Notes under the pieces: generated by a model
The model's database searches: none
The model's input: the letters and a program-made list of their open reading frames with translations, nothing else
What the model was told of the DNA's origin: nothing
Shown here: positions 1-64,000 of the stretch, one piece after another
Numbering within the stretch: position 1 is the stretch's first letter
Layout: each line of letters opens with the position of its first letter
Source of the DNA: Bisgaardia hudsonensis
GTDB taxonomy: Bacteria; Pseudomonadota; Gammaproteobacteria; Enterobacterales; Pasteurellaceae
DNA length: 64,000 bases
NCBI RefSeq assembly: GCF_004345785.1
Contig: NZ_SLXI01000004.1
Span: forward strand, 1-64,000
Direction: 5' to 3'
Made by a program: the position numbers and the translations under genes

Positions 1-437
1 TTACTTGCCGCCAATTCAACTGCCCATTCAAGTCCTTCTTGAAAACGTTTAACTGTTATCTCATCTTGCTCTTCGTAATAAACATCATAGCCAGCTAATT
101 GAATGGTTCTAATACCTAAATCAACCGCTAATTGAATTGCTTTTTCCATGATTTCATAGGCTTTTTGGCGAATCGCTTCATCTTTGCTACCAAAAGGAAA
201 ACGACGATGTCCAGATAGACACATTGAGGGAATAGTTACACCAGTATTAATTACTGATTTAACCAATTTTAGTCTTTCTTTTTTTGTCCAATCTAAACGA
301 GATAAACGTTCATCGGTTTCATCAATGGAGATTTCAACAAAATCAAAGCCACAGGCTTTGGCAATAGACAATCTATCTTGCCAACTGATATTTTTGGGTA
401 AGGCTTTTTCATAAATGCCCAGTTTATGTTTTCTCAT
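1..437 (-). CDS. ulaE: L-ribulose-5-phosphate 3-epimerase UlaE, 3' part missing
   Basis: Partial gene: the start lies at 437 on the minus strand and the C-terminal half runs off the left window edge. About 145 codons are visible. They begin [15 protein letters not shown] and include [18 protein letters not shown] and [15 protein letters not shown], typical of the xylose-isomerase-like TIM-barrel UlaE/SgbU epimerases. In the family this enzyme converts L-xylulose 5-phosphate to L-ribulose 5-phosphate, the step after UlaD. An AAGGAAAT ribosome site precedes the ATG. It lies 21 bp downstream of ulaR on the same strand, so the two are probably co-transcribed. ulaF, if present, would be expected to the left, outside the window. 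Confidence 0.9.
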
Positions 438-458
438 TTATATTTCCTTAATTACAAA

Positions 459-1226
459 TTAAGCAAGAATAATATTTAATCCACTTGCTCTCAATTTATT
501 AATAATATGTGGATTAGCTTCTTTGCCAGTTATTAGTAAACTGATGTTCTTTAATTCTGTAAATAGCATGCCAACTGCCTTATCTAATTTTGAACTATCA
601 AGTAAAACTACCAACTTTGATGTTTTTGGCAAAATCTGTTGTTCTGAATTAGCGATTAATACGTCTGTTTTATATAGTCCTTGAGTAGTTAATCCTTTTC
701 CACTGGTGAATACAATATCAGCATAAAAAGCATCATTAAGATTATTAGAATATAATGTGATTGCTTGATTTTTATTGTATTGTCCTCCTGTAATAACAAC
801 TGATTCATGATCATTTTCGATGAGATAATTTGCTAATGGTAGAAAATTAGTTATTACTTGAAGATTCCTTTTACATAAAGTTCGACCAAGTACCATCATC
901 GTTGTTCCACAGGTTAAAATAACACTTTCTCCATCTTTACATAGTGTAGCCGCCTTGTTCGCTATTCTTGTTTTTTCATCTAGATTGCTTATTTTTAAGT
1001 TATCTATTTTTTTTAATTTGTTAGATTGGGTTTCGTTAAAAAAATAGGAAATTGTTTCAATGCCATTTCTGATTTTTTTTAGTTTTCCCTCTGTACTTAG
1101 TTTGGTTATATCTCGTCTTACTGTAGCGGGTGAAACTTTTAAAAAGTCGACAAGCTCTGGAACAGATAGTATTCCTTTCTGTTCCAATAACTTCAATAAG
1201 TTAGCATGCCTAATTTGTTCATTCAT
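459..1226 (-). CDS. ulaR: DeoR-family ascorbate regulon repressor UlaR
   Basis: A 255-residue DeoR-type regulator. Residues 1-57 form the N-terminal winged HTH (SVPELVDFLKVSPATVRRDI), followed by the sugar-isomerase-like DeoR sensor domain. The segments TNFLPLANYLIENDHESVV, GGQYNKNQAITL and FTSGKGLTTQGLYKTD match remembered E. coli UlaR closely, well beyond general DeoR similarity. In E. coli UlaR represses the ula genes and is released by L-ascorbate 6-phosphate. Here it lies between ulaG and ulaE on the minus strand. A hairpin separates it from ulaG, so it has its own promoter in 1227-1311 and probably leads an ulaR-ulaE unit. Assignment is strong; operator positions are not established. 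Confidence 0.93.
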   Translation of the reverse strand: MNEQIRHANLLKLLEQKGILSVPELVDFLKVSPATVRRDITKLSTEGKLKKIRNGIETISYFFNETQSNKLKKIDNLKISNLDEKTRIANKAATLCKDGESVILTCGTTMMVLGRTLCKRNLQVITNFLPLANYLIENDHESVVITGGQYNKNQAITLYSNNLNDAFYADIVFTSGKGLTTQGLYKTDVLIANSEQQILPKTSKLVVLLDSSKLDKAVGMLFTELKNISLLITGKEANPHIINKLRASGLNIILA

Positions 1227-1311
1227 AATTTATCCTTTAAAACTGTAGTTTTTATGGTCTATAAAATATACTACAATATTTGTCCAAGTTAAAATAAATG
1301 AACACTGAAAA

Positions 1312-1338
1312 TATACCGCACTATGAGAGTGCGGTATA
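1312..1338 (-). terminator. ulaG terminator built from an uptake-sequence-like inverted repeat
   Basis: Perfect 11-bp stem, TATACCGCACT and AGTGCGGTATA, with the 5-nt loop ATGAG, just after the ulaG stop. On the minus strand it is followed by TATATTTTC. The stem contains ACCGCACT/AGTGCGGT, one base short of the full uptake core on each side. It separates ulaG from the ulaR promoter. Confidence 0.75.
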
Positions 1339-1343
1339 AATTT

Positions 1344-2435
1344 TTACAATATTGATTTGAATGGCACATTTGGTTCTTGCTCAAAGCAATCATCAAACCC
1401 TCTAGGGTGATGATATTCGATTAAATCTTTATCTCTTGGATAAACATATTTACCGCCAACCTCCCAAATAAATGGATGGAATTTGTATTGTAGTCGATCT
1501 TTACGCATCCGATATAATTCAAGAATTTCATTAGTACTTGCCATAAAATTAGTCCAAATATCATGATGGACAGGAATCACTATTTTAGTTTTTAAGCATT
1601 CTGCCATACGGAGAATATCAACAGAGGTCATTTTATCTGCAATACCAACAGGATTTTCGCCATAGCTACCTAATGCAACATCAATATCATAATCTTTACC
1701 ATGTTTTGCGTAATAAATAGAATAGTGCGAATCACCTGAGTGATAAATATTGCCACCAGGTGTTTTTATTAAATAGTTTACTGCTTTTAATCCCATTTCT
1801 TCATCGCTTGGGCAAATACCATTTAATTCCCCTCCATTTTCTTCTGCTCCTCTGGCTGGTAATGTGACCAAGCAGGTTCTATCAAATGAATCTAATGCAA
1901 TTAGCTCTAAGTCTTTAATTTTTATTGAATCACCTGGTTTTACAACAACACAACGATCTGTTGGTACCCCCCATTTTGTCCACATATCAACACAATATTG
2001 TGGCCCAATGAATTTTACATGATCTAATTTTGGGTTATTGATTACCGCAGCAGCCACATTAACATCAATATGATCATTATGGTAATGTGTTGCAACAATC
2101 GCATCGACTTCATTGATTGCAAATGGATCAAGAACACCTACAGCATTTCTTAAGTTTGGCTGTAGTTTTCTAACTCCAGCCATATTTGCCATCTGGTGGC
2201 CGCGAACCATATCTTTTACTTTTTTAGTTGCTTTTCCACGTCCACACCATAGATCCATGCAAATGTTTGCGGAAGCTGGTGTTTTTATCCAAACACCAAC
2301 ACAACCTAGCCACCACATTGCAAAATTATTTTCAGGTACTTTTTCTTCTTCTATTTCTTCATTTAGCCATGTTCCCCACTCTGGAAATGTAGAAAGGATC
2401 CAACTCTCGCGTGTAATTTCTGAAACTTTACTCAT
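1344..2435 (-). CDS. ulaG: L-ascorbate-6-phosphate lactonase UlaG
   Basis: A 363-residue metallo-beta-lactamase-fold hydrolase, close to the E. coli length of 354. It opens [21 protein letters not shown], as UlaG does. The metal site THYHNDHID is at about residues 115-123, and later metal-ligand segments include YHSGDSHYS and IPVHHDIW. UlaG opens L-ascorbate 6-phosphate to 3-keto-L-gulonate 6-phosphate in the cytoplasm and feeds UlaD. The gene is divergent from ulaAB across a 354-bp control region, as ulaG and ulaA are in E. coli. The hairpin at 1312-1338 makes it probably monocistronic. An alternative role is unlikely given the whole-length match and locus context. Confidence 0.95.
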
Positions 2436-2789
2436 TGTTTACTCCTAGTATGATTATGACGATGTTTAATTAATCATTTGTAATCATATTATGATCAATA
2501 AAAATAATAAAGTGTTTTTTGTGAAATTTTTGATTAAAGTCAGTTTTTTTATTTTAATTTATTGATTTTTAATGCATATTATTTTTTTGTATTTTATTTT
2601 TGTGAGTTATTTATAATAACTTATCCATAAAATAAATTGTGAAGAGTGTCACAAATAATCAAAATAAATCTTTTTTAATCTTTTTTTGTTGGTATTATGC
2701 GACGAGATGTAATATTGCCTTACTATATTGATGTTTATCAGTAAGGTTTTTAATTTAAATTAACTAAATGTAGAACAACAGAGGTTCTT
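2436..2789. promoter_or_regulatory. ulaG-ulaA divergent control region
   Basis: A 354-bp AT-rich spacer between the two divergent ula units. It holds a CRP-like site (2637-2654), a -10-like TATTAT at 2693-2698, and a 13-bp palindrome ATCATA-T-TATGAT at 2483-2495 near the ulaG start that could be a UlaR operator or part of the ulaG promoter. The ulaA ribosome site is not strong (ACAGAGGTTCTT before the ATG). No small ORF was supportable. Confidence 0.6.
2637..2654 (+). promoter_or_regulatory. CRP (cAMP receptor protein) binding site
   Basis: TTGTGA-AGAGTG-TCACAA carries both ideal CRP half-sites with the standard 6-bp spacer. Its centre (2645.5) lies about 60 bp upstream of the start expected from the -10-like TATTAT at 2693-2698. 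That is class I spacing, consistent with cAMP-CRP activation of ulaABCD. It may also act on ulaG. cyaA is in the same window. Confidence 0.8.
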
Positions 2790-4586
2790 ATGGAAATGCT
2801 TTACAATTTATTTCTAGGCTTTAATGCGCAAGTGTTATCAAAAGCACCATTTTTATTGGGTATAGTAGCTTGTCTTGGTTATATTTTATTAAAAAAGGAT
2901 ACGACTACTATTGTTAAGGGAACAATTAAAACTATTGTTGGATTTATGATGGTTCAAATTGGGGCGGGAACATTAGTTAGTGGATTTAAACCTATTATTG
3001 AAAATCTTTCAAAATTTCACAATTTAACTGGTGCAGTAATTGATCCTTATACCAGTATGCAAGCAACAATTCAAACGATGGCTGATAATTATAGTTGGGT
3101 TGGTTATGCTGTGGTATTAGCGTTATTTTTAAATATTTTATTGGTTATTTTTAGGCGTTTTACGGGTATAAGAACCATCATGTTAACGGGACATATTATG
3201 TTCCAGCAGGCAGGATTGGTTGCTGTGTTTTATATGATAATTGGTGCCTCAATGTGGGAAACAGTTATTTATACCGCTGTACTTATGGCACTATATTGGG
3301 GGATTTCTTCTAATATTATGTATAAACCTACCCAAGCAGTAACAGGTGGTGCAGGTTTTTCTATTGGTCATCAACAACAAATTGCTTCTTGGATTGCTGT
3401 TAAATTAGCACCAAAACTTGGTGATAGAAATGACTCCGTTGATAATATGAATTTACCTAAGTGGTTGCATATTTTTCATGATAGTATTTCAGCAACAGCA
3501 TTAGTTATGACTGTATTTTTTGGTATTATTTTGCTTTCATTTGGTTTAGATAACTTACAACAAATGGCGGGTAAAAGTCATTGGTTTATGTATATTCTAG
3601 AAATGGGACTTAAATTTGCAGTAGCAATCCAAATCATTGTTACTGGGGTTCGTATGTTTGTTGCGGAGCTTTCTGAGGCATTTAAAGGTATCTCAGAAAA
3701 GCTTATTCCGAATTCTGTATTAGCAATTGACTGTGCTGCTATTTATGCATTCTCACCAAATGCAATGGTATTTGGCTTTATGTGGGGGGCAATTGGTCAG
3801 TTTGTAGCTGTAGGATTTTTACTTGGTATTAATGCTCCAGTATTGATTATTCCTGGGTTTATTCCAATGTTCTTCTCTAATGCAACTATTGGTGTATTTG
3901 CAAACCAATTTGGTGGTTGGAAAGCAGTGATGAAAATTTGTTTTGTCATGGGTATTATCGAAGTATTGGGGTCTGCTTGGGTAATTCAATTATTGGAAAG
4001 TCAAGGTACCATGTTTAATGGTTGGATGGGAATGGCAGACTGGGCATTATTTTTCCCTCCTATTTTACAAGGTATTGTGAGTATTCCGGGTTTCTTCTTT
4101 GTTATCTTGGCTTTCGCAATAGTTTATATGGGATTTGCCTCTAAAAAACTTCGTCAAGATGAAATAGCTGCAAAAGCAGCAGGTAAAACGCTTGAGCAAA
4201 TGGATGGCTATGATTTAGATGATGTAGAAACAAATCCTGTTGAAGAGGTGACAGTTTCTAATGTAGAGAATATTGAAAATGTGGATGTAAGACCTGTTCG
4301 TATATTAGCAGTCTGTGGTTCTGGACAAGGCTCATCAATGATGATGAAAATGAAAATTAAAGGTTATTTAGATAAACGTGGTATTCCAAATGTAATGGAT
4401 TCTTGTGCAGTAACTGATTATAAAGGAAAGCTTAGTGAGATTGATATTATTGTTTCTTCTAAACATCTAGCAAATGAAATTGAAGTTGGAGAAGGGAAGT
4501 CAGTTCTTGGTGTACAGAATATGTTAAATCCTAATTCTTTTGGTGATGAATTAATTAATTTAATTCGTAAGTATCAAGAAAAATAA
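2790..4586 (+). CDS. ulaA: Ascorbate PTS permease, fused EIIC-EIIB (UlaA-UlaB)
   Basis: A 598-residue inner-membrane protein. Residues 1-455 or so are a multi-helix UlaA-type EIIC (for example [19 protein letters not shown]), which imports L-ascorbate. After an acidic linker (about 455-500), residues 503-598 form a UlaB-type EIIB with the phospho-cysteine at Cys509 ([17 protein letters not shown]). In E. coli these are two proteins, UlaA and UlaB; here they are one chain, which explains the absence of a separate ulaB. Phosphate passes from UlaC to Cys509 to ascorbate. It is first in the ulaAB-C-D unit. The fold assignment is firm; the fusion is direct sequence evidence. Confidence 0.95.
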
Positions 4587-4659
4587 ATGTTATGGGTATC
4601 GGTGGTTAATAGATAACACATTGATCAAATAACCACCCTTTAATTAAATAAGGAGCCTT

Positions 4660-5124
4660 ATGAATTTGAAACAATCTCTTATGGAAAATCATTCCATTAA
4701 ATTACAGCAATCGGCTGAAAATTGGCAGGAAGCAATTAAAATTGGTACCGATATGCTTGTTTCTTCTGGTGCAATAGAGCCTAGATACTATGACAATATT
4801 GTTACACATATTAAGGAATTAGGTCCTTATATTATCTTAGCTCCAGGGTTAGCGATGCCTCATGCTCGTCCAGAAGAAGGTGTAATAAAAACAGCATTTG
4901 CACTTGTAACATTAAAAGAACCTGTTTATTTTGACGGCGAAGATGAGCCTGTTGATGTATTTTTAACACTTGCAGGTAGTGATTCAGATCAGCATATGCA
5001 AGGATTGATGGAAATTACTCAAGTTCTTGATGATCCTGAAAGTGATATTGGTGTGGACTTGGACAAAGTTCGTTGTTGCAAAACGGCGGAAGATGTCTAT
5101 GAAATGATTAGTTCAGCTTTATAA
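4660..5124 (+). CDS. ulaC: Ascorbate PTS component EIIA (UlaC)
   Basis: A 154-residue cytoplasmic EIIA of the mannitol/fructose type. The phosphorylated histidine is His68 in GLAMPHARPEEGV, the usual PHARP context. It takes phosphate from HPr and gives it to the EIIB domain of the fused UlaAB upstream. Length matches E. coli UlaC. A ribosome site AAGGAG lies in the 73-bp gap after ulaAB. That gap also contains TGGTTA / TAACCA repeats that could form a weak hairpin, so expression relative to ulaAB might be tuned. Identity is well supported by sequence and position. Confidence 0.94.
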   Translation: MNLKQSLMENHSIKLQQSAENWQEAIKIGTDMLVSSGAIEPRYYDNIVTHIKELGPYIILAPGLAMPHARPEEGVIKTAFALVTLKEPVYFDGEDEPVDVFLTLAGSDSDQHMQGLMEITQVLDDPESDIGVDLDKVRCCKTAEDVYEMISSAL

Positions 5125-5156
5125 ATAATAGTAAATTTTTAATTAAGGAATAGATT

Positions 5157-5831
5157 ATGACAAAACCTTTACTTCAAATTGCGTTAGATTCATTAACTCT
5201 CGAAAAAGCAGTCGCCGATGCAAAGCAGGCAGAAGATGTCGTTGAAATTATTGAAGTTGGAACAATTCTTGCTTGTGCAGAAGGAATGAAAGCAGTTAAA
5301 ACACTTCGAGCATTACATCCTAATCATATAATTGTATGTGATTTAAAAACAACTGATGGAGGTGCTATTCTTGCAAAAATGGCATTTGAATCTGGTGCAG
5401 ACTGGCTTACCGTTTCTGCTGCTGCTCATCCTGCAACAAAAGCGGCTTGTAAGAAAGTTGCGGATGAATTTAATGCGGCTAATCCAACTTTAAAGGTGAA
5501 AAAAGAAATTCAAATTGAAATTTATGGAAATTGGACATTTGAAGATGCAAAAGAATGGGTTGAATTAGGTGTGAAACAAGCTATTTATCATCGTTCAAGA
5601 GATGCTGAATTGGCTGGAAAAGGCTGGGTAGCCGAAGATATTGAAAAAATGAAAACGTTATCTGAAATAGGATTAGAATTATCTATTACTGGCGGTATTA
5701 TTCCTCAGGATATTCATTTATTCAAAGAGATTAAGAATACAAAAGCCTTTATTGCTGGTCGAGCATTGGTAGGTAGTACTGGTAAAGAGACAGCTAATGC
5801 AATTCGAGAAGAAATTGCTAAGTATTGGTAA
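5157..5831 (+). CDS. ulaD: 3-keto-L-gulonate-6-phosphate decarboxylase UlaD
   Basis: A 224-residue enzyme of the orotidine-5'-phosphate-decarboxylase fold. The known KGPDC active-site set is in place: Asp11 (ALDSLT), Glu33 (IIEVG), and Asp62, Lys64 and Asp67 in CDLKTTDGG. It decarboxylates 3-keto-L-gulonate 6-phosphate to L-xylulose 5-phosphate using Mg2+. It is 32 bp downstream of ulaC with ribosome site AAGGAA, and is the last gene of the plus-strand unit, closed by the hairpin at 5837-5861. Unlike in E. coli, ulaE does not follow it but lies on the other strand behind ulaR. Confidence 0.95.
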   Translation: MTKPLLQIALDSLTLEKAVADAKQAEDVVEIIEVGTILACAEGMKAVKTLRALHPNHIIVCDLKTTDGGAILAKMAFESGADWLTVSAAAHPATKAACKKVADEFNAANPTLKVKKEIQIEIYGNWTFEDAKEWVELGVKQAIYHRSRDAELAGKGWVAEDIEKMKTLSEIGLELSITGGIIPQDIHLFKEIKNTKAFIAGRALVGSTGKETANAIREEIAKYW

Positions 5832-5836
5832 GAAAC

Positions 5837-5861
5837 AAATGGTGGGATAAACCCACCATTT
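5837..5861. terminator. Hairpin between convergent ulaD and dgkA
   Basis: Perfect 10-bp stem AAATGGTGGG / CCCACCATTT with loop ATAAA, 5 bp after the ulaD stop and followed by ATTTTAT. It lies between two convergent genes and may serve both strands. Confidence 0.75.
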
Positions 5862-5891
5862 ATTTTATCTACCTGCCGTAAATTTTATCAA

Positions 5892-6248
5892 TTACACAAA
5901 CAAAACTATTCCCCAAGTTACCACAACTGTTGTTAATGCGATAAATACAGCAGCAGATCCCAAATCTTTTGCCCTGCCTGAAAGTTCGTGGTATTCCGTT
6001 CCTACTCGGTCAACAACGGCTTCAATGGCACTATTGAGTAATTCAGTGAGTAATACTAATAAAATAGAGCCAATCATTAAGGCTATTTCTATTTTATTGT
6101 TTCCTAACCAAAAAGCTAAAGGGATAAGAATAATCGATAAAAATAATTCGTGGCGAAAAGCGGTTTCATTTTTAACCGCACTTTTCAAGCCTTGTAATGA
6201 ATAGCCTGTTGATTTAATGAGATGGGTTAATCCAGTTGTTTTATACAT
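5892..6248 (-). CDS. dgkA: Diacylglycerol kinase DgkA
   Basis: A 118-residue small integral membrane kinase, matching the family length of about 120. It has an N-terminal amphipathic stretch, then three hydrophobic helices. The family signature is in ELLNSAIEAVVDRVG and SGRAKDLGSAAVF, which carry catalytic and metal-binding acidic residues. It phosphorylates diacylglycerol to phosphatidate, recycling lipid by-products of envelope synthesis. It follows relA on the same strand with a 39-bp gap, an order I recall from Haemophilus. An uptake core lies inside the gene at 6175-6183. Identity is clear. Confidence 0.93.
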   Translation of the reverse strand: MYKTTGLTHLIKSTGYSLQGLKSAVKNETAFRHELFLSIILIPLAFWLGNNKIEIALMIGSILLVLLTELLNSAIEAVVDRVGTEYHELSGRAKDLGSAAVFIALTTVVVTWGIVLFV

Positions 6249-6287
6249 TGTCTATTCTCATAGTTAATATTAGTTAATCGTATATTA

Positions 6288-8519
6288 TTATAAGCGTTTT
6301 GCATCAATAACATCATCTAATTTTACCAGTCTTGCAAGTATTTTACTTAAGGTTTGAACATTATGTAATTCAATTTCCATATCTATGTTGGCTAATTGGC
6401 GTTTAGTATCTGAGCGGCTAGAAACGCTTAAGACACTGATTTTTTCATTCGCGAGAACAGTTGTAATATCTCTCAACAAGCCATGACGATCATTGGCGGT
6501 AATACGAATATTAATTCGAAAACCACAGGCATAATGTTCACCCCAGATTGCTTCGACAACACGTTCAGGGTGAGCTTCTTGTAATTCTAAAAATTGTTCA
6601 CAATCTTTGCGATGAATAGAAATGCCTCTTCCCATTGTAATATATCCAGCGATATCATCTCCAGGAATAGGCTGGCAACAACGTGCCATATAGTGCATTA
6701 AATTACCGACGCCTTCAACAATGATATAGTCTTTTTTATGATCTTTAGATTGAGAACTAGCCGTATTTCTATTAGATACTTGGCGTAATATTTCATCATC
6801 AACCTGTTTTGCATCGGTTTTAAATAGTTTACTTTGTAAGAAATTAATAAGATGATTAAGGCGAATATCGCCAGCGCCGATTCCTGCATAGAGATCATCC
6901 ATTATTTTTAAGTTATAGCGTGGTAAAACTAATTTTTCTATTTGTTTTAAATTAATCCCTAATCTCGTAATTTCTTGTTCTAATTGTTCTTTACCAGCAG
7001 GAATATTTTTTTCACGATCTTGTTTTTTAAACCAAGCATTAATTTTTGCTCTTGCTTTAGCTGTATGAGTAAAACCTAGATTAGGATTGACCCAATCCCG
7101 ACTTGGAACCGTATTTTTTTGAGTAATAACTTCGATTTGATCGCCCATTTGTAATTGATAAGTAAAAGGTACGATACGTCCTGATACTTTCGCTCCAATA
7201 CAACGATGTCCTATTTCACTGTGAATAGCATAAGCAAAATCAAGTGGTGTTGAGCCTGTTGGTAAATCAACCACTTCTCCTTTTGGTGTAAAAACATAGA
7301 CCCGATCATCAAAAACTTGGCTACGTAGTTCAGCCAATACTTCACCTGAATCAGTGATGTCATCTTGCCAAGCAAGAAGTTTACGTAACCAAGCTATTTT
7401 TTCTTCATAGCCAGAGCGACCACCGACAGCCCCTTCTTTGTATTTCCAATGTGCTGCCACACCAAGCTCCGCATCATCGTGCATTTGTTGAGTTCTAATT
7501 TGTACTTCAACAGGTTTACCACCTTTGCCTAAAACAACGGTATGAATGGATTGATAGCCATTTGGTTTAGGATTAGCAACATAATCATCAAATTCTTTAG
7601 GTAAATGTTTAAAATGAGTATGTACAATTCCTAATGCGGCATAGCAATCTTGTAATTCTTGAACAATAATTCGCACAGCTCGAACATCATAAAGTGCATT
7701 AAATTCAATGTGTTTCTTTTGCATTTTCCGCCAAATACTATAAATATGCTTTGGACGGCCATATACATCTACTTTTTCGATAGTTTCTTTTAAATAGCCT
7801 TTAAGTTCAGTAACAAAATCTGCAATATATTGTTCTCTGTCCAAACGACGTTCTTGTAGTAATTTTGCAATAGAGTGATAGGTTTCTGGGTGTAAAATGC
7901 GAAAGCAATAATCTTCTAATTCCCATTTTAATTGCCCAATACCTAGTCGGTTAGCTAAAGGTGCATAAATATTGGCACATTCTTTAGCTGCAAGTACAAG
8001 CTCTTCTTCAGAGGTATTCTTTTCGGTACTACGTAAAAAAGTGATACGTTCAGCTAATTTGATAATAACGCAACGGAAATCGTCAACCATAGCCAGTAGC
8101 ATACGACGAATATTATCAATTTGTGTGCTATTACTTGAACGACTAGAATTTAATTGGCGGATATTATCCATTTCAATAACGACCTTGACTAATTTGCTGA
8201 TTTTATTGCCAAAATTTTCACTAATTGTTTCAAGGTCAACTAATTTTTGATAGACAATAGGGTAAAGCATCGCCGTTAATAAACTGTCTGCGTCCATATT
8301 TAAGGCGTGTAGAATTTCTACCATTTCGATACTGGTGTGCATTAAATAGATAGCTTTGTTTTCATCTATCTCTTTTGAGGTGGTTATTTTATCTTTTGAA
8401 TAATGCCAAGCTTGGATAATATGTGTTTGTGCTTCAGCAGATAATCCTAAATTTTCGCACCAATTTTCGATTACAAAATCTTCAAGATTGAGTAAATGTG
8501 AACCTCGTACCGCAACCAT
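6288..8519 (-). CDS. relA: GTP pyrophosphokinase RelA ((p)ppGpp synthetase I)
   Basis: A 743-residue ribosome-associated stringent-response enzyme. Domains in order: a degenerate HD region whose catalytic His-Asp pair is replaced (LTAMLYPIVYQKL), a synthetase domain with EFDD near residue 308 followed by YVANPKPNGYQSIHT, a TGS domain (VYVFTPKGEVVDLPTGSTP), a zinc-finger/RIS region (ARCCQPIPGDDIAGYIT) and a C-terminal ACT domain. The EXDD motif and lost HD point to the synthesis-only RelA type rather than bifunctional SpoT. It is 13 bp downstream of rlmD and likely co-transcribed. SpoT is expected elsewhere in the genome. Confidence 0.96.
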   Translation of the reverse strand: MVAVRGSHLLNLEDFVIENWCENLGLSAEAQTHIIQAWHYSKDKITTSKEIDENKAIYLMHTSIEMVEILHALNMDADSLLTAMLYPIVYQKLVDLETISENFGNKISKLVKVVIEMDNIRQLNSSRSSNSTQIDNIRRMLLAMVDDFRCVIIKLAERITFLRSTEKNTSEEELVLAAKECANIYAPLANRLGIGQLKWELEDYCFRILHPETYHSIAKLLQERRLDREQYIADFVTELKGYLKETIEKVDVYGRPKHIYSIWRKMQKKHIEFNALYDVRAVRIIVQELQDCYAALGIVHTHFKHLPKEFDDYVANPKPNGYQSIHTVVLGKGGKPVEVQIRTQQMHDDAELGVAAHWKYKEGAVGGRSGYEEKIAWLRKLLAWQDDITDSGEVLAELRSQVFDDRVYVFTPKGEVVDLPTGSTPLDFAYAIHSEIGHRCIGAKVSGRIVPFTYQLQMGDQIEVITQKNTVPSRDWVNPNLGFTHTAKARAKINAWFKKQDREKNIPAGKEQLEQEITRLGINLKQIEKLVLPRYNLKIMDDLYAGIGAGDIRLNHLINFLQSKLFKTDAKQVDDEILRQVSNRNTASSQSKDHKKDYIIVEGVGNLMHYMARCCQPIPGDDIAGYITMGRGISIHRKDCEQFLELQEAHPERVVEAIWGEHYACGFRINIRITANDRHGLLRDITTVLANEKISVLSVSSRSDTKRQLANIDMEIELHNVQTLSKILARLVKLDDVIDAKRL

Positions 8520-8532
8520 AACTTACTTCCTA

Positions 8533-9843
8533 TTATTGTCGTTCAAATAAACTAATGCTTTCTAAGTGACTAGTATTTGGAAACATATCAATCATTGCTA
8601 CTTTTTTCAATTGATAGCCAAAGTTTAATAAAATTTCTGTATCACGAACCAATGTAGCAGGATTACAAGATACGTATAAAATCTTTTCTGCTTGTAATTG
8701 GCATAAAGCCTGTAATGCAAAAGCCGCCCCTGTTCGTGGTGGATCAAGAAGAATCTTATTAAAATGTTGTTGTCCCCATTGTTGTTGATTAAAGGGTTGA
8801 TCTAAGTTTCCTTGATAGAATTTGACATTATCGCAATGGTTTTGTTCTGCATTCTTTTCTGCTTTCATAACCATATCTGAAACACCTTCAATTCCTACCG
8901 CACTTTTTACTTTTTTACTTAATGATAAAGTGAAATTCCCCATTCCACAAAATAAATCTAACACATTATCTTCTTGGTTTAGATCCAACCAGTTTAGTGC
9001 GGTTTTTACCATTTTTTGATTAAGTGCTTTATTTACTTGAATAAAATCTCGAATATCAAAGTGTAATTTTATACCATCATCAAGTTGATAATAAGGATAT
9101 TCACCACATAAATGATGTATTTGGTAATTATCTTGTATAAATAGCATTAAATTTTGTTGTTTCGCAAAATTTATTAACAAAGTACGGTCGTTTTTTGTTA
9201 AATTTTCAGTAATGCGTAAAAGTATTGCTAGTCCATTATCTGCGGCAACTAATTCTATATGCCCTAATGTTTTTGGTAATGACCATTGCTGCAAAAGTGC
9301 GGTCAATTTTGGCAGTATTTCATTAATTTCTATTTCGATCACATCACAATGATTTATGGGTATGATTTGCTGTGAGCTTTTTTGCCGAAAACCAATATTT
9401 ACTATCTTCTTTTTTGTGTCATAGCAAATACTTAATTTAATACGACGACGATATTGCCATTGCTCTCCTATCATCATTGGCATAAATTCAATATTGGATT
9501 GCAATTTACTTAAACGTTGAAATAAGGCTTTTTGTTTTGCTTCTCTTTGTAAACTTAACGGAATATGCTGACTTTGGCAGCCTCCGCAAGATTGATAATA
9601 ACTGCATTTAGGGGATTGTCGCTGTTCGCTTAATTTCAGCCATTTTTTTACTTTCCCACGACCATATTGGCGTTTTTCTTCAATAATCGAAAATTCGACC
9701 TTTTCTTGAGGTAAAGCATTTTCAATAAACCACGTTTTACCATTTATTTTTGCAATGCCTAATCCTTGATAGTCTAAATCAATAATATCGGCGATTAAAT
9801 TTGTTTTTTGTTGCTGTTTTTTAGGGGTATAAAGTAAAACCAT
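8533..9843 (-). CDS. rlmD: 23S rRNA (uracil1939-C5)-methyltransferase RlmD
   Basis: A 436-residue protein with an N-terminal TRAM domain (LDYQGLGIAKINGKTWFIENALP), iron-sulfur ligand cysteines at about 80, 86, 89 and 166 (CSYYQSCGGC and HCDVIE), and a C-terminal SAM-dependent methyltransferase domain (LDLFCGMGNFTL). The catalytic cysteine is in ILYVSCNPATLVRD. This matches E. coli RlmD (RumA) rather than RlmC or TrmA, by length and TRAM domain. It makes m5U1939 in 23S rRNA. The start is 11 bp after the recO stop, so recO-rlmD-relA may be one transcript. Three uptake cores or near-cores fall inside it. Confidence 0.94.
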   Translation of the reverse strand: MVLLYTPKKQQQKTNLIADIIDLDYQGLGIAKINGKTWFIENALPQEKVEFSIIEEKRQYGRGKVKKWLKLSEQRQSPKCSYYQSCGGCQSQHIPLSLQREAKQKALFQRLSKLQSNIEFMPMMIGEQWQYRRRIKLSICYDTKKKIVNIGFRQKSSQQIIPINHCDVIEIEINEILPKLTALLQQWSLPKTLGHIELVAADNGLAILLRITENLTKNDRTLLINFAKQQNLMLFIQDNYQIHHLCGEYPYYQLDDGIKLHFDIRDFIQVNKALNQKMVKTALNWLDLNQEDNVLDLFCGMGNFTLSLSKKVKSAVGIEGVSDMVMKAEKNAEQNHCDNVKFYQGNLDQPFNQQQWGQQHFNKILLDPPRTGAAFALQALCQLQAEKILYVSCNPATLVRDTEILLNFGYQLKKVAMIDMFPNTSHLESISLFERQ

Positions 9844-9854
9844 TGGCGATTATC

Positions 9855-10568
9855 TTATTTATTTTGATATAAAATATGTTGACTAAATAATTCCCTACTT
9901 TTTAGCGGTTTGCCACCCAAGTAGGGTTTGAATGCAATACGAATAAAACGTTTTGCTGCTTGTAAGATGGCTTTGTCCGTAAACTCTCGTTTTTCAAAGG
10001 CAATTAATTCTCGTCCATAAAATGTTAAATTATCTTTGATTAAAGAGGCTATAAAGCCCTTTTCTTCTCGATAACGATAAGTCATTGTTTCATCTACGGG
10101 CTTACCTGAACCTGCACAATGTAAAAAATCAACGCCATAACCAATAGTGTGCAATAGCTGAAATTCAAACGTGCGTAAACTTGTTTCTAATGTATTAGGA
10201 GAGATTGCTAACCCTGTTAGACAACGTAAGTATTCTTGAAAAAGAGAAGGATAAGCTGTTTCTACTGGTAATAAGCGAGTAATTAATTCGTTGATATAAA
10301 AACCACTATAAAGTGCGGTGGTTTGTAAGGGGAGAGTAATTGCCGCCGCTTCTGCTTTGGTTAAGATTTTTAATTCCCCACGACCAGACCACCGTAGTAA
10401 TAATGGCGTAAAAGGTTGTAGTAAACTTTTTAAGGGAGAACGTTTTGATCTCGCCCCTTTGGCAAGTACAGTTAAGCGTCCTGTTTCTTCTGTAAACAGA
10501 TCCACTAATAAACTTGTTTCACTATAATCTCTACGATGTAAAACAAATCCCCTTTGCCAGTTCTCCAC
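9855..10568 (-). CDS. recO: DNA repair protein RecO
   Basis: A 237-residue RecO, the expected length. An N-terminal OB fold ([20 protein letters not shown], then [12 protein letters not shown]) is followed by a helical C-terminal domain containing [17 protein letters not shown]. RecO loads RecA onto SSB-coated gapped DNA with RecR. The start [15 protein letters not shown] is the usual RecO start. It heads a tight minus-strand run recO-rlmD-relA (gaps of 11 and 13 bp). A 20-bp palindrome lies 72 bp upstream. Identity is well supported by the whole sequence. Confidence 0.94.
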
Positions 10569-10639
10569 AGCCTTTTCTCATCTGATAAATAATATTTTAT
10601 AGGTTTATTTTAACAGATTTTTGACCGCTCTTTAGGTTA

Positions 10640-10659
10640 TTCAGAAAATATTTTCTGAA
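10640..10659. promoter_or_regulatory. 20-bp perfect palindrome upstream of recO
   Basis: TTCAGAAAAT/ATTTTCTGAA lies between the end of the ABC gene pair and recO. It could be a weak terminator for the ABC genes (no clear T-run follows on the minus strand) or an operator for recO. The function is unassigned. Confidence 0.35.
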
Positions 10660-10681
10660 GTAATCGGTTTTATTTACAACG

Positions 10682-12430
10682 TTAGTTAATAGATATTTTA
10701 TTAAATGTTTGCTGTTTATTTATCATAGAGGCAAAAATACCATTTTGGGTTCTCAATACTTGTGGTGTATCATTCTCGACTATTCTTCCCGCCTCTAGGG
10801 AAATAATTCTATCTGCATTAATGATAGTTCGCATTCGATGTGCAATAATCAATACTGTTTTATTTTTTATTAACTCACTAATTGCCTGTTGAATTTTTCT
10901 CTCATTTCTTGCGTCTAAATTTGCTGTTGCCTCGTCTAATAAAATAATGGGGGCATCTTTTAATAATGCTCTAGCAATGGAAATTCTCTGACGTTCTCCT
11001 CCTGATAGTTTTTCACCATTTTCTCCTATGACTGTTTCATATCCTTTAGGTAATTTATTTATAAATTCGGTACATTGAGCCAAACGGGCGGCTTCCTTCA
11101 CTTCATCATCAGTGGCGTTTTTTCGACCAAGACGAATATTTTCCATTATACTTGTATTAAATAACACGACATCTTGAAAAACAATAGAAAAATATTTTAG
11201 TAAGATTTCTGGAGAAATTTCTTTTATGTCTTGATTTCCCAATAAAATTTGTCCTTTATCTATATCCCAAAATCTTGTAGCTAGTTTAGCAATAGTGCTT
11301 TTACCGCTACCAGATGTACCAATCAATGCGGTTATTTCGCCTTGTTTAGCGGTAAAATTAATGTTTTTTAGTGTTTTTTGATTTTCTTGATAGGAAAAAT
11401 CTACATTCTTAAATTTAATATCAAAATTATCAGGTGAAAATTCTTTTAAGCCAGTTTGACGAGACATTGAATCCATTTCTTTTATACGATTAATGCGTAC
11501 TTTTAAGTACAACAAAGCGGCAAAGTTATTCATTGTTTCAATAAATGGATCATAAATTCGCCCAATAATTATTAGAAAAACCAAATAAGAAAATAGGGTT
11601 ATTTTGTTCTCAATGAATAAAAATGCTCCAACAAAGATGATGCTTGGTAACCCCAGTTTAAGAACTACATAGGAAGAGTTTAGTAATGCTCCCCCCATTA
11701 ATTCACCTTTAATTAATTTATTTTCAAAATTATCGAGCTCTTTGTCTAGAGATTGCATGTAAGTAGATTCTTGGTTATACCCTTTAATCTCCTGTATCAT
11801 TTCTATCCCTTCTTGGATTGTTTCAGTAACAATTCTTTTTTGGTTATAAACCTCGTAATGACCATTCTCCATTCTTTTTTTGGATAAATAAAAAACTAAA
11901 AAACTAATAGGTACAACCCAAAACATTGCTAGGCTCATACGCCAATCATAAAGAAACATTGCGAAGCTAATTAATGTCATACTAATTATTGCGGCAAAAA
12001 TTTGAGGTACAGCATGTGAAAATAATCCCTCAATCTGCTCAGTATCTTCCATGATAACTGCACTTAAATCAGCAGTGTCTTTTTTACTAAAAAATGACAT
12101 CGGTAATTCACGTAATGTTTCTGCTAATTTGATACGACGTTTAGAACTTTCGGTGTATATTTTTGTATAAAGCTTTGCATAATCAATATAAGCTATCGCG
12201 TACATTATTATGAATGAAAAAATAGAGAAAATTAAATAGAACCATAAAGAGTTATCATCAGTAGAGATATTTTTTTCTAAAATATTTAAATATTCTTCTA
12301 AAAATATAAATGCCAGCATGACTGGTAACATAATACTTAGGTTTAATAATGTATGTGAGAAAATAGCAGTACGTAAGTCTTTTGCTCCAGACTCACTTAA
12401 AGCAAAATAGCGTTGAAAAAATTTAATCAT
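10682..12430 (-). CDS. Fused permease-ATPase ABC half-transporter (second of pair)
   Basis: A 582-residue half-transporter: six-helix exporter-type TMD (about residues 15-310), then an ATPase domain with Walker A IGTSGSGKST near 370-378, signature LSGGERQR near 475-482 and Walker B IILLDEAT just after. It overlaps its partner by ATGA, so the two are almost certainly co-translated and form a heterodimer. A Fur-box palindrome precedes the first gene. Exporter-fold pairs under Fur control include YbtPQ and IrtAB, which import ferric siderophores; that is a family-level analogy only. No siderophore synthesis or TonB receptor gene is in the window, so the substrate is unknown. A heme or multidrug exporter role is not excluded. 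Confidence 0.85.
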   Translation of the reverse strand: MIKFFQRYFALSESGAKDLRTAIFSHTLLNLSIMLPVMLAFIFLEEYLNILEKNISTDDNSLWFYLIFSIFSFIIMYAIAYIDYAKLYTKIYTESSKRRIKLAETLRELPMSFFSKKDTADLSAVIMEDTEQIEGLFSHAVPQIFAAIISMTLISFAMFLYDWRMSLAMFWVVPISFLVFYLSKKRMENGHYEVYNQKRIVTETIQEGIEMIQEIKGYNQESTYMQSLDKELDNFENKLIKGELMGGALLNSSYVVLKLGLPSIIFVGAFLFIENKITLFSYLVFLIIIGRIYDPFIETMNNFAALLYLKVRINRIKEMDSMSRQTGLKEFSPDNFDIKFKNVDFSYQENQKTLKNINFTAKQGEITALIGTSGSGKSTIAKLATRFWDIDKGQILLGNQDIKEISPEILLKYFSIVFQDVVLFNTSIMENIRLGRKNATDDEVKEAARLAQCTEFINKLPKGYETVIGENGEKLSGGERQRISIARALLKDAPIILLDEATANLDARNERKIQQAISELIKNKTVLIIAHRMRTIINADRIISLEAGRIVENDTPQVLRTQNGIFASMINKQQTFNKISIN

Positions 12431-14199
12431 TTTTCATCTCCAGTATTTTCCAATTTCCAATCAATTGATTGTTGATATTCCATCCACATGGTTTTATATA
12501 ATCCTTCCCGAGAAATTAATTCATCATGTGTCCCTTCTTGGATAATTTTTCCTTTATCAAGGACTAAAATTTTGTCTGCTTTTTGTACTGTATTTAAACG
12601 ATGTGCTATCATTAACGTTGTTTTATTTTTACTTAATTCAAATAAGGCTTGTTGAATTAGGTATTCATTTTCAGGGTCTGCAAATGAGGTTGCTTCATCT
12701 AAAATAATGATAGGGGCATCTTTTAAAATAGCTCGAGCTAATGCAATACGTTGCTGTTCTCCGCCAGATAGGTATATTCCATTTTTACCAATGCGTGTAT
12801 TTAATCCATCAGGGCATTTTTCAATAATATCTCTGCTTTGTGATAAATCTATGGATCTTGCTATTTCTTCCTTAGAGGCGTTAGGTTTACCGTAGATGAT
12901 ATTTTCTTTTATGGATAAGTTGAAAAGTTTTGTATTTTGAAAAACTAAAGCGATGTTTTCCATAAGAACTTTTTTAGAGAGTGTTGTGATATTGTGTCCA
13001 CCAATAAGGATTTCACCAGATTGAATATCCCAAAATCTTGCGAGTAATCGGGCAATTGTTGTCTTTCCACCTCCTGATGAACCAACTAAAGCGAGAGTTT
13101 CCCCTTCTTTAATTCTAAAACTAATGTCTTCAATAGCATTATGATCGGTATCTTTATAAGAGAAAGAAACGTTTTTAAATTCAATATCAAATTGGCTTGG
13201 GGTAATATTATTTGTTGGAAAGACCATTTGTGGATAATCAAGTATATTATCAAAACGTTCTAAAGACTGCTTTGCTAAGCTCATTGCATTTTGAAAATAC
13301 ATACTACGCATAAATAATAATGTAAAATTAGGTGCAATTAACAAATAAAAAATAAAATTATTCAAAATGAGCATTAAGTTATTTTCATTAATTGAAAAAA
13401 TAGAGAAAGGAATGAGGAAAAATGCGGCACTGTGCATCACAATCATATAAAATGCCATTGGTTTTTGCCACATAATTGTATAAGCCGAAACAATTTCTTT
13501 ATATTTAACAATGCTATCCACAAAACGTGTAAATGCGTACACACTTTGCCCAAATGTTTTTACTACAGGCATCCCCCTAACATATTCCACTGCCTCACTA
13601 CTCATATTTTCAAGGTGATCCATATATTTTTTTCTAAAATTTTCTCCTTCTTCTGTCATCATAAAACTCATTGTAATAACACCTAATAAAATAGGAATAA
13701 GTGATATTAATCCCATTTTCCAGTCTATTACAAACATAAGGATAAGAATAATTATGGGAGAAATAATAGAAGAAGCTAAATCAGGTAGTTGATGAGCTAA
13801 AAATAGATGAGTTTGACTTGTATTATCATCAATAATTTTTCGTATTTTTCCGGTTTCACGGCTATCAAAAAAGCCAAGAGGCATATTAATAATTTTACGC
13901 ATTCCCACTTTACGCATACCTACTTCCACTCGAAAAGCAGCTAAATGAGAGCAAGTTAATGATAAAAAATATAAAATCATTGAAAGGATAGCGGTTCCTA
14001 AGGTTGACCAAGCATACACAAAGACATCATCAAAGACAGGTTGAGTTTTGAATAATTCTTTTATTATCAGCCAAAGGAATATAAAAGGTAATAATCCTAG
14101 GATAGAGGATATAGCGGAAAGCAACAATGACGTAATCAGTAAACTTTTTTTATTTCCCATATAAGATGTTAGCTTCTCAAAAAAAGATTCTTTTAACAT
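12427..14199 (-). CDS. Fused permease-ATPase ABC half-transporter (first of pair)
   Basis: A 590-residue exporter-fold half-transporter. Its TMD (about 15-315) includes VEVGMRKVGMRKIINMPLGFFD, resembling the coupling-helix region of YbtP/IrtB-like proteins. The ATPase domain has Walker A GSSGGGKTT near 373-381, signature LSGGEQQR near 478-485 and Walker B IIILDEAT. It is the first gene of the pair. Its start sits 47 bp below a 31-bp Fur-box palindrome (14246-14276), which makes iron repression likely. Both ATPase sites look intact. Iron-siderophore import is my inference from the Fur box and the architecture; general export is the alternative. Confidence 0.86.
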   Translation of the reverse strand: MLKESFFEKLTSYMGNKKSLLITSLLLSAISSILGLLPFIFLWLIIKELFKTQPVFDDVFVYAWSTLGTAILSMILYFLSLTCSHLAAFRVEVGMRKVGMRKIINMPLGFFDSRETGKIRKIIDDNTSQTHLFLAHQLPDLASSIISPIIILILMFVIDWKMGLISLIPILLGVITMSFMMTEEGENFRKKYMDHLENMSSEAVEYVRGMPVVKTFGQSVYAFTRFVDSIVKYKEIVSAYTIMWQKPMAFYMIVMHSAAFFLIPFSIFSINENNLMLILNNFIFYLLIAPNFTLLFMRSMYFQNAMSLAKQSLERFDNILDYPQMVFPTNNITPSQFDIEFKNVSFSYKDTDHNAIEDISFRIKEGETLALVGSSGGGKTTIARLLARFWDIQSGEILIGGHNITTLSKKVLMENIALVFQNTKLFNLSIKENIIYGKPNASKEEIARSIDLSQSRDIIEKCPDGLNTRIGKNGIYLSGGEQQRIALARAILKDAPIIILDEATSFADPENEYLIQQALFELSKNKTTLMIAHRLNTVQKADKILVLDKGKIIQEGTHDELISREGLYKTMWMEYQQSIDWKLENTGDEK

Positions 14200-14245
14200 A
14201 ACAGTCCTCTTAATAAAAAAATATTACATATAACATAATTAGATT

Positions 14246-14276
14246 ACTATATTTGATAATGATTATCAAATATAGT
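14246..14276. promoter_or_regulatory. Fur box, 31-bp perfect palindrome
   Basis: The core GATAATGATTATC (14255-14267) is extended symmetrically to 31 bp, from ACTATATTT on the left to AAATATAGT on the right, centred on 14261. This fits the Fur consensus core. It is 47 bp upstream of the ABC pair on the minus strand and about 100 bp upstream of rsmE on the plus strand, so the ABC pair is the likelier target. Confidence 0.88.
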
Positions 14277-14379
14277 TTTAGGTATGTTTACTGGCGTATA
14301 AAATAAGTGCGGCGATATTTTTCATTGTTTTTTTATTATCTGATATGATAAGTAAAAATAATGAATATAGATAAAATAA

Positions 14380-15114
14380 ATGAGAATACCAAGAATTTAT
14401 CATCCAGAACCATTAATGAACGTAAAAGATTGTCAACTTAGTGAAGATGGAGCTAACCACGTGGGGCGTGTTTTACGTATGCAAGCCGGACAACAACTTG
14501 AATTATTTGATGGAAGTAACCATATTTATAATGCGGTAATTACTCAATCTAGTAAAAAAAATGTTGAAGTGGAGATTTTATCTCGGCAATTTGATGATCG
14601 AGAAAGTCCATTATCTATTCATTTAGGACAGGTTATTTCTCGTGGCGATCGTATGGAATTTACCATTCAAAAATCTGTTGAGTTAGGCGTAAATATAATT
14701 ACACCGCTTTGGTCAGAACGTTGTGGTGTAAAATTAGACACGGAAAGAATGGATAAGAAAATTCAGCAATGGAAAAAGATTGTTATTTCTGCTTGTGAGC
14801 AATGTGGACGTAATGTCATTCCTGAAATTCGCCCGATGATGAAATTGCAAGATTGGTGTGCTGAACAAGATAAGGCGCTAAAATTAAATCTACATCCAAG
14901 AGCAAGATATTCCATTAAAACCTTGCCTCATATTCCTAAAGAAGGTGTTCGTTTGCTGATTGGATCTGAAGGGGGCTTATCGCCACAGGAAATAGCTCAA
15001 ACTGAACAACAGGGTTTTACAGAAGTATTATTAGGAAAACGTATATTAAGAACGGAAACAGCGGCATTAACTGCAATTACTGCATTACAAGTTTGTTTTG
15101 GGGATTTAACTTAA
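14380..15114 (+). CDS. rsmE: 16S rRNA (uracil1498-N3)-methyltransferase RsmE
   Basis: A 244-residue SPOUT-family methyltransferase, the usual length. It has an N-terminal PUA-like domain ([12 protein letters not shown], then [21 protein letters not shown]) and a C-terminal knotted SAM-binding region ([14 protein letters not shown], then [16 protein letters not shown]). It makes m3U1498 in 16S rRNA. It starts a plus-strand run rsmE-yqgE-ruvX, 18 bp before yqgE, the order I recall in Haemophilus. The ATG has only a weak ribosome site in AT-rich sequence. Identity is firm. Confidence 0.94.
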
Positions 15115-15132
15115 TTTATCTTAGGGAATAAA

Positions 15133-15690
15133 ATGGAACTGCAACATCATTTTTTAATTGCAATGCCTCATTTAGAGGACGATTTTTTTCGACGCTCCGT
15201 CGTGTATATTTGCGAGCATAATGATCAGGGAACAATGGGCTTAGTGTTAACGCAGCCAACCGATCTTAGTTTGGCAGAGCTTTGTGCAAAAATGAATTTT
15301 ATGATGGCAAATGACCGCTATTTCCCAGATCAATTAATTCTTGCTGGTGGTCCCGTTAATCTTGAACGTGGTTTTATTTTACATAGTAAAACGAATAATG
15401 ATTTTGAGCATAGCTATAAAGTAACAGAGGATATTTATTTAACGACTTCTGCAGATGTTATTAATAGTTTTGGTACAGTCAATTCACCTGATAAGTATAT
15501 TATGGCACTAGGTTGTGCAAGTTGGTCTCCTAATCAATTAGAAATGGAAATTATCAATGGAGATTGGTTAATTGTACCTGCGACAGAACATATTCTTTTT
15601 GACATTTCCTATGATGAGCGTTGGTTTGCAGCTAATCAGTTGTTAGGTATTGAATCTGCTAATTTTTCCCATCAAATAGGGCATAGTTAA
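15133..15690 (+). CDS. yqgE: YqgE/AlgH family protein (UPF0301)
   Basis: A 185-residue member of the YqgE/AlgH family, which has no settled biochemical role. Family signatures are [20 protein letters not shown] near the N-terminus and [14 protein letters not shown] near 75-90, with the central [16 protein letters not shown]. No signal peptide or membrane helix is seen, so it is probably cytoplasmic. It ends in TAATG, overlapping the ruvX start by one base, which shows translational coupling. The yqgE-ruvX neighbourhood is widely conserved in gamma-proteobacteria. AGGG just upstream supports the start. Confidence 0.92.
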
Positions 15691-16109
15691 TGAGTATTAC
15701 GGTTATTGCCTTTGATTTTGGGGTGAAAAGTATCGGTTGTGCAGTGGGGCAAAGTATAACGGGGACAGCACAATCCTTACCCGCATTTAAAGCCGTTGAT
15801 GGTATCCCTAATTGGAGTAATATTGAAAAATGTTTAAAAGATTGGAAACCTGATGTCATTGTTGTTGGTTTACCATTGAATATGAATGGAACAGAGCAAG
15901 ATATTACGGTAAGAGCGAGAAAATTTGCTAATAGATTGTATGGACGTTTTGGTATAAAAGTTGAATTACAAGATGAGCGTTTAACTACAACAGAAGCAAG
16001 GGCAGAGATTTTTCAGCGTGGTGGCTATCGAGCTTTAGAAAAAGGTAAAGTAGATGGTATTTCAGCTTGCTTAATTTTAGAAAGTTGGTTTGAAAATTAT
16101 TCTGAATAA
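15690..16109 (+). CDS. ruvX: RuvX/YqgF, RNase H-fold nuclease for rRNA maturation
   Basis: A 139-residue YqgF-type RNase H-like protein of expected length. Acidic active-site positions are in [14 protein letters not shown] near the start, a mid-chain [14 protein letters not shown] segment, and the C-terminal [14 protein letters not shown]. In E. coli YqgF is involved in 16S rRNA 5' end maturation, and the family is annotated as a putative Holliday-junction resolvase. The first base of its ATG is the last base of the yqgE stop. It is closed by the paired-uptake-sequence terminator at 16116-16155, shared with convergent gpmA. Confidence 0.92.
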
Positions 16110-16115
16110 AAAAAC

Positions 16116-16155
16116 ACCGCACTTTTAAGCTTTGATAGCTTGTTAAAAGTGCGGT
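16116..16155. terminator. Bidirectional terminator made of two opposed uptake sequences
   Basis: ACCGCACTTTTAA (16116-16128) pairs with TTAAAAGTGCGGT (16143-16155). A-rich sequence lies on the left and a T-run on the right, so both ruvX (+) and gpmA (-) can terminate here. Each arm contains a full 9-bp uptake core. Confidence 0.88.
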
Positions 16156-16182
16156 TATTTTTTTGTTAATTTTTAGTATTGA

Positions 16183-16866
16183 TTAAAGATAGAATTTTTC
16201 AACAAAGTTTAATTTATCATCTAATTTTAATACTAATGGCTGACCAGTTGGGATTTCAAAATCCATAATATCAGCATCAGAAATATTCATAATATGTTTT
16301 GCTAATGCACGTAATGAATTACCGTGAGCGGTAACAAGAACACGTTTGCCTGATAATAAAGCTGGTGCAATTTGATCTTCCCAGAATGGTAATACACGTT
16401 CTAAGGTTACTTTTAAGTTTTCGCCATCTGGAACAACATCTGACGGTAGATGTGCATAACGACGGTCATTATGAGCAGAATTAGGATCTTTTGGATCTAA
16501 TAATGGTGGCAATACATCATAAGAACGACGCCAAATGTGAACTTGCTCATCGCCGTGTTCTTCCGCTGCGGCTTTTTTGTCTAAACCTTGTAAGCCACCA
16601 TAATGACGTTCATTTAAACGCCAGTTTTTCACTTGAGGGATCCAAAGTTGATTAGATTCTTCTAAGACAATATTACAAGTTTTGATAGCACGAGTTAACA
16701 CAGAAGTGAAAGCGATATCAAATTCATAACCAGCATCTAATAATTTTTTACCCGCAGCTTTTGCTTCTTCAACACCACGTTCTGTTAAATTAACATCACG
16801 CCAACCAGTAAATAGGTTTTTGGCATTCCATTCACTAAATCCGTGACGAATAAAAACTAATTCCAT
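16183..16866 (-). CDS. gpmA: 2,3-bisphosphoglycerate-dependent phosphoglycerate mutase GpmA
   Basis: A 227-residue cofactor-dependent mutase. The phospho-histidine is His8 in [10 protein letters not shown], with the second catalytic histidine in [12 protein letters not shown]. The Phe after RHG replaces the more common Glu, as I remember in H. influenzae GpmA; the rest matches closely ([15 protein letters not shown]). It interconverts 3- and 2-phosphoglycerate in glycolysis. It is a single gene, convergent with ruvX and divergent from envC, with ribosome site AGGAGAT before the ATG. Length is slightly short of the enterobacterial 250 because it lacks the C-terminal tail. Confidence 0.96.
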
Positions 16867-17054
16867 AAAAAGATCTCCTAATAATTGTGTAATAAAAAAT
16901 TACTCACTTTATAGCAAAATTTTATCCTTTTTGAAAGTAGAAACCATTGCTTTACTGATCTTTCGCAAAATTGCTTTGAAAAAATTTTAAGTAAAATTTA
17001 AGGATAAAAGAAAATAATGATATATTTACGATGATTTTTGATAAGGGATATTTT

Positions 17055-18281
17055 ATGCGTTTCTGTTTTGTGTTGAAAAAATTCAATTTATTGGTTTTCA
17101 TTTTTTTTACAATAGGGCTTTGTTTACAGGGTGCTATCGCTAGTGATTTATCTAAAATTCGCAATCAGATCCAAGAGCAAGAACAAAAAATTGCAGAGCA
17201 AAAACGTCAGCAAGACCAATTACAATCCACTTTAAAAACTCAAGAAATACAAATAAAAAATGTTATTAATCAATTATCGGCAACAGAAAGTGATTTGAAA
17301 GAAACACGACGCATTATTTCGGAAACAGAAAAACAGATAAAGGCTTTAGAAAAAAGAGAAAAACAACAAAAAGCAAAATTATCAAAACAACTTGATATGA
17401 TGTACCGTTCAGGACTTAATCCATCTGTTTTAGAGCGATTATTTTCTGAAGATGCACAAAAAGCGGAAAGAATGAAAGCTTATTATAATCATCTTAATCT
17501 TGTTCGTTTGGATTTAATTAAGGATATTGAAAAAACACAAGTTCAGTTATTGGAAAATAAAAAGGAAATTTTGCAACAACAGCAACAACAAAAAGCACAA
17601 TTAGATGAGCAAAAGAAACAGCAACAAGATTTACAAAAAATTAAAACAGAGCATCAAATAACGTTAAAAAAACTGAATCGAACATTAGCAAGAGATGAGA
17701 ATAAGCTTGAATCACTCAAAGCGAATGAAAATGCGTTACTTAAGAAAATTCAACAAGCGGAACAATTAGCAAAAGATCAAGAAAAAAGAGAAAGAGAAGC
17801 ATATACAAAGAAAAAACAGGAAGAAGAGAAAAAAAATCGCCAGCCGTATAAACCTACTGCTCAAGAAAAACAATTAATGGCAAGCACGAAAGGATTAGGG
17901 AAACCGAAGAGGCAGTATCAATATCCAGTATCAGGTAAAATCTTAAATTCTTTCGGCTCAACTCAAATGGGCGAATTAAAATGGAAAGGAATTTTTATTA
18001 AAGCGAATGCTGGTAGTACAGTTAAGGCTATTGCTGATGGGCGAGTAATTTTAGCTAATTTTCTGCAAGGATATGGTTTAATGGTGATTATTAAACACGG
18101 AGATAATGATTTAAGCTTATATGGCTTTAATCAAGAAATTTCGGTTAAAGAAGGTCAATATGTGCACGCTGGAGAAAAAATTGCTGAAGTAGGATCATCT
18201 GGAAGTCAATCAAGTTCAGGGTTATATTTTGAAATTCGCCGTAAAGGTATGCCAATGAATCCAGTAAGTTGGATAAGATAA
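17055..18281 (+). CDS. envC: Murein hydrolase activator EnvC
   Basis: I chose the ATG at 17055 because AAGGGA sits 7 bp upstream; an in-frame ATG at 17031 has no ribosome site. The 408-residue product has a signal peptide (FNLLVFIFFTIGLCLQGAIA), a long coiled coil (about residues 27-255, rich in Gln, Lys and Glu), and a C-terminal LytM/M23 domain. The catalytic motif is degenerate (SLYGFN in place of the active YAHN type), as in EnvC activators, which do not cut peptidoglycan but switch on amidases AmiA/B at the septum. It overlaps yibQ by TAATG. Confidence 0.92.
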   Translation: MRFCFVLKKFNLLVFIFFTIGLCLQGAIASDLSKIRNQIQEQEQKIAEQKRQQDQLQSTLKTQEIQIKNVINQLSATESDLKETRRIISETEKQIKALEKREKQQKAKLSKQLDMMYRSGLNPSVLERLFSEDAQKAERMKAYYNHLNLVRLDLIKDIEKTQVQLLENKKEILQQQQQQKAQLDEQKKQQQDLQKIKTEHQITLKKLNRTLARDENKLESLKANENALLKKIQQAEQLAKDQEKREREAYTKKKQEEEKKNRQPYKPTAQEKQLMASTKGLGKPKRQYQYPVSGKILNSFGSTQMGELKWKGIFIKANAGSTVKAIADGRVILANFLQGYGLMVIIKHGDNDLSLYGFNQEISVKEGQYVHAGEKIAEVGSSGSQSSSGLYFEIRRKGMPMNPVSWIR

Positions 18282-19129
18282 TGGAAATATTTAATTTTAT
18301 GAAAACTGCGGTAAAAAAATTAATAATTTTGACCGCACTTTATACGATGATCATTAATGCTCAAGCGGCACAATTAGCCATTGTTATTGATGATATGGGA
18401 TATCGCTCTAAAGAAGATGCCGCTATTTTAGCTTTACCTAAAGCGATTTCTGTTGCCATTATTCCTTCAGCCCCTAATGCTAAAGACATTAATCATAAAG
18501 CGAAGCAACAAAATCGTGATATTTTAATTCACTTACCGATGCAAGCTTTGGGACATCATAGCATTGAAACAGGTGCATTAAAGCTAGGAATGGATCAGGG
18601 GCAGGTCAATAATCGGATACAAACTGCAAAAAAAATTATTCCTGATGCCATTGGGTTAAATAATCATATGGGCAGTGCTGCAACTGCCGATGCAGATTTA
18701 ATGCATAAGTTAATGAAAGAGTTAAAACAACAAAATTTATTTTTCTTGGATAGTCGAACAATTGGTCGTTCTGTGGCGGGTAAAATCGCTAAGGAACAGG
18801 GGATTCCGAGTTTAGATAGACATATATTTTTAGATGATAGTAACGAATTTTCCGATGTGAGTCATCAGTTTCAAAGTGCTATCAGATATGCACAAAAATA
18901 TGGCATGGCAATCGTTATTGGTCATCCTAGAAAAAATACCATTGCCGTTTTACAATCTGGTTTAAAAAATCTTCCTAAAGATATTCAATTAATCGGTATT
19001 GGGAACCTATGGCGAAATGAAAAAGTGGTACCAATCAAACCATTTATCTTTTTATTTGACGGCAAACCCGCTCCAACCTCTGTTGAACCTTTTAAAAGGA
19101 TTTCTTTATTGCGAGGTATTCCTGAGTAA
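18281..19129 (+). CDS. yibQ: Divergent polysaccharide deacetylase family protein YibQ
   Basis: About 282 residues from the ATG at 18281, which overlaps the envC stop (TAATG). A TTG at 18269 and an ATG at 18299 are alternatives. After a signal-like hydrophobic segment (KKLIILTALYTMIINAQA) comes a deacetylase-fold domain: IVIDDMGYRS, ILIHLPMQ, NNHMGSAATAD and VIGHPRKNT. The family is a divergent NodB-like group usually found beside envC. The likely place of action is the periplasm, and its substrate is not established. An uptake core is at 18332-18340. It converges on comM with a 5-bp gap. Confidence 0.9.
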   Translation: MEIFNFMKTAVKKLIILTALYTMIINAQAAQLAIVIDDMGYRSKEDAAILALPKAISVAIIPSAPNAKDINHKAKQQNRDILIHLPMQALGHHSIETGALKLGMDQGQVNNRIQTAKKIIPDAIGLNNHMGSAATADADLMHKLMKELKQQNLFFLDSRTIGRSVAGKIAKEQGIPSLDRHIFLDDSNEFSDVSHQFQSAIRYAQKYGMAIVIGHPRKNTIAVLQSGLKNLPKDIQLIGIGNLWRNEKVVPIKPFIFLFDGKPAPTSVEPFKRISLLRGIPE

Positions 19130-19134
19130 TTCGA

Positions 19135-20667
19135 CTAAAGGTTATTAGATAATTTCTGTAATAATCGATCCATTGCCCGATATCCTAATGCTTCGGCAAT
19201 ATGAGGTTGAGCTATATCTTTTTCTTCTGCTAGATCAGCGATAGTACGAGCGACTTTTAATATGCGATGATAAGCGCGAACCGATAAGCCTAACTTAGTC
19301 AAAGCATTTTCTAGAAAGAAAGCATTATCTTTTGATAACCGACAATATTTTTCGATTTCTTTGCTCGTTAAATAAGCATTAACTTTCCCTGCTCTTGTAA
19401 GTTGAATTTCCCGTATTTTTAACACTTTATTTCTCACTTCTTCGCTAGTTTCTCCACGCTCATTCGTATTTTGTAATGTTCCTTTGGGTAGTAAAGGCAC
19501 TTCAATAGATAAATCGAAACGATCAAGAAAAGGACCTGATAAACGGTTTAAATATCGCATTACTTGCTGGGGTGAAGTGCGGTTATGAATACCAGAATAA
19601 TGACCTGTTGGACTTGGGTTCATCGCTGCAACTAATTGAAATTTAGCCGGAAATAAGATTTTAGCATTGGCTCGAGAAATAATGATTTCGCCACTTTCTA
19701 AAGGCTGTCTTAAAGCATCTAGTACCTTGCGATCAAACTCTGGCAGTTCATCTAAAAATAAAATACCATTATGTGCTAAGGATATTTCCCCCGGTTTGGG
19801 GATCGTACCACCGCCCACTAAAGCAGGTAAAGAGGCACTATGATGTGGTGAACGAAAAGGACGCTTTTTCCAATTATGAAAATTTAATTCATTATGAATA
19901 AGACTAGTAACGGAAGCGGTTTCTATGGCTTCTTGTGTGGTCATTTCAGGGAGTAAATCTGTTAAACGACTCGCTAACATTGTTTTTCCTGTTCCAGGTG
20001 GACCTAGAAATAATAGATTATGTTGTCCTGTTGCTGCAATGGTTAATGCTCGCTTAGCGTGTTGTTGACCTATAATATCAGTAAGATCTCGTTGTATTGG
20101 GTTTAATTGCTGATGGTTATTATTTGATACAATTGCGCTGGCTAAGGGCAATTGATGTCGTTCATTAAGAAAATTAACCACGTCTAACAAGGTTTCAGCA
20201 AAATAGGTTTCTTGATCAACGACTAAGGCTGCTTCATTCGCATTTTGTTTCGCAATAATTAAACGGCGTTTTTGTTTTTTAGCAGCTAAAATAGCAGGAA
20301 TAATTCCTTGAACGCCTCGTAATCCCCCTGTTAAAGCTAATTCACCTAATAACTCAAAATGTTGTAAATATTTACTCTCTAATTGTCCTGAAGCGGCCAA
20401 TATGCCAATGGCGATAGGCAAATCAAAACGCCCCCCTTCTTTTGGTAAATCAGCTGGTGCAAGATTAACGGTAATTCGTTTTGCAGGATATTTAAACTGT
20501 GCATTTAATAATGCACTTCGCACACGCCCTTGTGCTTCCGTAACTGTTTTTTCTGGTAAACCTACAAGGGTAAATGCTGGCTTACCATTGCTAATATGGA
20601 CTTCAATAGTAACTAATGGTGCTTGCACTCCCATAGAAGCACGACTATAAACAACAGCTAACGACAT
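19135..20667 (-). CDS. comM: ComM/YifB AAA+ ATPase, competence-associated helicase
   Basis: I chose the ATG at 20667 (MSLAVVYSRASMGVQAP) because AAGGAGAT precedes it with 7-bp spacing. An upstream in-frame ATG at 20685 lies before that ribosome site and is not used in the family. The 510-residue product has an N-terminal Lon-like ChlI domain (GLPEKTVTEAQGRVRSAL), Walker A GPPGTGKT and Walker B ILFLDELPEF, then a Mg-chelatase C-terminal domain. ComM is a hexameric branch-migration helicase that helps integrate transforming DNA in Haemophilus and related competent species. That fits the uptake sequences found throughout the window. One uptake core lies inside it (19575-19583). Confidence 0.94.
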   Translation of the reverse strand: MSLAVVYSRASMGVQAPLVTIEVHISNGKPAFTLVGLPEKTVTEAQGRVRSALLNAQFKYPAKRITVNLAPADLPKEGGRFDLPIAIGILAASGQLESKYLQHFELLGELALTGGLRGVQGIIPAILAAKKQKRRLIIAKQNANEAALVVDQETYFAETLLDVVNFLNERHQLPLASAIVSNNNHQQLNPIQRDLTDIIGQQHAKRALTIAATGQHNLLFLGPPGTGKTMLASRLTDLLPEMTTQEAIETASVTSLIHNELNFHNWKKRPFRSPHHSASLPALVGGGTIPKPGEISLAHNGILFLDELPEFDRKVLDALRQPLESGEIIISRANAKILFPAKFQLVAAMNPSPTGHYSGIHNRTSPQQVMRYLNRLSGPFLDRFDLSIEVPLLPKGTLQNTNERGETSEEVRNKVLKIREIQLTRAGKVNAYLTSKEIEKYCRLSKDNAFFLENALTKLGLSVRAYHRILKVARTIADLAEEKDIAQPHIAEALGYRAMDRLLQKLSNNL

Positions 20668-20702
20668 AATAATCTCCTTTTTCAATTTAAGAGATTATAA
20701 AA

Positions 20703-20756
20703 AAAGCAAAATAAACAGAATTTATTTTGCTTTTTATTGCGATCGAGATCGCAAAT
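20703..20756. repeat. Terminator-like direct repeat, copy A
   Basis: The first 33 bases are identical to 21515-21547 and form a 13-bp stem (AAAGCAAAATAAA / TTTATTTTGCTTT, loop CAGAA) followed by T's. The next 21 bases match copy B at 17 positions, and here form a second perfect inverted repeat, TTGCGATC-GA-GATCGCAA. It lies between the divergent comM and AhpD-like starts, where no gene ends. Confidence 0.9.
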
Positions 20757-20936
20757 TTACAAAATTATCAAACTTTATTGTTTTATTTATGTAGTGAGAG
20801 TCTTTATATCAAGATTTATGTATAAGATATAAGCGAGTGTTTATTTGTTTAAATTGAAAAATTTTATTGCATTCCTCCATTGTTTTAATTATCTTGCAAA
20901 AACGTTTATTAAATTTTTTACATTATAGGAGTATTT

Positions 20937-21491
20937 ATGGCTCGTTTGACCGTTCATTCAATTAGTAGTGCACCAGAAGAAGCAAAAGCGAGAATGGAAG
21001 CTGTTCAACGCAATAATGGGTTTATCCCCAATTTGATTGGTGTGTTGGCTAATTCACCACAAGCATTGGCATTTTATCAAGAAATAGGGAAAATGAATGG
21101 TACAAATTCATTAACAGCTGAAGAAATTGAAGTTGTACAAATTACCGCGGCTGTACATAATGGTTGTGATTTTTGTGTTGCGGGGCATTCAAAAATAGCA
21201 AAACTACGATTAAAAATGCCTGCTCCAATATTAGAAGCATTACGTAATCGCACTGCTATTGAGGGTAATTTAAAATACCAAGCATTAGCCGTATTTACTA
21301 TGCAACTTATAGATAAGCGTGGTCAAGTATCAGATGCAGAGTTAACCGCATTTAAATCTGTTGGTTATAGCGATCAAAATGTATTAGATGTGATTATGGG
21401 GATTGCGTTGGCAACACTTTGTAACTATGCTAATAATGTAGCACAAACAGAAATTAATCCAGAGCTATCAGACTACTTACCTAATAAGTAA
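20937..21491 (+). CDS. AhpD/carboxymuconolactone decarboxylase family protein
   Basis: A 184-residue protein of the CMD/AhpD-like fold. It has the redox motif CDFCVAGH (Cys-x-x-Cys plus the usual trailing His) near residues 78-85, and the family opening RMEAVQRNNGFIPNLIGVLANSP. Members are often thiol-peroxidase-type oxidoreductases, but the substrate here is unknown. Ribosome site AGGAG lies 7 bp before the ATG. The gene stands alone on the plus strand between engB and comM, both minus-strand. Two copies of a terminator repeat flank it (20703 and 21515), which suggests a later insertion between two ancestral neighbours. Confidence 0.88.
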   Translation: MARLTVHSISSAPEEAKARMEAVQRNNGFIPNLIGVLANSPQALAFYQEIGKMNGTNSLTAEEIEVVQITAAVHNGCDFCVAGHSKIAKLRLKMPAPILEALRNRTAIEGNLKYQALAVFTMQLIDKRGQVSDAELTAFKSVGYSDQNVLDVIMGIALATLCNYANNVAQTEINPELSDYLPNK

Positions 21492-21514
21492 TGATAAACT
21501 TAGATTGGTTGTAT

Positions 21515-21568
21515 AAAGCAAAATAAACAGAATTTATTTTGCTTTTTGTTACGATCAACATCGCAAAT
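21515..21568. repeat. Terminator-like direct repeat, copy B
   Basis: The second copy of the repeat at 20703-20756, with the identical 33-base hairpin portion. It ends 1 bp before the engB stop codon and begins 23 bp after the AhpD-like stop, so it can terminate both convergent genes. The GATCGC inverted repeat of copy A is degraded here. Confidence 0.9.
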
Positions 21569-21569
21569 A

Positions 21570-22184
21570 TTATTCAAATATTGGTGAAAACCATTCATTA
21601 AGTTTATTCGAGAGTTTATCTACACCAAATTTATTTAATGCTGAAAATGCTTCAACTTGAATATCTCCTTGGAAAGGTAAAATAGCTTCTCTCACCATTT
21701 TAATTTGTTTACTTCTTTCACTTTGACTGAGTTTGTCGGCTTTAGTTAGTAATAATAAAATAGGTAAATTAGCAGAAACTGCCCATTCAATCATTTGTTG
21801 ATCGAGGTCTTTTAGTGGGTGGCGAATATCCATTAAAATCACAACCCCCCCTAAGCATTCACGTTTTTGTAAGTATTCTCCTAAAGATTTTTGCCATTGA
21901 ATTTTTACTTTTTCAGGTACTGCCGCATAACCATAACCTGGTAAATCTACGAGTTTACAATTTGGCTCAACTTCAAATAAATTGATTAATTGTGTTCGTC
22001 CTGGTGTTTTTGATGTTCTTGCTAAGTTTTTTTGATTGGTTAATGTATTAAGTGCGGTTGATTTTCCCGCATTTGATCGCCCAGCAAAAGCAATTTCAAT
22101 CCCAGTATCTTCAGGTAATACTTTAATATTCGGTGCACTCATTAGAAAATGCGTTTTTTGGTAGTTCAGTGTGATATCTGTCAT
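21570..22184 (-). CDS. engB: Ribosome biogenesis GTPase EngB (YsxC/YihA)
   Basis: A 204-residue TRAFAC GTPase of normal length. The G1 loop is GRSNAGKST (residues 35-43), the G3 region [13 protein letters not shown] and the G4 motif TKAD, with the G5 region [10 protein letters not shown]. EngB is needed for assembly of the 50S subunit. It is a single minus-strand gene. An uptake core is inside it at 22050-22058. The nearest downstream gene on its strand is comM, which I recall as its direct neighbour in H. influenzae; here the AhpD-like gene lies between them. Confidence 0.95.
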
Positions 22185-22301
22185 TTTAGAAACCTACAAT
22201 ATAAAATTATTTGCTTAAGGATACCTTATAAATGAAAAATGAACGAGAAAAAATCTAGATTTAGTCTATAATGCGCTATCTTTTTTATTAAAATAAGAAT
22301 T

Positions 22302-23177
22302 ATGAGTAAAAATATATACCAATGGCCTAATCCTTTATTAGTTTATCCTGATAGAGAAAATAAATCTTATCGCTTAAAACGTTTTCGTTTTAAATTAAGA
22401 ATGTTATTAAACTACTTCAATATTCAAAAATTTGAAAAATTTATTAATCAACATGATTATTTAATTGATTTATTAAATAATCATCCTATGTACAGCTACC
22501 CTGTGGCACATCGTTTTTTAGATAAGCGTTTTCATGGTACGCAAAAGTTAAACATCATTTGTGAAAATTTAACTTTTTTGCCAAAGAAATTTAAGGAATT
22601 AAAACTTGCTCAATTATGGGAAAAATCAGTAAATTTTGGTGAAGTTATCGAAAATTTTGAGCTAATTTTAAAGATTAATGAATATCAGCCAATGGAAGGT
22701 TATTGGTCTTTGGAGTTAGTACATAAACCAAGCCAAGAATTAATCTATTTATTAACTTTTGGAAAAGTGGAAGATAGTTTATTGATTGGTGTGATTCAAG
22801 GGCCGAATTGTGAAGGCTCAAAAGAGATTGTTAAAGCATTAACTAAACAATGTCATGGTTTGCGTCCTGCTTATTTGATGATTGAAATTATGAAAGCATT
22901 AACCATGGTATTAGGGTATGAAAAGTTGTTTGGTATTCCACAAAAATATCAAAATAAATCTCGATTTGTGCGTAGTAGTCGTTATCTAGTGAATTACGAT
23001 ACACTTTTTAGCGAAAGTGGCGGTAAATTGGAAAAATATTGGGACTTACCTTTAGATATAGGACAGAAAACCTTAGATGGCATTCCTAGTAAAAAACGGT
23101 CAATGTATAAAAAACGTTATGCTATGTTAGATGAGATTATGGAGATTTTAAAAAGTCATTTATTAGCAAATAAATAA
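22302..23177 (+). CDS. VirK/YbjX family protein (DUF535)
   Basis: A 291-residue protein of the VirK/YbjX (DUF535) family, recognised from YLLTFGKVEDSLLIGVIQGPN, LRPAYLMIEIMKAL and the tail KYWDLPLDIGQKTLDGIPSKKRSMYKKR. The fold has an acetyltransferase-like flavour. Known members are linked to virulence or envelope stress in Shigella and Salmonella, but no enzymatic role is settled. It has no signal peptide. A TATAAT at 22267-22272 upstream is a plausible -10. It is a single gene, closed by the terminator at 23181-23210, convergent with gpt. I am confident of the family, not of a function. Confidence 0.85.
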   Translation: MSKNIYQWPNPLLVYPDRENKSYRLKRFRFKLRMLLNYFNIQKFEKFINQHDYLIDLLNNHPMYSYPVAHRFLDKRFHGTQKLNIICENLTFLPKKFKELKLAQLWEKSVNFGEVIENFELILKINEYQPMEGYWSLELVHKPSQELIYLLTFGKVEDSLLIGVIQGPNCEGSKEIVKALTKQCHGLRPAYLMIEIMKALTMVLGYEKLFGIPQKYQNKSRFVRSSRYLVNYDTLFSESGGKLEKYWDLPLDIGQKTLDGIPSKKRSMYKKRYAMLDEIMEILKSHLLANK

Positions 23178-23180
23178 TAC

Positions 23181-23210
23181 AAAAATAGCCCAGATAAAAG
23201 GGCTATTTTT
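23181..23210. terminator. Bidirectional terminator between the VirK-like gene and gpt
   Basis: An 11-bp perfect stem AAAAATAGCCC / GGGCTATTTTT with loop AGATAAAA. T-runs follow in both directions between the two convergent genes. Confidence 0.88.
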
Positions 23211-23224
23211 TTATGTATTGTTGA

Positions 23225-23689
23225 TTATTTTCTTGCTAATGGTGGAACAAAGCAAATTCCCATATCCCAAGGCTGTTCAATCCAAGTATTTTGTGGAATA
23301 TCAATTACATATTCATCAACTAATGAAGCACCAGCTGGTTTAGCAAATACGGTTACAAAGCGTGCATTAGGATATAATTCACGAACGGCTTTAGCGGTAT
23401 TTCCGGTATCTACTAAGTCATCAATAACGATAAAACCTTCACCGCCATTTTCTACTTCTGCGGCATGTATAATATTTAAATCACCCTGTTGATTATGCTC
23501 ATAACTTGCGATACAGACAGTTTCAACATGGCGAATATTCAATTCTCTTGCTAGCACTGCTGCAGGAAATAAGCCACCACGACTTACTGCAATAATGCCT
23601 TTCCATTGTGAGGCTGGAAGCAAACGTTCTGATAATTTACGTGCGTGCATTTGGAACATATCCCAAGTTACAACATATTTTTCACTCAT
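23225..23689 (-). CDS. gpt: Xanthine (guanine) phosphoribosyltransferase Gpt
   Basis: A 154-residue purine phosphoribosyltransferase, matching E. coli Gpt in length. The PRPP-binding loop is [20 protein letters not shown] (about residues 83-102), with the N-terminal [20 protein letters not shown] and the base-recognising C-terminal tail [10 protein letters not shown]. It salvages xanthine and guanine (and weakly hypoxanthine) to their monophosphates at the inner face of the membrane. It is divergent from pepD, the order I recall in H. influenzae. Ribosome site is GGGTGA. Identity is clear. Confidence 0.95.
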
Positions 23690-23819
23690 AATTCACCCTA
23701 TTTGTAAAATTTTTGTGACTCTAAAGAGACCGAATAAATAAAAATTGCGTTAGGATAACCTAAAACCCATTTTTATGCTATGATTTTCAAACGATTTATT
23801 TATAAATAAAGGTAATAAA

Positions 23820-25280
23820 ATGTCAGAAATAAAAACATTAGAACCTAAATTGTTATGGCAATGGTTCGATCAAATTTGTGCAATTCCTCATCCCTCTTAT
23901 CAAGAAGAACAAATTGCTACATTTATTGTAAATTGGGCAAAACAAAAGGGATTTTATGTAGAAAGAGATGAAGTAGGTAATGTATTAATTCGTAAACCAG
24001 CAACAAAAGGCATGGAAAATCGCCAATCTATCGCATTACAAGCACATTTGGATATGGTGCCACAAGCTAATGAAGGGACAAAACATGATTTTGCAAAAGA
24101 TCCTATTCAACCTTACATTGATGGTGAATGGGTAACGGCAAAGGGCACTACATTAGGAGCGGATAATGGTATTGGTATGGCCTCAACTTTAGCCGTATTA
24201 GATAGTGATAATATCCCTCATCCAGAACTTGAAGTATTGCTTACTATGACAGAAGAAAGCGGTATGGAGGGAGCATTAGGTTTACGTCCAAATTGGCTAA
24301 AATCAAATATTATGATTAATACGGATACGGAAGAAGATGGCGAAATTTATATCGGCTGTGCAGGCGGTGAAAATGCTGATTTTGAAATTCCGGTTAATCG
24401 TATTCACAATACTTATAAACATAGCTATCAGATTATATTAAAAGGTTTACGTGGTGGGCATTCTGGTTGTGATATTCATACAGGACGTGCTAATGCAATT
24501 AAGACGATTGTACGTTTCCTTGCAAATTTACAACAATCCCAATCAGATTTTACTTTCACACTAGCTGAAATTTCTGGTGGCTCGGTTCGTAATGCGATTC
24601 CAAGAGAAGCATTTGTCACAATTTGTTTCAATGGTGATGCATCAATACTAGAAAGTGCGGTCAAAAATTTTGAAGTATTATTAAAAGCCGAATTAGCAAT
24701 TGCTGAACCAAATTTGACATTCTCTGTGGTAAGTAAAGATTTACCTCAAAATATCTTTGATAAAGAATCAACAGCAAGGGTAATTAATACATTAAATGCC
24801 TTACCAAATGGTATTATTCGTAATAGTGATGTGGTAGAGAATGTAGTAGAAACATCATTAAGTGTTGGTGTATTAGAGACACAAGACAGTTCAGTTAATG
24901 CAACGATTTTGTTACGTTCATTAATCGAAAGCGGTAGAGAATATGTGGATAGCTTATTGCTATCATTGGCAAATATTTCTGGGAGTAAAGTGATTCTTTC
25001 AGGAGCATATCCTGGTTGGGAACCGCATAACGATAGCCCAATTCTTGAATTGACTAAGACAGTGTATACGGAGATTTTAGGCTATGCGCCTGAAATTAAA
25101 GTAATTCACGCAGGGCTTGAATGTGGTTTATTGAAAAAAATCTATCCGAATTTAGATGTGGTTTCAATCGGCCCAACAATCCGCAATGCTCACTCTCCTG
25201 ATGAGAAAGTACATATCCCTGCGGTGCAAACTTATTGGAAATTATTGACGAAGATTTTGGCGGAAGTGCCAGTTAAGTAA
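23820..25280 (+). CDS. pepD: Aminoacyl-histidine dipeptidase PepD (peptidase D)
   Basis: A 486-residue M20-family metallopeptidase, the standard PepD length. The zinc-site motifs appear in order: [11 protein letters not shown] near residue 75, GADNGIGMA near 115, [12 protein letters not shown] near 145, and a late HAGLECGLL. It cleaves Xaa-His dipeptides such as carnosine in the cytosol. Ribosome site AAGG lies 6 bp before the ATG. It is a single gene, ended by the hairpin at 25286-25319. An uptake core lies inside it (24653-24661). Nothing unusual was seen. Confidence 0.95.
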
Positions 25281-25285
25281 AATAG

Positions 25286-25319
25286 AAACGGCATTTTATC
25301 AAATTATAAAATGCCGTTT
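25286..25319 (+). terminator. pepD terminator
   Basis: Perfect 14-bp stem AAACGGCATTTTAT / ATAAAATGCCGTTT with loop CAAATT, starting 5 bp after the pepD stop and followed by TTT. Confidence 0.88.
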
Positions 25320-25338
25320 TTAATTAAATATTATTTAA

Positions 25339-25905
25339 TTAAAAATTAAATCTAATTCCTACATTTCCACCATATTGATGAAGATCTTTAAATAGAACAT
25401 TGTATTCTGCACCTAAATTAATACTAAAATTTTCATTTATTTTAACTTGAAGACCAGCAAGGGCTCAGTATCCAACACTTGAGGTTTCGGTTTCAACAAA
25501 AGGGATATTGAAATAACTATGAAGCATATTAGCCTTATTCAGGGATAATCTGAAACCTAAATAAGGAACAAGATTACTGGAAAATTCAAAATCACGGAAA
25601 ATAGAAAAACCAAATGATTTTACTTTCAAATCTAGGTTACCAAGCAAATATTTCCATTTTATTTGTTCAATATTAGTATAGTCCAATGAAAATCGAGAAT
25701 TATTGTAATAATATCCTAAACTAATTCTTTGTGTAGATATTTTTTGTTTAGGTAGTTTAGGAAAATCCTCATCAGTAAATTTTATATTAGAGACTCCTAT
25801 ATCACCTTGAAAATAAATTCCGTATGAGTCAATAACAGGGAGCTCTGTTGCTGATGCAGATATGATCGTTGTTGAGAGAATAGTGGCTATTAACAATTTT
25901 TTCAT
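25339..25905 (-). pseudogene. Small outer-membrane beta-barrel protein, interrupted by one in-frame TGA
   Basis: The frame opens with a signal peptide (MKKLLIATILSTTIISASA) and continues as alternating beta-strand sequence. A TGA at 25465-25467 stops it after 146 codons. The same frame then runs on for 41 codons (beginning ALAGLQVKINENFSINLG) to a TAA at 25339 and ends in Phe (GIRFNF), the usual C-terminal residue of outer-membrane barrels. Restoring the stop, for example to Gly (VGY-G-ALAG), gives a 188-residue OmpA-like or opacity-like barrel. So this is one gene with a single nonsense change, or rarely a real readthrough. It is divergent from an XRE regulator. The exact family was not named. 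Confidence 0.8.
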
Positions 25906-25999
25906 AGAATAAAATCCTTAATTATGTAAAAATAGAAATGTAATTTGCATAAAATACAGATCTATATTAATTACGAGTAGTTATGTTATCTAGATCAAA

Positions 26000-26021
26000 A
26001 AAAGACAGTTTTCTGTCGTTT
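26000..26021. promoter_or_regulatory. Possible XRE operator (GACAG inverted repeat)
   Basis: GACAG-TTTT-CTGTC (26004-26017), flanked by A's on the left and T's on the right, lies in the 151-bp gap between the broken outer-membrane gene and the divergent XRE gene, 40 bp before the latter. It could be an autoregulatory operator. No second copy was seen in the gap. Confidence 0.4.
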
Positions 26022-26056
26022 TATTTCAAGAAAAACTCAATTAGTGGAGATAATCA

Positions 26057-26458
26057 ATGGGTACACATGAGAAAATTAGATTGATGCGAGAAGTGCGTCA
26101 ATGGTCTCAGGAAGAAATGGCTGAAAAATTAAATATGTCGCCAAGTGGTTATGCAAAAATTGAGCGAGGAGAAACAAAACTTTATCTAGATAAACTTGAA
26201 AAAATCGCTCAAATTCTTGATATTGATTTAATAGAATTAATCCAGTCTTCAGAAAAAAATATCTGTTTTTTAATTAGTGAGAATAGTCAACTCAGCTCCA
26301 ATTATTACGCTAATAATGATGCCTCTATTGAAAATGAAAAATTAAAATTAATTATTTCTCATAAAGAGCAGATTCTTGAACAAAAAGATAATGAAATAAA
26401 GTCTCTAAGAGAAATTATTGAGCTACTAAAATTACAAACAAAATCAGATAATAAATAG
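26057..26458 (+). CDS. XRE-family HTH regulator with C-terminal coiled coil
   Basis: A 133-residue protein. Residues 5-62 are a Cro/C1-type helix-turn-helix (MREVRQWSQEEMAEKLNMS, then PSGYAKIERGETKLYLDKLE). A Lys/Glu/Ile-rich region (about 92-130) is predicted coiled coil (LKLIISHKEQILEQKDNEIK), probably for dimerisation. Ribosome site GGAG precedes the ATG. It is divergent from the interrupted outer-membrane gene and may regulate it; that is inferred from position and from the inverted repeat in the shared gap. Orphan XRE genes can also be phage or toxin-antitoxin remnants, but no partner gene lies next to it. Confidence 0.8.
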   Translation: MGTHEKIRLMREVRQWSQEEMAEKLNMSPSGYAKIERGETKLYLDKLEKIAQILDIDLIELIQSSEKNICFLISENSQLSSNYYANNDASIENEKLKLIISHKEQILEQKDNEIKSLREIIELLKLQTKSDNK

Positions 26459-26488
26459 AATTGCCTATATTTATTTAAGATATTTATT

Positions 26489-26516
26489 AAAGTGTGGTCA
26501 AATTCAACCGCACTTT
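26489..26516. terminator. Terminator containing an uptake core, XRE/murQ convergence
   Basis: AAAGTGTGGT (26489-26498) pairs with ACCGCACTTT (26507-26516) with one G-T wobble and loop CAAATTCA. The right arm is a full uptake core in minus orientation. It lies between the convergent XRE and murQ genes. Confidence 0.75.
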
Positions 26517-26528
26517 TCTATTTCTAAT

Positions 26529-27455
<927 letters not shown>

Positions 27456-28565
27456 TTATTTAGGGTAAATTACCCCTAAACTGACCGCATTTTTTGCACC
27501 AGTTACCATCGGTAAATTTGAAGATTGATTATTTATACGTTTGTAAGCAAGCCATGCAAATGCCGCAGCTTCAACATAATCTATATCTATACCATAGTCT
27601 GTGGTAGTGGCTACTTGCCATTGTGGGAGGGATTCTTGTAATCCTTCGATAATTAATGGATTTTTAGCGCCACCGCCACAAACCAATAATAAGCAAGGTA
27701 ATTCGCTTTGGATATGTTGCAGTTGTTGTGCTGTGCATTGTACCGTTAATTCTACTAATGTTGCTTGTACATCTTCTGGTAAAAGTGCGGTAAAATTTTT
27801 TAACTTTTTTTCTAACCAAGCTAAATTAAATAATTCTCGTCCAGTGCTTTTCGGTGCTGGTATTGAGAAATAAGGTTCATCTAATAATACTTGAAGTAAG
27901 TTATTATTTATCTTTCCTGTTTTTGCCCATTGTGCATTTTTGTCGTAGGGTTGCCCTAAATGTTTATTAATCCAACTATCCAATAAGGTATTTCCTGGAC
28001 CTGTATCATAACCAATTGTTTGTTGGTTGGGGATTAGACAGGAAATATTACTAATACCACCGATATTCAGGACTACGGTAATTCTATTTGGGTTTGAAAA
28101 TAGTTCTTGATGAAAAGCAGGAACTAAAGGTGCACCTTGTCCACCATAAGCCATATCTTTACGGCGAAAATCGGCAATGGTTGTAATTTGTGTTTTGGCG
28201 GCAATAATATTCATATCGCCTATTTGCATCGTAAAAGGATAATCCCCTTGTGGTGCATGCCAAATGGTTTGCCCATGACAGCCAGTCGCTTGAATATCTG
28301 TTGATGTAAGCGAATGTTTACGCAAAAATTGGTTGATACTTTCAGCATAAAGATTGCCTAATTGATGATCTATTTCACCTAGATTTTGTAAGCTGGTTTG
28401 TCCTGAATGCAAAAGTGCGGTCAATTTTTTGTGTAAATTTAAAGGCATTGGAACAAAATCTGTTGCGATAATTTTAGGGTTGTTCCCTTTGAAATCCATT
28501 AAAGTAAGATCGACACCATCTAGGCTAGTGCCGGACATTACACCAATATAATACTGGGATTGCAT
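27456..28565 (-). CDS. anmK: Anhydro-N-acetylmuramic acid kinase AnmK
   Basis: A 369-residue sugar kinase of the actin-like fold with the N-terminal nucleotide-binding signature [15 protein letters not shown], central [12 protein letters not shown] and [12 protein letters not shown], and C-terminal [13 protein letters not shown]. It hydrates and phosphorylates 1,6-anhydroMurNAc released from murein turnover, giving MurNAc 6-phosphate for MurQ. It heads the anmK-murQ pair. Two uptake cores are inside it (27783, 28413). It is divergent from glmU with a 135-bp gap. The neighbouring glmU acts on the same sugar pool (UDP-GlcNAc synthesis). Confidence 0.95.
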
Positions 28566-28700
28566 TGATTTATCCTTTCTTTAGGAAAACGATTCCATAA
28601 TAATATTATACTTATCAATAAAAGTGCAGAGTAATTTTTATTTACGATTATTCTGTTATAAAATGCAACAAGTTGATCACTGATAATAAAAGAGAACATT

Positions 28701-30065
28701 ATGACAAAATTAAGTGTAGTTATTCTTGCCGCAGGTAAAGGAACTCGTATGTATTCTGACTTACCAAAAGTCTTGCATACTATTGCAGGCAAACCGATGG
28801 TAAAACATGTTATTGATACCGTTAAAACATTAAATGTGGAAAATATTCACTTAATTTATGGGCATGGTGGTGATGTTATGCAAGCCCGTTTGCAAGATGA
28901 GCCAGTAAATTGGGTACTACAAACGGAGCAATTAGGGACAGGTCATGCAATGCAACAAGCAGCACCATTTTTCCAAGATGATGAAAATATTTTAATGCTT
29001 TATGGAGATGGTCCGTTAATTACCAAAGCAACTCTTGAGAAGTTAATTGCGGCAAAACCAGAGAAAGGGATTGCGTTATTAACAGTAAATCTTGATGATC
29101 CGACAGGTTATGGTCGTATCATTCGTGAAAATGGTAATGTGGTTGCAATTGTTGAACAAAAAGATGCGAATACTGAACAATTGAAGATTACGGAAGTGAA
29201 TACCGGTGTGATGGTTTCTGATGGAGCAAGCTTTAAGAAATGGTTAGCGCGTCTTGATAATAATAATGCTCAAGGCGAATACTATATGACTGATGTGATT
29301 GGTTTAGCGAATCAAGATGATTGTCAGGTTGTTGCCGTAGAAGCCCTTGATGTTATGGAAGTCGAAGGCGCGAATAATCGTTTACAAATGGCTGCATTAG
29401 AACGTTATTACCAACGTAAACAAGCTAAAAATTTATTATTAGCAGGGGTTATGCTTGCTGATCCTGAACGTTTTGATTTACGTGGTGAATTAGTTCATGG
29501 AAAAGATGTGGAAATTGATGTGAATGTGATCATTGAAGGGAAAGTAACATTGGGTAATCGTGTTCGTATTGGGGCAGGTTGTGTTTTAACAAATTGTGAA
29601 ATTGCTGATGATGTGGAAATTAAACCTTATTCAGTGATTGAAAATGCGATTGTGGGTAAAAAAGCGATTATTGGACCATTCTCACGTTTACGTCCAGGGG
29701 CAGAGTTAGCAGAAGAAACACACGTCGGTAACTTTGTAGAAATTAAAAAATCACAAATTGGTAAAGGCTCTAAAGTGAACCACCTGACTTATGTAGGCGA
29801 TGCCGAAGTTGGTCAAGATTGTAATATTGGTGCTGGGGTAATTACTTGTAATTATGACGGTGCGAATAAATTTAAAACAGTCATTGGCGATAATGTCTTT
29901 GTGGGATCGGATACCCAATTAGTCGCACCAGTAACTGTGGCTAATGGAGCGACCATTGGGGCAGGAGCAACGATTACTAAGAACATCGCTGAAAATGAGT
30001 TAGTGATTACACGTGTGCCACAGCGTCATATTCAAGGCTGGCAGCGTCCGACTAAGAAGAAATAA
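28701..30065 (+). CDS. glmU: Bifunctional GlmU (UDP-GlcNAc pyrophosphorylase / GlcN-1-P acetyltransferase)
   Basis: A 454-residue bifunctional enzyme of standard length. The N-terminal uridylyltransferase half has [20 protein letters not shown] (residues 6-25) and the metal-site YGDGPLI segment. The C-terminal left-handed beta-helix acetyltransferase half has hexapeptide repeats ([20 protein letters not shown]), RLRPGAEL and [10 protein letters not shown]. It makes UDP-GlcNAc from GlcN-1-P, for peptidoglycan and LPS. Ribosome site AGAGAA. It stands alone on the plus strand next to anmK. No deviations were noted. Confidence 0.97.
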
Positions 30066-30089
30066 TAAAAATTATCTTTATTAGTAAAA

Positions 30090-30126
30090 AAAGACTGAGT
30101 TCAATATTATATTGAACTCAGTCTTT
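30090..30126 (-). terminator. Long terminator hairpin, ppx side
   Basis: A 16-bp perfect stem (30090-30105 with 30111-30126, beginning AAAGACTGAGTTCAAT) and loop ATTAT. On the minus strand a T-run follows, so it closes the tamA-tamB-ppx direction. On the plus strand (glmU) only GAATTATTT follows. Confidence 0.85.
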
Positions 30127-30174
30127 GAATTATTTAGCTATCTAGTTTTTAAAGGCAGATCAAAATATAGCTTG

Positions 30175-31719
30175 TTATTTAAAGTTTAATTTCAATTTTA
30201 ATGAATTTAAAAAGTCTTTTTCTGCAGAAAGATCATTTTTGATTAATGGGTTTTTCTCAAGATAATCTTTTTCAAAAATAAGCGACCATTTATTTAAAGT
30301 GCGGTTAATTTTTAGTGAGATTTTATTCGTATGTTCCGTTGCTTGTCTTGCCTTATTAAGAATAATGGCTAAACGGAGTAAACAAATTAGTTGAAGAATA
30401 TCTTTTTGCTTATAGCGAGTGAAGTTTGGGAGATCGCTTAATTTAAAATATTGTATTTGATATCTTGTTAGTGTTGACAATAAATGTTGCTGGTCATTAT
30501 CAAAACCAGGTAATTCTATATTTTTAAGAATATAAGCAGAGTGTTTTTGTAAGTTGTTATGGTTGATGGTAATTCCTACCTCATGAAGTTTCGCCGCCCA
30601 ATATAAAATTTCTTTTATTTCTTTTTCTTGCGATTTATTTTCCCAATACCAACATTGTTTTGCTAATAATAATGTACTAAGAAATACTTGTTTTGATTGT
30701 ATTTCATCAATATTAAATTGTTTGATTAACCCCGTAGCAGTACGTTGTCTGATATCACAAACTTGAAAAGATTTTTCCAAACTATAAATTATTCCCTCTC
30801 TTAATGCCCCATCAGAATAACGCATTGTTTGGATATTAAATGTTTCAAAGATAGCGGTTAGAATTGCAAGACCAGGCACAAAAACATCAGTACGATCTGG
30901 ATTTAATCCCGATAGGTTAAGTTGATTAAAATGAGAAACCGCAAGTACTTTTTGGACTAGTTTTTCTAAGTGCTGTGCTGTAATTATTCCATCGGCACTT
31001 AAGTTAGCTATTATTACTTGGTGAACTGTTTTAATTGTTCCAGATGAACCAAGCACATATTGCCAGCCAAGCTGATTATATTCAAAGGCTAAATCTTCAA
31101 TTTTATCTAATGCACTTTGTTTTGCTTTTTGGAAGTTTTCTGGGGATATTTGACCATTGGGGAAATATTTTTGGGCAAAACTAACACAACCCATATGGCG
31201 ACTTTCGGCAATAATAGGTTGAAAATTATCGCCAATAACCATTTCTGTGGAGCCACCACCAATATCTACAACAAATTTCCGACCTTGCTCTGGTTGAGTA
31301 TGAGAAACACCGGCATAAATTGTTTTAGCTTCCTCTTTGCCACTAATGATATTAATTGGATAAGGAAAAACTTGTTGAGCTTGCTTGAGAAACGTTTGAT
31401 TATTCGTGGCTCGACGTAGGGTATAGGTACCGACAACATTGATATTTTGTGGATCAAAACCTCGTAGTCGCTTTGCAAATAAATCAAGGCAATTCACGCC
31501 TCGAGAAATAGCTTCTTGACTAAGTTCATTATGTTCATCTAAACCATTCGCAAGTTGTACTTTTTGTTTTAATCTCGAGAGTATTTGTACCGAACCATTG
31601 ATTATTCTGGCTATAATCATATGAAAGCTATTTGAACCAAGATCAATCGCCGCTATTTCCCTGATATTATTTTCAGTAGAAAGAGCGGTGGTTTTTGTCG
31701 ACGATTTTTCTTGTAACAT
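30175..31719 (-). CDS. ppx: Exopolyphosphatase Ppx/GppA family
   Basis: About 514 residues from the ATG at 31719, which has GGTGA upstream. An in-frame ATG at 31734 (adding MVKIV) has no ribosome site. The actin-like ASKHA phosphatase domain opens with IAAIDLGSNSFHMIIARI and includes VVDIGGGSTEMVIGDN and LGSSGTIKTVHQV; the C-terminal half is an HD-like helical domain (AAKLHEVGITINHN). It degrades inorganic polyphosphate and may also act on pppGpp. I cannot firmly separate Ppx from GppA, though the length and HD-like domain favour Ppx. It follows tamB on the same strand with a short gap. Confidence 0.87.
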   Translation of the reverse strand: MLQEKSSTKTTALSTENNIREIAAIDLGSNSFHMIIARIINGSVQILSRLKQKVQLANGLDEHNELSQEAISRGVNCLDLFAKRLRGFDPQNINVVGTYTLRRATNNQTFLKQAQQVFPYPINIISGKEEAKTIYAGVSHTQPEQGRKFVVDIGGGSTEMVIGDNFQPIIAESRHMGCVSFAQKYFPNGQISPENFQKAKQSALDKIEDLAFEYNQLGWQYVLGSSGTIKTVHQVIIANLSADGIITAQHLEKLVQKVLAVSHFNQLNLSGLNPDRTDVFVPGLAILTAIFETFNIQTMRYSDGALREGIIYSLEKSFQVCDIRQRTATGLIKQFNIDEIQSKQVFLSTLLLAKQCWYWENKSQEKEIKEILYWAAKLHEVGITINHNNLQKHSAYILKNIELPGFDNDQQHLLSTLTRYQIQYFKLSDLPNFTRYKQKDILQLICLLRLAIILNKARQATEHTNKISLKINRTLNKWSLIFEKDYLEKNPLIKNDLSAEKDFLNSLKLKLNFK

Positions 31720-31739
31720 AACTATTTTCACCATTAAAG

Positions 31740-34700
31740 TTAGAATTCAAATTCATAAAGTAAATCAACAGCTTGGTTTACTCCTGAAACAGATTGAAGA
31801 TAAAGTTGTGGCAATAATCTATAACGTAGCGTAAATTCAGCAAGTCCGTCAAATAAACCTATACCATATTTAGCCTGTAATCTAGGGGTAATGTAACCGC
31901 TTACTTCAACTTTAGAACTATTCCCTGCTCCAGAAGTACCTAAATTTAAGTCTTGAATTCCAAAGGCTTCTCCTATACCACCAAGTAGTTTTCCGTTTTT
32001 AGATAGCCCTATCCCAAGTAATGCTGCACCAATTGAGCCGCCAGAACCCGCTTCTCCACTATTTTCTAAAGAACGTCCAGTGAGTAGGTAGGATAATGCT
32101 TCAGCTTGTGAGGTACTTGGTTGTGCAAAAACCGTTACTTCGGGACTTGTTGCAACACCTACAATATTGACCCCTGCTGTTACATTTTGATTTTCCATTG
32201 AGCTTGGATTTCTAATTGCTTTGATATTTAGCATTGGTTGCGTTGTTTCCCCAGAGAAACTAATTAACCCTTTTTTAATAATTAAATCTTGACCAAAAGA
32301 TGAATACCGTCCGTCTTTAAGGTTTATTTGACCATATAACCCCAAATTCCCTTTACTTTGTTGTACTGATAATAAACCATTTAATTTAGTATTTAGCCCA
32401 TAAGCGTTTAGGGTTACATCATTACCAATTTTAATTTTAAGATTGGAACGTATTTCAATACCACTTTTAGTTTTGGCAGCTATTGGGGCACGCCCTATTT
32501 TGAGTGCTTTGCTCTTATTTGGTCCATCTAAAATAATTTCATCTTCACTAATTGGTACAGCATTGTCTGGCAATTCTTCTATTTCTATTCTTGCCCAAGG
32601 TATATCTATTAATCCAGATAATTCAAGCACTTTGGGATTTGCCGTAATTTCAATATCTGGGGTAATTTTTAATTTTGCGATAGACGGTATTTTTACATTA
32701 AATTTATCGCCGTTAATTTTTAATGCAGTTTTCCAATCATCTAAGCTATTCCAGCTTGCATTACCTTTTATATTTAATTGACTGTCGATTGTTTGAATAT
32801 TTCCATCTAATGTGGACTTATTTCCTTGAAATGCAAGATTAATTTTACCGTTACTAATATCAAAAGGAAGATTTTTAATTTTTGCTTTGATATTGTCAAC
32901 GTTGAAAGAGCCATTTAGTAATGGTTTTTTAAGGGATCCATTGAGGGTTAAATCAGCTAAGACATTACCATCAATGCGTTCGTTGCTTGATAGTAATTGA
33001 TTCGCTAAATTAAGATTAACACCTGCCACTTTTAATGAACCTGATAATTTTTTCTCATTAACTAAGTCTTTTAATAAGATATTCGCAAGAATTTTTCCTT
33101 GATTTTCAATATCAATTGTTGAATTAATATCAAGGTTATTGTTTTTTAATCCCGCGTTTAGTTGTAACCTTGGGATAGCTAGTTTAAATTTTCGGTAATC
33201 AATTTTTTGCATTATAGATAAATTATTACCCGTTATTTGCATTTCGAGAGCCAAAGGTTTATCTGTGAACCAAGCAACCGTTCCTTTACTTTGTAATTCT
33301 CCTTTTAAGGTTTCTTTTTCAATAAGTTTATTTACGATATCAAGATTTATTCTTTTGATATCGAAAGGAACTTTTCCGCTTTTACCCACATTAAATGTTT
33401 CTGGTAAGCAGAAATCAATATCTGTATTTTGCCAACAATGTGCATTAATACTTGCTGATGTTGTATTATTATCATAACCAATATGTACATTTTTATTTGT
33501 GGTCCATTTTCCTATTGGTGAAGACAGATTGATTCCACTTAGAATACCTTGCCATTGTTGAGAAGTGCGGTCAAATTTTCCAGATAAATCAAGATTAAGG
33601 TCAACAGGTTTTCCTTGAGATTGAAGCTGAACTTTATGATCTTTTTCATCTCCTTTCGCGGTTAGTTTGATGATATTTAGTTTAATATCATTGTAACTGA
33701 AATCTTTCATATCAAGGTTGATATAACCTTGAATAAGTTGATCAGATTGTATGTCTGCTTTTATATCCATTTTAGCTAAACGTAGCTCTTGGAATTTGAT
33801 ATTACTACCTACAAGATCTGCTTTAAGATTGGGCGAGGTAATGTTCCCTGATAATTTCGCATTACCAAATAATGTTGCCGTTAAATTAGGTAGTAAGCCT
33901 GATAAATTCGGGGCATTGATATCCAAATTAAGATCAGATTGCTCACTTAAGTAACCTTCTATAGCAATTTTATTCTCACCATAATTGAGTAATAGATGAG
34001 GAATATCTAACAATTTTTCTGAACTAATATTGACGTTACCTTTAAGAGATACTGGCTGTTTGGATATGGTGCCAGTAATATCTATATTGGGAATATTAAT
34101 TAAATATTTATTGTCTTTTATTTGTCCAGTCGATTGTATTTTTCCTGACAAAATAGCTGGAAATTGTGATAGATAAGTAGAAAAATTAAGCTTGTTTAAA
34201 TCTAATGATGATTGCCACTTTATCTCATCTTGCCAGCTTAGTTTTCCTTGTAAATTCGTAGTACCTTCCAATGTGCTTAGATTGAGATGTTGTATATCAA
34301 TAGAGGATAATGTTCCCTCAATACTGGTATCAATTTCAGTTTTTGGTATTTTCATACCTTCAATGTTAGTTAATAATGCGATTTGATAATCAAGTAAATT
34401 ACCTTGAATAGCTATGTCAATATTTTGTATTTTTAGTGGATCTATCGCTTTTTTATCAATAGGATATTGTAGATATTCTGTGACCAATTTTAAATTTAAT
34501 GGTGTTTTAGGTTGATTTAAATAGAACTCACCTTTGATTGTACTTTTAGTAATTCCTTCCGTTGTTAAAGCTATTTTGGTTTGTTCTTTAAGTGAACCTG
34601 ATACGATCAAATTTACATTTGTTTTAGGTAATAGTATCTGATTATTTTGGCTGAATTCATCAATATTTGTTTGGACATTAAGATCGATTGGAAAATTATC

Positions 34701-35630
34701 TTTTAACGATAATTTTCCGTTTGCATTTATTTGACCTAATGAGCTATCAATATCAAATTTTTCTAGTGCTACCTCATAATCTGTAGCATCCGCTTGTAAT
34801 AAGAAATTGCTTATTAGAATGTTTTGGGCATTTTTCTTGGTTAGTTGTTGATATTGCCAATCGGTTCCCTGAATGCCTTTTATATGAATATCAAAGGGTA
34901 GCTCAATTTCTTTTAAGTTACCTAATAGGGCCGGAGTAAATTGTTGTTCTAATTTATCCCAATCAATAGGTTGTTTTTGAGCTATTTCAGACTTAGAGAC
35001 GGCTTTTTCTATTTGTTGAGTTTGAATGAGTAATTGGTTAATCTGTGTTGTTTGTAAAGTTAGTCCCGTGTCATTATTTAAGTTGAAAGAAGTTTGGAAT
35101 TTTTGTAAATCAATTTTGTTATTATCAATCATTAATTCTAGATTATTAACACTAATATTATCTGCTTCTATTGAAATAGGTAAATGGATTTTGTGAATAT
35201 CATTGTTTTTATCAGATGTTTGTTCTGAAATAGGCAGTAAAGTGGTATCTATATCGATCTTCGGATTGTCAATAGAGAAATTTTGTAAGCAGATTTTTGC
35301 TTTTAATAAGCAAGAGAAATCTAATTTTATATCTGTTTTATCAATAGAAGTATTAACACCTTTTGATTGATATTGGATTTTTTCTAATGTTAAGCCATCT
35401 TGTAAATTGCCACTTACCATTTCAATCGTTAAGTTATCCATTAATTTATCTATAATTTGGATAGCTGTTTTTTGACCATAATTAGTTGTTGATATTATAA
35501 TTAGTAGCAAAATAGGTAAAATTATAATCGCACTTACAACATAGAAAATCACTTTCCATCTATTTTTTTTTCTAGGGGGGGCTATTTTCTGATTTGTTGT
35601 ATTTTCTACATCGTCTATTTTATCTGTCAT
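31740..35630 (-). CDS. tamB: Translocation and assembly module protein TamB
   Basis: A 1296-residue inner-membrane-anchored periplasmic protein, similar to the E. coli length of 1259. It has one N-terminal membrane helix (WKVIFYVVSAIIILPILLL, about residues 25-45), a long beta-rich body of repeated short strands (NIDITGTISKQPVSLKGNVN type), and the C-terminal DUF490/TamB domain ending in beta-strand sequence (YLQSVSGVNQAVDLLYEFEF). TamB bridges to TamA and is also implicated in phospholipid transport to the outer membrane. It starts 24 bp after tamA. One uptake core is inside it (33563). Identity is clear from size, domain and partner. Confidence 0.94.
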   Translation of the reverse strand: MTDKIDDVENTTNQKIAPPRKKNRWKVIFYVVSAIIILPILLLIIISTTNYGQKTAIQIIDKLMDNLTIEMVSGNLQDGLTLEKIQYQSKGVNTSIDKTDIKLDFSCLLKAKICLQNFSIDNPKIDIDTTLLPISEQTSDKNNDIHKIHLPISIEADNISVNNLELMIDNNKIDLQKFQTSFNLNNDTGLTLQTTQINQLLIQTQQIEKAVSKSEIAQKQPIDWDKLEQQFTPALLGNLKEIELPFDIHIKGIQGTDWQYQQLTKKNAQNILISNFLLQADATDYEVALEKFDIDSSLGQINANGKLSLKDNFPIDLNVQTNIDEFSQNNQILLPKTNVNLIVSGSLKEQTKIALTTEGITKSTIKGEFYLNQPKTPLNLKLVTEYLQYPIDKKAIDPLKIQNIDIAIQGNLLDYQIALLTNIEGMKIPKTEIDTSIEGTLSSIDIQHLNLSTLEGTTNLQGKLSWQDEIKWQSSLDLNKLNFSTYLSQFPAILSGKIQSTGQIKDNKYLINIPNIDITGTISKQPVSLKGNVNISSEKLLDIPHLLLNYGENKIAIEGYLSEQSDLNLDINAPNLSGLLPNLTATLFGNAKLSGNITSPNLKADLVGSNIKFQELRLAKMDIKADIQSDQLIQGYINLDMKDFSYNDIKLNIIKLTAKGDEKDHKVQLQSQGKPVDLNLDLSGKFDRTSQQWQGILSGINLSSPIGKWTTNKNVHIGYDNNTTSASINAHCWQNTDIDFCLPETFNVGKSGKVPFDIKRINLDIVNKLIEKETLKGELQSKGTVAWFTDKPLALEMQITGNNLSIMQKIDYRKFKLAIPRLQLNAGLKNNNLDINSTIDIENQGKILANILLKDLVNEKKLSGSLKVAGVNLNLANQLLSSNERIDGNVLADLTLNGSLKKPLLNGSFNVDNIKAKIKNLPFDISNGKINLAFQGNKSTLDGNIQTIDSQLNIKGNASWNSLDDWKTALKINGDKFNVKIPSIAKLKITPDIEITANPKVLELSGLIDIPWARIEIEELPDNAVPISEDEIILDGPNKSKALKIGRAPIAAKTKSGIEIRSNLKIKIGNDVTLNAYGLNTKLNGLLSVQQSKGNLGLYGQINLKDGRYSSFGQDLIIKKGLISFSGETTQPMLNIKAIRNPSSMENQNVTAGVNIVGVATSPEVTVFAQPSTSQAEALSYLLTGRSLENSGEAGSGGSIGAALLGIGLSKNGKLLGGIGEAFGIQDLNLGTSGAGNSSKVEVSGYITPRLQAKYGIGLFDGLAEFTLRYRLLPQLYLQSVSGVNQAVDLLYEFEF

Positions 35631-35654
35631 TCTCTTTATCTCTTCATCTAATAT

Positions 35655-37418
35655 TTATAATTCCGATCCTAGTCCAATATAGAATTGAATATTTTTACTT
35701 CCATTTTTATCTCGGATAGGTGTTGCGATATCAAGTTTAATTGCACCGACTGGTGATGCCCATCTTATACCTACTCCAGTTCCATAACGCAGCTCTGATG
35801 TCTTAAAATCGTTTGCTGCAAATCCGCTATCTGCAAATGTCGCTAACCACCATTGGTCATAAATTTGATATTGATATTCTAAGCTTGTTGTGAGTAAGCG
35901 ATTGCCACCAACTAGTTTATTATTCTTATTTTTAGGTGCTATTTTTTTATAACCATAGCCTCTTACACTACGATCTCCCCCTGCAAAAAAGCGTAATAAT
36001 GGTGGGATATTGTTGATATTTTTAGTGTGTAACCAGCCTATTTCAGCACGAGCAATAACACGATGATTTTTTTCAAAGGTTCTAAGCCAAGCTGTTGATG
36101 CTTGAATTTTTATAAAATTAGTGTCGGAACCCCATATTTTATTGCCGACATCTATTGTTAGTTTTTGACTATCTCCCCATTGAGGGAAAAGCCCGCCTTG
36201 TAATCTAGTTCTATTTATTGAAGCAGTCGGATAAACTAGCAAGGATTTATTGGTATATCCAGCTTGTGTATAGGCGTCATAACGAACTTTTATTCCTAAA
36301 GAATGTTGCCAACCTTTCTCTCTATTCCAGTAACGTAAGGCTGCCAACGTGATTGCCGTTGTGTCTGTATCATTCTCTGTTTCATTTTCTAATCCAGCAG
36401 ATATTTCATAATAATATTTTAGTGGATTTTTTAATAATGGAACTTTGTAAGTCGCTTCAACACTCTGTCTTGGAGAAGAATAAAATAAATTAGTTCTGAA
36501 ACTATGACCTCTATCGTTTATCCAAGGTTTTCGCCAGCCTAACTGGAAACGTGGACCTACATCGGAAGTGTAACCGATTCCTATATTCATCGCATTTTTC
36601 TTCCGTGGATAAAGTAGTACTTCAACATTAACGAGTTTATTTTCAGAATCTATTTGTGGTTGTAATAATACCGAATTGAACCAATTTGAAGAGCTGTATT
36701 CATTTGTTAGCATTGATAATTTATTGATCAAATAATCATCGCCCGTTTTCATCGGCATCATATTACGTAAGTAATCTTCACGAATTTGACTATCTTTAAA
36801 TGTAAATTTACCAAATTTATAACGTTGTCCACTATTGAATATTAGTTTCCACCAAGCTTGATAAGTAGAAGGTTTTACTTCTAAACGAGATACTTCAAAA
36901 AATGAATCAAAATAACCACGGGATAAAGCGAGTGTTTTAAAATCATTTTTATATTGATCATAAATAGAGTGATATAACATATCCCCTTTTTTCGCCGCTT
37001 TTTTCTCCAATAATTGAAATTCAGGATCTGTTTTAGCTTCACCTTTTATTTCTATTTCGGCATTTTCAATCAGGGTTTGTTTTCCAGCATTAACTGTTGC
37101 CACCAAAATAGGTTTATTTTTAGCTGTTGCAGGTTGTAAACTAAAATTAATTGCAACACTATAATAACCATAAACGCGAAGTGATTTTTCGATGGCATTT
37201 TTAACTAATTGTTGATAACGTTCTGAGCCATCCATTTCTTCTTTATCTATTTGTTTTGTATAGATATCGGCACTTTCTATTGCCTTAACGCCTTTTATAC
37301 CCACTATTTTTAAATCGACAGTATGTTCCGCAAGGGCGACTTTACTATATGGAAATAATAAGGAACTCAGTGCTATACAAGGAATAATAGAATTTTTTTT
37401 ATTTATAATTTTTGACAT
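35655..37418 (-). CDS. tamA: Outer-membrane Omp85-family protein TamA
   Basis: The start is the ATG at 37418 with AAAGGAA upstream; a GTG two codons earlier lies inside the ribosome-site spacing. The 587-residue product has a signal peptide (IIPCIALSSLLFPYSKVALA), three POTRA domains (about 30-270) and a 16-strand Omp85 barrel with the loop motif RSVRGYGYKKIAP and a C-terminal FYIGLGSEL. It works with TamB in outer-membrane protein assembly. A hairpin (AGCCCATAA-TTTT-TTATGGGCT, 37447-37468) lies about 30 bp upstream in the leader. Confidence 0.94.
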   Translation of the reverse strand: MSKIINKKNSIIPCIALSSLLFPYSKVALAEHTVDLKIVGIKGVKAIESADIYTKQIDKEEMDGSERYQQLVKNAIEKSLRVYGYYSVAINFSLQPATAKNKPILVATVNAGKQTLIENAEIEIKGEAKTDPEFQLLEKKAAKKGDMLYHSIYDQYKNDFKTLALSRGYFDSFFEVSRLEVKPSTYQAWWKLIFNSGQRYKFGKFTFKDSQIREDYLRNMMPMKTGDDYLINKLSMLTNEYSSSNWFNSVLLQPQIDSENKLVNVEVLLYPRKKNAMNIGIGYTSDVGPRFQLGWRKPWINDRGHSFRTNLFYSSPRQSVEATYKVPLLKNPLKYYYEISAGLENETENDTDTTAITLAALRYWNREKGWQHSLGIKVRYDAYTQAGYTNKSLLVYPTASINRTRLQGGLFPQWGDSQKLTIDVGNKIWGSDTNFIKIQASTAWLRTFEKNHRVIARAEIGWLHTKNINNIPPLLRFFAGGDRSVRGYGYKKIAPKNKNNKLVGGNRLLTTSLEYQYQIYDQWWLATFADSGFAANDFKTSELRYGTGVGIRWASPVGAIKLDIATPIRDKNGSKNIQFYIGLGSEL

Positions 37419-37446
37419 AATCACGTTCCTTTGGTATTCCCAAGAG

Positions 37447-37468
37447 AGCCCATAATTTTTTATGGGCT
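37447..37468 (-). promoter_or_regulatory. Hairpin in the tamA leader
   Basis: A 9-bp perfect stem AGCCCATAA / TTATGGGCT with a 4-nt T-loop (A-loop on the minus strand), about 30 bp before the tamA start and ahead of its ribosome site. No T-run follows on the minus strand, so it is less likely a terminator for narP and more likely a leader structure. The function is unknown. Confidence 0.4.
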
Positions 37469-37661
37469 TGTATATAAATTAAAACCATTCATCAAGTCTT
37501 GAATGCAAGGACATAATAGATAACTTAGTGATTCTAATAAAAAACCGAGCATAAAAAGAGAAGTAGACTTTTTTAGTTATTATGTTTAATATTTTTTAGA
37601 GTAATAAAATACTGTGTTTGTCTTTTCATTAAGAGTAACTTTTAAATTTTTTGAAATTATT

Positions 37662-38300
37662 TTAAACAATACTACTGCTATTATATTGGAGATACAAGAT
37701 AGTTGCAGCAACACGAGAATGTACATTTAATTTTCTCAATAAGTTGCGGATATGTACTTTTACTGTTTCTTCTGATATAAAAAGCTTTCCTGCTATCTGT
37801 TTATTTGATAACCCCGTAGCAATTAAACTTAATACATCCATTTCTCTATCTGTTAAGGTATATATTGGGTTTTCAGCAGATTGTCTTTCCATTAGAGATT
37901 GTTTTACCGAATCGCTAAAAACAATTTCTCCTTTTGCTATTTGTTTAATTTGTGAAAGAAGAATATCGGGATCAGTGTCTTTTAACAAATAACCATCTGC
38001 ACCGGCATCAATGAGCGAAAATATATCATTCTTAGAGTCTGAGACAGTTAAAATGGCAATTCGAGAATTTATACCTTCAGCACGTAATGCTTTTAATGTA
38101 TCTAATCCTGATAATTCTTTCATATTGAGATCGAGAATAATTAAATCTGGATCGAGCTTTAATGCAATATCCACACCTTCGTTACCATTGCCGGCATCGC
38201 CAATTACTTCAAAAATATTATCTAACTCTAATAATTGTTTCATTCCACGACGCATAAGTGGATGATCGTCAATTAGAAGCACTTTTGTTTTTTCTTGCAT
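37662..38300 (-). CDS. narP: Nitrate/nitrite response regulator NarP
   Basis: A 212-residue response regulator. A receiver domain with the phospho-aspartate Asp57 (LIILDLNMKELSG) is followed by a LuxR-type HTH at about 145-205 (LTDREMDVLSLIATGLSNKQ). The sequence (LIDDHPLMRRGMKQLLEL and KVHIRNLLRKLNVHSRVAAT) fits NarP, the single nitrate/nitrite regulator of Haemophilus, rather than the general NarL type. Its sensor NarQ is not in the window. It starts 14 bp after cyaA with ribosome site AAGGACT, so it is probably co-transcribed with adenylate cyclase. NarL cannot be fully excluded. Confidence 0.87.
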   Translation of the reverse strand: MQEKTKVLLIDDHPLMRRGMKQLLELDNIFEVIGDAGNGNEGVDIALKLDPDLIILDLNMKELSGLDTLKALRAEGINSRIAILTVSDSKNDIFSLIDAGADGYLLKDTDPDILLSQIKQIAKGEIVFSDSVKQSLMERQSAENPIYTLTDREMDVLSLIATGLSNKQIAGKLFISEETVKVHIRNLLRKLNVHSRVAATILYLQYNSSSIV

Positions 38301-38314
38301 ATTTGAGTCCTTAA

Positions 38315-40822
38315 TTATGATGAAACAAGTTTACTATGAAAAGGTACTATCCTTTTTTCACCATTGTTTGATAATAGTTGATAAAATTGTGGGTAGTTAA
38401 AATTATGTTGTACTATTTTATAAGGATTATTATTTTCATCCAAGCTAGCAGAGTGGTAAATATGATTTATTTCTGCTATTTTTTGTTCTTTTTTACCTTC
38501 ACAATTATAGTAAACTTCAATATGATTATTTTCGTCTAGGATATAGACATTAAATTTGCCTTTTTCGTTATCTTCAAAGAAAAACTGTAGAAAACCTTCG
38601 CTAGCAAAAGCATCAATTTCATAAGGGTAATTTCTTTTATTCTGTATCATTTGAGATTCTTTTTCTTCAATAAGAGTGTGTAATGTCTCATCAAGTTCAT
38701 TTTTCTTATTAGGAACAGTATGAATTTCTTGTAAGCTTATTCCTCTATCTTCAAAGAAAAATTGCCAGTTTTTACCAGCTACACGTAATAAATTGTTTTT
38801 AGGTATATCTACTGTACCTATCTGAATATTAATACACTTGTTTACTAAAGCAGAAACAATGTTGCGTAGTGTATTTTGGTAATATTGACTGTAGCAGAAT
38901 ACATTCACTGTTTCGAGCCGTTTGGAACCACGATAAATTTTGTTAGAAAGCACTTTTAATGCCAAAAGAATTGCATTTTCACCTTCAAAGTGTAAAGTTC
39001 TTATTTCATTCCAAACATTACGATATGTTAAATCAATACTTCCTACAAGGCTTTCTTCTGTTGGACCAAAGCTAAATAGGTCACTTGCAAAAATATTTGA
39101 TTTTGGTTGTTGTAAATATTGAGTTGGATCTTTCGTTAAATTAACAATAACTGAAAGATTTTTAATCTCACATTGTTGATTGAGTTCTTCATTAGATGTT
39201 GAAATTCGACGAAGAGGAAAGGATAAGCGTAAGTCTGCAACAAAGTGACGCAATTTTTCCAAAGAGACAGTTTGGCTCGAAATGTGTAGATTAGTACGAG
39301 AAGTTAGTAATCCATTAAAATAAGCCCAATTGACCAACTTATTAAGATTTTCGCTATATTCGGTATAACGTCGTTGGTGGAAACCTTGAATATTAGGCTG
39401 CTGATTAATGAGATACCACCCCGCTTTACAAGATTTATGATTTTGAACTTCAATAAAGGTAAGGTGTTCTTCGGATAAATCACTTGCTAGGGCTTGATTT
39501 AGAAGAGTAACTTTTCCAGGAAGATCCTCAAAAGATGTATAGAGCTTTCGAGTCAATATGGATATATCTTGAGGGACAATATTTGCATCTAGTTTATGTT
39601 TACGTGCAAAGTACATTAAATTACGGTAGCTAAACATTAAATATTGGATTAAATTATTATGGCTTTCTTTCGCTTTCTTTATTTTCCAATGTTTATGTTG
39701 ATTAAGATTAGCTATCGTTTTTTCTGACCATTCCCATTCTTTTGTCAGTTTTTTTAAATAGTTAAATCGCCAATTTAACTTTAGCTCTATTTCCGTATTT
39801 TCTACAAATTCATTTGCCTTCATATAGAAGCAACGTCTAATAAAATCTAATCGTTTCTTTTCATTAAGACTTGTTAAGTATTGACTTACCCTGTCTAACA
39901 TAGTGAGATAAGGATCAAAATGAAAGTCGAATTTATTATGTAGTAATTTTTGTTTAAATTCCTTAGCAATTAAATGGGTTCTAGGATATTCCGAAGAATA
40001 GGTTTCTAATAGTAAAATTTTTAAAACCGATTTGTAAGGTGCATCGATCCCTTTATAGAGTTGCCAGAGGCTAGCGCCAAAATATTCGTTAGCAGAAAAA
40101 GCACCTAATCCCCCAAAATCCACCCAATCATTTAAGTTTATTACCTTGTTATCAACGAGCTGTTGAACACTTTGTTCATATTCTTGTTCATTTTCGACAT
40201 CTAGATGTAGCCATAATAGTGGTTTACCTGCGATACGGATAGCAGAACGATAGAATTCATCCAGTAATAACATATGTTGTGCAGAACCACTATTGTTAAT
40301 AGTTAATGGCTCGGTATTACGAAAATTTTTAAAATGTTGTTGCGTCATTAGGTAAAGGGTTATATCTACACCAAGATTATTTGCCCATTTTTGTAGCAAC
40401 ATCATTTTTTGAGAAAGTAACTTTTTCTTTGCTATAGATAAATTATTTGGATGACATATCCAAATATCTAGATCAGAACTAGGGGTTTGGCTAATTGAAG
40501 CTACACTACCCATAATATAAACGCCTAAAATAGTTGGCTTTTTTTGTTTACTATTTAGTTTATGTAGAATTTCCGAATAGACATCTACAGGTAGATTATT
40601 TTGTAGATACTTCTGTTGGTAAATAGACAGTTGAAACTTGTCGATACCACAAGGTACATTTTCCACATAGCCATCAAGAGATGGGTGATTAATATGTAGT
40701 AATAAAGTGATAAGTTGTAGTACTTGTTGAAACTCTTTAGAAGAACTTGATATCGCACGATTAAAGCGTAATCTATCCAAGTATTCTACATTTTTTTTTG
40801 CATTGTCTAGATTATTTTTCAA
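38315..40822 (-). CDS. cyaA: Class I adenylate cyclase CyaA (non-ATG start)
   Basis: A class I cyclase making cAMP from ATP, about 835 residues from the TTG at 40822. No ATG occurs near the N-terminus. The TTG at 40822 puts the conserved RLRFNRAIS at the same distance as E. coli RVDRALA, and GGA lies 7 bp upstream. TTG at 40834 or 40882 are alternatives. The nucleotidyltransferase signature is IMGSVASISQTPSSDLDIWI near residue 100; a regulatory C-terminal half follows. E. coli cyaA also uses TTG, limiting translation. It is divergent from hemCDXY, as in E. coli, and upstream of narP. Confidence 0.9.
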   Translation of the reverse strand: MKNNLDNAKKNVEYLDRLRFNRAISSSSKEFQQVLQLITLLLHINHPSLDGYVENVPCGIDKFQLSIYQQKYLQNNLPVDVYSEILHKLNSKQKKPTILGVYIMGSVASISQTPSSDLDIWICHPNNLSIAKKKLLSQKMMLLQKWANNLGVDITLYLMTQQHFKNFRNTEPLTINNSGSAQHMLLLDEFYRSAIRIAGKPLLWLHLDVENEQEYEQSVQQLVDNKVINLNDWVDFGGLGAFSANEYFGASLWQLYKGIDAPYKSVLKILLLETYSSEYPRTHLIAKEFKQKLLHNKFDFHFDPYLTMLDRVSQYLTSLNEKKRLDFIRRCFYMKANEFVENTEIELKLNWRFNYLKKLTKEWEWSEKTIANLNQHKHWKIKKAKESHNNLIQYLMFSYRNLMYFARKHKLDANIVPQDISILTRKLYTSFEDLPGKVTLLNQALASDLSEEHLTFIEVQNHKSCKAGWYLINQQPNIQGFHQRRYTEYSENLNKLVNWAYFNGLLTSRTNLHISSQTVSLEKLRHFVADLRLSFPLRRISTSNEELNQQCEIKNLSVIVNLTKDPTQYLQQPKSNIFASDLFSFGPTEESLVGSIDLTYRNVWNEIRTLHFEGENAILLALKVLSNKIYRGSKRLETVNVFCYSQYYQNTLRNIVSALVNKCINIQIGTVDIPKNNLLRVAGKNWQFFFEDRGISLQEIHTVPNKKNELDETLHTLIEEKESQMIQNKRNYPYEIDAFASEGFLQFFFEDNEKGKFNVYILDENNHIEVYYNCEGKKEQKIAEINHIYHSASLDENNNPYKIVQHNFNYPQFYQLLSNNGEKRIVPFHSKLVSS

Positions 40823-40969
40823 ACTATATTCCAACCTAAAATTAACCTCAATTACTCTATCATTTGAAGTATTATAAATCAAAAAAAACGTGAAAATTTT
40901 AAATGAAAACTGACTTTTTTAATTAACAATGTTAGGATAACTCTCAGTTACAATAGAGATACTTATTTT

Positions 40970-41902
40970 ATGGAAAATAAACATACCTTAAAAATAGCAA
41001 CACGCCAAAGTCCACTGGCTTTGTGGCAGGCTAATTATATTAAACAACGCTTACAAGATTTGTACCCTAATTTACTTATTGAGCTAATTCCAATGGTAAC
41101 AAAAGGAGATGTTATTCTCGATACTCCTTTAGCCAAAATAGGTGGAAAAGGTTTGTTTGTTAAAGAGCTAGAAACGGCTTTACTTAATCATACAGCAGAT
41201 ATTGCCGTTCATTCAATGAAAGATGTTCCAATGGTTTTTCCCGATGGGTTGGAGCTATCAGTTATTTGTCAACGAGAAGATCCTCGAGATGCATTTGTTT
41301 CTAATTCATACCGATCATTAGATGAATTACCTCAAGGTAGTGTTGTAGGAACTTCAAGTTTACGCCGTCAGTGTCAGCTTAAAAATTTACGTCCAGATTT
41401 AGATATTCGCTCTTTACGTGGCAACGTAGGAACTCGGTTAAATAAATTAGATAGTGGGGATTATGATGCTATCATTTTGGCTGGAGCAGGGCTGATCCGT
41501 TTAGGATTAAAGTCAAGAATTGCCTCTTTTATTGATGTGGATATCTCATTGCCAGCCGTTGGGCAAGGTGCTATTGGTATAGAATGTAGGGTAAATGATT
41601 TGAGAGTTAAATCACTACTTGCCCCTTTATCTGATGAAGAAACAACAAATTGTGTTGTTGCTGAGAGAGCAATGAATAATTTTTTACAAGGTGGTTGCCA
41701 AGTCCCCATAGCTGGATATGCGATTCAGGAAAATGATCAGCTTTATATGAGAGCTTTGGTAGGGGAATTAGATGGTTCGCATATTATTAAGGTTGAAGGC
41801 AAAAGTACGGTTTCTAATGCTGAAAATTTAGGAATTCAGCTTGCAAAAGGTTTGTTAGAGCAAGGTGCAGATAAAATTTTAAGAGAAATTTATCATTCAT
41901 AG
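40970..41902 (+). CDS. hemC: Porphobilinogen deaminase HemC
   Basis: A 310-residue hydroxymethylbilane synthase, the usual length. It opens [20 protein letters not shown], has the DSMKD-type HSMKDVP and the dipyrromethane-cofactor cysteine Cys243 in [12 protein letters not shown]. It joins four porphobilinogens to hydroxymethylbilane. It is first of the plus-strand hemC-hemD-hemX-hemY run (gaps of 13, 23 and 12 bp), an order shared with E. coli. It is divergent from cyaA across 147 bp. No clear CRP site was seen in that gap. Identity is certain. Confidence 0.96.
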
Positions 41903-41915
41903 AAGGTTATTATTG

Positions 41916-42659
41916 ATGACAGTTTTGGTCACTCGCCCCGATGAACGAGGGATTCAGTTGGTTAATATGTTAAATGAGATTGGCATTGTTGCGATTCATC
42001 TACCATTGTTTTCCATTGAGTCTGGTCGAGAGCTAAATAGTCTTCCTTTACAACTTAATGCACTTGATTCTGCAGATTGTGTTTTCGCCGTATCAAAAAA
42101 TGCCGTTCAGTATGCTGCTATGGCATTAAGAAATACAGGATTTCTTTGGCGAGCCGATCTCAACTATTTTGCAGTAGGGCATAGAACAGCAGAGTATTTT
42201 TCTTCACAAATATCACAAAAAGTACAATATCCAATTTTAGAAGAAAATACTGAAGGTTTGTTGGCTATGCAAGCTATGCAGGAGATAGAGAACAAAAATA
42301 TACTTGTGCTTAGAGGAAATGGTGGGCGTGATTTATTTGCTGAGCAAGCCGAATTACGTGGAGCGAATGTAAATTTTGTTGAGTGCTATCAAAGGATTCC
42401 TATTCATTATGATAGAGAAAAAATCAGTTTATATCAACGTTCAGGTATTGATAAAATAGTAGTTACAAGCTTAGAAGCATTGAATTGTTTGATGTATTTT
42501 GTTTTTGAACAGGAAAATTTTTGGCTAAAAAACTGTCAACTAATCACTGTAAGTGAGAGAATTGCATCTGTTGCTAAATGTAATGGTTGGAATGACACTG
42601 TGATTTCTAATAAATCAGATAATTCGACATTATTACATACATTGCAATTATTATATTAA
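41916..42659 (+). CDS. hemD: Uroporphyrinogen-III synthase HemD
   Basis: A 247-residue protein from the ATG at 41916, with AGAAGG 9 bp upstream; a TTG one codon earlier is less likely. It has the low-conservation two-domain fold typical of HemD, recognised from MTVLVTRPDERG, FAVSKNAVQYAAMAL, LVLRGNGGRDLFAEQ and IVVTSLEALNCLMYF. It cyclises hydroxymethylbilane to uroporphyrinogen III with ring D inversion. Position directly after hemC and before hemX supports the call as much as the sequence does. Confidence 0.92.
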   Translation: MTVLVTRPDERGIQLVNMLNEIGIVAIHLPLFSIESGRELNSLPLQLNALDSADCVFAVSKNAVQYAAMALRNTGFLWRADLNYFAVGHRTAEYFSSQISQKVQYPILEENTEGLLAMQAMQEIENKNILVLRGNGGRDLFAEQAELRGANVNFVECYQRIPIHYDREKISLYQRSGIDKIVVTSLEALNCLMYFVFEQENFWLKNCQLITVSERIASVAKCNGWNDTVISNKSDNSTLLHTLQLLY

Positions 42660-42682
42660 TATTAACATAAGGAACAATTATT

Positions 42683-44167
42683 ATGGTTGAGAATAATGTA
42701 CTCCCTTCAAAAAATTCGGAAAGTGAGTCTAATAAATTGAAAAAAAATTATCACCAGACAAAAAAATCACAGTCAATAAAAAATAAGCGAGTGATTCATT
42801 CTGATGTAGAGAATGTAATTAATAACAAGGAAAAACCTAACGTGGAAAATATCAAGAAAGAGATTAAAGGTGCAGAGGAACTGAAAGAAACCTTAAATCC
42901 TTCAGAACAAATGAGTTCAAAGGAGGAAAAAGACATCAATGAGAAAGATATGGTAGCTGATAATATGGATAAATCTGTAGAAAAAACAGAAGAAAAGATT
43001 GTTGTTAAAAAAGGCGGTACAGCACTGGCAATATTAGCTATTTTAATTGCTTTAGGTATTGGTGGTGTTGGTTATTACTGCGGACAGAAACAAATTGCTG
43101 AATTTCAAAGTAAATTTACACAACTTGAGCAACAAATACAAAATAAAACAAATGTCGTTACGCAATCAAATTCAAGCACTGATTATGCAAATATTACCTC
43201 TAAATTAACCGCACTTTCTGATATTTTAAATAAAAATAATGAAAAAATTTCTTTTTTAGAAAAAGATATTTCAGTTAAAGAACAAGCGATTTCAGCGTTA
43301 CAAGTTAAATTGAATCAGCTGGGAGCAGGTGCTCAAGCTGCAACACAATCGAATGATATTTTATTATCTGAAAGTGTTTCTTTGTTAAATCACGCATTAC
43401 AAAAATTAGCATTAGATAATGATATTGATACTTCCGTAGCTTCATTAAAAGAAGCGGATAAAGTATTAGCTAAATCATCTAACCCAGAAATGATATCTGT
43501 TCGTAAAGCAATTAATGATGATATTAAACAGTTACTTTCAATTAATTCTGTTGATGAAAATGCGTTAATGCAACGTTTATCAGAGTTGGCTAACGCAGTT
43601 GATAATTTAGTGATATTAAATACAGATTTTTCAACGGAAGATAATGGTAAGATAAGTGAATCTATTGATGATTGGAAAGAAAATGCGACAAAAGCAGCGA
43701 CTTCATTCCTCAATCATTTTATTCGAATTACGCCTAAGAATGCTGATGTAAAAGAGCTTTTAGCTCCAAATCAAGAAATTTATTTAAGAGAAAATATTCG
43801 TTTACGTTTACAGATTGCAATTATGGCAATTCCTAGACAACAAAATGATTTATATAAGCAGTCACTAAATCTTGTTGCAACTTGGGTAAGAAGTTATTTT
43901 GACACTAATTCTGAAGCAACACAGGTATTTTTAAAGGAAATTGATGAACTTACAGAACAAAGTATTTATGTTGATTTACCTACAGAGTTAACCAGTTTAT
44001 CGGTTTTGGAAAAATTGTCTGGAAAATCATCAAAGGGAATTTATAAGCCTGAGATTAAAGTAGATAAGTTATTGTCAGAGAAAAACTCAGAGATCTTAAA
44101 AAAAGAATCTGAAACTATAAAAAATTCTGAAATATCGCCTAAAACAGTAAATGAAACACAGCAATAG
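42683..44167 (+). CDS. hemX: HemX-like inner-membrane protein
   Basis: A 494-residue protein of the HemX family. The N-terminal cytoplasmic part (1-110) is highly charged and low complexity. One membrane helix (GTALAILAILIALGIGGVGY, about 112-132) is followed by a periplasmic coiled coil and the HemX domain (NIRLRLQIAIMAIPRQQNDL). Older annotation as uroporphyrin-III C-methyltransferase is not supported by any visible SAM motif. It is co-encoded with hemD and hemY and may organise heme synthesis, but its molecular role is unsettled. The C-terminus is a Lys/Glu/Ser-rich tail. An uptake core is at 43208-43216. Confidence 0.88.
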   Translation: MVENNVLPSKNSESESNKLKKNYHQTKKSQSIKNKRVIHSDVENVINNKEKPNVENIKKEIKGAEELKETLNPSEQMSSKEEKDINEKDMVADNMDKSVEKTEEKIVVKKGGTALAILAILIALGIGGVGYYCGQKQIAEFQSKFTQLEQQIQNKTNVVTQSNSSTDYANITSKLTALSDILNKNNEKISFLEKDISVKEQAISALQVKLNQLGAGAQAATQSNDILLSESVSLLNHALQKLALDNDIDTSVASLKEADKVLAKSSNPEMISVRKAINDDIKQLLSINSVDENALMQRLSELANAVDNLVILNTDFSTEDNGKISESIDDWKENATKAATSFLNHFIRITPKNADVKELLAPNQEIYLRENIRLRLQIAIMAIPRQQNDLYKQSLNLVATWVRSYFDTNSEATQVFLKEIDELTEQSIYVDLPTELTSLSVLEKLSGKSSKGIYKPEIKVDKLLSEKNSEILKKESETIKNSEISPKTVNETQQ

Positions 44168-44179
44168 GAGAAATAGAGT

Positions 44180-45466
44180 ATGTTAAGAGTGCTATTTTTA
44201 ATGCTAGTGTTACTTGCTGGCTTAGTCGCAGGACCTTATTTGTCTGGTAAACAAGGTTATGTTTTAATCGAAACTGCTGGGTATAGATATGAATTGTCAA
44301 TTACTATGCTGGTAGTTATTTTTGTTTGTTTGATGGCTGTAGTCTATGGTATTGAATGGATTATTACTCGTTTTCTACGAGCAAGTCGCAATAGTTATAC
44401 TTGGTTCTCAAAACGTAAAAGAGAGAAAGCTCAGCGTCAGACATTACAAGGTTTGATGAAAATGGATGAGGGTGATTATTCAAAGGCAGAAAAACTGATC
44501 GGTAAGAGTGCTAAACATTCTAATGAGCCAGTTCTTAATCTAATTAAAGCGGCAACGGCTGCTCAAAAGCAAGGTGATGAATTATCAGCCAATCGCTATT
44601 TAATTGAGGCGACTGAAATTGCTGGAGAAGATAGTTTAATTGTTGAAATTGCTCGTACAAGAATCTTGTTGGCACAAAATAAATTACCTGCCGCACGTAG
44701 TGCCGTTGACAGTTTGTTAGTAATGACAAGTCGGAATAAGGAAGTTTTAAAGCTTGCAGTCAAAATTTATCTCAAATCTCATGCTTACCAAGCATTGGAT
44801 GATATTCTAGATCGTATTGAGAAATCAGGATTATATACATCGCAAGATTTTAGTACTCTTCAACGCCAAGTGGAAGATGGGCTATTAGATGAAAAAATGA
44901 ATGAAGAAGGCGTAGACGGATTATTAAAATGGTGGGGAGATCAGCCTCGTCAACGTCGTAATGATTTGTATGTAAAAATTGGTATGATTCGTCGTTTAAT
45001 TGATAGTGATGACCATGATAGTGCTTATGACTTGGTTATTGAAACCTTGAAAAAAGTAGAAAAAGGTAGTGAGCTTGAAAATGATTTATGCTTACAACTA
45101 ACGAGACTGCAGGCCTCTGATAATAAGAAATTATTAAAATTATTAGAAAAACGCGTCAAAAATGATGATGGTAAATGTTGTTGTATTTATCGTGCATTGG
45201 GTTATTTATATATTCGTAAAGGTAATTTTGAAAAAGCGAGTGAATTATTTAAGAAGGTACTTGCGAATAAAGAATGTTTACAAAGTAATGATACGACAAT
45301 GGCAATTTATGCATTCGAGAAAAATGGTGAGCTAGAGCTGGCACAACAAACTCGTCTTGAAAGCGTAAAATTAGCGATGTTTGCTAAAGATCAAGAGGTT
45401 GATTTATTATTAGATAGTACGCCTAAATTAGCTGAAGATAGCAAAATATTATTAGAGCAAAAGTAA
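44180..45466 (+). CDS. hemY: HemY protein, heme-biosynthesis-associated TPR protein
   Basis: A 428-residue inner-membrane protein with two N-terminal helices ([20 protein letters not shown] and [20 protein letters not shown]) and a cytoplasmic C-terminal tetratricopeptide region (about 90-410, for example [20 protein letters not shown]). This is the gamma-proteobacterial HemY, not the Bacillus protoporphyrinogen oxidase of the same name. Its role in the late heme pathway is unproven. It is last in the hemCDXY run and is closed by the long hairpin at 45487-45522. Ribosome site is AGGAGAAA. Confidence 0.9.
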
Positions 45467-45486
45467 ATTTTGTTTCTGACGGAATT

Positions 45487-45522
45487 AAAAGCTATATCTT
45501 GAATATTCAAGGTATAGCTTTT
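45487..45522 (+). terminator. hem operon terminator
   Basis: A 17-bp stem (45487-45503 with 45506-45522, one G-T wobble), beginning AAAAGCTATA and ending TATAGCTTTT, followed by more T's. It lies 20 bp after the hemY stop. Confidence 0.9.
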
Positions 45523-45762
45523 TTGTATAAATATTACATTTTTGTAAAATATTTTTAATATTAAGTTTATTTGATATCATAGTGATAAATGTTATTTTGG
45601 TTATGTTTTTGAAGCTTAATTCTGTTTTTTGTTTTATATATGGATTTATTATCTTTTTATTTTTAATTTAATACTAATTATTAGATTTTTCATCTATTGA
45701 CTGTTAGTTATGTTTTTTGTTATTTTTAAATCTCTTTAAATTTATAACAAAAGGTAAACACA
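45523..45762. other. AT-rich intergenic region before the NSS transporter
   Basis: About 240 bp of very AT-rich sequence after the hem terminator. I see no ORF, no CRP-like site and no clear -35/-10 pair beyond generic TATAAT-like runs. It presumably holds the transporter promoter; TAACAAAAGG gives the ribosome site. Confidence 0.5.
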
Positions 45763-47274
45763 ATGAAACAGTCTATAAAAAATAAACGAGAAACCTTTTC
45801 TGGTAGAAAAGCGTTTATTTTTGCTGCCATAGGATCGGCAGTGGGTTTAGGGAATATTTGGCGTTTTCCCTATATTACTTATGAAAATGGTGGTGGTGCA
45901 TTTATTTTCCCTTATCTTATTGCACTTTTAACAGCTGGTATTCCCCTGTTATTTTTAGATTATGCCATTGGGCATAAATATCGTGCAGCTCCTCCGTTAG
46001 CTTTTCGCAAATTATCTAAAGGGTTTGAAACATTTGGTTGGTGGCAAGTGATGATTAATATCATTATTGCTATATATTATGCGGTTATTTTAGGTTGGGC
46101 TGCATCTTATACTTATTTTTCATTTAATAGTGCTTGGGGAGCGGATCCTGCAAGTTTCTTCTTTAAAGATTTTTTACAAATGGCTGAAGGTGCTTCAGTA
46201 GGATTTGATTTTGTTGGTAACATAGTTGGTCCATTGATCGGTGTTTGGGCATTTATACTTGTTATTCTTGCGTTAGGTGTGCAAAAGGGAATTGGTAAGT
46301 CTGCGACATTTTTTATGCCTTTACTTACAATAATGTTTATTATCTTGGTGATTAGTGCATTATTTTTACCTGGTGCGGCAAAAGGCTTAGATGCATTGTT
46401 TACACCAGATTGGTCTAAATTATTAGAGCCGACAGTTTGGGTTGCAGCTTATGGACAGATTTTCTTCTCATTATCTATTTGCTTTGGAATTATGATCACC
46501 TATTCATCCTACTTAAAGAAAGATAGTGATTTGACTGGTTCTGGATTGGTAGTTGGTTTTGCAAACAGTAGTTTTGAATTACTTGCGGGTATTGGTGTGT
46601 TTGCCGCATTAGGTTTTATGGCGACAGCTGGTGGCAAAGAGGTCAGCGAAGTTGCAACGTCTGGTATTGGATTAGCGTTTATCGCTTTCCCTGCAATTAT
46701 TGATCAAGCACCTTTCGGGGCACTTGTTGGTATTTTATTTTTTGGATCATTGCTATTCGCTGGTATTACTTCATTAATGTCGATCTTAGAGGTTATTATT
46801 GCTTCAATACAGGATAAATTAAGAATAAGACGTCAAGTTGCTACGGCTCTTACTTGTATTCCTATGGCAATTATTTCTATTCTTTTATTTGGTACAACAA
46901 CTGGGCTACCTGTACTTGATGTATTGGATAAATTTGTTAATAGTTTTGGTATTGTTGCTGTTGGATTATTTGTAATTTATGCGATTTTACTAAGTGAGTC
47001 TTTATCAAAATTAGCTGATCACGTCAATGAAACTTCTTCTGTTAAATTAGGAATGGTATGGCGAGTTCTTGTTGGTGCGGTTACACCGATTGTTCTTGTT
47101 TATATGCTATTTACGGAAGTTCATAAAGTCGTGACGGAAGGTTACGGTGGTTATCCTACTTGGTTTGTAAATACATTTGGGTGGGGAATGGCTATTGGTA
47201 TTTTAGTTATTGCTTTTCTGTTATCAAGATTACCTTGGAAGTATTTAGATTCAGCTAATAAAGGAGAAAAATAA
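45763..47274 (+). CDS. Sodium-dependent NSS-family transporter, large subunit
   Basis: A 503-residue transporter of the neurotransmitter:sodium symporter (LeuT) fold with about 12 helices. TM1 carries the signature [22 protein letters not shown]6 to TM10 include [20 protein letters not shown] and a late helix GVRxxVALT-like region. Bacterial NSS proteins carry amino acids with Na+. A 30-residue MetS-like ORF directly follows (TAATG overlap), so this is probably the MetP-type methionine/alanine importer known from Corynebacterium. The substrate is inferred from that pairing only; tryptophan or other amino acids remain possible. Confidence 0.88.
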
Positions 47275-47366
47275 TGAGTACTAGCGCAATCATTATGATG
47301 TCAATTGCATTGACTATTATTTGGGGCGGGTTGGTTATTTCTTTTTTAAGATTACCAAAAGAATAA
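47274..47366 (+). CDS. metS: MetS-like small subunit of NSS transporter
   Basis: A 30-residue ORF ([20 protein letters not shown], then VISFLRLPKE). The ATG overlaps the transporter stop codon (TAATG), and AAGGAG lies upstream. It is a single hydrophobic helix with a short charged tail. It matches the MetS small-subunit pattern seen next to MetP-type NSS transporters, in which the peptide is needed for uptake. It is short and easily missed by gene callers. The call rests on hydrophobicity, length, the GGL(V)ISFLRLP motif and the overlapping position. Confidence 0.82.
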   Translation: MSTSAIIMMSIALTIIWGGLVISFLRLPKE

Positions 47367-47452
47367 ATTTATAAAAATTTAGAGCGCACTAAAAGAAAGG
47401 ATACAAAGTTTTTAAATTTTAAAAAGATTTAGAATGAAAGTCTTACTTAAAT

Positions 47453-47486
47453 AATAAAGCCATACTACGATGAGTATGGCTTTATT
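47453..47486. terminator. Bidirectional terminator between metS and hldD
   Basis: A 14-bp perfect stem AATAAAGCCATACT / AGTATGGCTTTATT with loop ACGATG. It lies between the convergent NSS/metS and hldD ends. Confidence 0.85.
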
Positions 47487-47494
47487 GTGTGTCT

Positions 47495-48421
47495 TTATTT
47501 CTTATTTAACCATACCATATATTCAGCCACACCTTCTGCAACGGTTTTAAAAGGTTCGTTGTAACCAGTTTCTCGCAATTTAGTTAAGTTGGCTTGAGTA
47601 TATTCCTGATAACGACTTTTTAAATGTTCTGGGAATGGAATCGTTTCAATTTCGCCTTTGCCATGATATTTCAATACGGCTTTAGCTACTTCTTCAAAAC
47701 TTTCAGCGTTACCTGTACCACAGTTATAGATGCCTGAAATGCCTTGTTGCCAGCACCAAATATTTACTTTTGCTACATCTCCCACATACACAAAATCACG
47801 TAAAAAATGCTCACTGCCAGCAAATAATTTAGGATTTTCACCTTTTAGAATTTGGTTATTTAAGTGAAATGCAACACTTGCCATACTTCCTTTATGTTGT
47901 TCACGAGGCCCATATACATTGAAATATTTAAAGCCACAAATAGGGGATTGTGCCTCTGGTAAAAGTTTGCGAACATATTCATCAAATAAGAATTTGGAAT
48001 AGCCATAAACATTGAGCGGACCTTCAAATTGACGTTCTTCCACAAATTCTGTTTTATCACCATAGGTCGCCGCAGAGGAGGCATAGAAAAACGGAATTTG
48101 ACGATCTAAGCAATAGTGCAATAACTCTTTTGAATATTCATAGTTGTTATGCATAATATATTTACCGTCCCATTCTGTTGTTGCGGAACAAGCGCCTTCG
48201 TGGAAAATTGCTTCAATTTTCCCAAAATCATCACCCGCTACGATAGAGGCAATAAAATCTTCTTTGTCACAATAATCCGCAATATCAAGATCGACTAGGT
48301 TAATGAATTTAGTTCCATCTTTTAGATTATCTACTACCAAAATATCTTTACGACCGATTTCATTAAGTGCTTTAATAATATTACTACCAATAAATCCCGC
48401 ACCACCTGTTACAATAATCAT
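47495..48421 (-). CDS. hldD: ADP-L-glycero-D-manno-heptose-6-epimerase HldD
   Basis: A 308-residue Rossmann-fold short-chain epimerase with NADP-binding [10 protein letters not shown] (6-15) and the catalytic YGYSK motif near residue 139. The insert [11 protein letters not shown] and the [14 protein letters not shown] segment are typical of HldD. It makes ADP-L-glycero-heptose for the LPS inner core, epimerising the C-6" position. It is last of a minus-strand series pssA-cutC-hldD (gaps 33 and 59 bp). Identity is unambiguous. Confidence 0.97.
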
Positions 48422-48480
48422 AATCTATCCCTTTTATTAACAAGAATTTTTACTATTGTAATAGATTTTTATAAGAAGTG

Positions 48481-49218
48481 CTAAAAGTGCGGTGTAAATA
48501 ATTGAACTATTTGCTGAATTTTATTGAAATCGGTGATGTTTATTTGTTGATCCTGATGTTGATTTTTTCCCATTACGGCATTAGATTGCCATTTCATTAA
48601 ACTCTTTCGATAAGTCGTGCCGGAAAGGTGGAGTTCTTGAACGTTTGTTGCTACAGCTAGAGATTGGGCATTTTTAATATTTATTCCTGCTCCTGCCATA
48701 ATACTAATACGGTTATCGGCTTGTTTTACAAGAGCAGTAATCATTTCTCTACCTGAATAGGCGTTGTTTGCTTGTCCTGATGTAAGTATTCGTTTACAAC
48801 TTGATTGAATTAATTGTTCTAATGCAACATGGGGATTTTTACAAAGATCAAAGGCTCGATGAAAGGTGATGTCTAGATTATACGCAGAATCAATAAGCTT
48901 TTCTAATATAGCAAGATCTATTTCGGCATTTTTTGTTAATGTACCAATTACTACTCCGCTTACACCTAAAGATTTGCCCATTTGTATGTCTGCAATCATC
49001 ATATCTATTTCATATTGATTAAATAGAAAATCTCCAGCTCGAGGACGAATCATTAGGTTAATCGGAATAGTGGAATTTTTGACCGCACTTTCAATGAGTG
49101 AATAAGGTGGGGTAACACCACCCAGCGCTAATGAACCACAAAGCTCAATACGATCTGCTCCTGCTTGTTGAGCAATGAATAAAGACTCTATGTTGTCGAT
49201 ACAAACTTCGATTTTCAT
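48481..49218 (-). CDS. cutC: CutC-family protein
   Basis: A 245-residue TIM-barrel protein of the CutC family (MKIEVCIDNIESLFIAQQAG, ADRIELCGSLALGGVTP, INLMIRPRAGDFLFNQYE, TFHRAFDLC). CutC was first described as a copper-homeostasis protein in E. coli, but its biochemical role is disputed, so this is a family name rather than a function. It follows pssA with a 33-bp gap and precedes hldD. An uptake core just after the stop (48485) lies within the gene's last codons, and another is at 49082. Family identity is secure. Confidence 0.93.
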   Translation of the reverse strand: MKIEVCIDNIESLFIAQQAGADRIELCGSLALGGVTPPYSLIESAVKNSTIPINLMIRPRAGDFLFNQYEIDMMIADIQMGKSLGVSGVVIGTLTKNAEIDLAILEKLIDSAYNLDITFHRAFDLCKNPHVALEQLIQSSCKRILTSGQANNAYSGREMITALVKQADNRISIMAGAGINIKNAQSLAVATNVQELHLSGTTYRKSLMKWQSNAVMGKNQHQDQQINITDFNKIQQIVQLFTPHF

Positions 49219-49251
49219 TTTTGAGTAATTAAAGTTTATTCTATTATTTTA

Positions 49252-50622
49252 TTACAAAATCATTTTTACCAATTTATCGGCTTTTAATCTTGAAAATTTC
49301 TTCAATAATTTTTGAACTGGTTCTGGGTATTGTGATAATTCTTCTATTTCGGTATAACAACCTAAAATAACCGTATTTTTCCGAATAGCTTCTAGCTCTT
49401 CGTTGACAGGTTGTAATAATTCTTGTTTTGGATCATAAATGAATAAACCATTTTCTGCATCTAGTCGCCATGCTCGAGGATTAAGATTATTTCCTGTGAG
49501 TAATATATAATGGTTATCAACCCACACACCTTTTAAGTGATAAGTATTATCTACATCTTTCCAAGTTCTAATTATTAATTGTTGTTGTTTTATCTGTGCA
49601 TCAAATTTTTCACTAAATGCACGTAAATTACTTTCATATAAATAAGGTAAGGCACTTGCCATTTTAAAAGGTTCAGAAGGCGAAACATAAAAATCATTAG
49701 CTATTTTATCTCCAACAATAATTTCTACTTTTTTTCCTGATTCAAGTAGGTTAGCAAGACTTTGTTGCAATTTATTTGGAAAATTAAAATAAGGAGTACA
49801 AATTGTAAGTTTTTCTTGAACAGAGTCGAACAAATTCTCTATGACTGTGTTTAATTGATTATTTTTATTAGATAAACCAAACAATGGTGAAATGCTTAGT
49901 TGTTCTTTTTCTGTTATTGCATTATTAACAGAATAGGTTGCATTATTCGCTAAATATTTACGAAATGCACGAATATTTGAACGTATTTCTTTGGTCTTAG
50001 TTCTGATTTGATTATCTAATGGTCGCACAACATCTGAGTTAAATAAGTACTCAATAATAAAGTTACTCATACTTTCAGCAAGGGCGGGATGGGTAATTTT
50101 ATGATAGCGATCAAAACGATATTTATTGTTTTGATTTAAATAGACATTGTTGATACTTGCGCCACTGTAAAGTACAGTATCATCAAATACAAAACCTTTA
50201 ATATGTAATACTCCAAATATTTCCCTGGTATTAATAGGTACACCAAAAAAGATATTTTCACCACTCAATTCATTCAATTTGTTACGTTGTTCATAATACC
50301 AATCTGCATTAGTTTCAGCGTTTTTTTCTGCACCCAATAAATTACGTTGTGCTCGATGCCAATCAACAAATATTTTTACATCGAGAGAAGGCGTGTTTAT
50401 TTTTGCATGATATATCTCATCTAAAATTTCTTGACCAGCTTCATCATTTTGCCAATAGAGAAGAGTCATATAAATACGAGATTTTGCTTGGCGAATCAAT
50501 TCAATAATTTGTTTTTTAAAGCCTGTTGAAGTGCAAATGAATTCTATTTGCTTAGCTTGTAATGGAAAATATGGCAAACTTTTTAAAAATTGCTGTGCTT
50601 GTGTGTTTTTCTCAATAGACAT
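49252..50622 (-). CDS. pssA: CDP-diacylglycerol-serine O-phosphatidyltransferase PssA
   Basis: A 456-residue phospholipase-D-superfamily enzyme of the gamma-proteobacterial PssA type (E. coli 451). It has both HKD motifs: HIKGFVFDD near residue 134 and HLKGVWVDN near 354. It makes phosphatidylserine from CDP-diacylglycerol and serine, the first step to phosphatidylethanolamine; the enzyme is peripheral rather than integral. It is the first gene of the pssA-cutC-hldD run and is divergent from a SpoU methyltransferase. The start MSIEKNTQAQQF has a GAGAA ribosome site. Confidence 0.94.
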   Translation of the reverse strand: MSIEKNTQAQQFLKSLPYFPLQAKQIEFICTSTGFKKQIIELIRQAKSRIYMTLLYWQNDEAGQEILDEIYHAKINTPSLDVKIFVDWHRAQRNLLGAEKNAETNADWYYEQRNKLNELSGENIFFGVPINTREIFGVLHIKGFVFDDTVLYSGASINNVYLNQNNKYRFDRYHKITHPALAESMSNFIIEYLFNSDVVRPLDNQIRTKTKEIRSNIRAFRKYLANNATYSVNNAITEKEQLSISPLFGLSNKNNQLNTVIENLFDSVQEKLTICTPYFNFPNKLQQSLANLLESGKKVEIIVGDKIANDFYVSPSEPFKMASALPYLYESNLRAFSEKFDAQIKQQQLIIRTWKDVDNTYHLKGVWVDNHYILLTGNNLNPRAWRLDAENGLFIYDPKQELLQPVNEELEAIRKNTVILGCYTEIEELSQYPEPVQKLLKKFSRLKADKLVKMIL

Positions 50623-50796
50623 AGTTTGTTCTCTATATTTTTACTCTACAAGAGCCATTATTGTAGTAGTTTACAATATTTACCCCGTAACTTGGTAGAA
50701 AAAAGGTGTATTTTCGTTATAATGCGTGTAACTTTTAATAAAGAGCGGTTATTTTTCCGCTATTTTATTACTTATACACATATAAATGGCTATAAA

Positions 50797-51882
50797 ATGA
50801 ATACAAAAAAGACAAGTTTTCAAAAAACAGATAATCAAAAATCTTTTAATGAGCGTTCTGTCGGGGATAAACAATCTCCAAAAAGATCGCATTTTTCTGA
50901 GCAATCTCAAAAAGAAAATCATAGAAATTTTTCATCAGCAACACCGTCTAATAAACGTAGAAATACTTATAAATCCGATCAAAACTCTCAAAAATATCAA
51001 CCAGTGAAAAAGGAATTACAAGTTACAGAGAGCTTAATGGAAAATGCAAGTGGAACGGGACGAGTTAAGGTTATAGTTAAAAGTCATAGTGATAATAATC
51101 AATCTTATGTTAAAAAGACTGGACCTTTATCACCTCGGGCTCCAGAAAAAATTAAGAAAAATCGCTCAGAAGAGATGAAAGTATATGGCGAGAATGCTTG
51201 TTTAACATTATTTCAAAAGCGTCCAGAAAGTATCGTGCGAGTTTGGGCTACCGTAGAAATGGCTCATCGTATTGGTGATATGTTTAGTTATCTTGCGACC
51301 AATAAAAAAGCTTATCATGTGGTTGATTCTCAAGAATTAAATTTAGTCAGTGGAACGACCCATCATGGTGGTATTTGTATGTTAGTGAAAAAACGCCACC
51401 CTTTTACATTAGATGGTTATTTAGATATTCCTCGTAAAAAAAATTGTTTGCTTTTACTTGAGGGCGTCCGTAATTCTCATAATATTGGCGGTATTATGCG
51501 TACTTGTGCCTTTTATGGAATAAGTGGTGTTATTATTGATGATGTTGAATTATTGAATTCAGCGTCGGCAATGAGGGTTGCAGAAGGCGGAATGGAATAT
51601 ATTCATCCATTACAGATAGTAAATACTGAAACAGCACTAGAAAAATTACGTTCTTTAGGTTATCAAGTTATTCATTTAACAACAGATAAATCTGTGAGCT
51701 CTTTTGATAAATTATCCTTAAAATCAAAAGTTGTTTTTATTTTGAGTGAGATATCTACGGATAGTCTGTTTAAAAAAGGAGATGATAGGGTACATTTATC
51801 TTATGCTAATCCATTAAAGCACGGGCTAAATATTTCAGTGGCTGCAGGTGTTTTATTATCGAAATGGTCATTAGAAAGTTAG
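50797..51882 (+). CDS. SpoU-family RNA 2'-O-methyltransferase (YfiF/TrmG-like)
   Basis: I place the start at the ATG 50797 (MNTKKTSFQKTD). The frame is open upstream to 50590, but that stretch runs through the pssA start and a TATAAT (50718-50723) that looks like the promoter. The 361-residue product has a long basic, disordered N-terminal tail (1-115), then a substrate-binding domain, and a SpoU methyltransferase domain (RNSHNIGGIMRTCAFYGISG, ILSEISTDSLFKKG, HGLNISVAAGVLLS). This architecture matches YfiF. An RNA-modification role is likely; the target nucleotide is unknown. The ribosome site is weak. Confidence 0.85.
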   Translation: MNTKKTSFQKTDNQKSFNERSVGDKQSPKRSHFSEQSQKENHRNFSSATPSNKRRNTYKSDQNSQKYQPVKKELQVTESLMENASGTGRVKVIVKSHSDNNQSYVKKTGPLSPRAPEKIKKNRSEEMKVYGENACLTLFQKRPESIVRVWATVEMAHRIGDMFSYLATNKKAYHVVDSQELNLVSGTTHHGGICMLVKKRHPFTLDGYLDIPRKKNCLLLLEGVRNSHNIGGIMRTCAFYGISGVIIDDVELLNSASAMRVAEGGMEYIHPLQIVNTETALEKLRSLGYQVIHLTTDKSVSSFDKLSLKSKVVFILSEISTDSLFKKGDDRVHLSYANPLKHGLNISVAAGVLLSKWSLES

Positions 51883-51915
51883 ACTTGCTTTTTATTATAG
51901 TGTTAATAGATGTTG

Positions 51916-52179
<264 letters not shown>

Positions 52180-52260
52180 TTACCTCTGATTATTATATGA
52201 AATCGGAGATTATAAAGAATACTTATTTAAAATCAAATAAGAAAATAAAATAGGATTACT

Positions 52261-53004
52261 ATGAAAAAAAATAAATTTACGTTATCAAGCGTATTATCAA
52301 TGATTATCTTGCTTGGTTTTATGGGATGGCAATACCTTTCTGATAATAATACGTCTTCCAAAAAAGAGTCTAAGAATACCTCTCAGCATAGTAATATTCA
52401 ATCCATGCCTAAACAAGTTAGTCAAGATTTAGTTGGTAACTATGATTATAATATGCGTAATGATCCTATTGGTCAGAATAAAGCGGGAGAAACGCATTAT
52501 TATACTTTGGCACTTTCTTGGTCTCCTGGTTTTTGTGAATCACAAATAAAACGTTTTGGAAATAATTTACCTAATTCTTTAGAGGCTCAATGTGGACAAG
52601 GTAAACACTTTGGTTGGATTATTCATGGTTTATGGCCACAGAATCAATTTGCAAAAAGTGTATCTGAGCATCCTCGCTTTTGTCAGGGGGATTTGCCAAT
52701 GGTTGATGCCAATATTATGAAAAAATATTTATCTGAAAGTCCAAGTCCTAATTTGTTACAAGGGGAATGGGAGAAACATGGTGCTTGTGCATTTGAGAAA
52801 GCAGAGCAATATTTTGAAAAACAGCGTGAATTATACCGCACTTTAGTGTTACCAGCAGAAGATTTAGGTTCTCGTAATGCACTTTTTTCTTGGTTAAAGA
52901 AAAATAATCCTCAATTAAAAAATCATCATTTAGGTGCGAGCCACAATGAGTTGTTTATTTGTTATGGGTTAGACTGGAAGGTAATGGATTGTCCCGCTCG
53001 TTAA
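52261..53004 (+). CDS. RNase T2/RNase I family ribonuclease
   Basis: A 247-residue secreted or periplasmic ribonuclease with an N-terminal hydrophobic anchor or signal (LSSVLSMIILLGFMGWQYL). RNase T2 catalytic segments CAS1 (HFGWIIHGLWPQ, His122) and CAS2 (WEKHGACA, Glu171, Lys172, His173) are both intact. The N-terminal segment may not be cleaved, leaving it membrane-tethered. It degrades RNA to nucleoside monophosphates via 2',3'-cyclic intermediates. An uptake core is inside it (52835). It precedes pgk on the same strand after a 167-bp gap, so it is likely a separate transcript. Confidence 0.9.
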   Translation: MKKNKFTLSSVLSMIILLGFMGWQYLSDNNTSSKKESKNTSQHSNIQSMPKQVSQDLVGNYDYNMRNDPIGQNKAGETHYYTLALSWSPGFCESQIKRFGNNLPNSLEAQCGQGKHFGWIIHGLWPQNQFAKSVSEHPRFCQGDLPMVDANIMKKYLSESPSPNLLQGEWEKHGACAFEKAEQYFEKQRELYRTLVLPAEDLGSRNALFSWLKKNNPQLKNHHLGASHNELFICYGLDWKVMDCPAR

Positions 53005-53171
53005 TATAATATTATAGATTTGTGTAGTGATTTTGGTAAATGAATAAGTTTATCGATGGAATATTTGTAAATAGAAATTGATCTAAACCAGTTACAACAT
53101 AATGATATATGAGTATAATGCAACTATATTTATAGGATTTTAACTAATATATTAATAATAGAGGGTAAATT

Positions 53172-54344
53172 ATGTCAGTAATCAAAATGGCCGACTTAGA
53201 TTTAACAGGTAAACGTGTTTTTATTCGTGCAGATCTTAATGTGCCAATAAAAGATGGTACGGTTACATCAGATGCACGTATTCGTGCAACTATTCCAACA
53301 TTAAAATTAGCTTTAGAGAAAGGGGCTAAAGTAATGGTCACCTCTCATTTAGGGCGTCCAACAGAAGGGGTATTTGAAGAAAAAGATTCGTTACAACCTG
53401 TTGTTGATTATTTAAATGAAGTGTTAGATGTCCCTGTCCGTTTAGTACGTGATTACCTTGAAGGTGTTGAGGTTAATCAAGGTGAAATTGTGGTACTTGA
53501 AAATGTTCGCGTGAATAAAGGCGAAAAGAAAAATGATCCTGAATTAGCTAAAAAATATGCAGCACTTTGCGATGTGTTTGTAATGGATGCCTTTGGTACT
53601 GCTCACCGTGCACAAGGTTCAACCCATGGGGTTGCAGAATATGCTCCTATTGCTTGTGCAGGTCCTTTATTGGCAGCTGAACTTGATGCATTAGGTAAAG
53701 CATTAAAAGAGCCACAACGCCCAATGCTTGCAATCGTTGGTGGTTCAAAGGTTTCAACTAAATTAACTGTATTGGATTCCCTTTCTAAAATTGCTGATTT
53801 ATTAATTGTTGGAGGTGGAATTGCAAATACTTTTGTCGCTTCACAGGGACATAATGTAGGTAAGTCGCTTTATGAAGCTGATTTAATTCCTGAAGCACAA
53901 CGCTTGTCTAAAGTAACGAATATTCCAGTTCCAGTAGATGTTCGAGTTGGTCTTGAATTTAGTGAAACTGCAGTTGCTACTGAAAAAGCGGTTTCAGAGG
54001 TTCAAGCAGATGAATCTATTTTTGATATTGGGGATAAATCAGCAGAAGAATTGGCAGAGATTATTCGTAATTCAAAAACGATTCTTTGGAATGGACCAGT
54101 TGGTGTATTTGAGTTCCCTAATTTCCGCAAAGGGACTGAAATTGTGGCCAATGCTATTGCGGAAGCAACAGCGAATGGTGCATTCTCTATTGCAGGTGGT
54201 GGCGATACATTAGCTGCAATTGATCTATTTGGTATCAAAGATAAAATTTCTTATATTTCAACAGGCGGTGGAGCATTCTTAGAGTTTGTTGAAGGCAAAG
54301 TATTGCCAGCCGTAGAAATTTTAGAGAAACGTGCTAACGGATAA
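53172..54344 (+). CDS. pgk: Phosphoglycerate kinase Pgk
   Basis: A 390-residue glycolytic kinase of standard length. It opens [20 protein letters not shown] with NVPIKDG following. It has the substrate-site [10 protein letters not shown], central [15 protein letters not shown], and the ATP-binding C-terminal half with WNGPVGVFE and STGGGAFLE. It transfers phosphate from 1,3-bisphosphoglycerate to ADP. Ribosome site GAGGG is 8 bp before the ATG. It is followed after 70 bp by fbaA, the common Haemophilus arrangement. No anomaly was seen. Confidence 0.97.
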
Positions 54345-54414
54345 TTAATGAATTATGTAAGGACGAAAAATTCGTACTTAATATATTGTTTAAACAACAA
54401 ATAGGAAATTAAAA

Positions 54415-55494
54415 ATGGCAAAATTATTAGACATCGTAAAACCAGGCGTTCTATATGGAGATGATATTCAAAAAGTTTTTGCTTATGCAAAAGCAAATAA
54501 CTTCGCAATTCCTGCGGTAAACTGTGTTGGTACTGATAGTGTAAATACCGTATTGGAAACAGCTGCTCGTGTAAACTCACCAGTAATTGTTCAATTTTCA
54601 AATGGTGGTTCACAATTCTATGCAGGTAAAGGAATTAAACCAACAAGTGGTATTCGCCCTGATGTTTTAGGTGCCATCGCTGGTGCAAAACACGTCCACA
54701 CATTAGCCGAAGAATATGGTGTGCCTGTAATTCTTCATACTGACCACGCGGCTAAGAAATTATTGCCTTGGATTGATGGATTATTAGAAGCAGGTGAAAA
54801 ACATTTTGCTGAAACTGGTCGTCCTTTATTCTCATCTCATATGCTTGATCTTTCCGAAGAGCCAATGCAAGAAAATATGGCAATTTGTCGTGAATATTTA
54901 GCTCGTATGTCAAAAATTGGTATGACATTAGAGATTGAAATTGGTATCACTGGTGGTGAAGAAGATGGTGTAGATAACTCAGATGTTGATGAATCTAAAT
55001 TATATACTCAACCAGAAGATGTACTTTATGTGTATGACCAGTTAAATCCAGTAAGCCCTCGCTTCACTATTGCTGCTGCATTTGGTAACGTACATGGTGT
55101 TTATAAACCGGGTAATGTAAAATTAAAACCATCAATTTTAGGTGCTTCACAAGAGTTTGTGTCTAAAGAACGTAATCTTCCAGCTAAATCATTAGACTTT
55201 GTATTCCACGGTGGTTCTGGTTCTTCAACAGAAGAAATTCGCGAAGCAATTAGCTATGGTGCAGTGAAAATGAATATTGATACTGATACGCAATGGGCTG
55301 CATGGGAAGGTATTTTAAACTTCTATAAAGCTAATGAAGCTTATCTTCAAGGTCAATTAGGTAACCCTGAAGGTCCTGATTCACCAAATAAAAAATTCTA
55401 TGATCCACGTGTTTGGTTACGTAAATCAGAAGAGTCTATGTCTAAGCGTTTAGAAAAATCGTTCCAAGACTTAAACTGTATTGATGTATTATAA
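54415..55494 (+). CDS. fbaA: Class II fructose-bisphosphate aldolase FbaA
   Basis: A 359-residue class IIA aldolase. Catalytic Asp110 and zinc ligand His111 lie in VILHTDHAAKK; further motifs are EIEIGITGGEEDGVDN, AAFGNVHGVYKPG and VFHGGSGSS. It splits fructose 1,6-bisphosphate to glyceraldehyde 3-phosphate and dihydroxyacetone phosphate using zinc. Ribosome site is AGGAAAT. It follows pgk on the same strand, probably as one unit, and ends before a structured 3' region with a terminator at 55564-55589. It is the last clear gene before the degenerate stretch. Confidence 0.97.
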   Translation: MAKLLDIVKPGVLYGDDIQKVFAYAKANNFAIPAVNCVGTDSVNTVLETAARVNSPVIVQFSNGGSQFYAGKGIKPTSGIRPDVLGAIAGAKHVHTLAEEYGVPVILHTDHAAKKLLPWIDGLLEAGEKHFAETGRPLFSSHMLDLSEEPMQENMAICREYLARMSKIGMTLEIEIGITGGEEDGVDNSDVDESKLYTQPEDVLYVYDQLNPVSPRFTIAAAFGNVHGVYKPGNVKLKPSILGASQEFVSKERNLPAKSLDFVFHGGSGSSTEEIREAISYGAVKMNIDTDTQWAAWEGILNFYKANEAYLQGQLGNPEGPDSPNKKFYDPRVWLRKSEESMSKRLEKSFQDLNCIDVL

Positions 55495-55498
55495 TTAA

Positions 55499-55563
55499 TT
55501 AAGATGTAGAGGAGCAATCTTAATCTGACAGGCTTTCATTTAAAACAGGAGCATGTCGGATTA
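55499..55563 (+). other. Structured 3' region of fbaA
   Basis: Two successive inverted repeats before the terminator: TTAAGAT/ATCTTAA (55499-55505 with 55517-55523), and TAATCTGACA/TGTCGGATTA (55521-55530 with 55554-55563, one G-T wobble). They overlap by three bases, so the folds may compete. This could stabilise the pgk-fbaA message or be a 3'-derived small RNA. That is only an inference from pairing. Confidence 0.4.
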
Positions 55564-55589
55564 TTGAGCATAGGTTACTCTATGCTCAA
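55564..55589 (+). terminator. fbaA terminator
   Basis: A 10-bp perfect stem TTGAGCATAG / CTATGCTCAA with loop GTTACT, followed by ATTTGTTTT. It ends the pgk-fbaA direction. Confidence 0.85.
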
Positions 55590-56259
55590 ATTTGTTTTCT
55601 ATCAAGTAATATATCTATCAGTGTTCTTTAACATCAATTTTTCCTTGAAGGATTCAATGATAGTTACGATAGATTAACTACCAATCTAAGTAAGTTTGTT
55701 ATTTGTCTAGGTTAGTATGAATCTATTTTACTTCTTCTTGGATACTTACATAGAAAGTATCCTGTGTTCGTGGTAGGGATACCGTATTAATTGCACTATT
55801 AGTAATATTGTTTTCTTTACTTAAGTTTTAGATCTCGAGTTTGTTGTTCTGTTAAGATAGTCCTTTTCTCTGTCATTTCTTTGTTAGGGTTACTAAACGT
55901 TATTTAAAGTTAGCAAGATTATGACGTAGCCAAATAGAAAAAACATTATATCTAATACTAATATCTCTTGTTTACACAGCTAATTATTTAATTTTACTTG
56001 TCTATAAGAGAGATGATTTAATGGGAATTTTATCACTGATTTTTCAATTTTTTCATCAAAGTGATTTTTAATATTTGGGGCTCTGATTTTGGTTGAGTAA
56101 GGTTTCTATATCGCCTTTTTTACTGCTTGTTGTCTCATATATCAAGAAAACGTATTGTGTTTATTTTAATAAAAAATAGTTTAATCTCTTTGATAGAGAA
56201 GGCATAAATGGACTATTACTTCAATCTAATGCTCGTCGAAGAGTGAATCAAATATGTTA

Positions 56260-56949
56260 AAATATCTCTAAAATTGACTAATCATATAGAAGTGAGAGAA
56301 CTTAAATTATTAAATTTATGTGCGGAGGGCGCTGGTTTAAATAAAGTTGAAAGAATTTCAATTGAAAGCGATAAGGAGAAAGACGGAATTCGATTTTTGA
56401 AAAGCAGATTATTCCCTGAGCATTTAACTTGGGATGGCTAGCTCGTCTTGTTGTATATTCTTTTATTGTTTTAAATTCAAAGTAGATAAAGAAGCACAAA
56501 GAAAGTAATAAGTTCGATAAATTAAAACAAGATGGAAATTATAGTTTTCATTGAGTAGCAGCTTTGTTTAAAGAGGTAAAACGAATACAACATTAATTTA
56601 ATTAATGAGTTGAGCAGTTCACTTGAAAAAGGAAATTTGAGTATTATAAAGTTAGAGATTGTAAGGTTGAAAAAAACTTTATCTAATAGGATGTTAGAGC
56701 AATGGAACAGTTCCCTAAATGAGTAGTCGATATTCCTAAGTTTAAAGTAAAATAGTAGGACGTAAAATTTATTATTTCTATCTTTGATTGGATATGATGT
56801 GATGAAGACTTGTTGGAGGATTAAAAATAAAATGTTTTTATAAACGTAATTTTGTTAAAATTGAAGACGGGGAACGAGTAAAATATGATTATGCTCGCTA
56901 CTACGATACAGTAGATACTTTAAAACTAAAGGGACTGAATCCAATATAA
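56260..56949 (+). pseudogene. Broken plus-strand coding remnant, family unknown
   Basis: Amino-acid-like sequence recurs in shifting plus-strand frames. One piece (ending at a TAG at 56439-56441) reads LKLLNLCAEGAGLNKVERIS and later FLKSRLFPEHLTWDG. A second, around 56600-56700, reads INELSSSLEKGNLSIIKLEI. A third, ending at the TAA 56947-56949, reads KIEDGERVKYDYARYYDTVD and LKLKGLNPI. Stops and shifts separate them. The order is consistent with one decayed gene of roughly 200 codons or more, but I do not recognise the family and the joining is inference. Confidence 0.35.
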
Positions 56950-57589
56950 TAACGAAATCAATCCTTGTTGAAATAACAATTCAATTCTTAGAAACCGCTT
57001 GCTCTTTGATAATCCCTTTTTAGTTATGATTGATTAGAAAAGATAGCCAAAGTTAATCTTCATGTTTATATTAGAAGCTACGGAACCACATTTTTGCAAT
57101 TGAACTCTTACTTCAATTGAAGGAGAATTAGTAAATTGTTTTTAAGTCTAATATTTAAACTGTTCACTATATGATTTGATTTTACCTTATGCTGGTTTTT
57201 CTTGTAATTAGTTTGGGATATCGTCAAATTATCTTTTGTTAGGGTAATGCTTGAGTGAATCTTTAATGTAATATCCATAAGTTTGTATTTCACATTAATG
57301 CCACCATTACATTGCTAAATGTAATATATTGATTAATTATAGCATCTTAATCAAGTTGTGTTCTGCAAAGAATGTAAAATTTAAGTATTTATAAACGGAC
57401 TAATAGTTAATTTATTATCTATATCAAAAATCAAAAATTCTTGCATGATTCACATAAACATCCATATTTTTTGCGATTCGATAAAGTATTAATATTTCAT
57501 TTTTTTAAACGGATAATTAATTTTTTTTCATTGGTGTATTTTGTTCTCAACCCTATAGTTTTGTGATTATATGTATTTTGTTTGTCGTA

Positions 57590-58800
57590 TTAAAAAAGTC
57601 CCGTTTTCGTATTAGATGTTAATTTGGTATTAGCTTCTAAAGTGGTAGTTGGATATTGTTTTTCATTTTTTAATGTAGAATAGTATTCCACAAATAGAGT
57701 ATTGTAATTACTATGAATAATATTAGTATCATATGAACGAAGTTGTTTTACTCTATTTATGTATTTTGAAAAATCCAATCTTTTATCTAATTTTAATCGA
57801 CATAACCCAGATTGTTCATTAATGATTGTATGGCTAAATAATCAAGAAAGGTTATATTATTAGTTGATGTTAAGGAACTACTTTCTTGGAGAGTGTTATT
57901 TAGTAGGCGAATTTTAGAGGGAAGGAGAACGGGTCTGGCTTGGTCAAAAATTTAATTATTCAATGTAGTCATTTTTTATTTGACCTGCGGTATTTCTCTA
58001 TTTAGTGCATTAGGTTGAACGATGGCATAGTTATTTGAACGCTGTATTTTTTATGAGAGCCAGTCTTTTGTTCTTAATTTAAGTGTGGTAACACTTTAAT
58101 TTTTTCAATCACCTCTGGTCTTTTATCTTTTAATTTCCAGTCTGTTGTTTTTTCATCTATTAGTGGAATATATTCACTTAAATTTTTAATACCTATATTG
58201 CCGTCATTTTCAAAGGTAGCAAATAACATTCCTTCCCTATATCCTAAGGAAGGAGGTATACCTGAGTTTTTTGTATTAGTAATTTCTTGTTGGATAAAGA
58301 CTATTTCCAATTTCAACAATGCGTTGAGGATCTCGTGCATCTGAAAGATAAAGATTAGTCCATTGATTAATCAGTATGATTGTTGAGTTTCATATAGTTA
58401 TTGGTTGATTCACCTTTTGGATTTGATGCTAAAACACATGTTTAGTACTTGATAATGTCACATAAATAGATGAGCCTTGAGAAGGCTTAGATCGAGTTAT
58501 GAAGTCATTGAAGCAATGTAAAGGAATCTACTTATGCCGCGTACTTCCCCCATGTCTTCACTACAGTAAGTTCAACGTCTTCACGGAACATCAGTAAGCA
58601 CATCATTTGAACGCCCAGACTGCTGGTCATAGTCAATTTTAAATACCACATTTTCTAATGATGAGGTATTAGGAGTTTTTGTTATATCTGATGTTTTTCT
58701 ATTATCTTTAGAATACATGATGATTGTGGCAATTCTATTATCCTGCACTGTTTGAATAAGGAAAATCAATACGTCGTTGACCATTATAGAAATAGAATAA
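57590..58800 (-). pseudogene. Broken minus-strand coding remnant, family unknown
   Basis: Reading the minus strand from 58800 down: a membrane-helix-like start, then ENVVFKIDYDQQSGRSNDVL (frame open 58784-58581), then shifted frames with RSKPSQGSSIYVTLSSTKHV (58524-58429), INQWTNLYLSDARDPQRIVE, and GMLFATFENDGNIGIKNLSE (frame open to the stop at 58074). A last open piece is 57778-57590. Adjoining pieces join if single-base shifts are allowed (for example near 58275), which is the pattern of a pseudogene. The product would be an exported or envelope protein, judged only from the hydrophobic start. The family is not recognised. Confidence 0.4.
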
Positions 58801-59198
58801 ATTAATATTGATAATAGAAAAACATGATTCTTTATTAATGACTTATTTGTTTGTCAAAAGGTGGAAGAATAATTGTTTGTTATTGTTTGAGTAATCCTAG
58901 TTATAAATTATATAAAAGCATTGAGTAAGTGTGATTCTACTCTAATTTATACATTAATAATAAAGCATATTTTCTATATTATGAGTTTTATTAGAAAAAT
59001 ATTTATGGAATTATTTTTTTATGTAATATATCGAATCTATAGCCTTATATGTTAGCAGTATTGATTTTGATTAAGAATACTAGATATTTATTATTCTTTA
59101 GTCAGCATTGAATTTACATATTCTAGTAAAATATTTTATCTTTAGTGCTTTAGCGACAAAGGATATTACTTTAATGGAATACATTATTTACTTTTTAT

Positions 59199-59612
59199 AT
59201 GAATGATTCACTATGGAGTATGAGGATAGTAAATGAAGGGAAAATATCCGATATATTGTATAAGGAGATAGTATTTATTGTTGTAGACGTTGTAAATTAT
59301 GATATAAAAGCTGTTATTGTAGCCAAAAATCTGATTTATTACCATTTATGGATTTTAAATGTAATTAACCTTATTTTAGAGTACGTTTATTTTTATTTTT
59401 ATTTTTATTTTTATTTTTATTTTTATTTTTATTTTTATTTTTATTTTTATTTTTATTTTTATTTTTATTTTGTCATACTTTTGAGATTGAATATTATTAA
59501 TGTTGGATATTACATCAAAGCTGAAGTGAATAGCATTAAAGTGAATAAAGAAGATTTAAAACATATAATAACCTATGACGAAACATTTGTTGATGTAGTA
59601 TTGCTAAAATAG
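59199..59612 (+). other. Open frame spanning the hexanucleotide tract, probably not a real gene
   Basis: A 137-codon frame that stays open mainly because ATTTTT repeats encode alternating Tyr-Phe. The flanks read EGKISDILYKEIVFIVVDVV and, in a shifted frame after the stop, IAKIGDTLLSLKITPFELEE. There is no ribosome site before the ATG. The flanks could be a faint remnant of a secretion-type membrane-fusion protein, but that is a weak impression only. Confidence 0.25.
59386..59471 (+). repeat. Hexanucleotide tandem repeat (ATTTTT)13
   Basis: Thirteen exact ATTTTT units (59389-59466), preceded by TTT and followed by a partial unit ATTTT, 86 bp in all with no interruptions. Such uninterrupted short tandem tracts change copy number by slippage in Pasteurellaceae. 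A 6-bp unit would not shift a reading frame, so any effect would be on spacing or DNA shape. It lies about 440 bp upstream of the rplN -35 element. Confidence 0.97.
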
Positions 59613-59909
59613 GAGATACTTTATTAAGTTTAAAAATAACTCCATTTGAATTAGAAGAACGCTAATAAAAAACAGATAGTTTTAATTAGAAATTTAGTAA
59701 ATTATAAGTACATATTTTATGTTGTTACAGCTATGCGTTGTTTCGATTCTGCAGAAGATAAAGGTATTTTACTATAACTATCTAATATTTAAGCAAATGA
59801 TGAGTTACTAAACCGGAAAATATAAACGTGTTTAAGAATTTATTTAAGCAACTTTGAGGTAATAATTTTACATGTTTATGCTATCCAATAATATTCTAGT
59901 ATAAAGCTA

Positions 59910-59939
59910 TTGCCCTATATAGATAAATAATGGTATAAT
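59910..59939 (+). promoter_or_regulatory. Promoter of the spc operon
   Basis: TTGCCC (59910-59915) and TATAAT (59934-59939) with an 18-bp spacer, about 70 bp before rplN. The leader contains a GAAA-tetraloop mini-hairpin (CCC-GAAA-GGG, near 59974-59983) and the ribosome site AGCGGAG. It supports independent transcription of the spc genes here. Confidence 0.78.
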
Positions 59940-59998
59940 TCGCAATCTATTTACATTAGGTAAATAGGTTCGTCCCGAAAGGGTGTTATTAATTTTAG

Positions 59999-60382
<384 letters not shown>

Positions 60383-60396
60383 GGGAGAAGTGAGAA

Positions 60397-61265
<869 letters not shown>

Positions 61266-61276
61266 GGCAGGTTATA

Positions 61277-61582
61277 ATGGCTAAACAATCAATGAAAGCA
61301 CGCGATGTAAAACGCGTAAAATTGGCTGAAAAATTCTATGCGAAACGTGTAGAGTTAAAGAAGATTATTTCTGATGAAAATTCTTCAGGCGAAGATCGTT
61401 GGAATGCTGTATTAAAATTGCAAACATTACCACGTGATTCAAGCCCTAGCCGTCAACGTAACCGTTGCCGTCAAACTGGTCGTCCTCACGGCGTACTACG
61501 TAAGTTTGGCTTAAGCCGTATTAAACTTCGTGAAGCAGCAATGCGTGGCGAAGTCCCTGGTCTTAAGAAAGCAAGTTGGTAA
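61277..61582 (+). CDS. rpsN: Ribosomal protein S14 (uS14), zinc-free type
   Basis: A 101-residue S14 of the long form without the CxxC zinc motifs (the C- type), as usual in gamma-proteobacteria. It opens [20 protein letters not shown] and ends with [20 protein letters not shown] and the conserved [20 protein letters not shown]. It is in the 30S head. It lies 11 bp after rplE in the spc operon. Ribosome site GGCAGG. No anomaly. Confidence 0.98.
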
Positions 61583-61619
61583 TGAACCACTTTAATTTTG
61601 GAATCGGAGTAAAAGCACT

Positions 61620-62012
61620 ATGAGTATGCAAGATCCTATTGCAGATATGTTGACTCGTATTCGTAACGGTCAAGCTGCAAATAAAGTAGCGATCAGTATG
61701 CCTTCATCCAAGCTAAAAGTGGCAATTGCCAATGTCTTAGCAGAAGAAGGTTATATTGACAGCGTTAAAGTATTAGAAGGCGCTAAGCCTGAGTTGGAAA
61801 TAACGTTAAAATATTTTCAAGGAAAACCAGTTGTAGAAAGCATTCAACGAGTAAGTCGCCCAGGTTTACGTATTTATAAACGTAAAGATGAATTACCAAA
61901 AGTAATGGGTGGATTAGGTGTTGCAGTTATTTCTACATCTAAAGGTATAATGACTGACCGTGCCGCTCGTCAAGCGGGTTTAGGCGGTGAAGTTATTTGT
62001 TACGTAGCTTAA
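61620..62012 (+). CDS. rpsH: Ribosomal protein S8 (uS8)
   Basis: A 130-residue S8 of expected length: [20 protein letters not shown] at the start and [20 protein letters not shown] with [20 protein letters not shown] near the C-terminus. In E. coli S8 binds the 16S central domain and also represses translation of spc mRNA at the rplE region, so the whole operon is likely under this feedback control. The target hairpin was not verified here. The gene is 37 bp after rpsN. Confidence 0.98.
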
Positions 62013-62027
62013 TAGAGAGGTAGGATA

Positions 62028-62561
62028 ATGTCTCGTGTTGCAAAAGCACCTGTTAGTATCCCTGCCGGCGTTGAGGTAAAACTTGATGGTCAGCTACTAA
62101 CAGTTAAAGGTAAGAATGGTGAGTTATCTCGTACTATTCATAACTCAGTTGAAGTTAAACAAGATAATAATGAATTGACATTTTCTCCTCGTGAGGGAAT
62201 GGCTGAAGCTAATGCGCAATCGGGTACAGCTCGTGCGTTAGTTAATGCGATGGTTATCGGTGTTACTGAAGGCTTCACTAAGAAGTTACAATTGGTGGGT
62301 GTTGGCTATAGAGCTCAAGTGAAAGGCAACGCTGTTGCTTTGAGTTTAGGTTTTTCACACCCTGTTGAGCATATATTACCTGCAGGTATTACAGCTGAAT
62401 GTCCAACCCAAACAGAGATTGTTTTAAAAGGTGCAGACAAACAAGTAATTGGCCAAGTGGCTGCAGATATTCGTGCTTATCGCCGTCCTGAACCTTATAA
62501 AGGTAAGGGTGTACGTTATTCTGATGAAGTTGTACGTACAAAAGAGGCTAAGAAGAAATAA
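62028..62561 (+). CDS. rplF: Ribosomal protein L6 (uL6)
   Basis: A 177-residue L6 with the two duplicated alpha/beta domains of the family. It opens [20 protein letters not shown], contains [20 protein letters not shown], and ends with [20 protein letters not shown] then [10 protein letters not shown]. It is located near the GTPase-associated centre of the 50S subunit. It lies 15 bp after rpsH, ribosome site GAGAGG. Nothing unusual. Confidence 0.98.
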
Positions 62562-62574
62562 TTAAGGTAACACT

Positions 62575-62928
62575 ATGGATAAGAAATCAGCTCGTATCCG
62601 TCGTGCAACTCGTGTACGTCATATGATGAGAGAACAACAAGTAACGCGTTTAGTTATTCACCGTACTCCTCGTCATATTTATGCACAGGTTATTGCACCG
62701 AACGGTTCTGAAGTGCTTGCTGCTGCTTCCACAGTTGAAAAAGCAATTAGTGAGCAAGTTAAGTATACTGGAAATAAAGATGCTGCAGCAGTAGTTGGTA
62801 AAATTATTGCTGAAAGAGCATTAGAGAAAGGTATTAAAGATGTATCTTTCGATCGTTCTGGTTTTAAATATCATGGTCGTGTCCAATCTTTAGCGGACGC
62901 TGCCCGTGAAGCTGGTCTACAGTTCTAA
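62575..62928 (+). CDS. rplR: Ribosomal protein L18 (uL18)
   Basis: A 117-residue L18 with [20 protein letters not shown] at the start, the [20 protein letters not shown] body and the C-terminal [20 protein letters not shown]. It binds 5S rRNA together with L5 and L25 in the central protuberance. It lies 13 bp after rplF in the spc operon, with ribosome site AAGGT. Family length and motifs are standard. Confidence 0.98.
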
Positions 62929-62943
62929 TAGAGGTAATTTTAG

Positions 62944-63444
<501 letters not shown>

Positions 63445-63450
63445 TAAAAT

Positions 63451-63630
63451 ATGGCAAAAACTATAAAAGTAACACAAGTACGTAGTTCTATCGCTCGTTT
63501 ACCGAAGCATAAAGCTACACTACGTGGTCTTGGTCTTCGCCATACTAATCATACTGTGGAGTTAATTGATACTCCGTCTGTACGTGGTATGATTAACCAA
63601 GTTTCATATATGGTTAAAGTGGAGGAGTAA
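63451..63630 (+). CDS. rpmD: Ribosomal protein L30 (uL30)
   Basis: A 59-residue [23 protein letters not shown] at the start, then [20 protein letters not shown] and a C-terminal VSYMVKVEE. This is the short bacterial L30 of normal length. It starts 6 bp after rpsE and ends 3 bp before rplO, so it is plainly in the spc operon. It was read directly from the sequence. Ribosome signal is limited because the gap is so short, suggesting coupling to rpsE. Confidence 0.96.
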
Positions 63631-63633
63631 GAT

Positions 63634-64000
63634 ATGCGTTTAAATACTCTATCTCCGGCTGAAGGCTCTAAACATAGCAAAAAGCGCTTAGGTCGTGGTA
63701 TTGGTTCAGGTTTAGGAAAGACAGGTGGTAGAGGGCATAAGGGTCAGAAATCAAGAACAGGCGGCGGAGTTCGTCGTGGTTTTGAGGGTGGACAAATGCC
63801 TTTATATCGTCGTTTACCAAAATTTGGTTTTACATCAATGAAATCAGCTGTAACAGCTGAAATTCGTTTAGATGATTTAACTAAAATTGAAGGAAACGTT
63901 GTAACTTTAGAAGCATTAAAAGCAGCAGATATTTTGAGTAATGGTATTCAATATGCAAAAGTTATTCTTGCTGGCAAAATTGACACTGCAATAACTGTTA
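63634..64000 (+). CDS. rplO: Ribosomal protein L15 (uL15), 3' end missing
   Basis: Partial: 122 codons before the window ends; the family is about 144 residues. It opens [20 protein letters not shown] and has the glycine/arginine-rich [19 protein letters not shown], then [21 protein letters not shown]15 is a late-assembly 50S protein reaching into the core of 23S rRNA. Ribosome site GGAGG lies in the rpmD 3' end. secY would be expected next, outside the window. Confidence 0.97.

Follow-up and report, generated by a model that had tools for sequence, protein, structure and literature searches.

The window, i.e. the whole stretch of 64,000 nucleotides that was analysed, contains comM, a gene for an AhpD-like protein and engB in this order, with comM and engB on the minus strand and the AhpD-like gene on the plus strand (Table 1). 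The genome it comes from comprises 2,107,214 bases on 21 contigs and is the sole representative of its genus in the comparison. The AhpD-like gene is flanked by two copies of a repeat. Copy 1 (20703–20756) is situated between the divergent starts of comM and the AhpD-like gene, and copy 2 (21515–21568) begins 23 nt past the end of the AhpD-like gene and lies 1 nt past the engB stop codon. The AhpD-like protein scores above the cut-off for the AhpD core domain (TIGR00778) and just below it for TIGR01926 (80.7 bits vs a cut-off of 81.8). On the far side of engB, at 22302–23177, a DUF535 gene is located.

Table 1. Features of the comM–engB region of the window
Feature	Position	Strand	Evidence
comM (yifB), competence Mg-chelatase-like AAA ATPase	19135..20667	-	NCBIfam TIGR00368, E 5.8e-236; PRK09862.1, E 1.4e-213
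Start codon of comM (ATG)	20667	-	sequence
TATAAT, candidate -10 element of the comM promoter	20694..20699	-	sequence; spacing from the CRP-S site
Hairpin copy 1 (comM side), between the comM CRP-S site and the -10 element	20703..20735	no strand	repeat comparison; folding
CRP-S site copy 1	20735..20756	-	26.6–27.0 bits (relatives' matrix); 1 mismatch to the 20-nt pattern
Upstream region of the AhpD-like gene	20757..20936	+	comparison with four other genomes
AhpD-like (CMD, peroxidase-related) gene, inserted	20937..21491	+	Pfam PF02627, E 7.2e-10
Hairpin copy 2 (engB side), candidate terminator where the AhpD-like gene and engB converge	21515..21547	no strand	repeat comparison; folding
Decayed CRP-S site copy 2	21547..21568	-	17.0–18.3 bits; 3 mismatches
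engB (yihA/ysxC), ribosome-biogenesis GTPase	21570..22184	-	TIGR03598, E 3.4e-74

The first 33 nucleotides of the two copies are identical and 17 of the following 21 match, which makes 50 of 54 positions in total; the hairpin identity and the further similarity named in the original prediction are both confirmed by this repeat comparison. The copies are direct repeats, and they can also be paired as inverted repeats (36 nt, 83%) because each of them is a palindrome. No third match of the 31-nt hairpin core is present in the whole genome at up to three mismatches, so the repeat is not a dispersed terminator in this genome and the proposed check came out as predicted. Direct repeats spanning 38 nt or more with an identity of 80% or higher, spaced 300–4000 bp apart, were scanned for in 81 sources with 1,032,400 bases, and 20 rows were returned. 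Seven of these, from four sources, are mostly outside long ORFs, and the repeat of the window as well as that of the Conservatibacter locus L028 are among them.

As RNA, the hairpin folds 3.5 to 4.9 standard deviations better than shuffled sequences on all four strands. By inspection, its stem has two G-C pairs only, with an A-tract paired to a T-tract, and it does not contain AAGTGCGGT. Neither hairpin of the window was listed by a scan with a simple terminator pattern, and such a scan does not favour a stem of this kind; the hairpin is stable in folding and T-runs are noted by eye, yet it is absent from the pattern scan. The T-run of copy 2 in the direction of engB is short. Both the promoter and the terminator pattern scans are uninformative for these A+T-rich sites.

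The further 21 nucleotides of the repeat are, judging by their sequence, a palindromic CRP-S (Sxy/CRP competence) site. CRP-S sites are 22-bp palindromes of the TTTTGCGATCNNGATCGCAAAA type. In a matrix built from 40 sites of relatives, themselves chosen with this consensus, copy 1 is the best and copy 2 the second best site of the 64 kb, followed by a site of 11.4 bits. On the 20 positions of the CRP-S pattern copy 1 matches at 18 and copy 2 at 16. At up to two mismatches the pattern finds seven sites in the genome, preceding comM, dprA, a prepilin-like gene, rlmN, comEC, a PilM-like gene (Pfam score of 16.7, below the cut-off of 27 bits) and pilA; rlmN is not itself a competence gene. Three mismatches add copy 2 and three other sites, and a reversed control pattern gives one match per strand.

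CRP-S sites require both CRP and Sxy, as described in PMC6957337, and the site of copy 1 is of the sequence type known from the CRP-S competence regulon of Pasteurellaceae. The CRP-S list of H. parasuis (PMC5809987) shares comM, dprA, comEC (rec-2), pilA and probably comA with the present genome. It also includes comE1, comF, ssb and radC, to none of which a site could be assigned here at up to two mismatches. Unlike in the known regulon, a second, decayed CRP-S copy adjoins engB. The distance from the CRP-S site of copy 1 to the -10 element is 48.5 (by the convention of the script) vs 50.5 in most relatives, i.e. 2 bp off the common value. Since the repeat ends in a CRP-S site, copy 1 most probably represents the comM promoter region itself. 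The original prediction had placed this copy between two divergent starts, where no terminator is needed; the position was right, and what it missed is that the copy is the promoter region of comM with its CRP-S site.

The engB–comM interval was compared among relatives using 80 named engB loci kept from the 202 found. comM lies downstream of engB in 41 of them; the other 39 show no comM within the stretch examined, and an AhpD-like match at engB occurs in none of the 80. The interval measures 96–132 nt in 39 of the 41 loci, the outliers being an Avibacterium locus (L043, 210 nt) and the Conservatibacter locus L028 (638 nt). With one copy of the repeat, the interval of the window would be 90 nt, slightly under this range. 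The best CRP-S-like site of each interval matches 14–20 of the 20 positions, and a second site with more than 13 matches is found only in L028 and is absent from the other 40 intervals. Relatives in which engB and comM are adjacent thus lack the AhpD-like gene there and, with the exception of Conservatibacter L028, have a single CRP-S-like site, as had been anticipated.

The promoter spacer was analysed in 43 rows (40 loci, both copies of L028 and copy 1 of the window), and a hairpin was regarded as stable at z under -2 and at least 8 pairs. Such a hairpin is located between the CRP-S site and the -10 element in 36 of the 43 rows, so that most of these relatives have the hairpin that follows engB inside the predicted spacer of the comM promoter. 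By the same criterion it is absent in L043, L046, L050, L055, L066, L068 and L072, so that the overlap of CRP-S site, hairpin and -10 element is not universal. The sequences of the hairpins vary among genera. The spacing between the CRP-S site and the -10 element equals 50.5 in 35 of the 43 rows, a modal value favoured by the choice of the -10 element, which breaks ties toward a spacing of about 50; for L032 it is 50.5 in the narrower range and 64.5 in the wider-range run. At two Actinobacillus loci, L055 and L050, which have no hairpin within the promoter spacer, one seems by eye to be placed immediately ahead of the comM start and to overlap the ribosome-binding site.

In a family set of 140 genomes engB and comM are close to each other in at least 77, a number that may not include genomes whose comM start is split off or unlisted. 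The gap, computed by hand, is at most 160 nt in 67 of these pairs, 161–299 nt in 6 and at least 300 nt in 4. Three loci (L116, L117 and L118) have intervals of 192–213 nt, and their additional nucleotides seem to be located past the -10 element and ahead of the comM start, as a long leader. In nine genomes (G042, G033, G030, G018, G020, G108, G002, G054 and G117) the comM match is split near codon 286 with the pieces about 11 kb or more apart. This is the pattern expected from mobile elements inserted in comM, and such insertions have already been described (PMC4774983).

The AhpD-like gene is found in 70 of the 140 family genomes, that of the window included. None of the 69 others has a homologue recognisably at engB: in 33 the gene is on the engB contig at a distance of at least 45 kb, and in the remaining 36 engB was either not found or is on a contig other than that of the gene. 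The 1.5-kb flanks of 29 AhpD-like loci contain neither engB nor comM, and the neighbours of the gene vary across these loci. In a tree of the window protein and the AhpD-like proteins of 29 of the 69 other genomes, the former groups with genus g40 with support of 100/100, and its nearest kin are the proteins of three g40 genomes (71–73% identity). The comM proteins of g40 are only 68–70% identical to that of the window, and genomes with 81–83% comM identity possess AhpD-like proteins of 52–56%; this discord suggests a horizontal transfer. In a class-wide sample an AhpD-like match is present in 110 of 369 genomes, the best one outside the family having 45% identity. The GC3 of the gene (0.212 vs 0.219 with sd of 0.022 in 36 ORFs of the window) is ordinary, and the composition therefore does not speak for a foreign origin in recent times.

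The upstream region of the AhpD-like gene has no clear counterpart upstream of the homologue at L084–L087, where only short chance-like matches occur and the L086 stretch includes part of the gene. At L086, which belongs to a g40 genome (G134:C1), the AhpD-like gene matches as two pieces about 35 kb apart. A tree of engB and comM was built from the window and 36 of the 41 loci, since five had short comM matches and were dropped. The window stands there beside Histophilus and Avibacterium (support of 86/75 and 90/83), and its placement is unsure because of the long branch and modest support.

Insertion of the AhpD-like gene between engB and comM with duplication of the target region, as put forward in the original prediction, is well supported by the single-block intervals of the relatives and by the non-dispersed nature of the repeat. 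In the ancestor comM would have been the immediate downstream neighbour of engB, the two genes being separated by a compact block of CRP-S site, hairpin ending the engB transcript and comM -10 element. The AhpD-like gene, probably acquired horizontally, would have entered in the opposite orientation, and the comparison demonstrates that the CRP-S/hairpin block ended up on both of its sides. Copy 1 would have stayed the promoter of comM, and copy 2 would have stayed the terminator of engB, presumably serving the AhpD-like gene now as well.

The promoter parts of copy 2 would fire antisense into the AhpD-like gene, and their sequence is decayed. On the comM side a good CRP-S site and the TATAAT are retained; on the engB side the CRP-S site is degenerate, the TATAAT seen beside copy 1 is missing, and the hairpin is intact. 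The differences between the copies amount to 0 of 33 positions in the hairpin part and 4 of 21 in the CRP-S part (Fisher p 0.019, from a post hoc test that was applied after seeing the data and treats the sites as independent). Such a pattern would be expected if selection beside engB has been relaxed for the promoter parts but maintained for the hairpin, toward which two genes converge at this place. The account as a whole, from the ancestral engB–comM block through the insertion and the doubling of the block to the promoter decay in copy 2, appears to us quite likely.

Apart from the AhpD-like gene the insert has no ORF of 60 aa or more, and hence no transposase or integrase; in this respect it differs from a transposon or an insertion sequence. 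As for the molecular route, our guess would be a template switch close to the palindrome or an illegitimate recombination event in the course of natural transformation. A one-step illegitimate event, a tandem duplication followed by entry of the gene, and integration of a circle are possible forms of it. Homology-facilitated illegitimate recombination is a known way of inserting foreign DNA in competent bacteria, as described in PMC3240628.

Among other explanations, the one with an appreciable, although minor, chance is a two-step origin, in which the block (or comM with its promoter) was tandemly duplicated and the gene moved in between the copies, or took the place of one comM copy, at a later time. 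It is favoured by Conservatibacter, where the duplicated interval extends from just after the engB stop to the comM ribosome-binding site, and it is opposed by the lack of a clear comM or engB remnant beside either copy in the window. The search for such leftovers gave a score of 19 upstream (shuffle mean of 19.8) and 14 downstream (16.2); a larger tandem duplication with engB or comM remnants was rejected, since none rose above letter shuffles. A gapped alignment extends a few bases toward the engB end, and this was taken as chance.

Rather improbable is the single-crossover integration of a circular molecule carrying the AhpD-like gene together with a similar CRP-S/hairpin block. Flanking direct repeats would arise from it in one step, and circularisation with single crossover of incoming DNA is documented in E. 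coli, as reported in PMC3240628; however, the block differs between genera, and no donor was found in a search limited to the AhpD-like gene itself. An ancestral origin of the AhpD-like gene together with both repeats, followed by losses in the relatives, is very unlikely. Presence of the gene in so many family genomes would agree with such losses, but its positions in the 69 other genomes, the flanks of the 29 loci and the 80 engB loci described above give no sign of it beside engB, and the two hairpins are identical, though hairpins vary between genera. Ancestral presence is rejected here, the gene not being recognisably at engB–comM in the other genomes examined. The least probable reading of all, a dispersed terminator or small repeat element flanking the gene by chance, could draw on the uptake-sequence hairpins often shared by Pasteurellaceae terminators (PMC1852404), but it is rejected for this genome, where the core occurs only twice at up to three mismatches, the repeat continues through the CRP-S site and the hairpin is devoid of AAGTGCGGT.

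Insertion with duplication of the block can also be considered in the light of the other long intervals. The four gaps of at least 300 nt among the at least 77 pairs belong to the genome of the window, G038, G013 and G027, and the gap of G038, probably a Conservatibacter, equals that of Conservatibacter L028. They hold the AhpD-like gene, two small ORFs (G038/L028), a DUF535 gene (G013) and an Abi_2 gene (G027), respectively. The DUF535 gene of G013 (L114, 399–1277) lies between engB and comM; that of the window lies beyond engB. In Conservatibacter a duplication of 114 nt with 92% identity surrounds the insert, the duplicated unit extending from just after the engB stop to the comM ribosome-binding site. 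The small ORFs (L028, 6731–7070; 79 and 32 aa as searched, without a Pfam match) are oriented in the direction of comM behind one copy of the block and have a terminal hairpin of their own. Their position behind a copy of the CRP-S promoter means that they may be candidate competence-controlled genes.

The duplication is found in two of the four insertion lineages; inspection by eye only revealed none around the inserted gene in G013 (L114) and G027 (L115). A hairpin after engB is present in all four. That of G027, probably an Avibacterium, is of a different kind and directly follows engB (z -5.4). Such a hairpin is also observed in its congener G023 without the inserted gene (z -5.1) and in G025 and G029; since this hairpin occurs in three congeners without the insert, it was not brought by the insert. 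The engB hairpin of G013 is modest (z -2.5), and the comM-side CRP-S candidate of this genome matches only 14 of 20 positions, a number that an unrelated stretch in the vicinity reaches as well, in contrast to the clear sites of the other three lineages (16–18 of 20). If a gene were inserted between engB and comM without duplication, either engB would lose its terminator or comM its activator. From these four lineages, one of them weak, we infer that insertions survive if the block is copied or if engB has a separate terminator. It is proposed that the duplication is seen because the terminator and promoter signals overlap.

In transformable bacteria, intervals between conserved genes that hold different genes in different lineages are called minimal mobile elements. 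According to PMC3388099, these elements occur in association with uptake sequences and rely on homologous recombination. The four lineages discussed here likewise hold different genes between conserved flanks, as in the Neisseria elements; unlike in Neisseria, the regulatory block is doubled around the insert in two of them. A literature search, which most subscription journals lay outside, returned no paper joining CRP-S, a terminator and comM and none joining engB, comM and Haemophilus.

The locus can be regarded as a small natural experiment on the acceptance of a gene into a packed gene boundary, in which the doubled block separates the overlapping terminator and promoter parts and shows which of them decay. 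The earlier reading of an insertion gains a reason here, as the doubled sequence is presumed to be a terminator and a competence promoter in one. The locus also points to a rule, open to testing, for the survival of insertions at sites of overlapping signals. More tentatively, the engB–comM block may be a conserved two-in-one element, with the terminator placed inside the spacer of an activator-dependent competence promoter of near-fixed geometry. Such an overlap would cause gene capture to tend to copy the block and, in some lineages, may put acquired genes, such as the small ORFs of Conservatibacter, under competence control.
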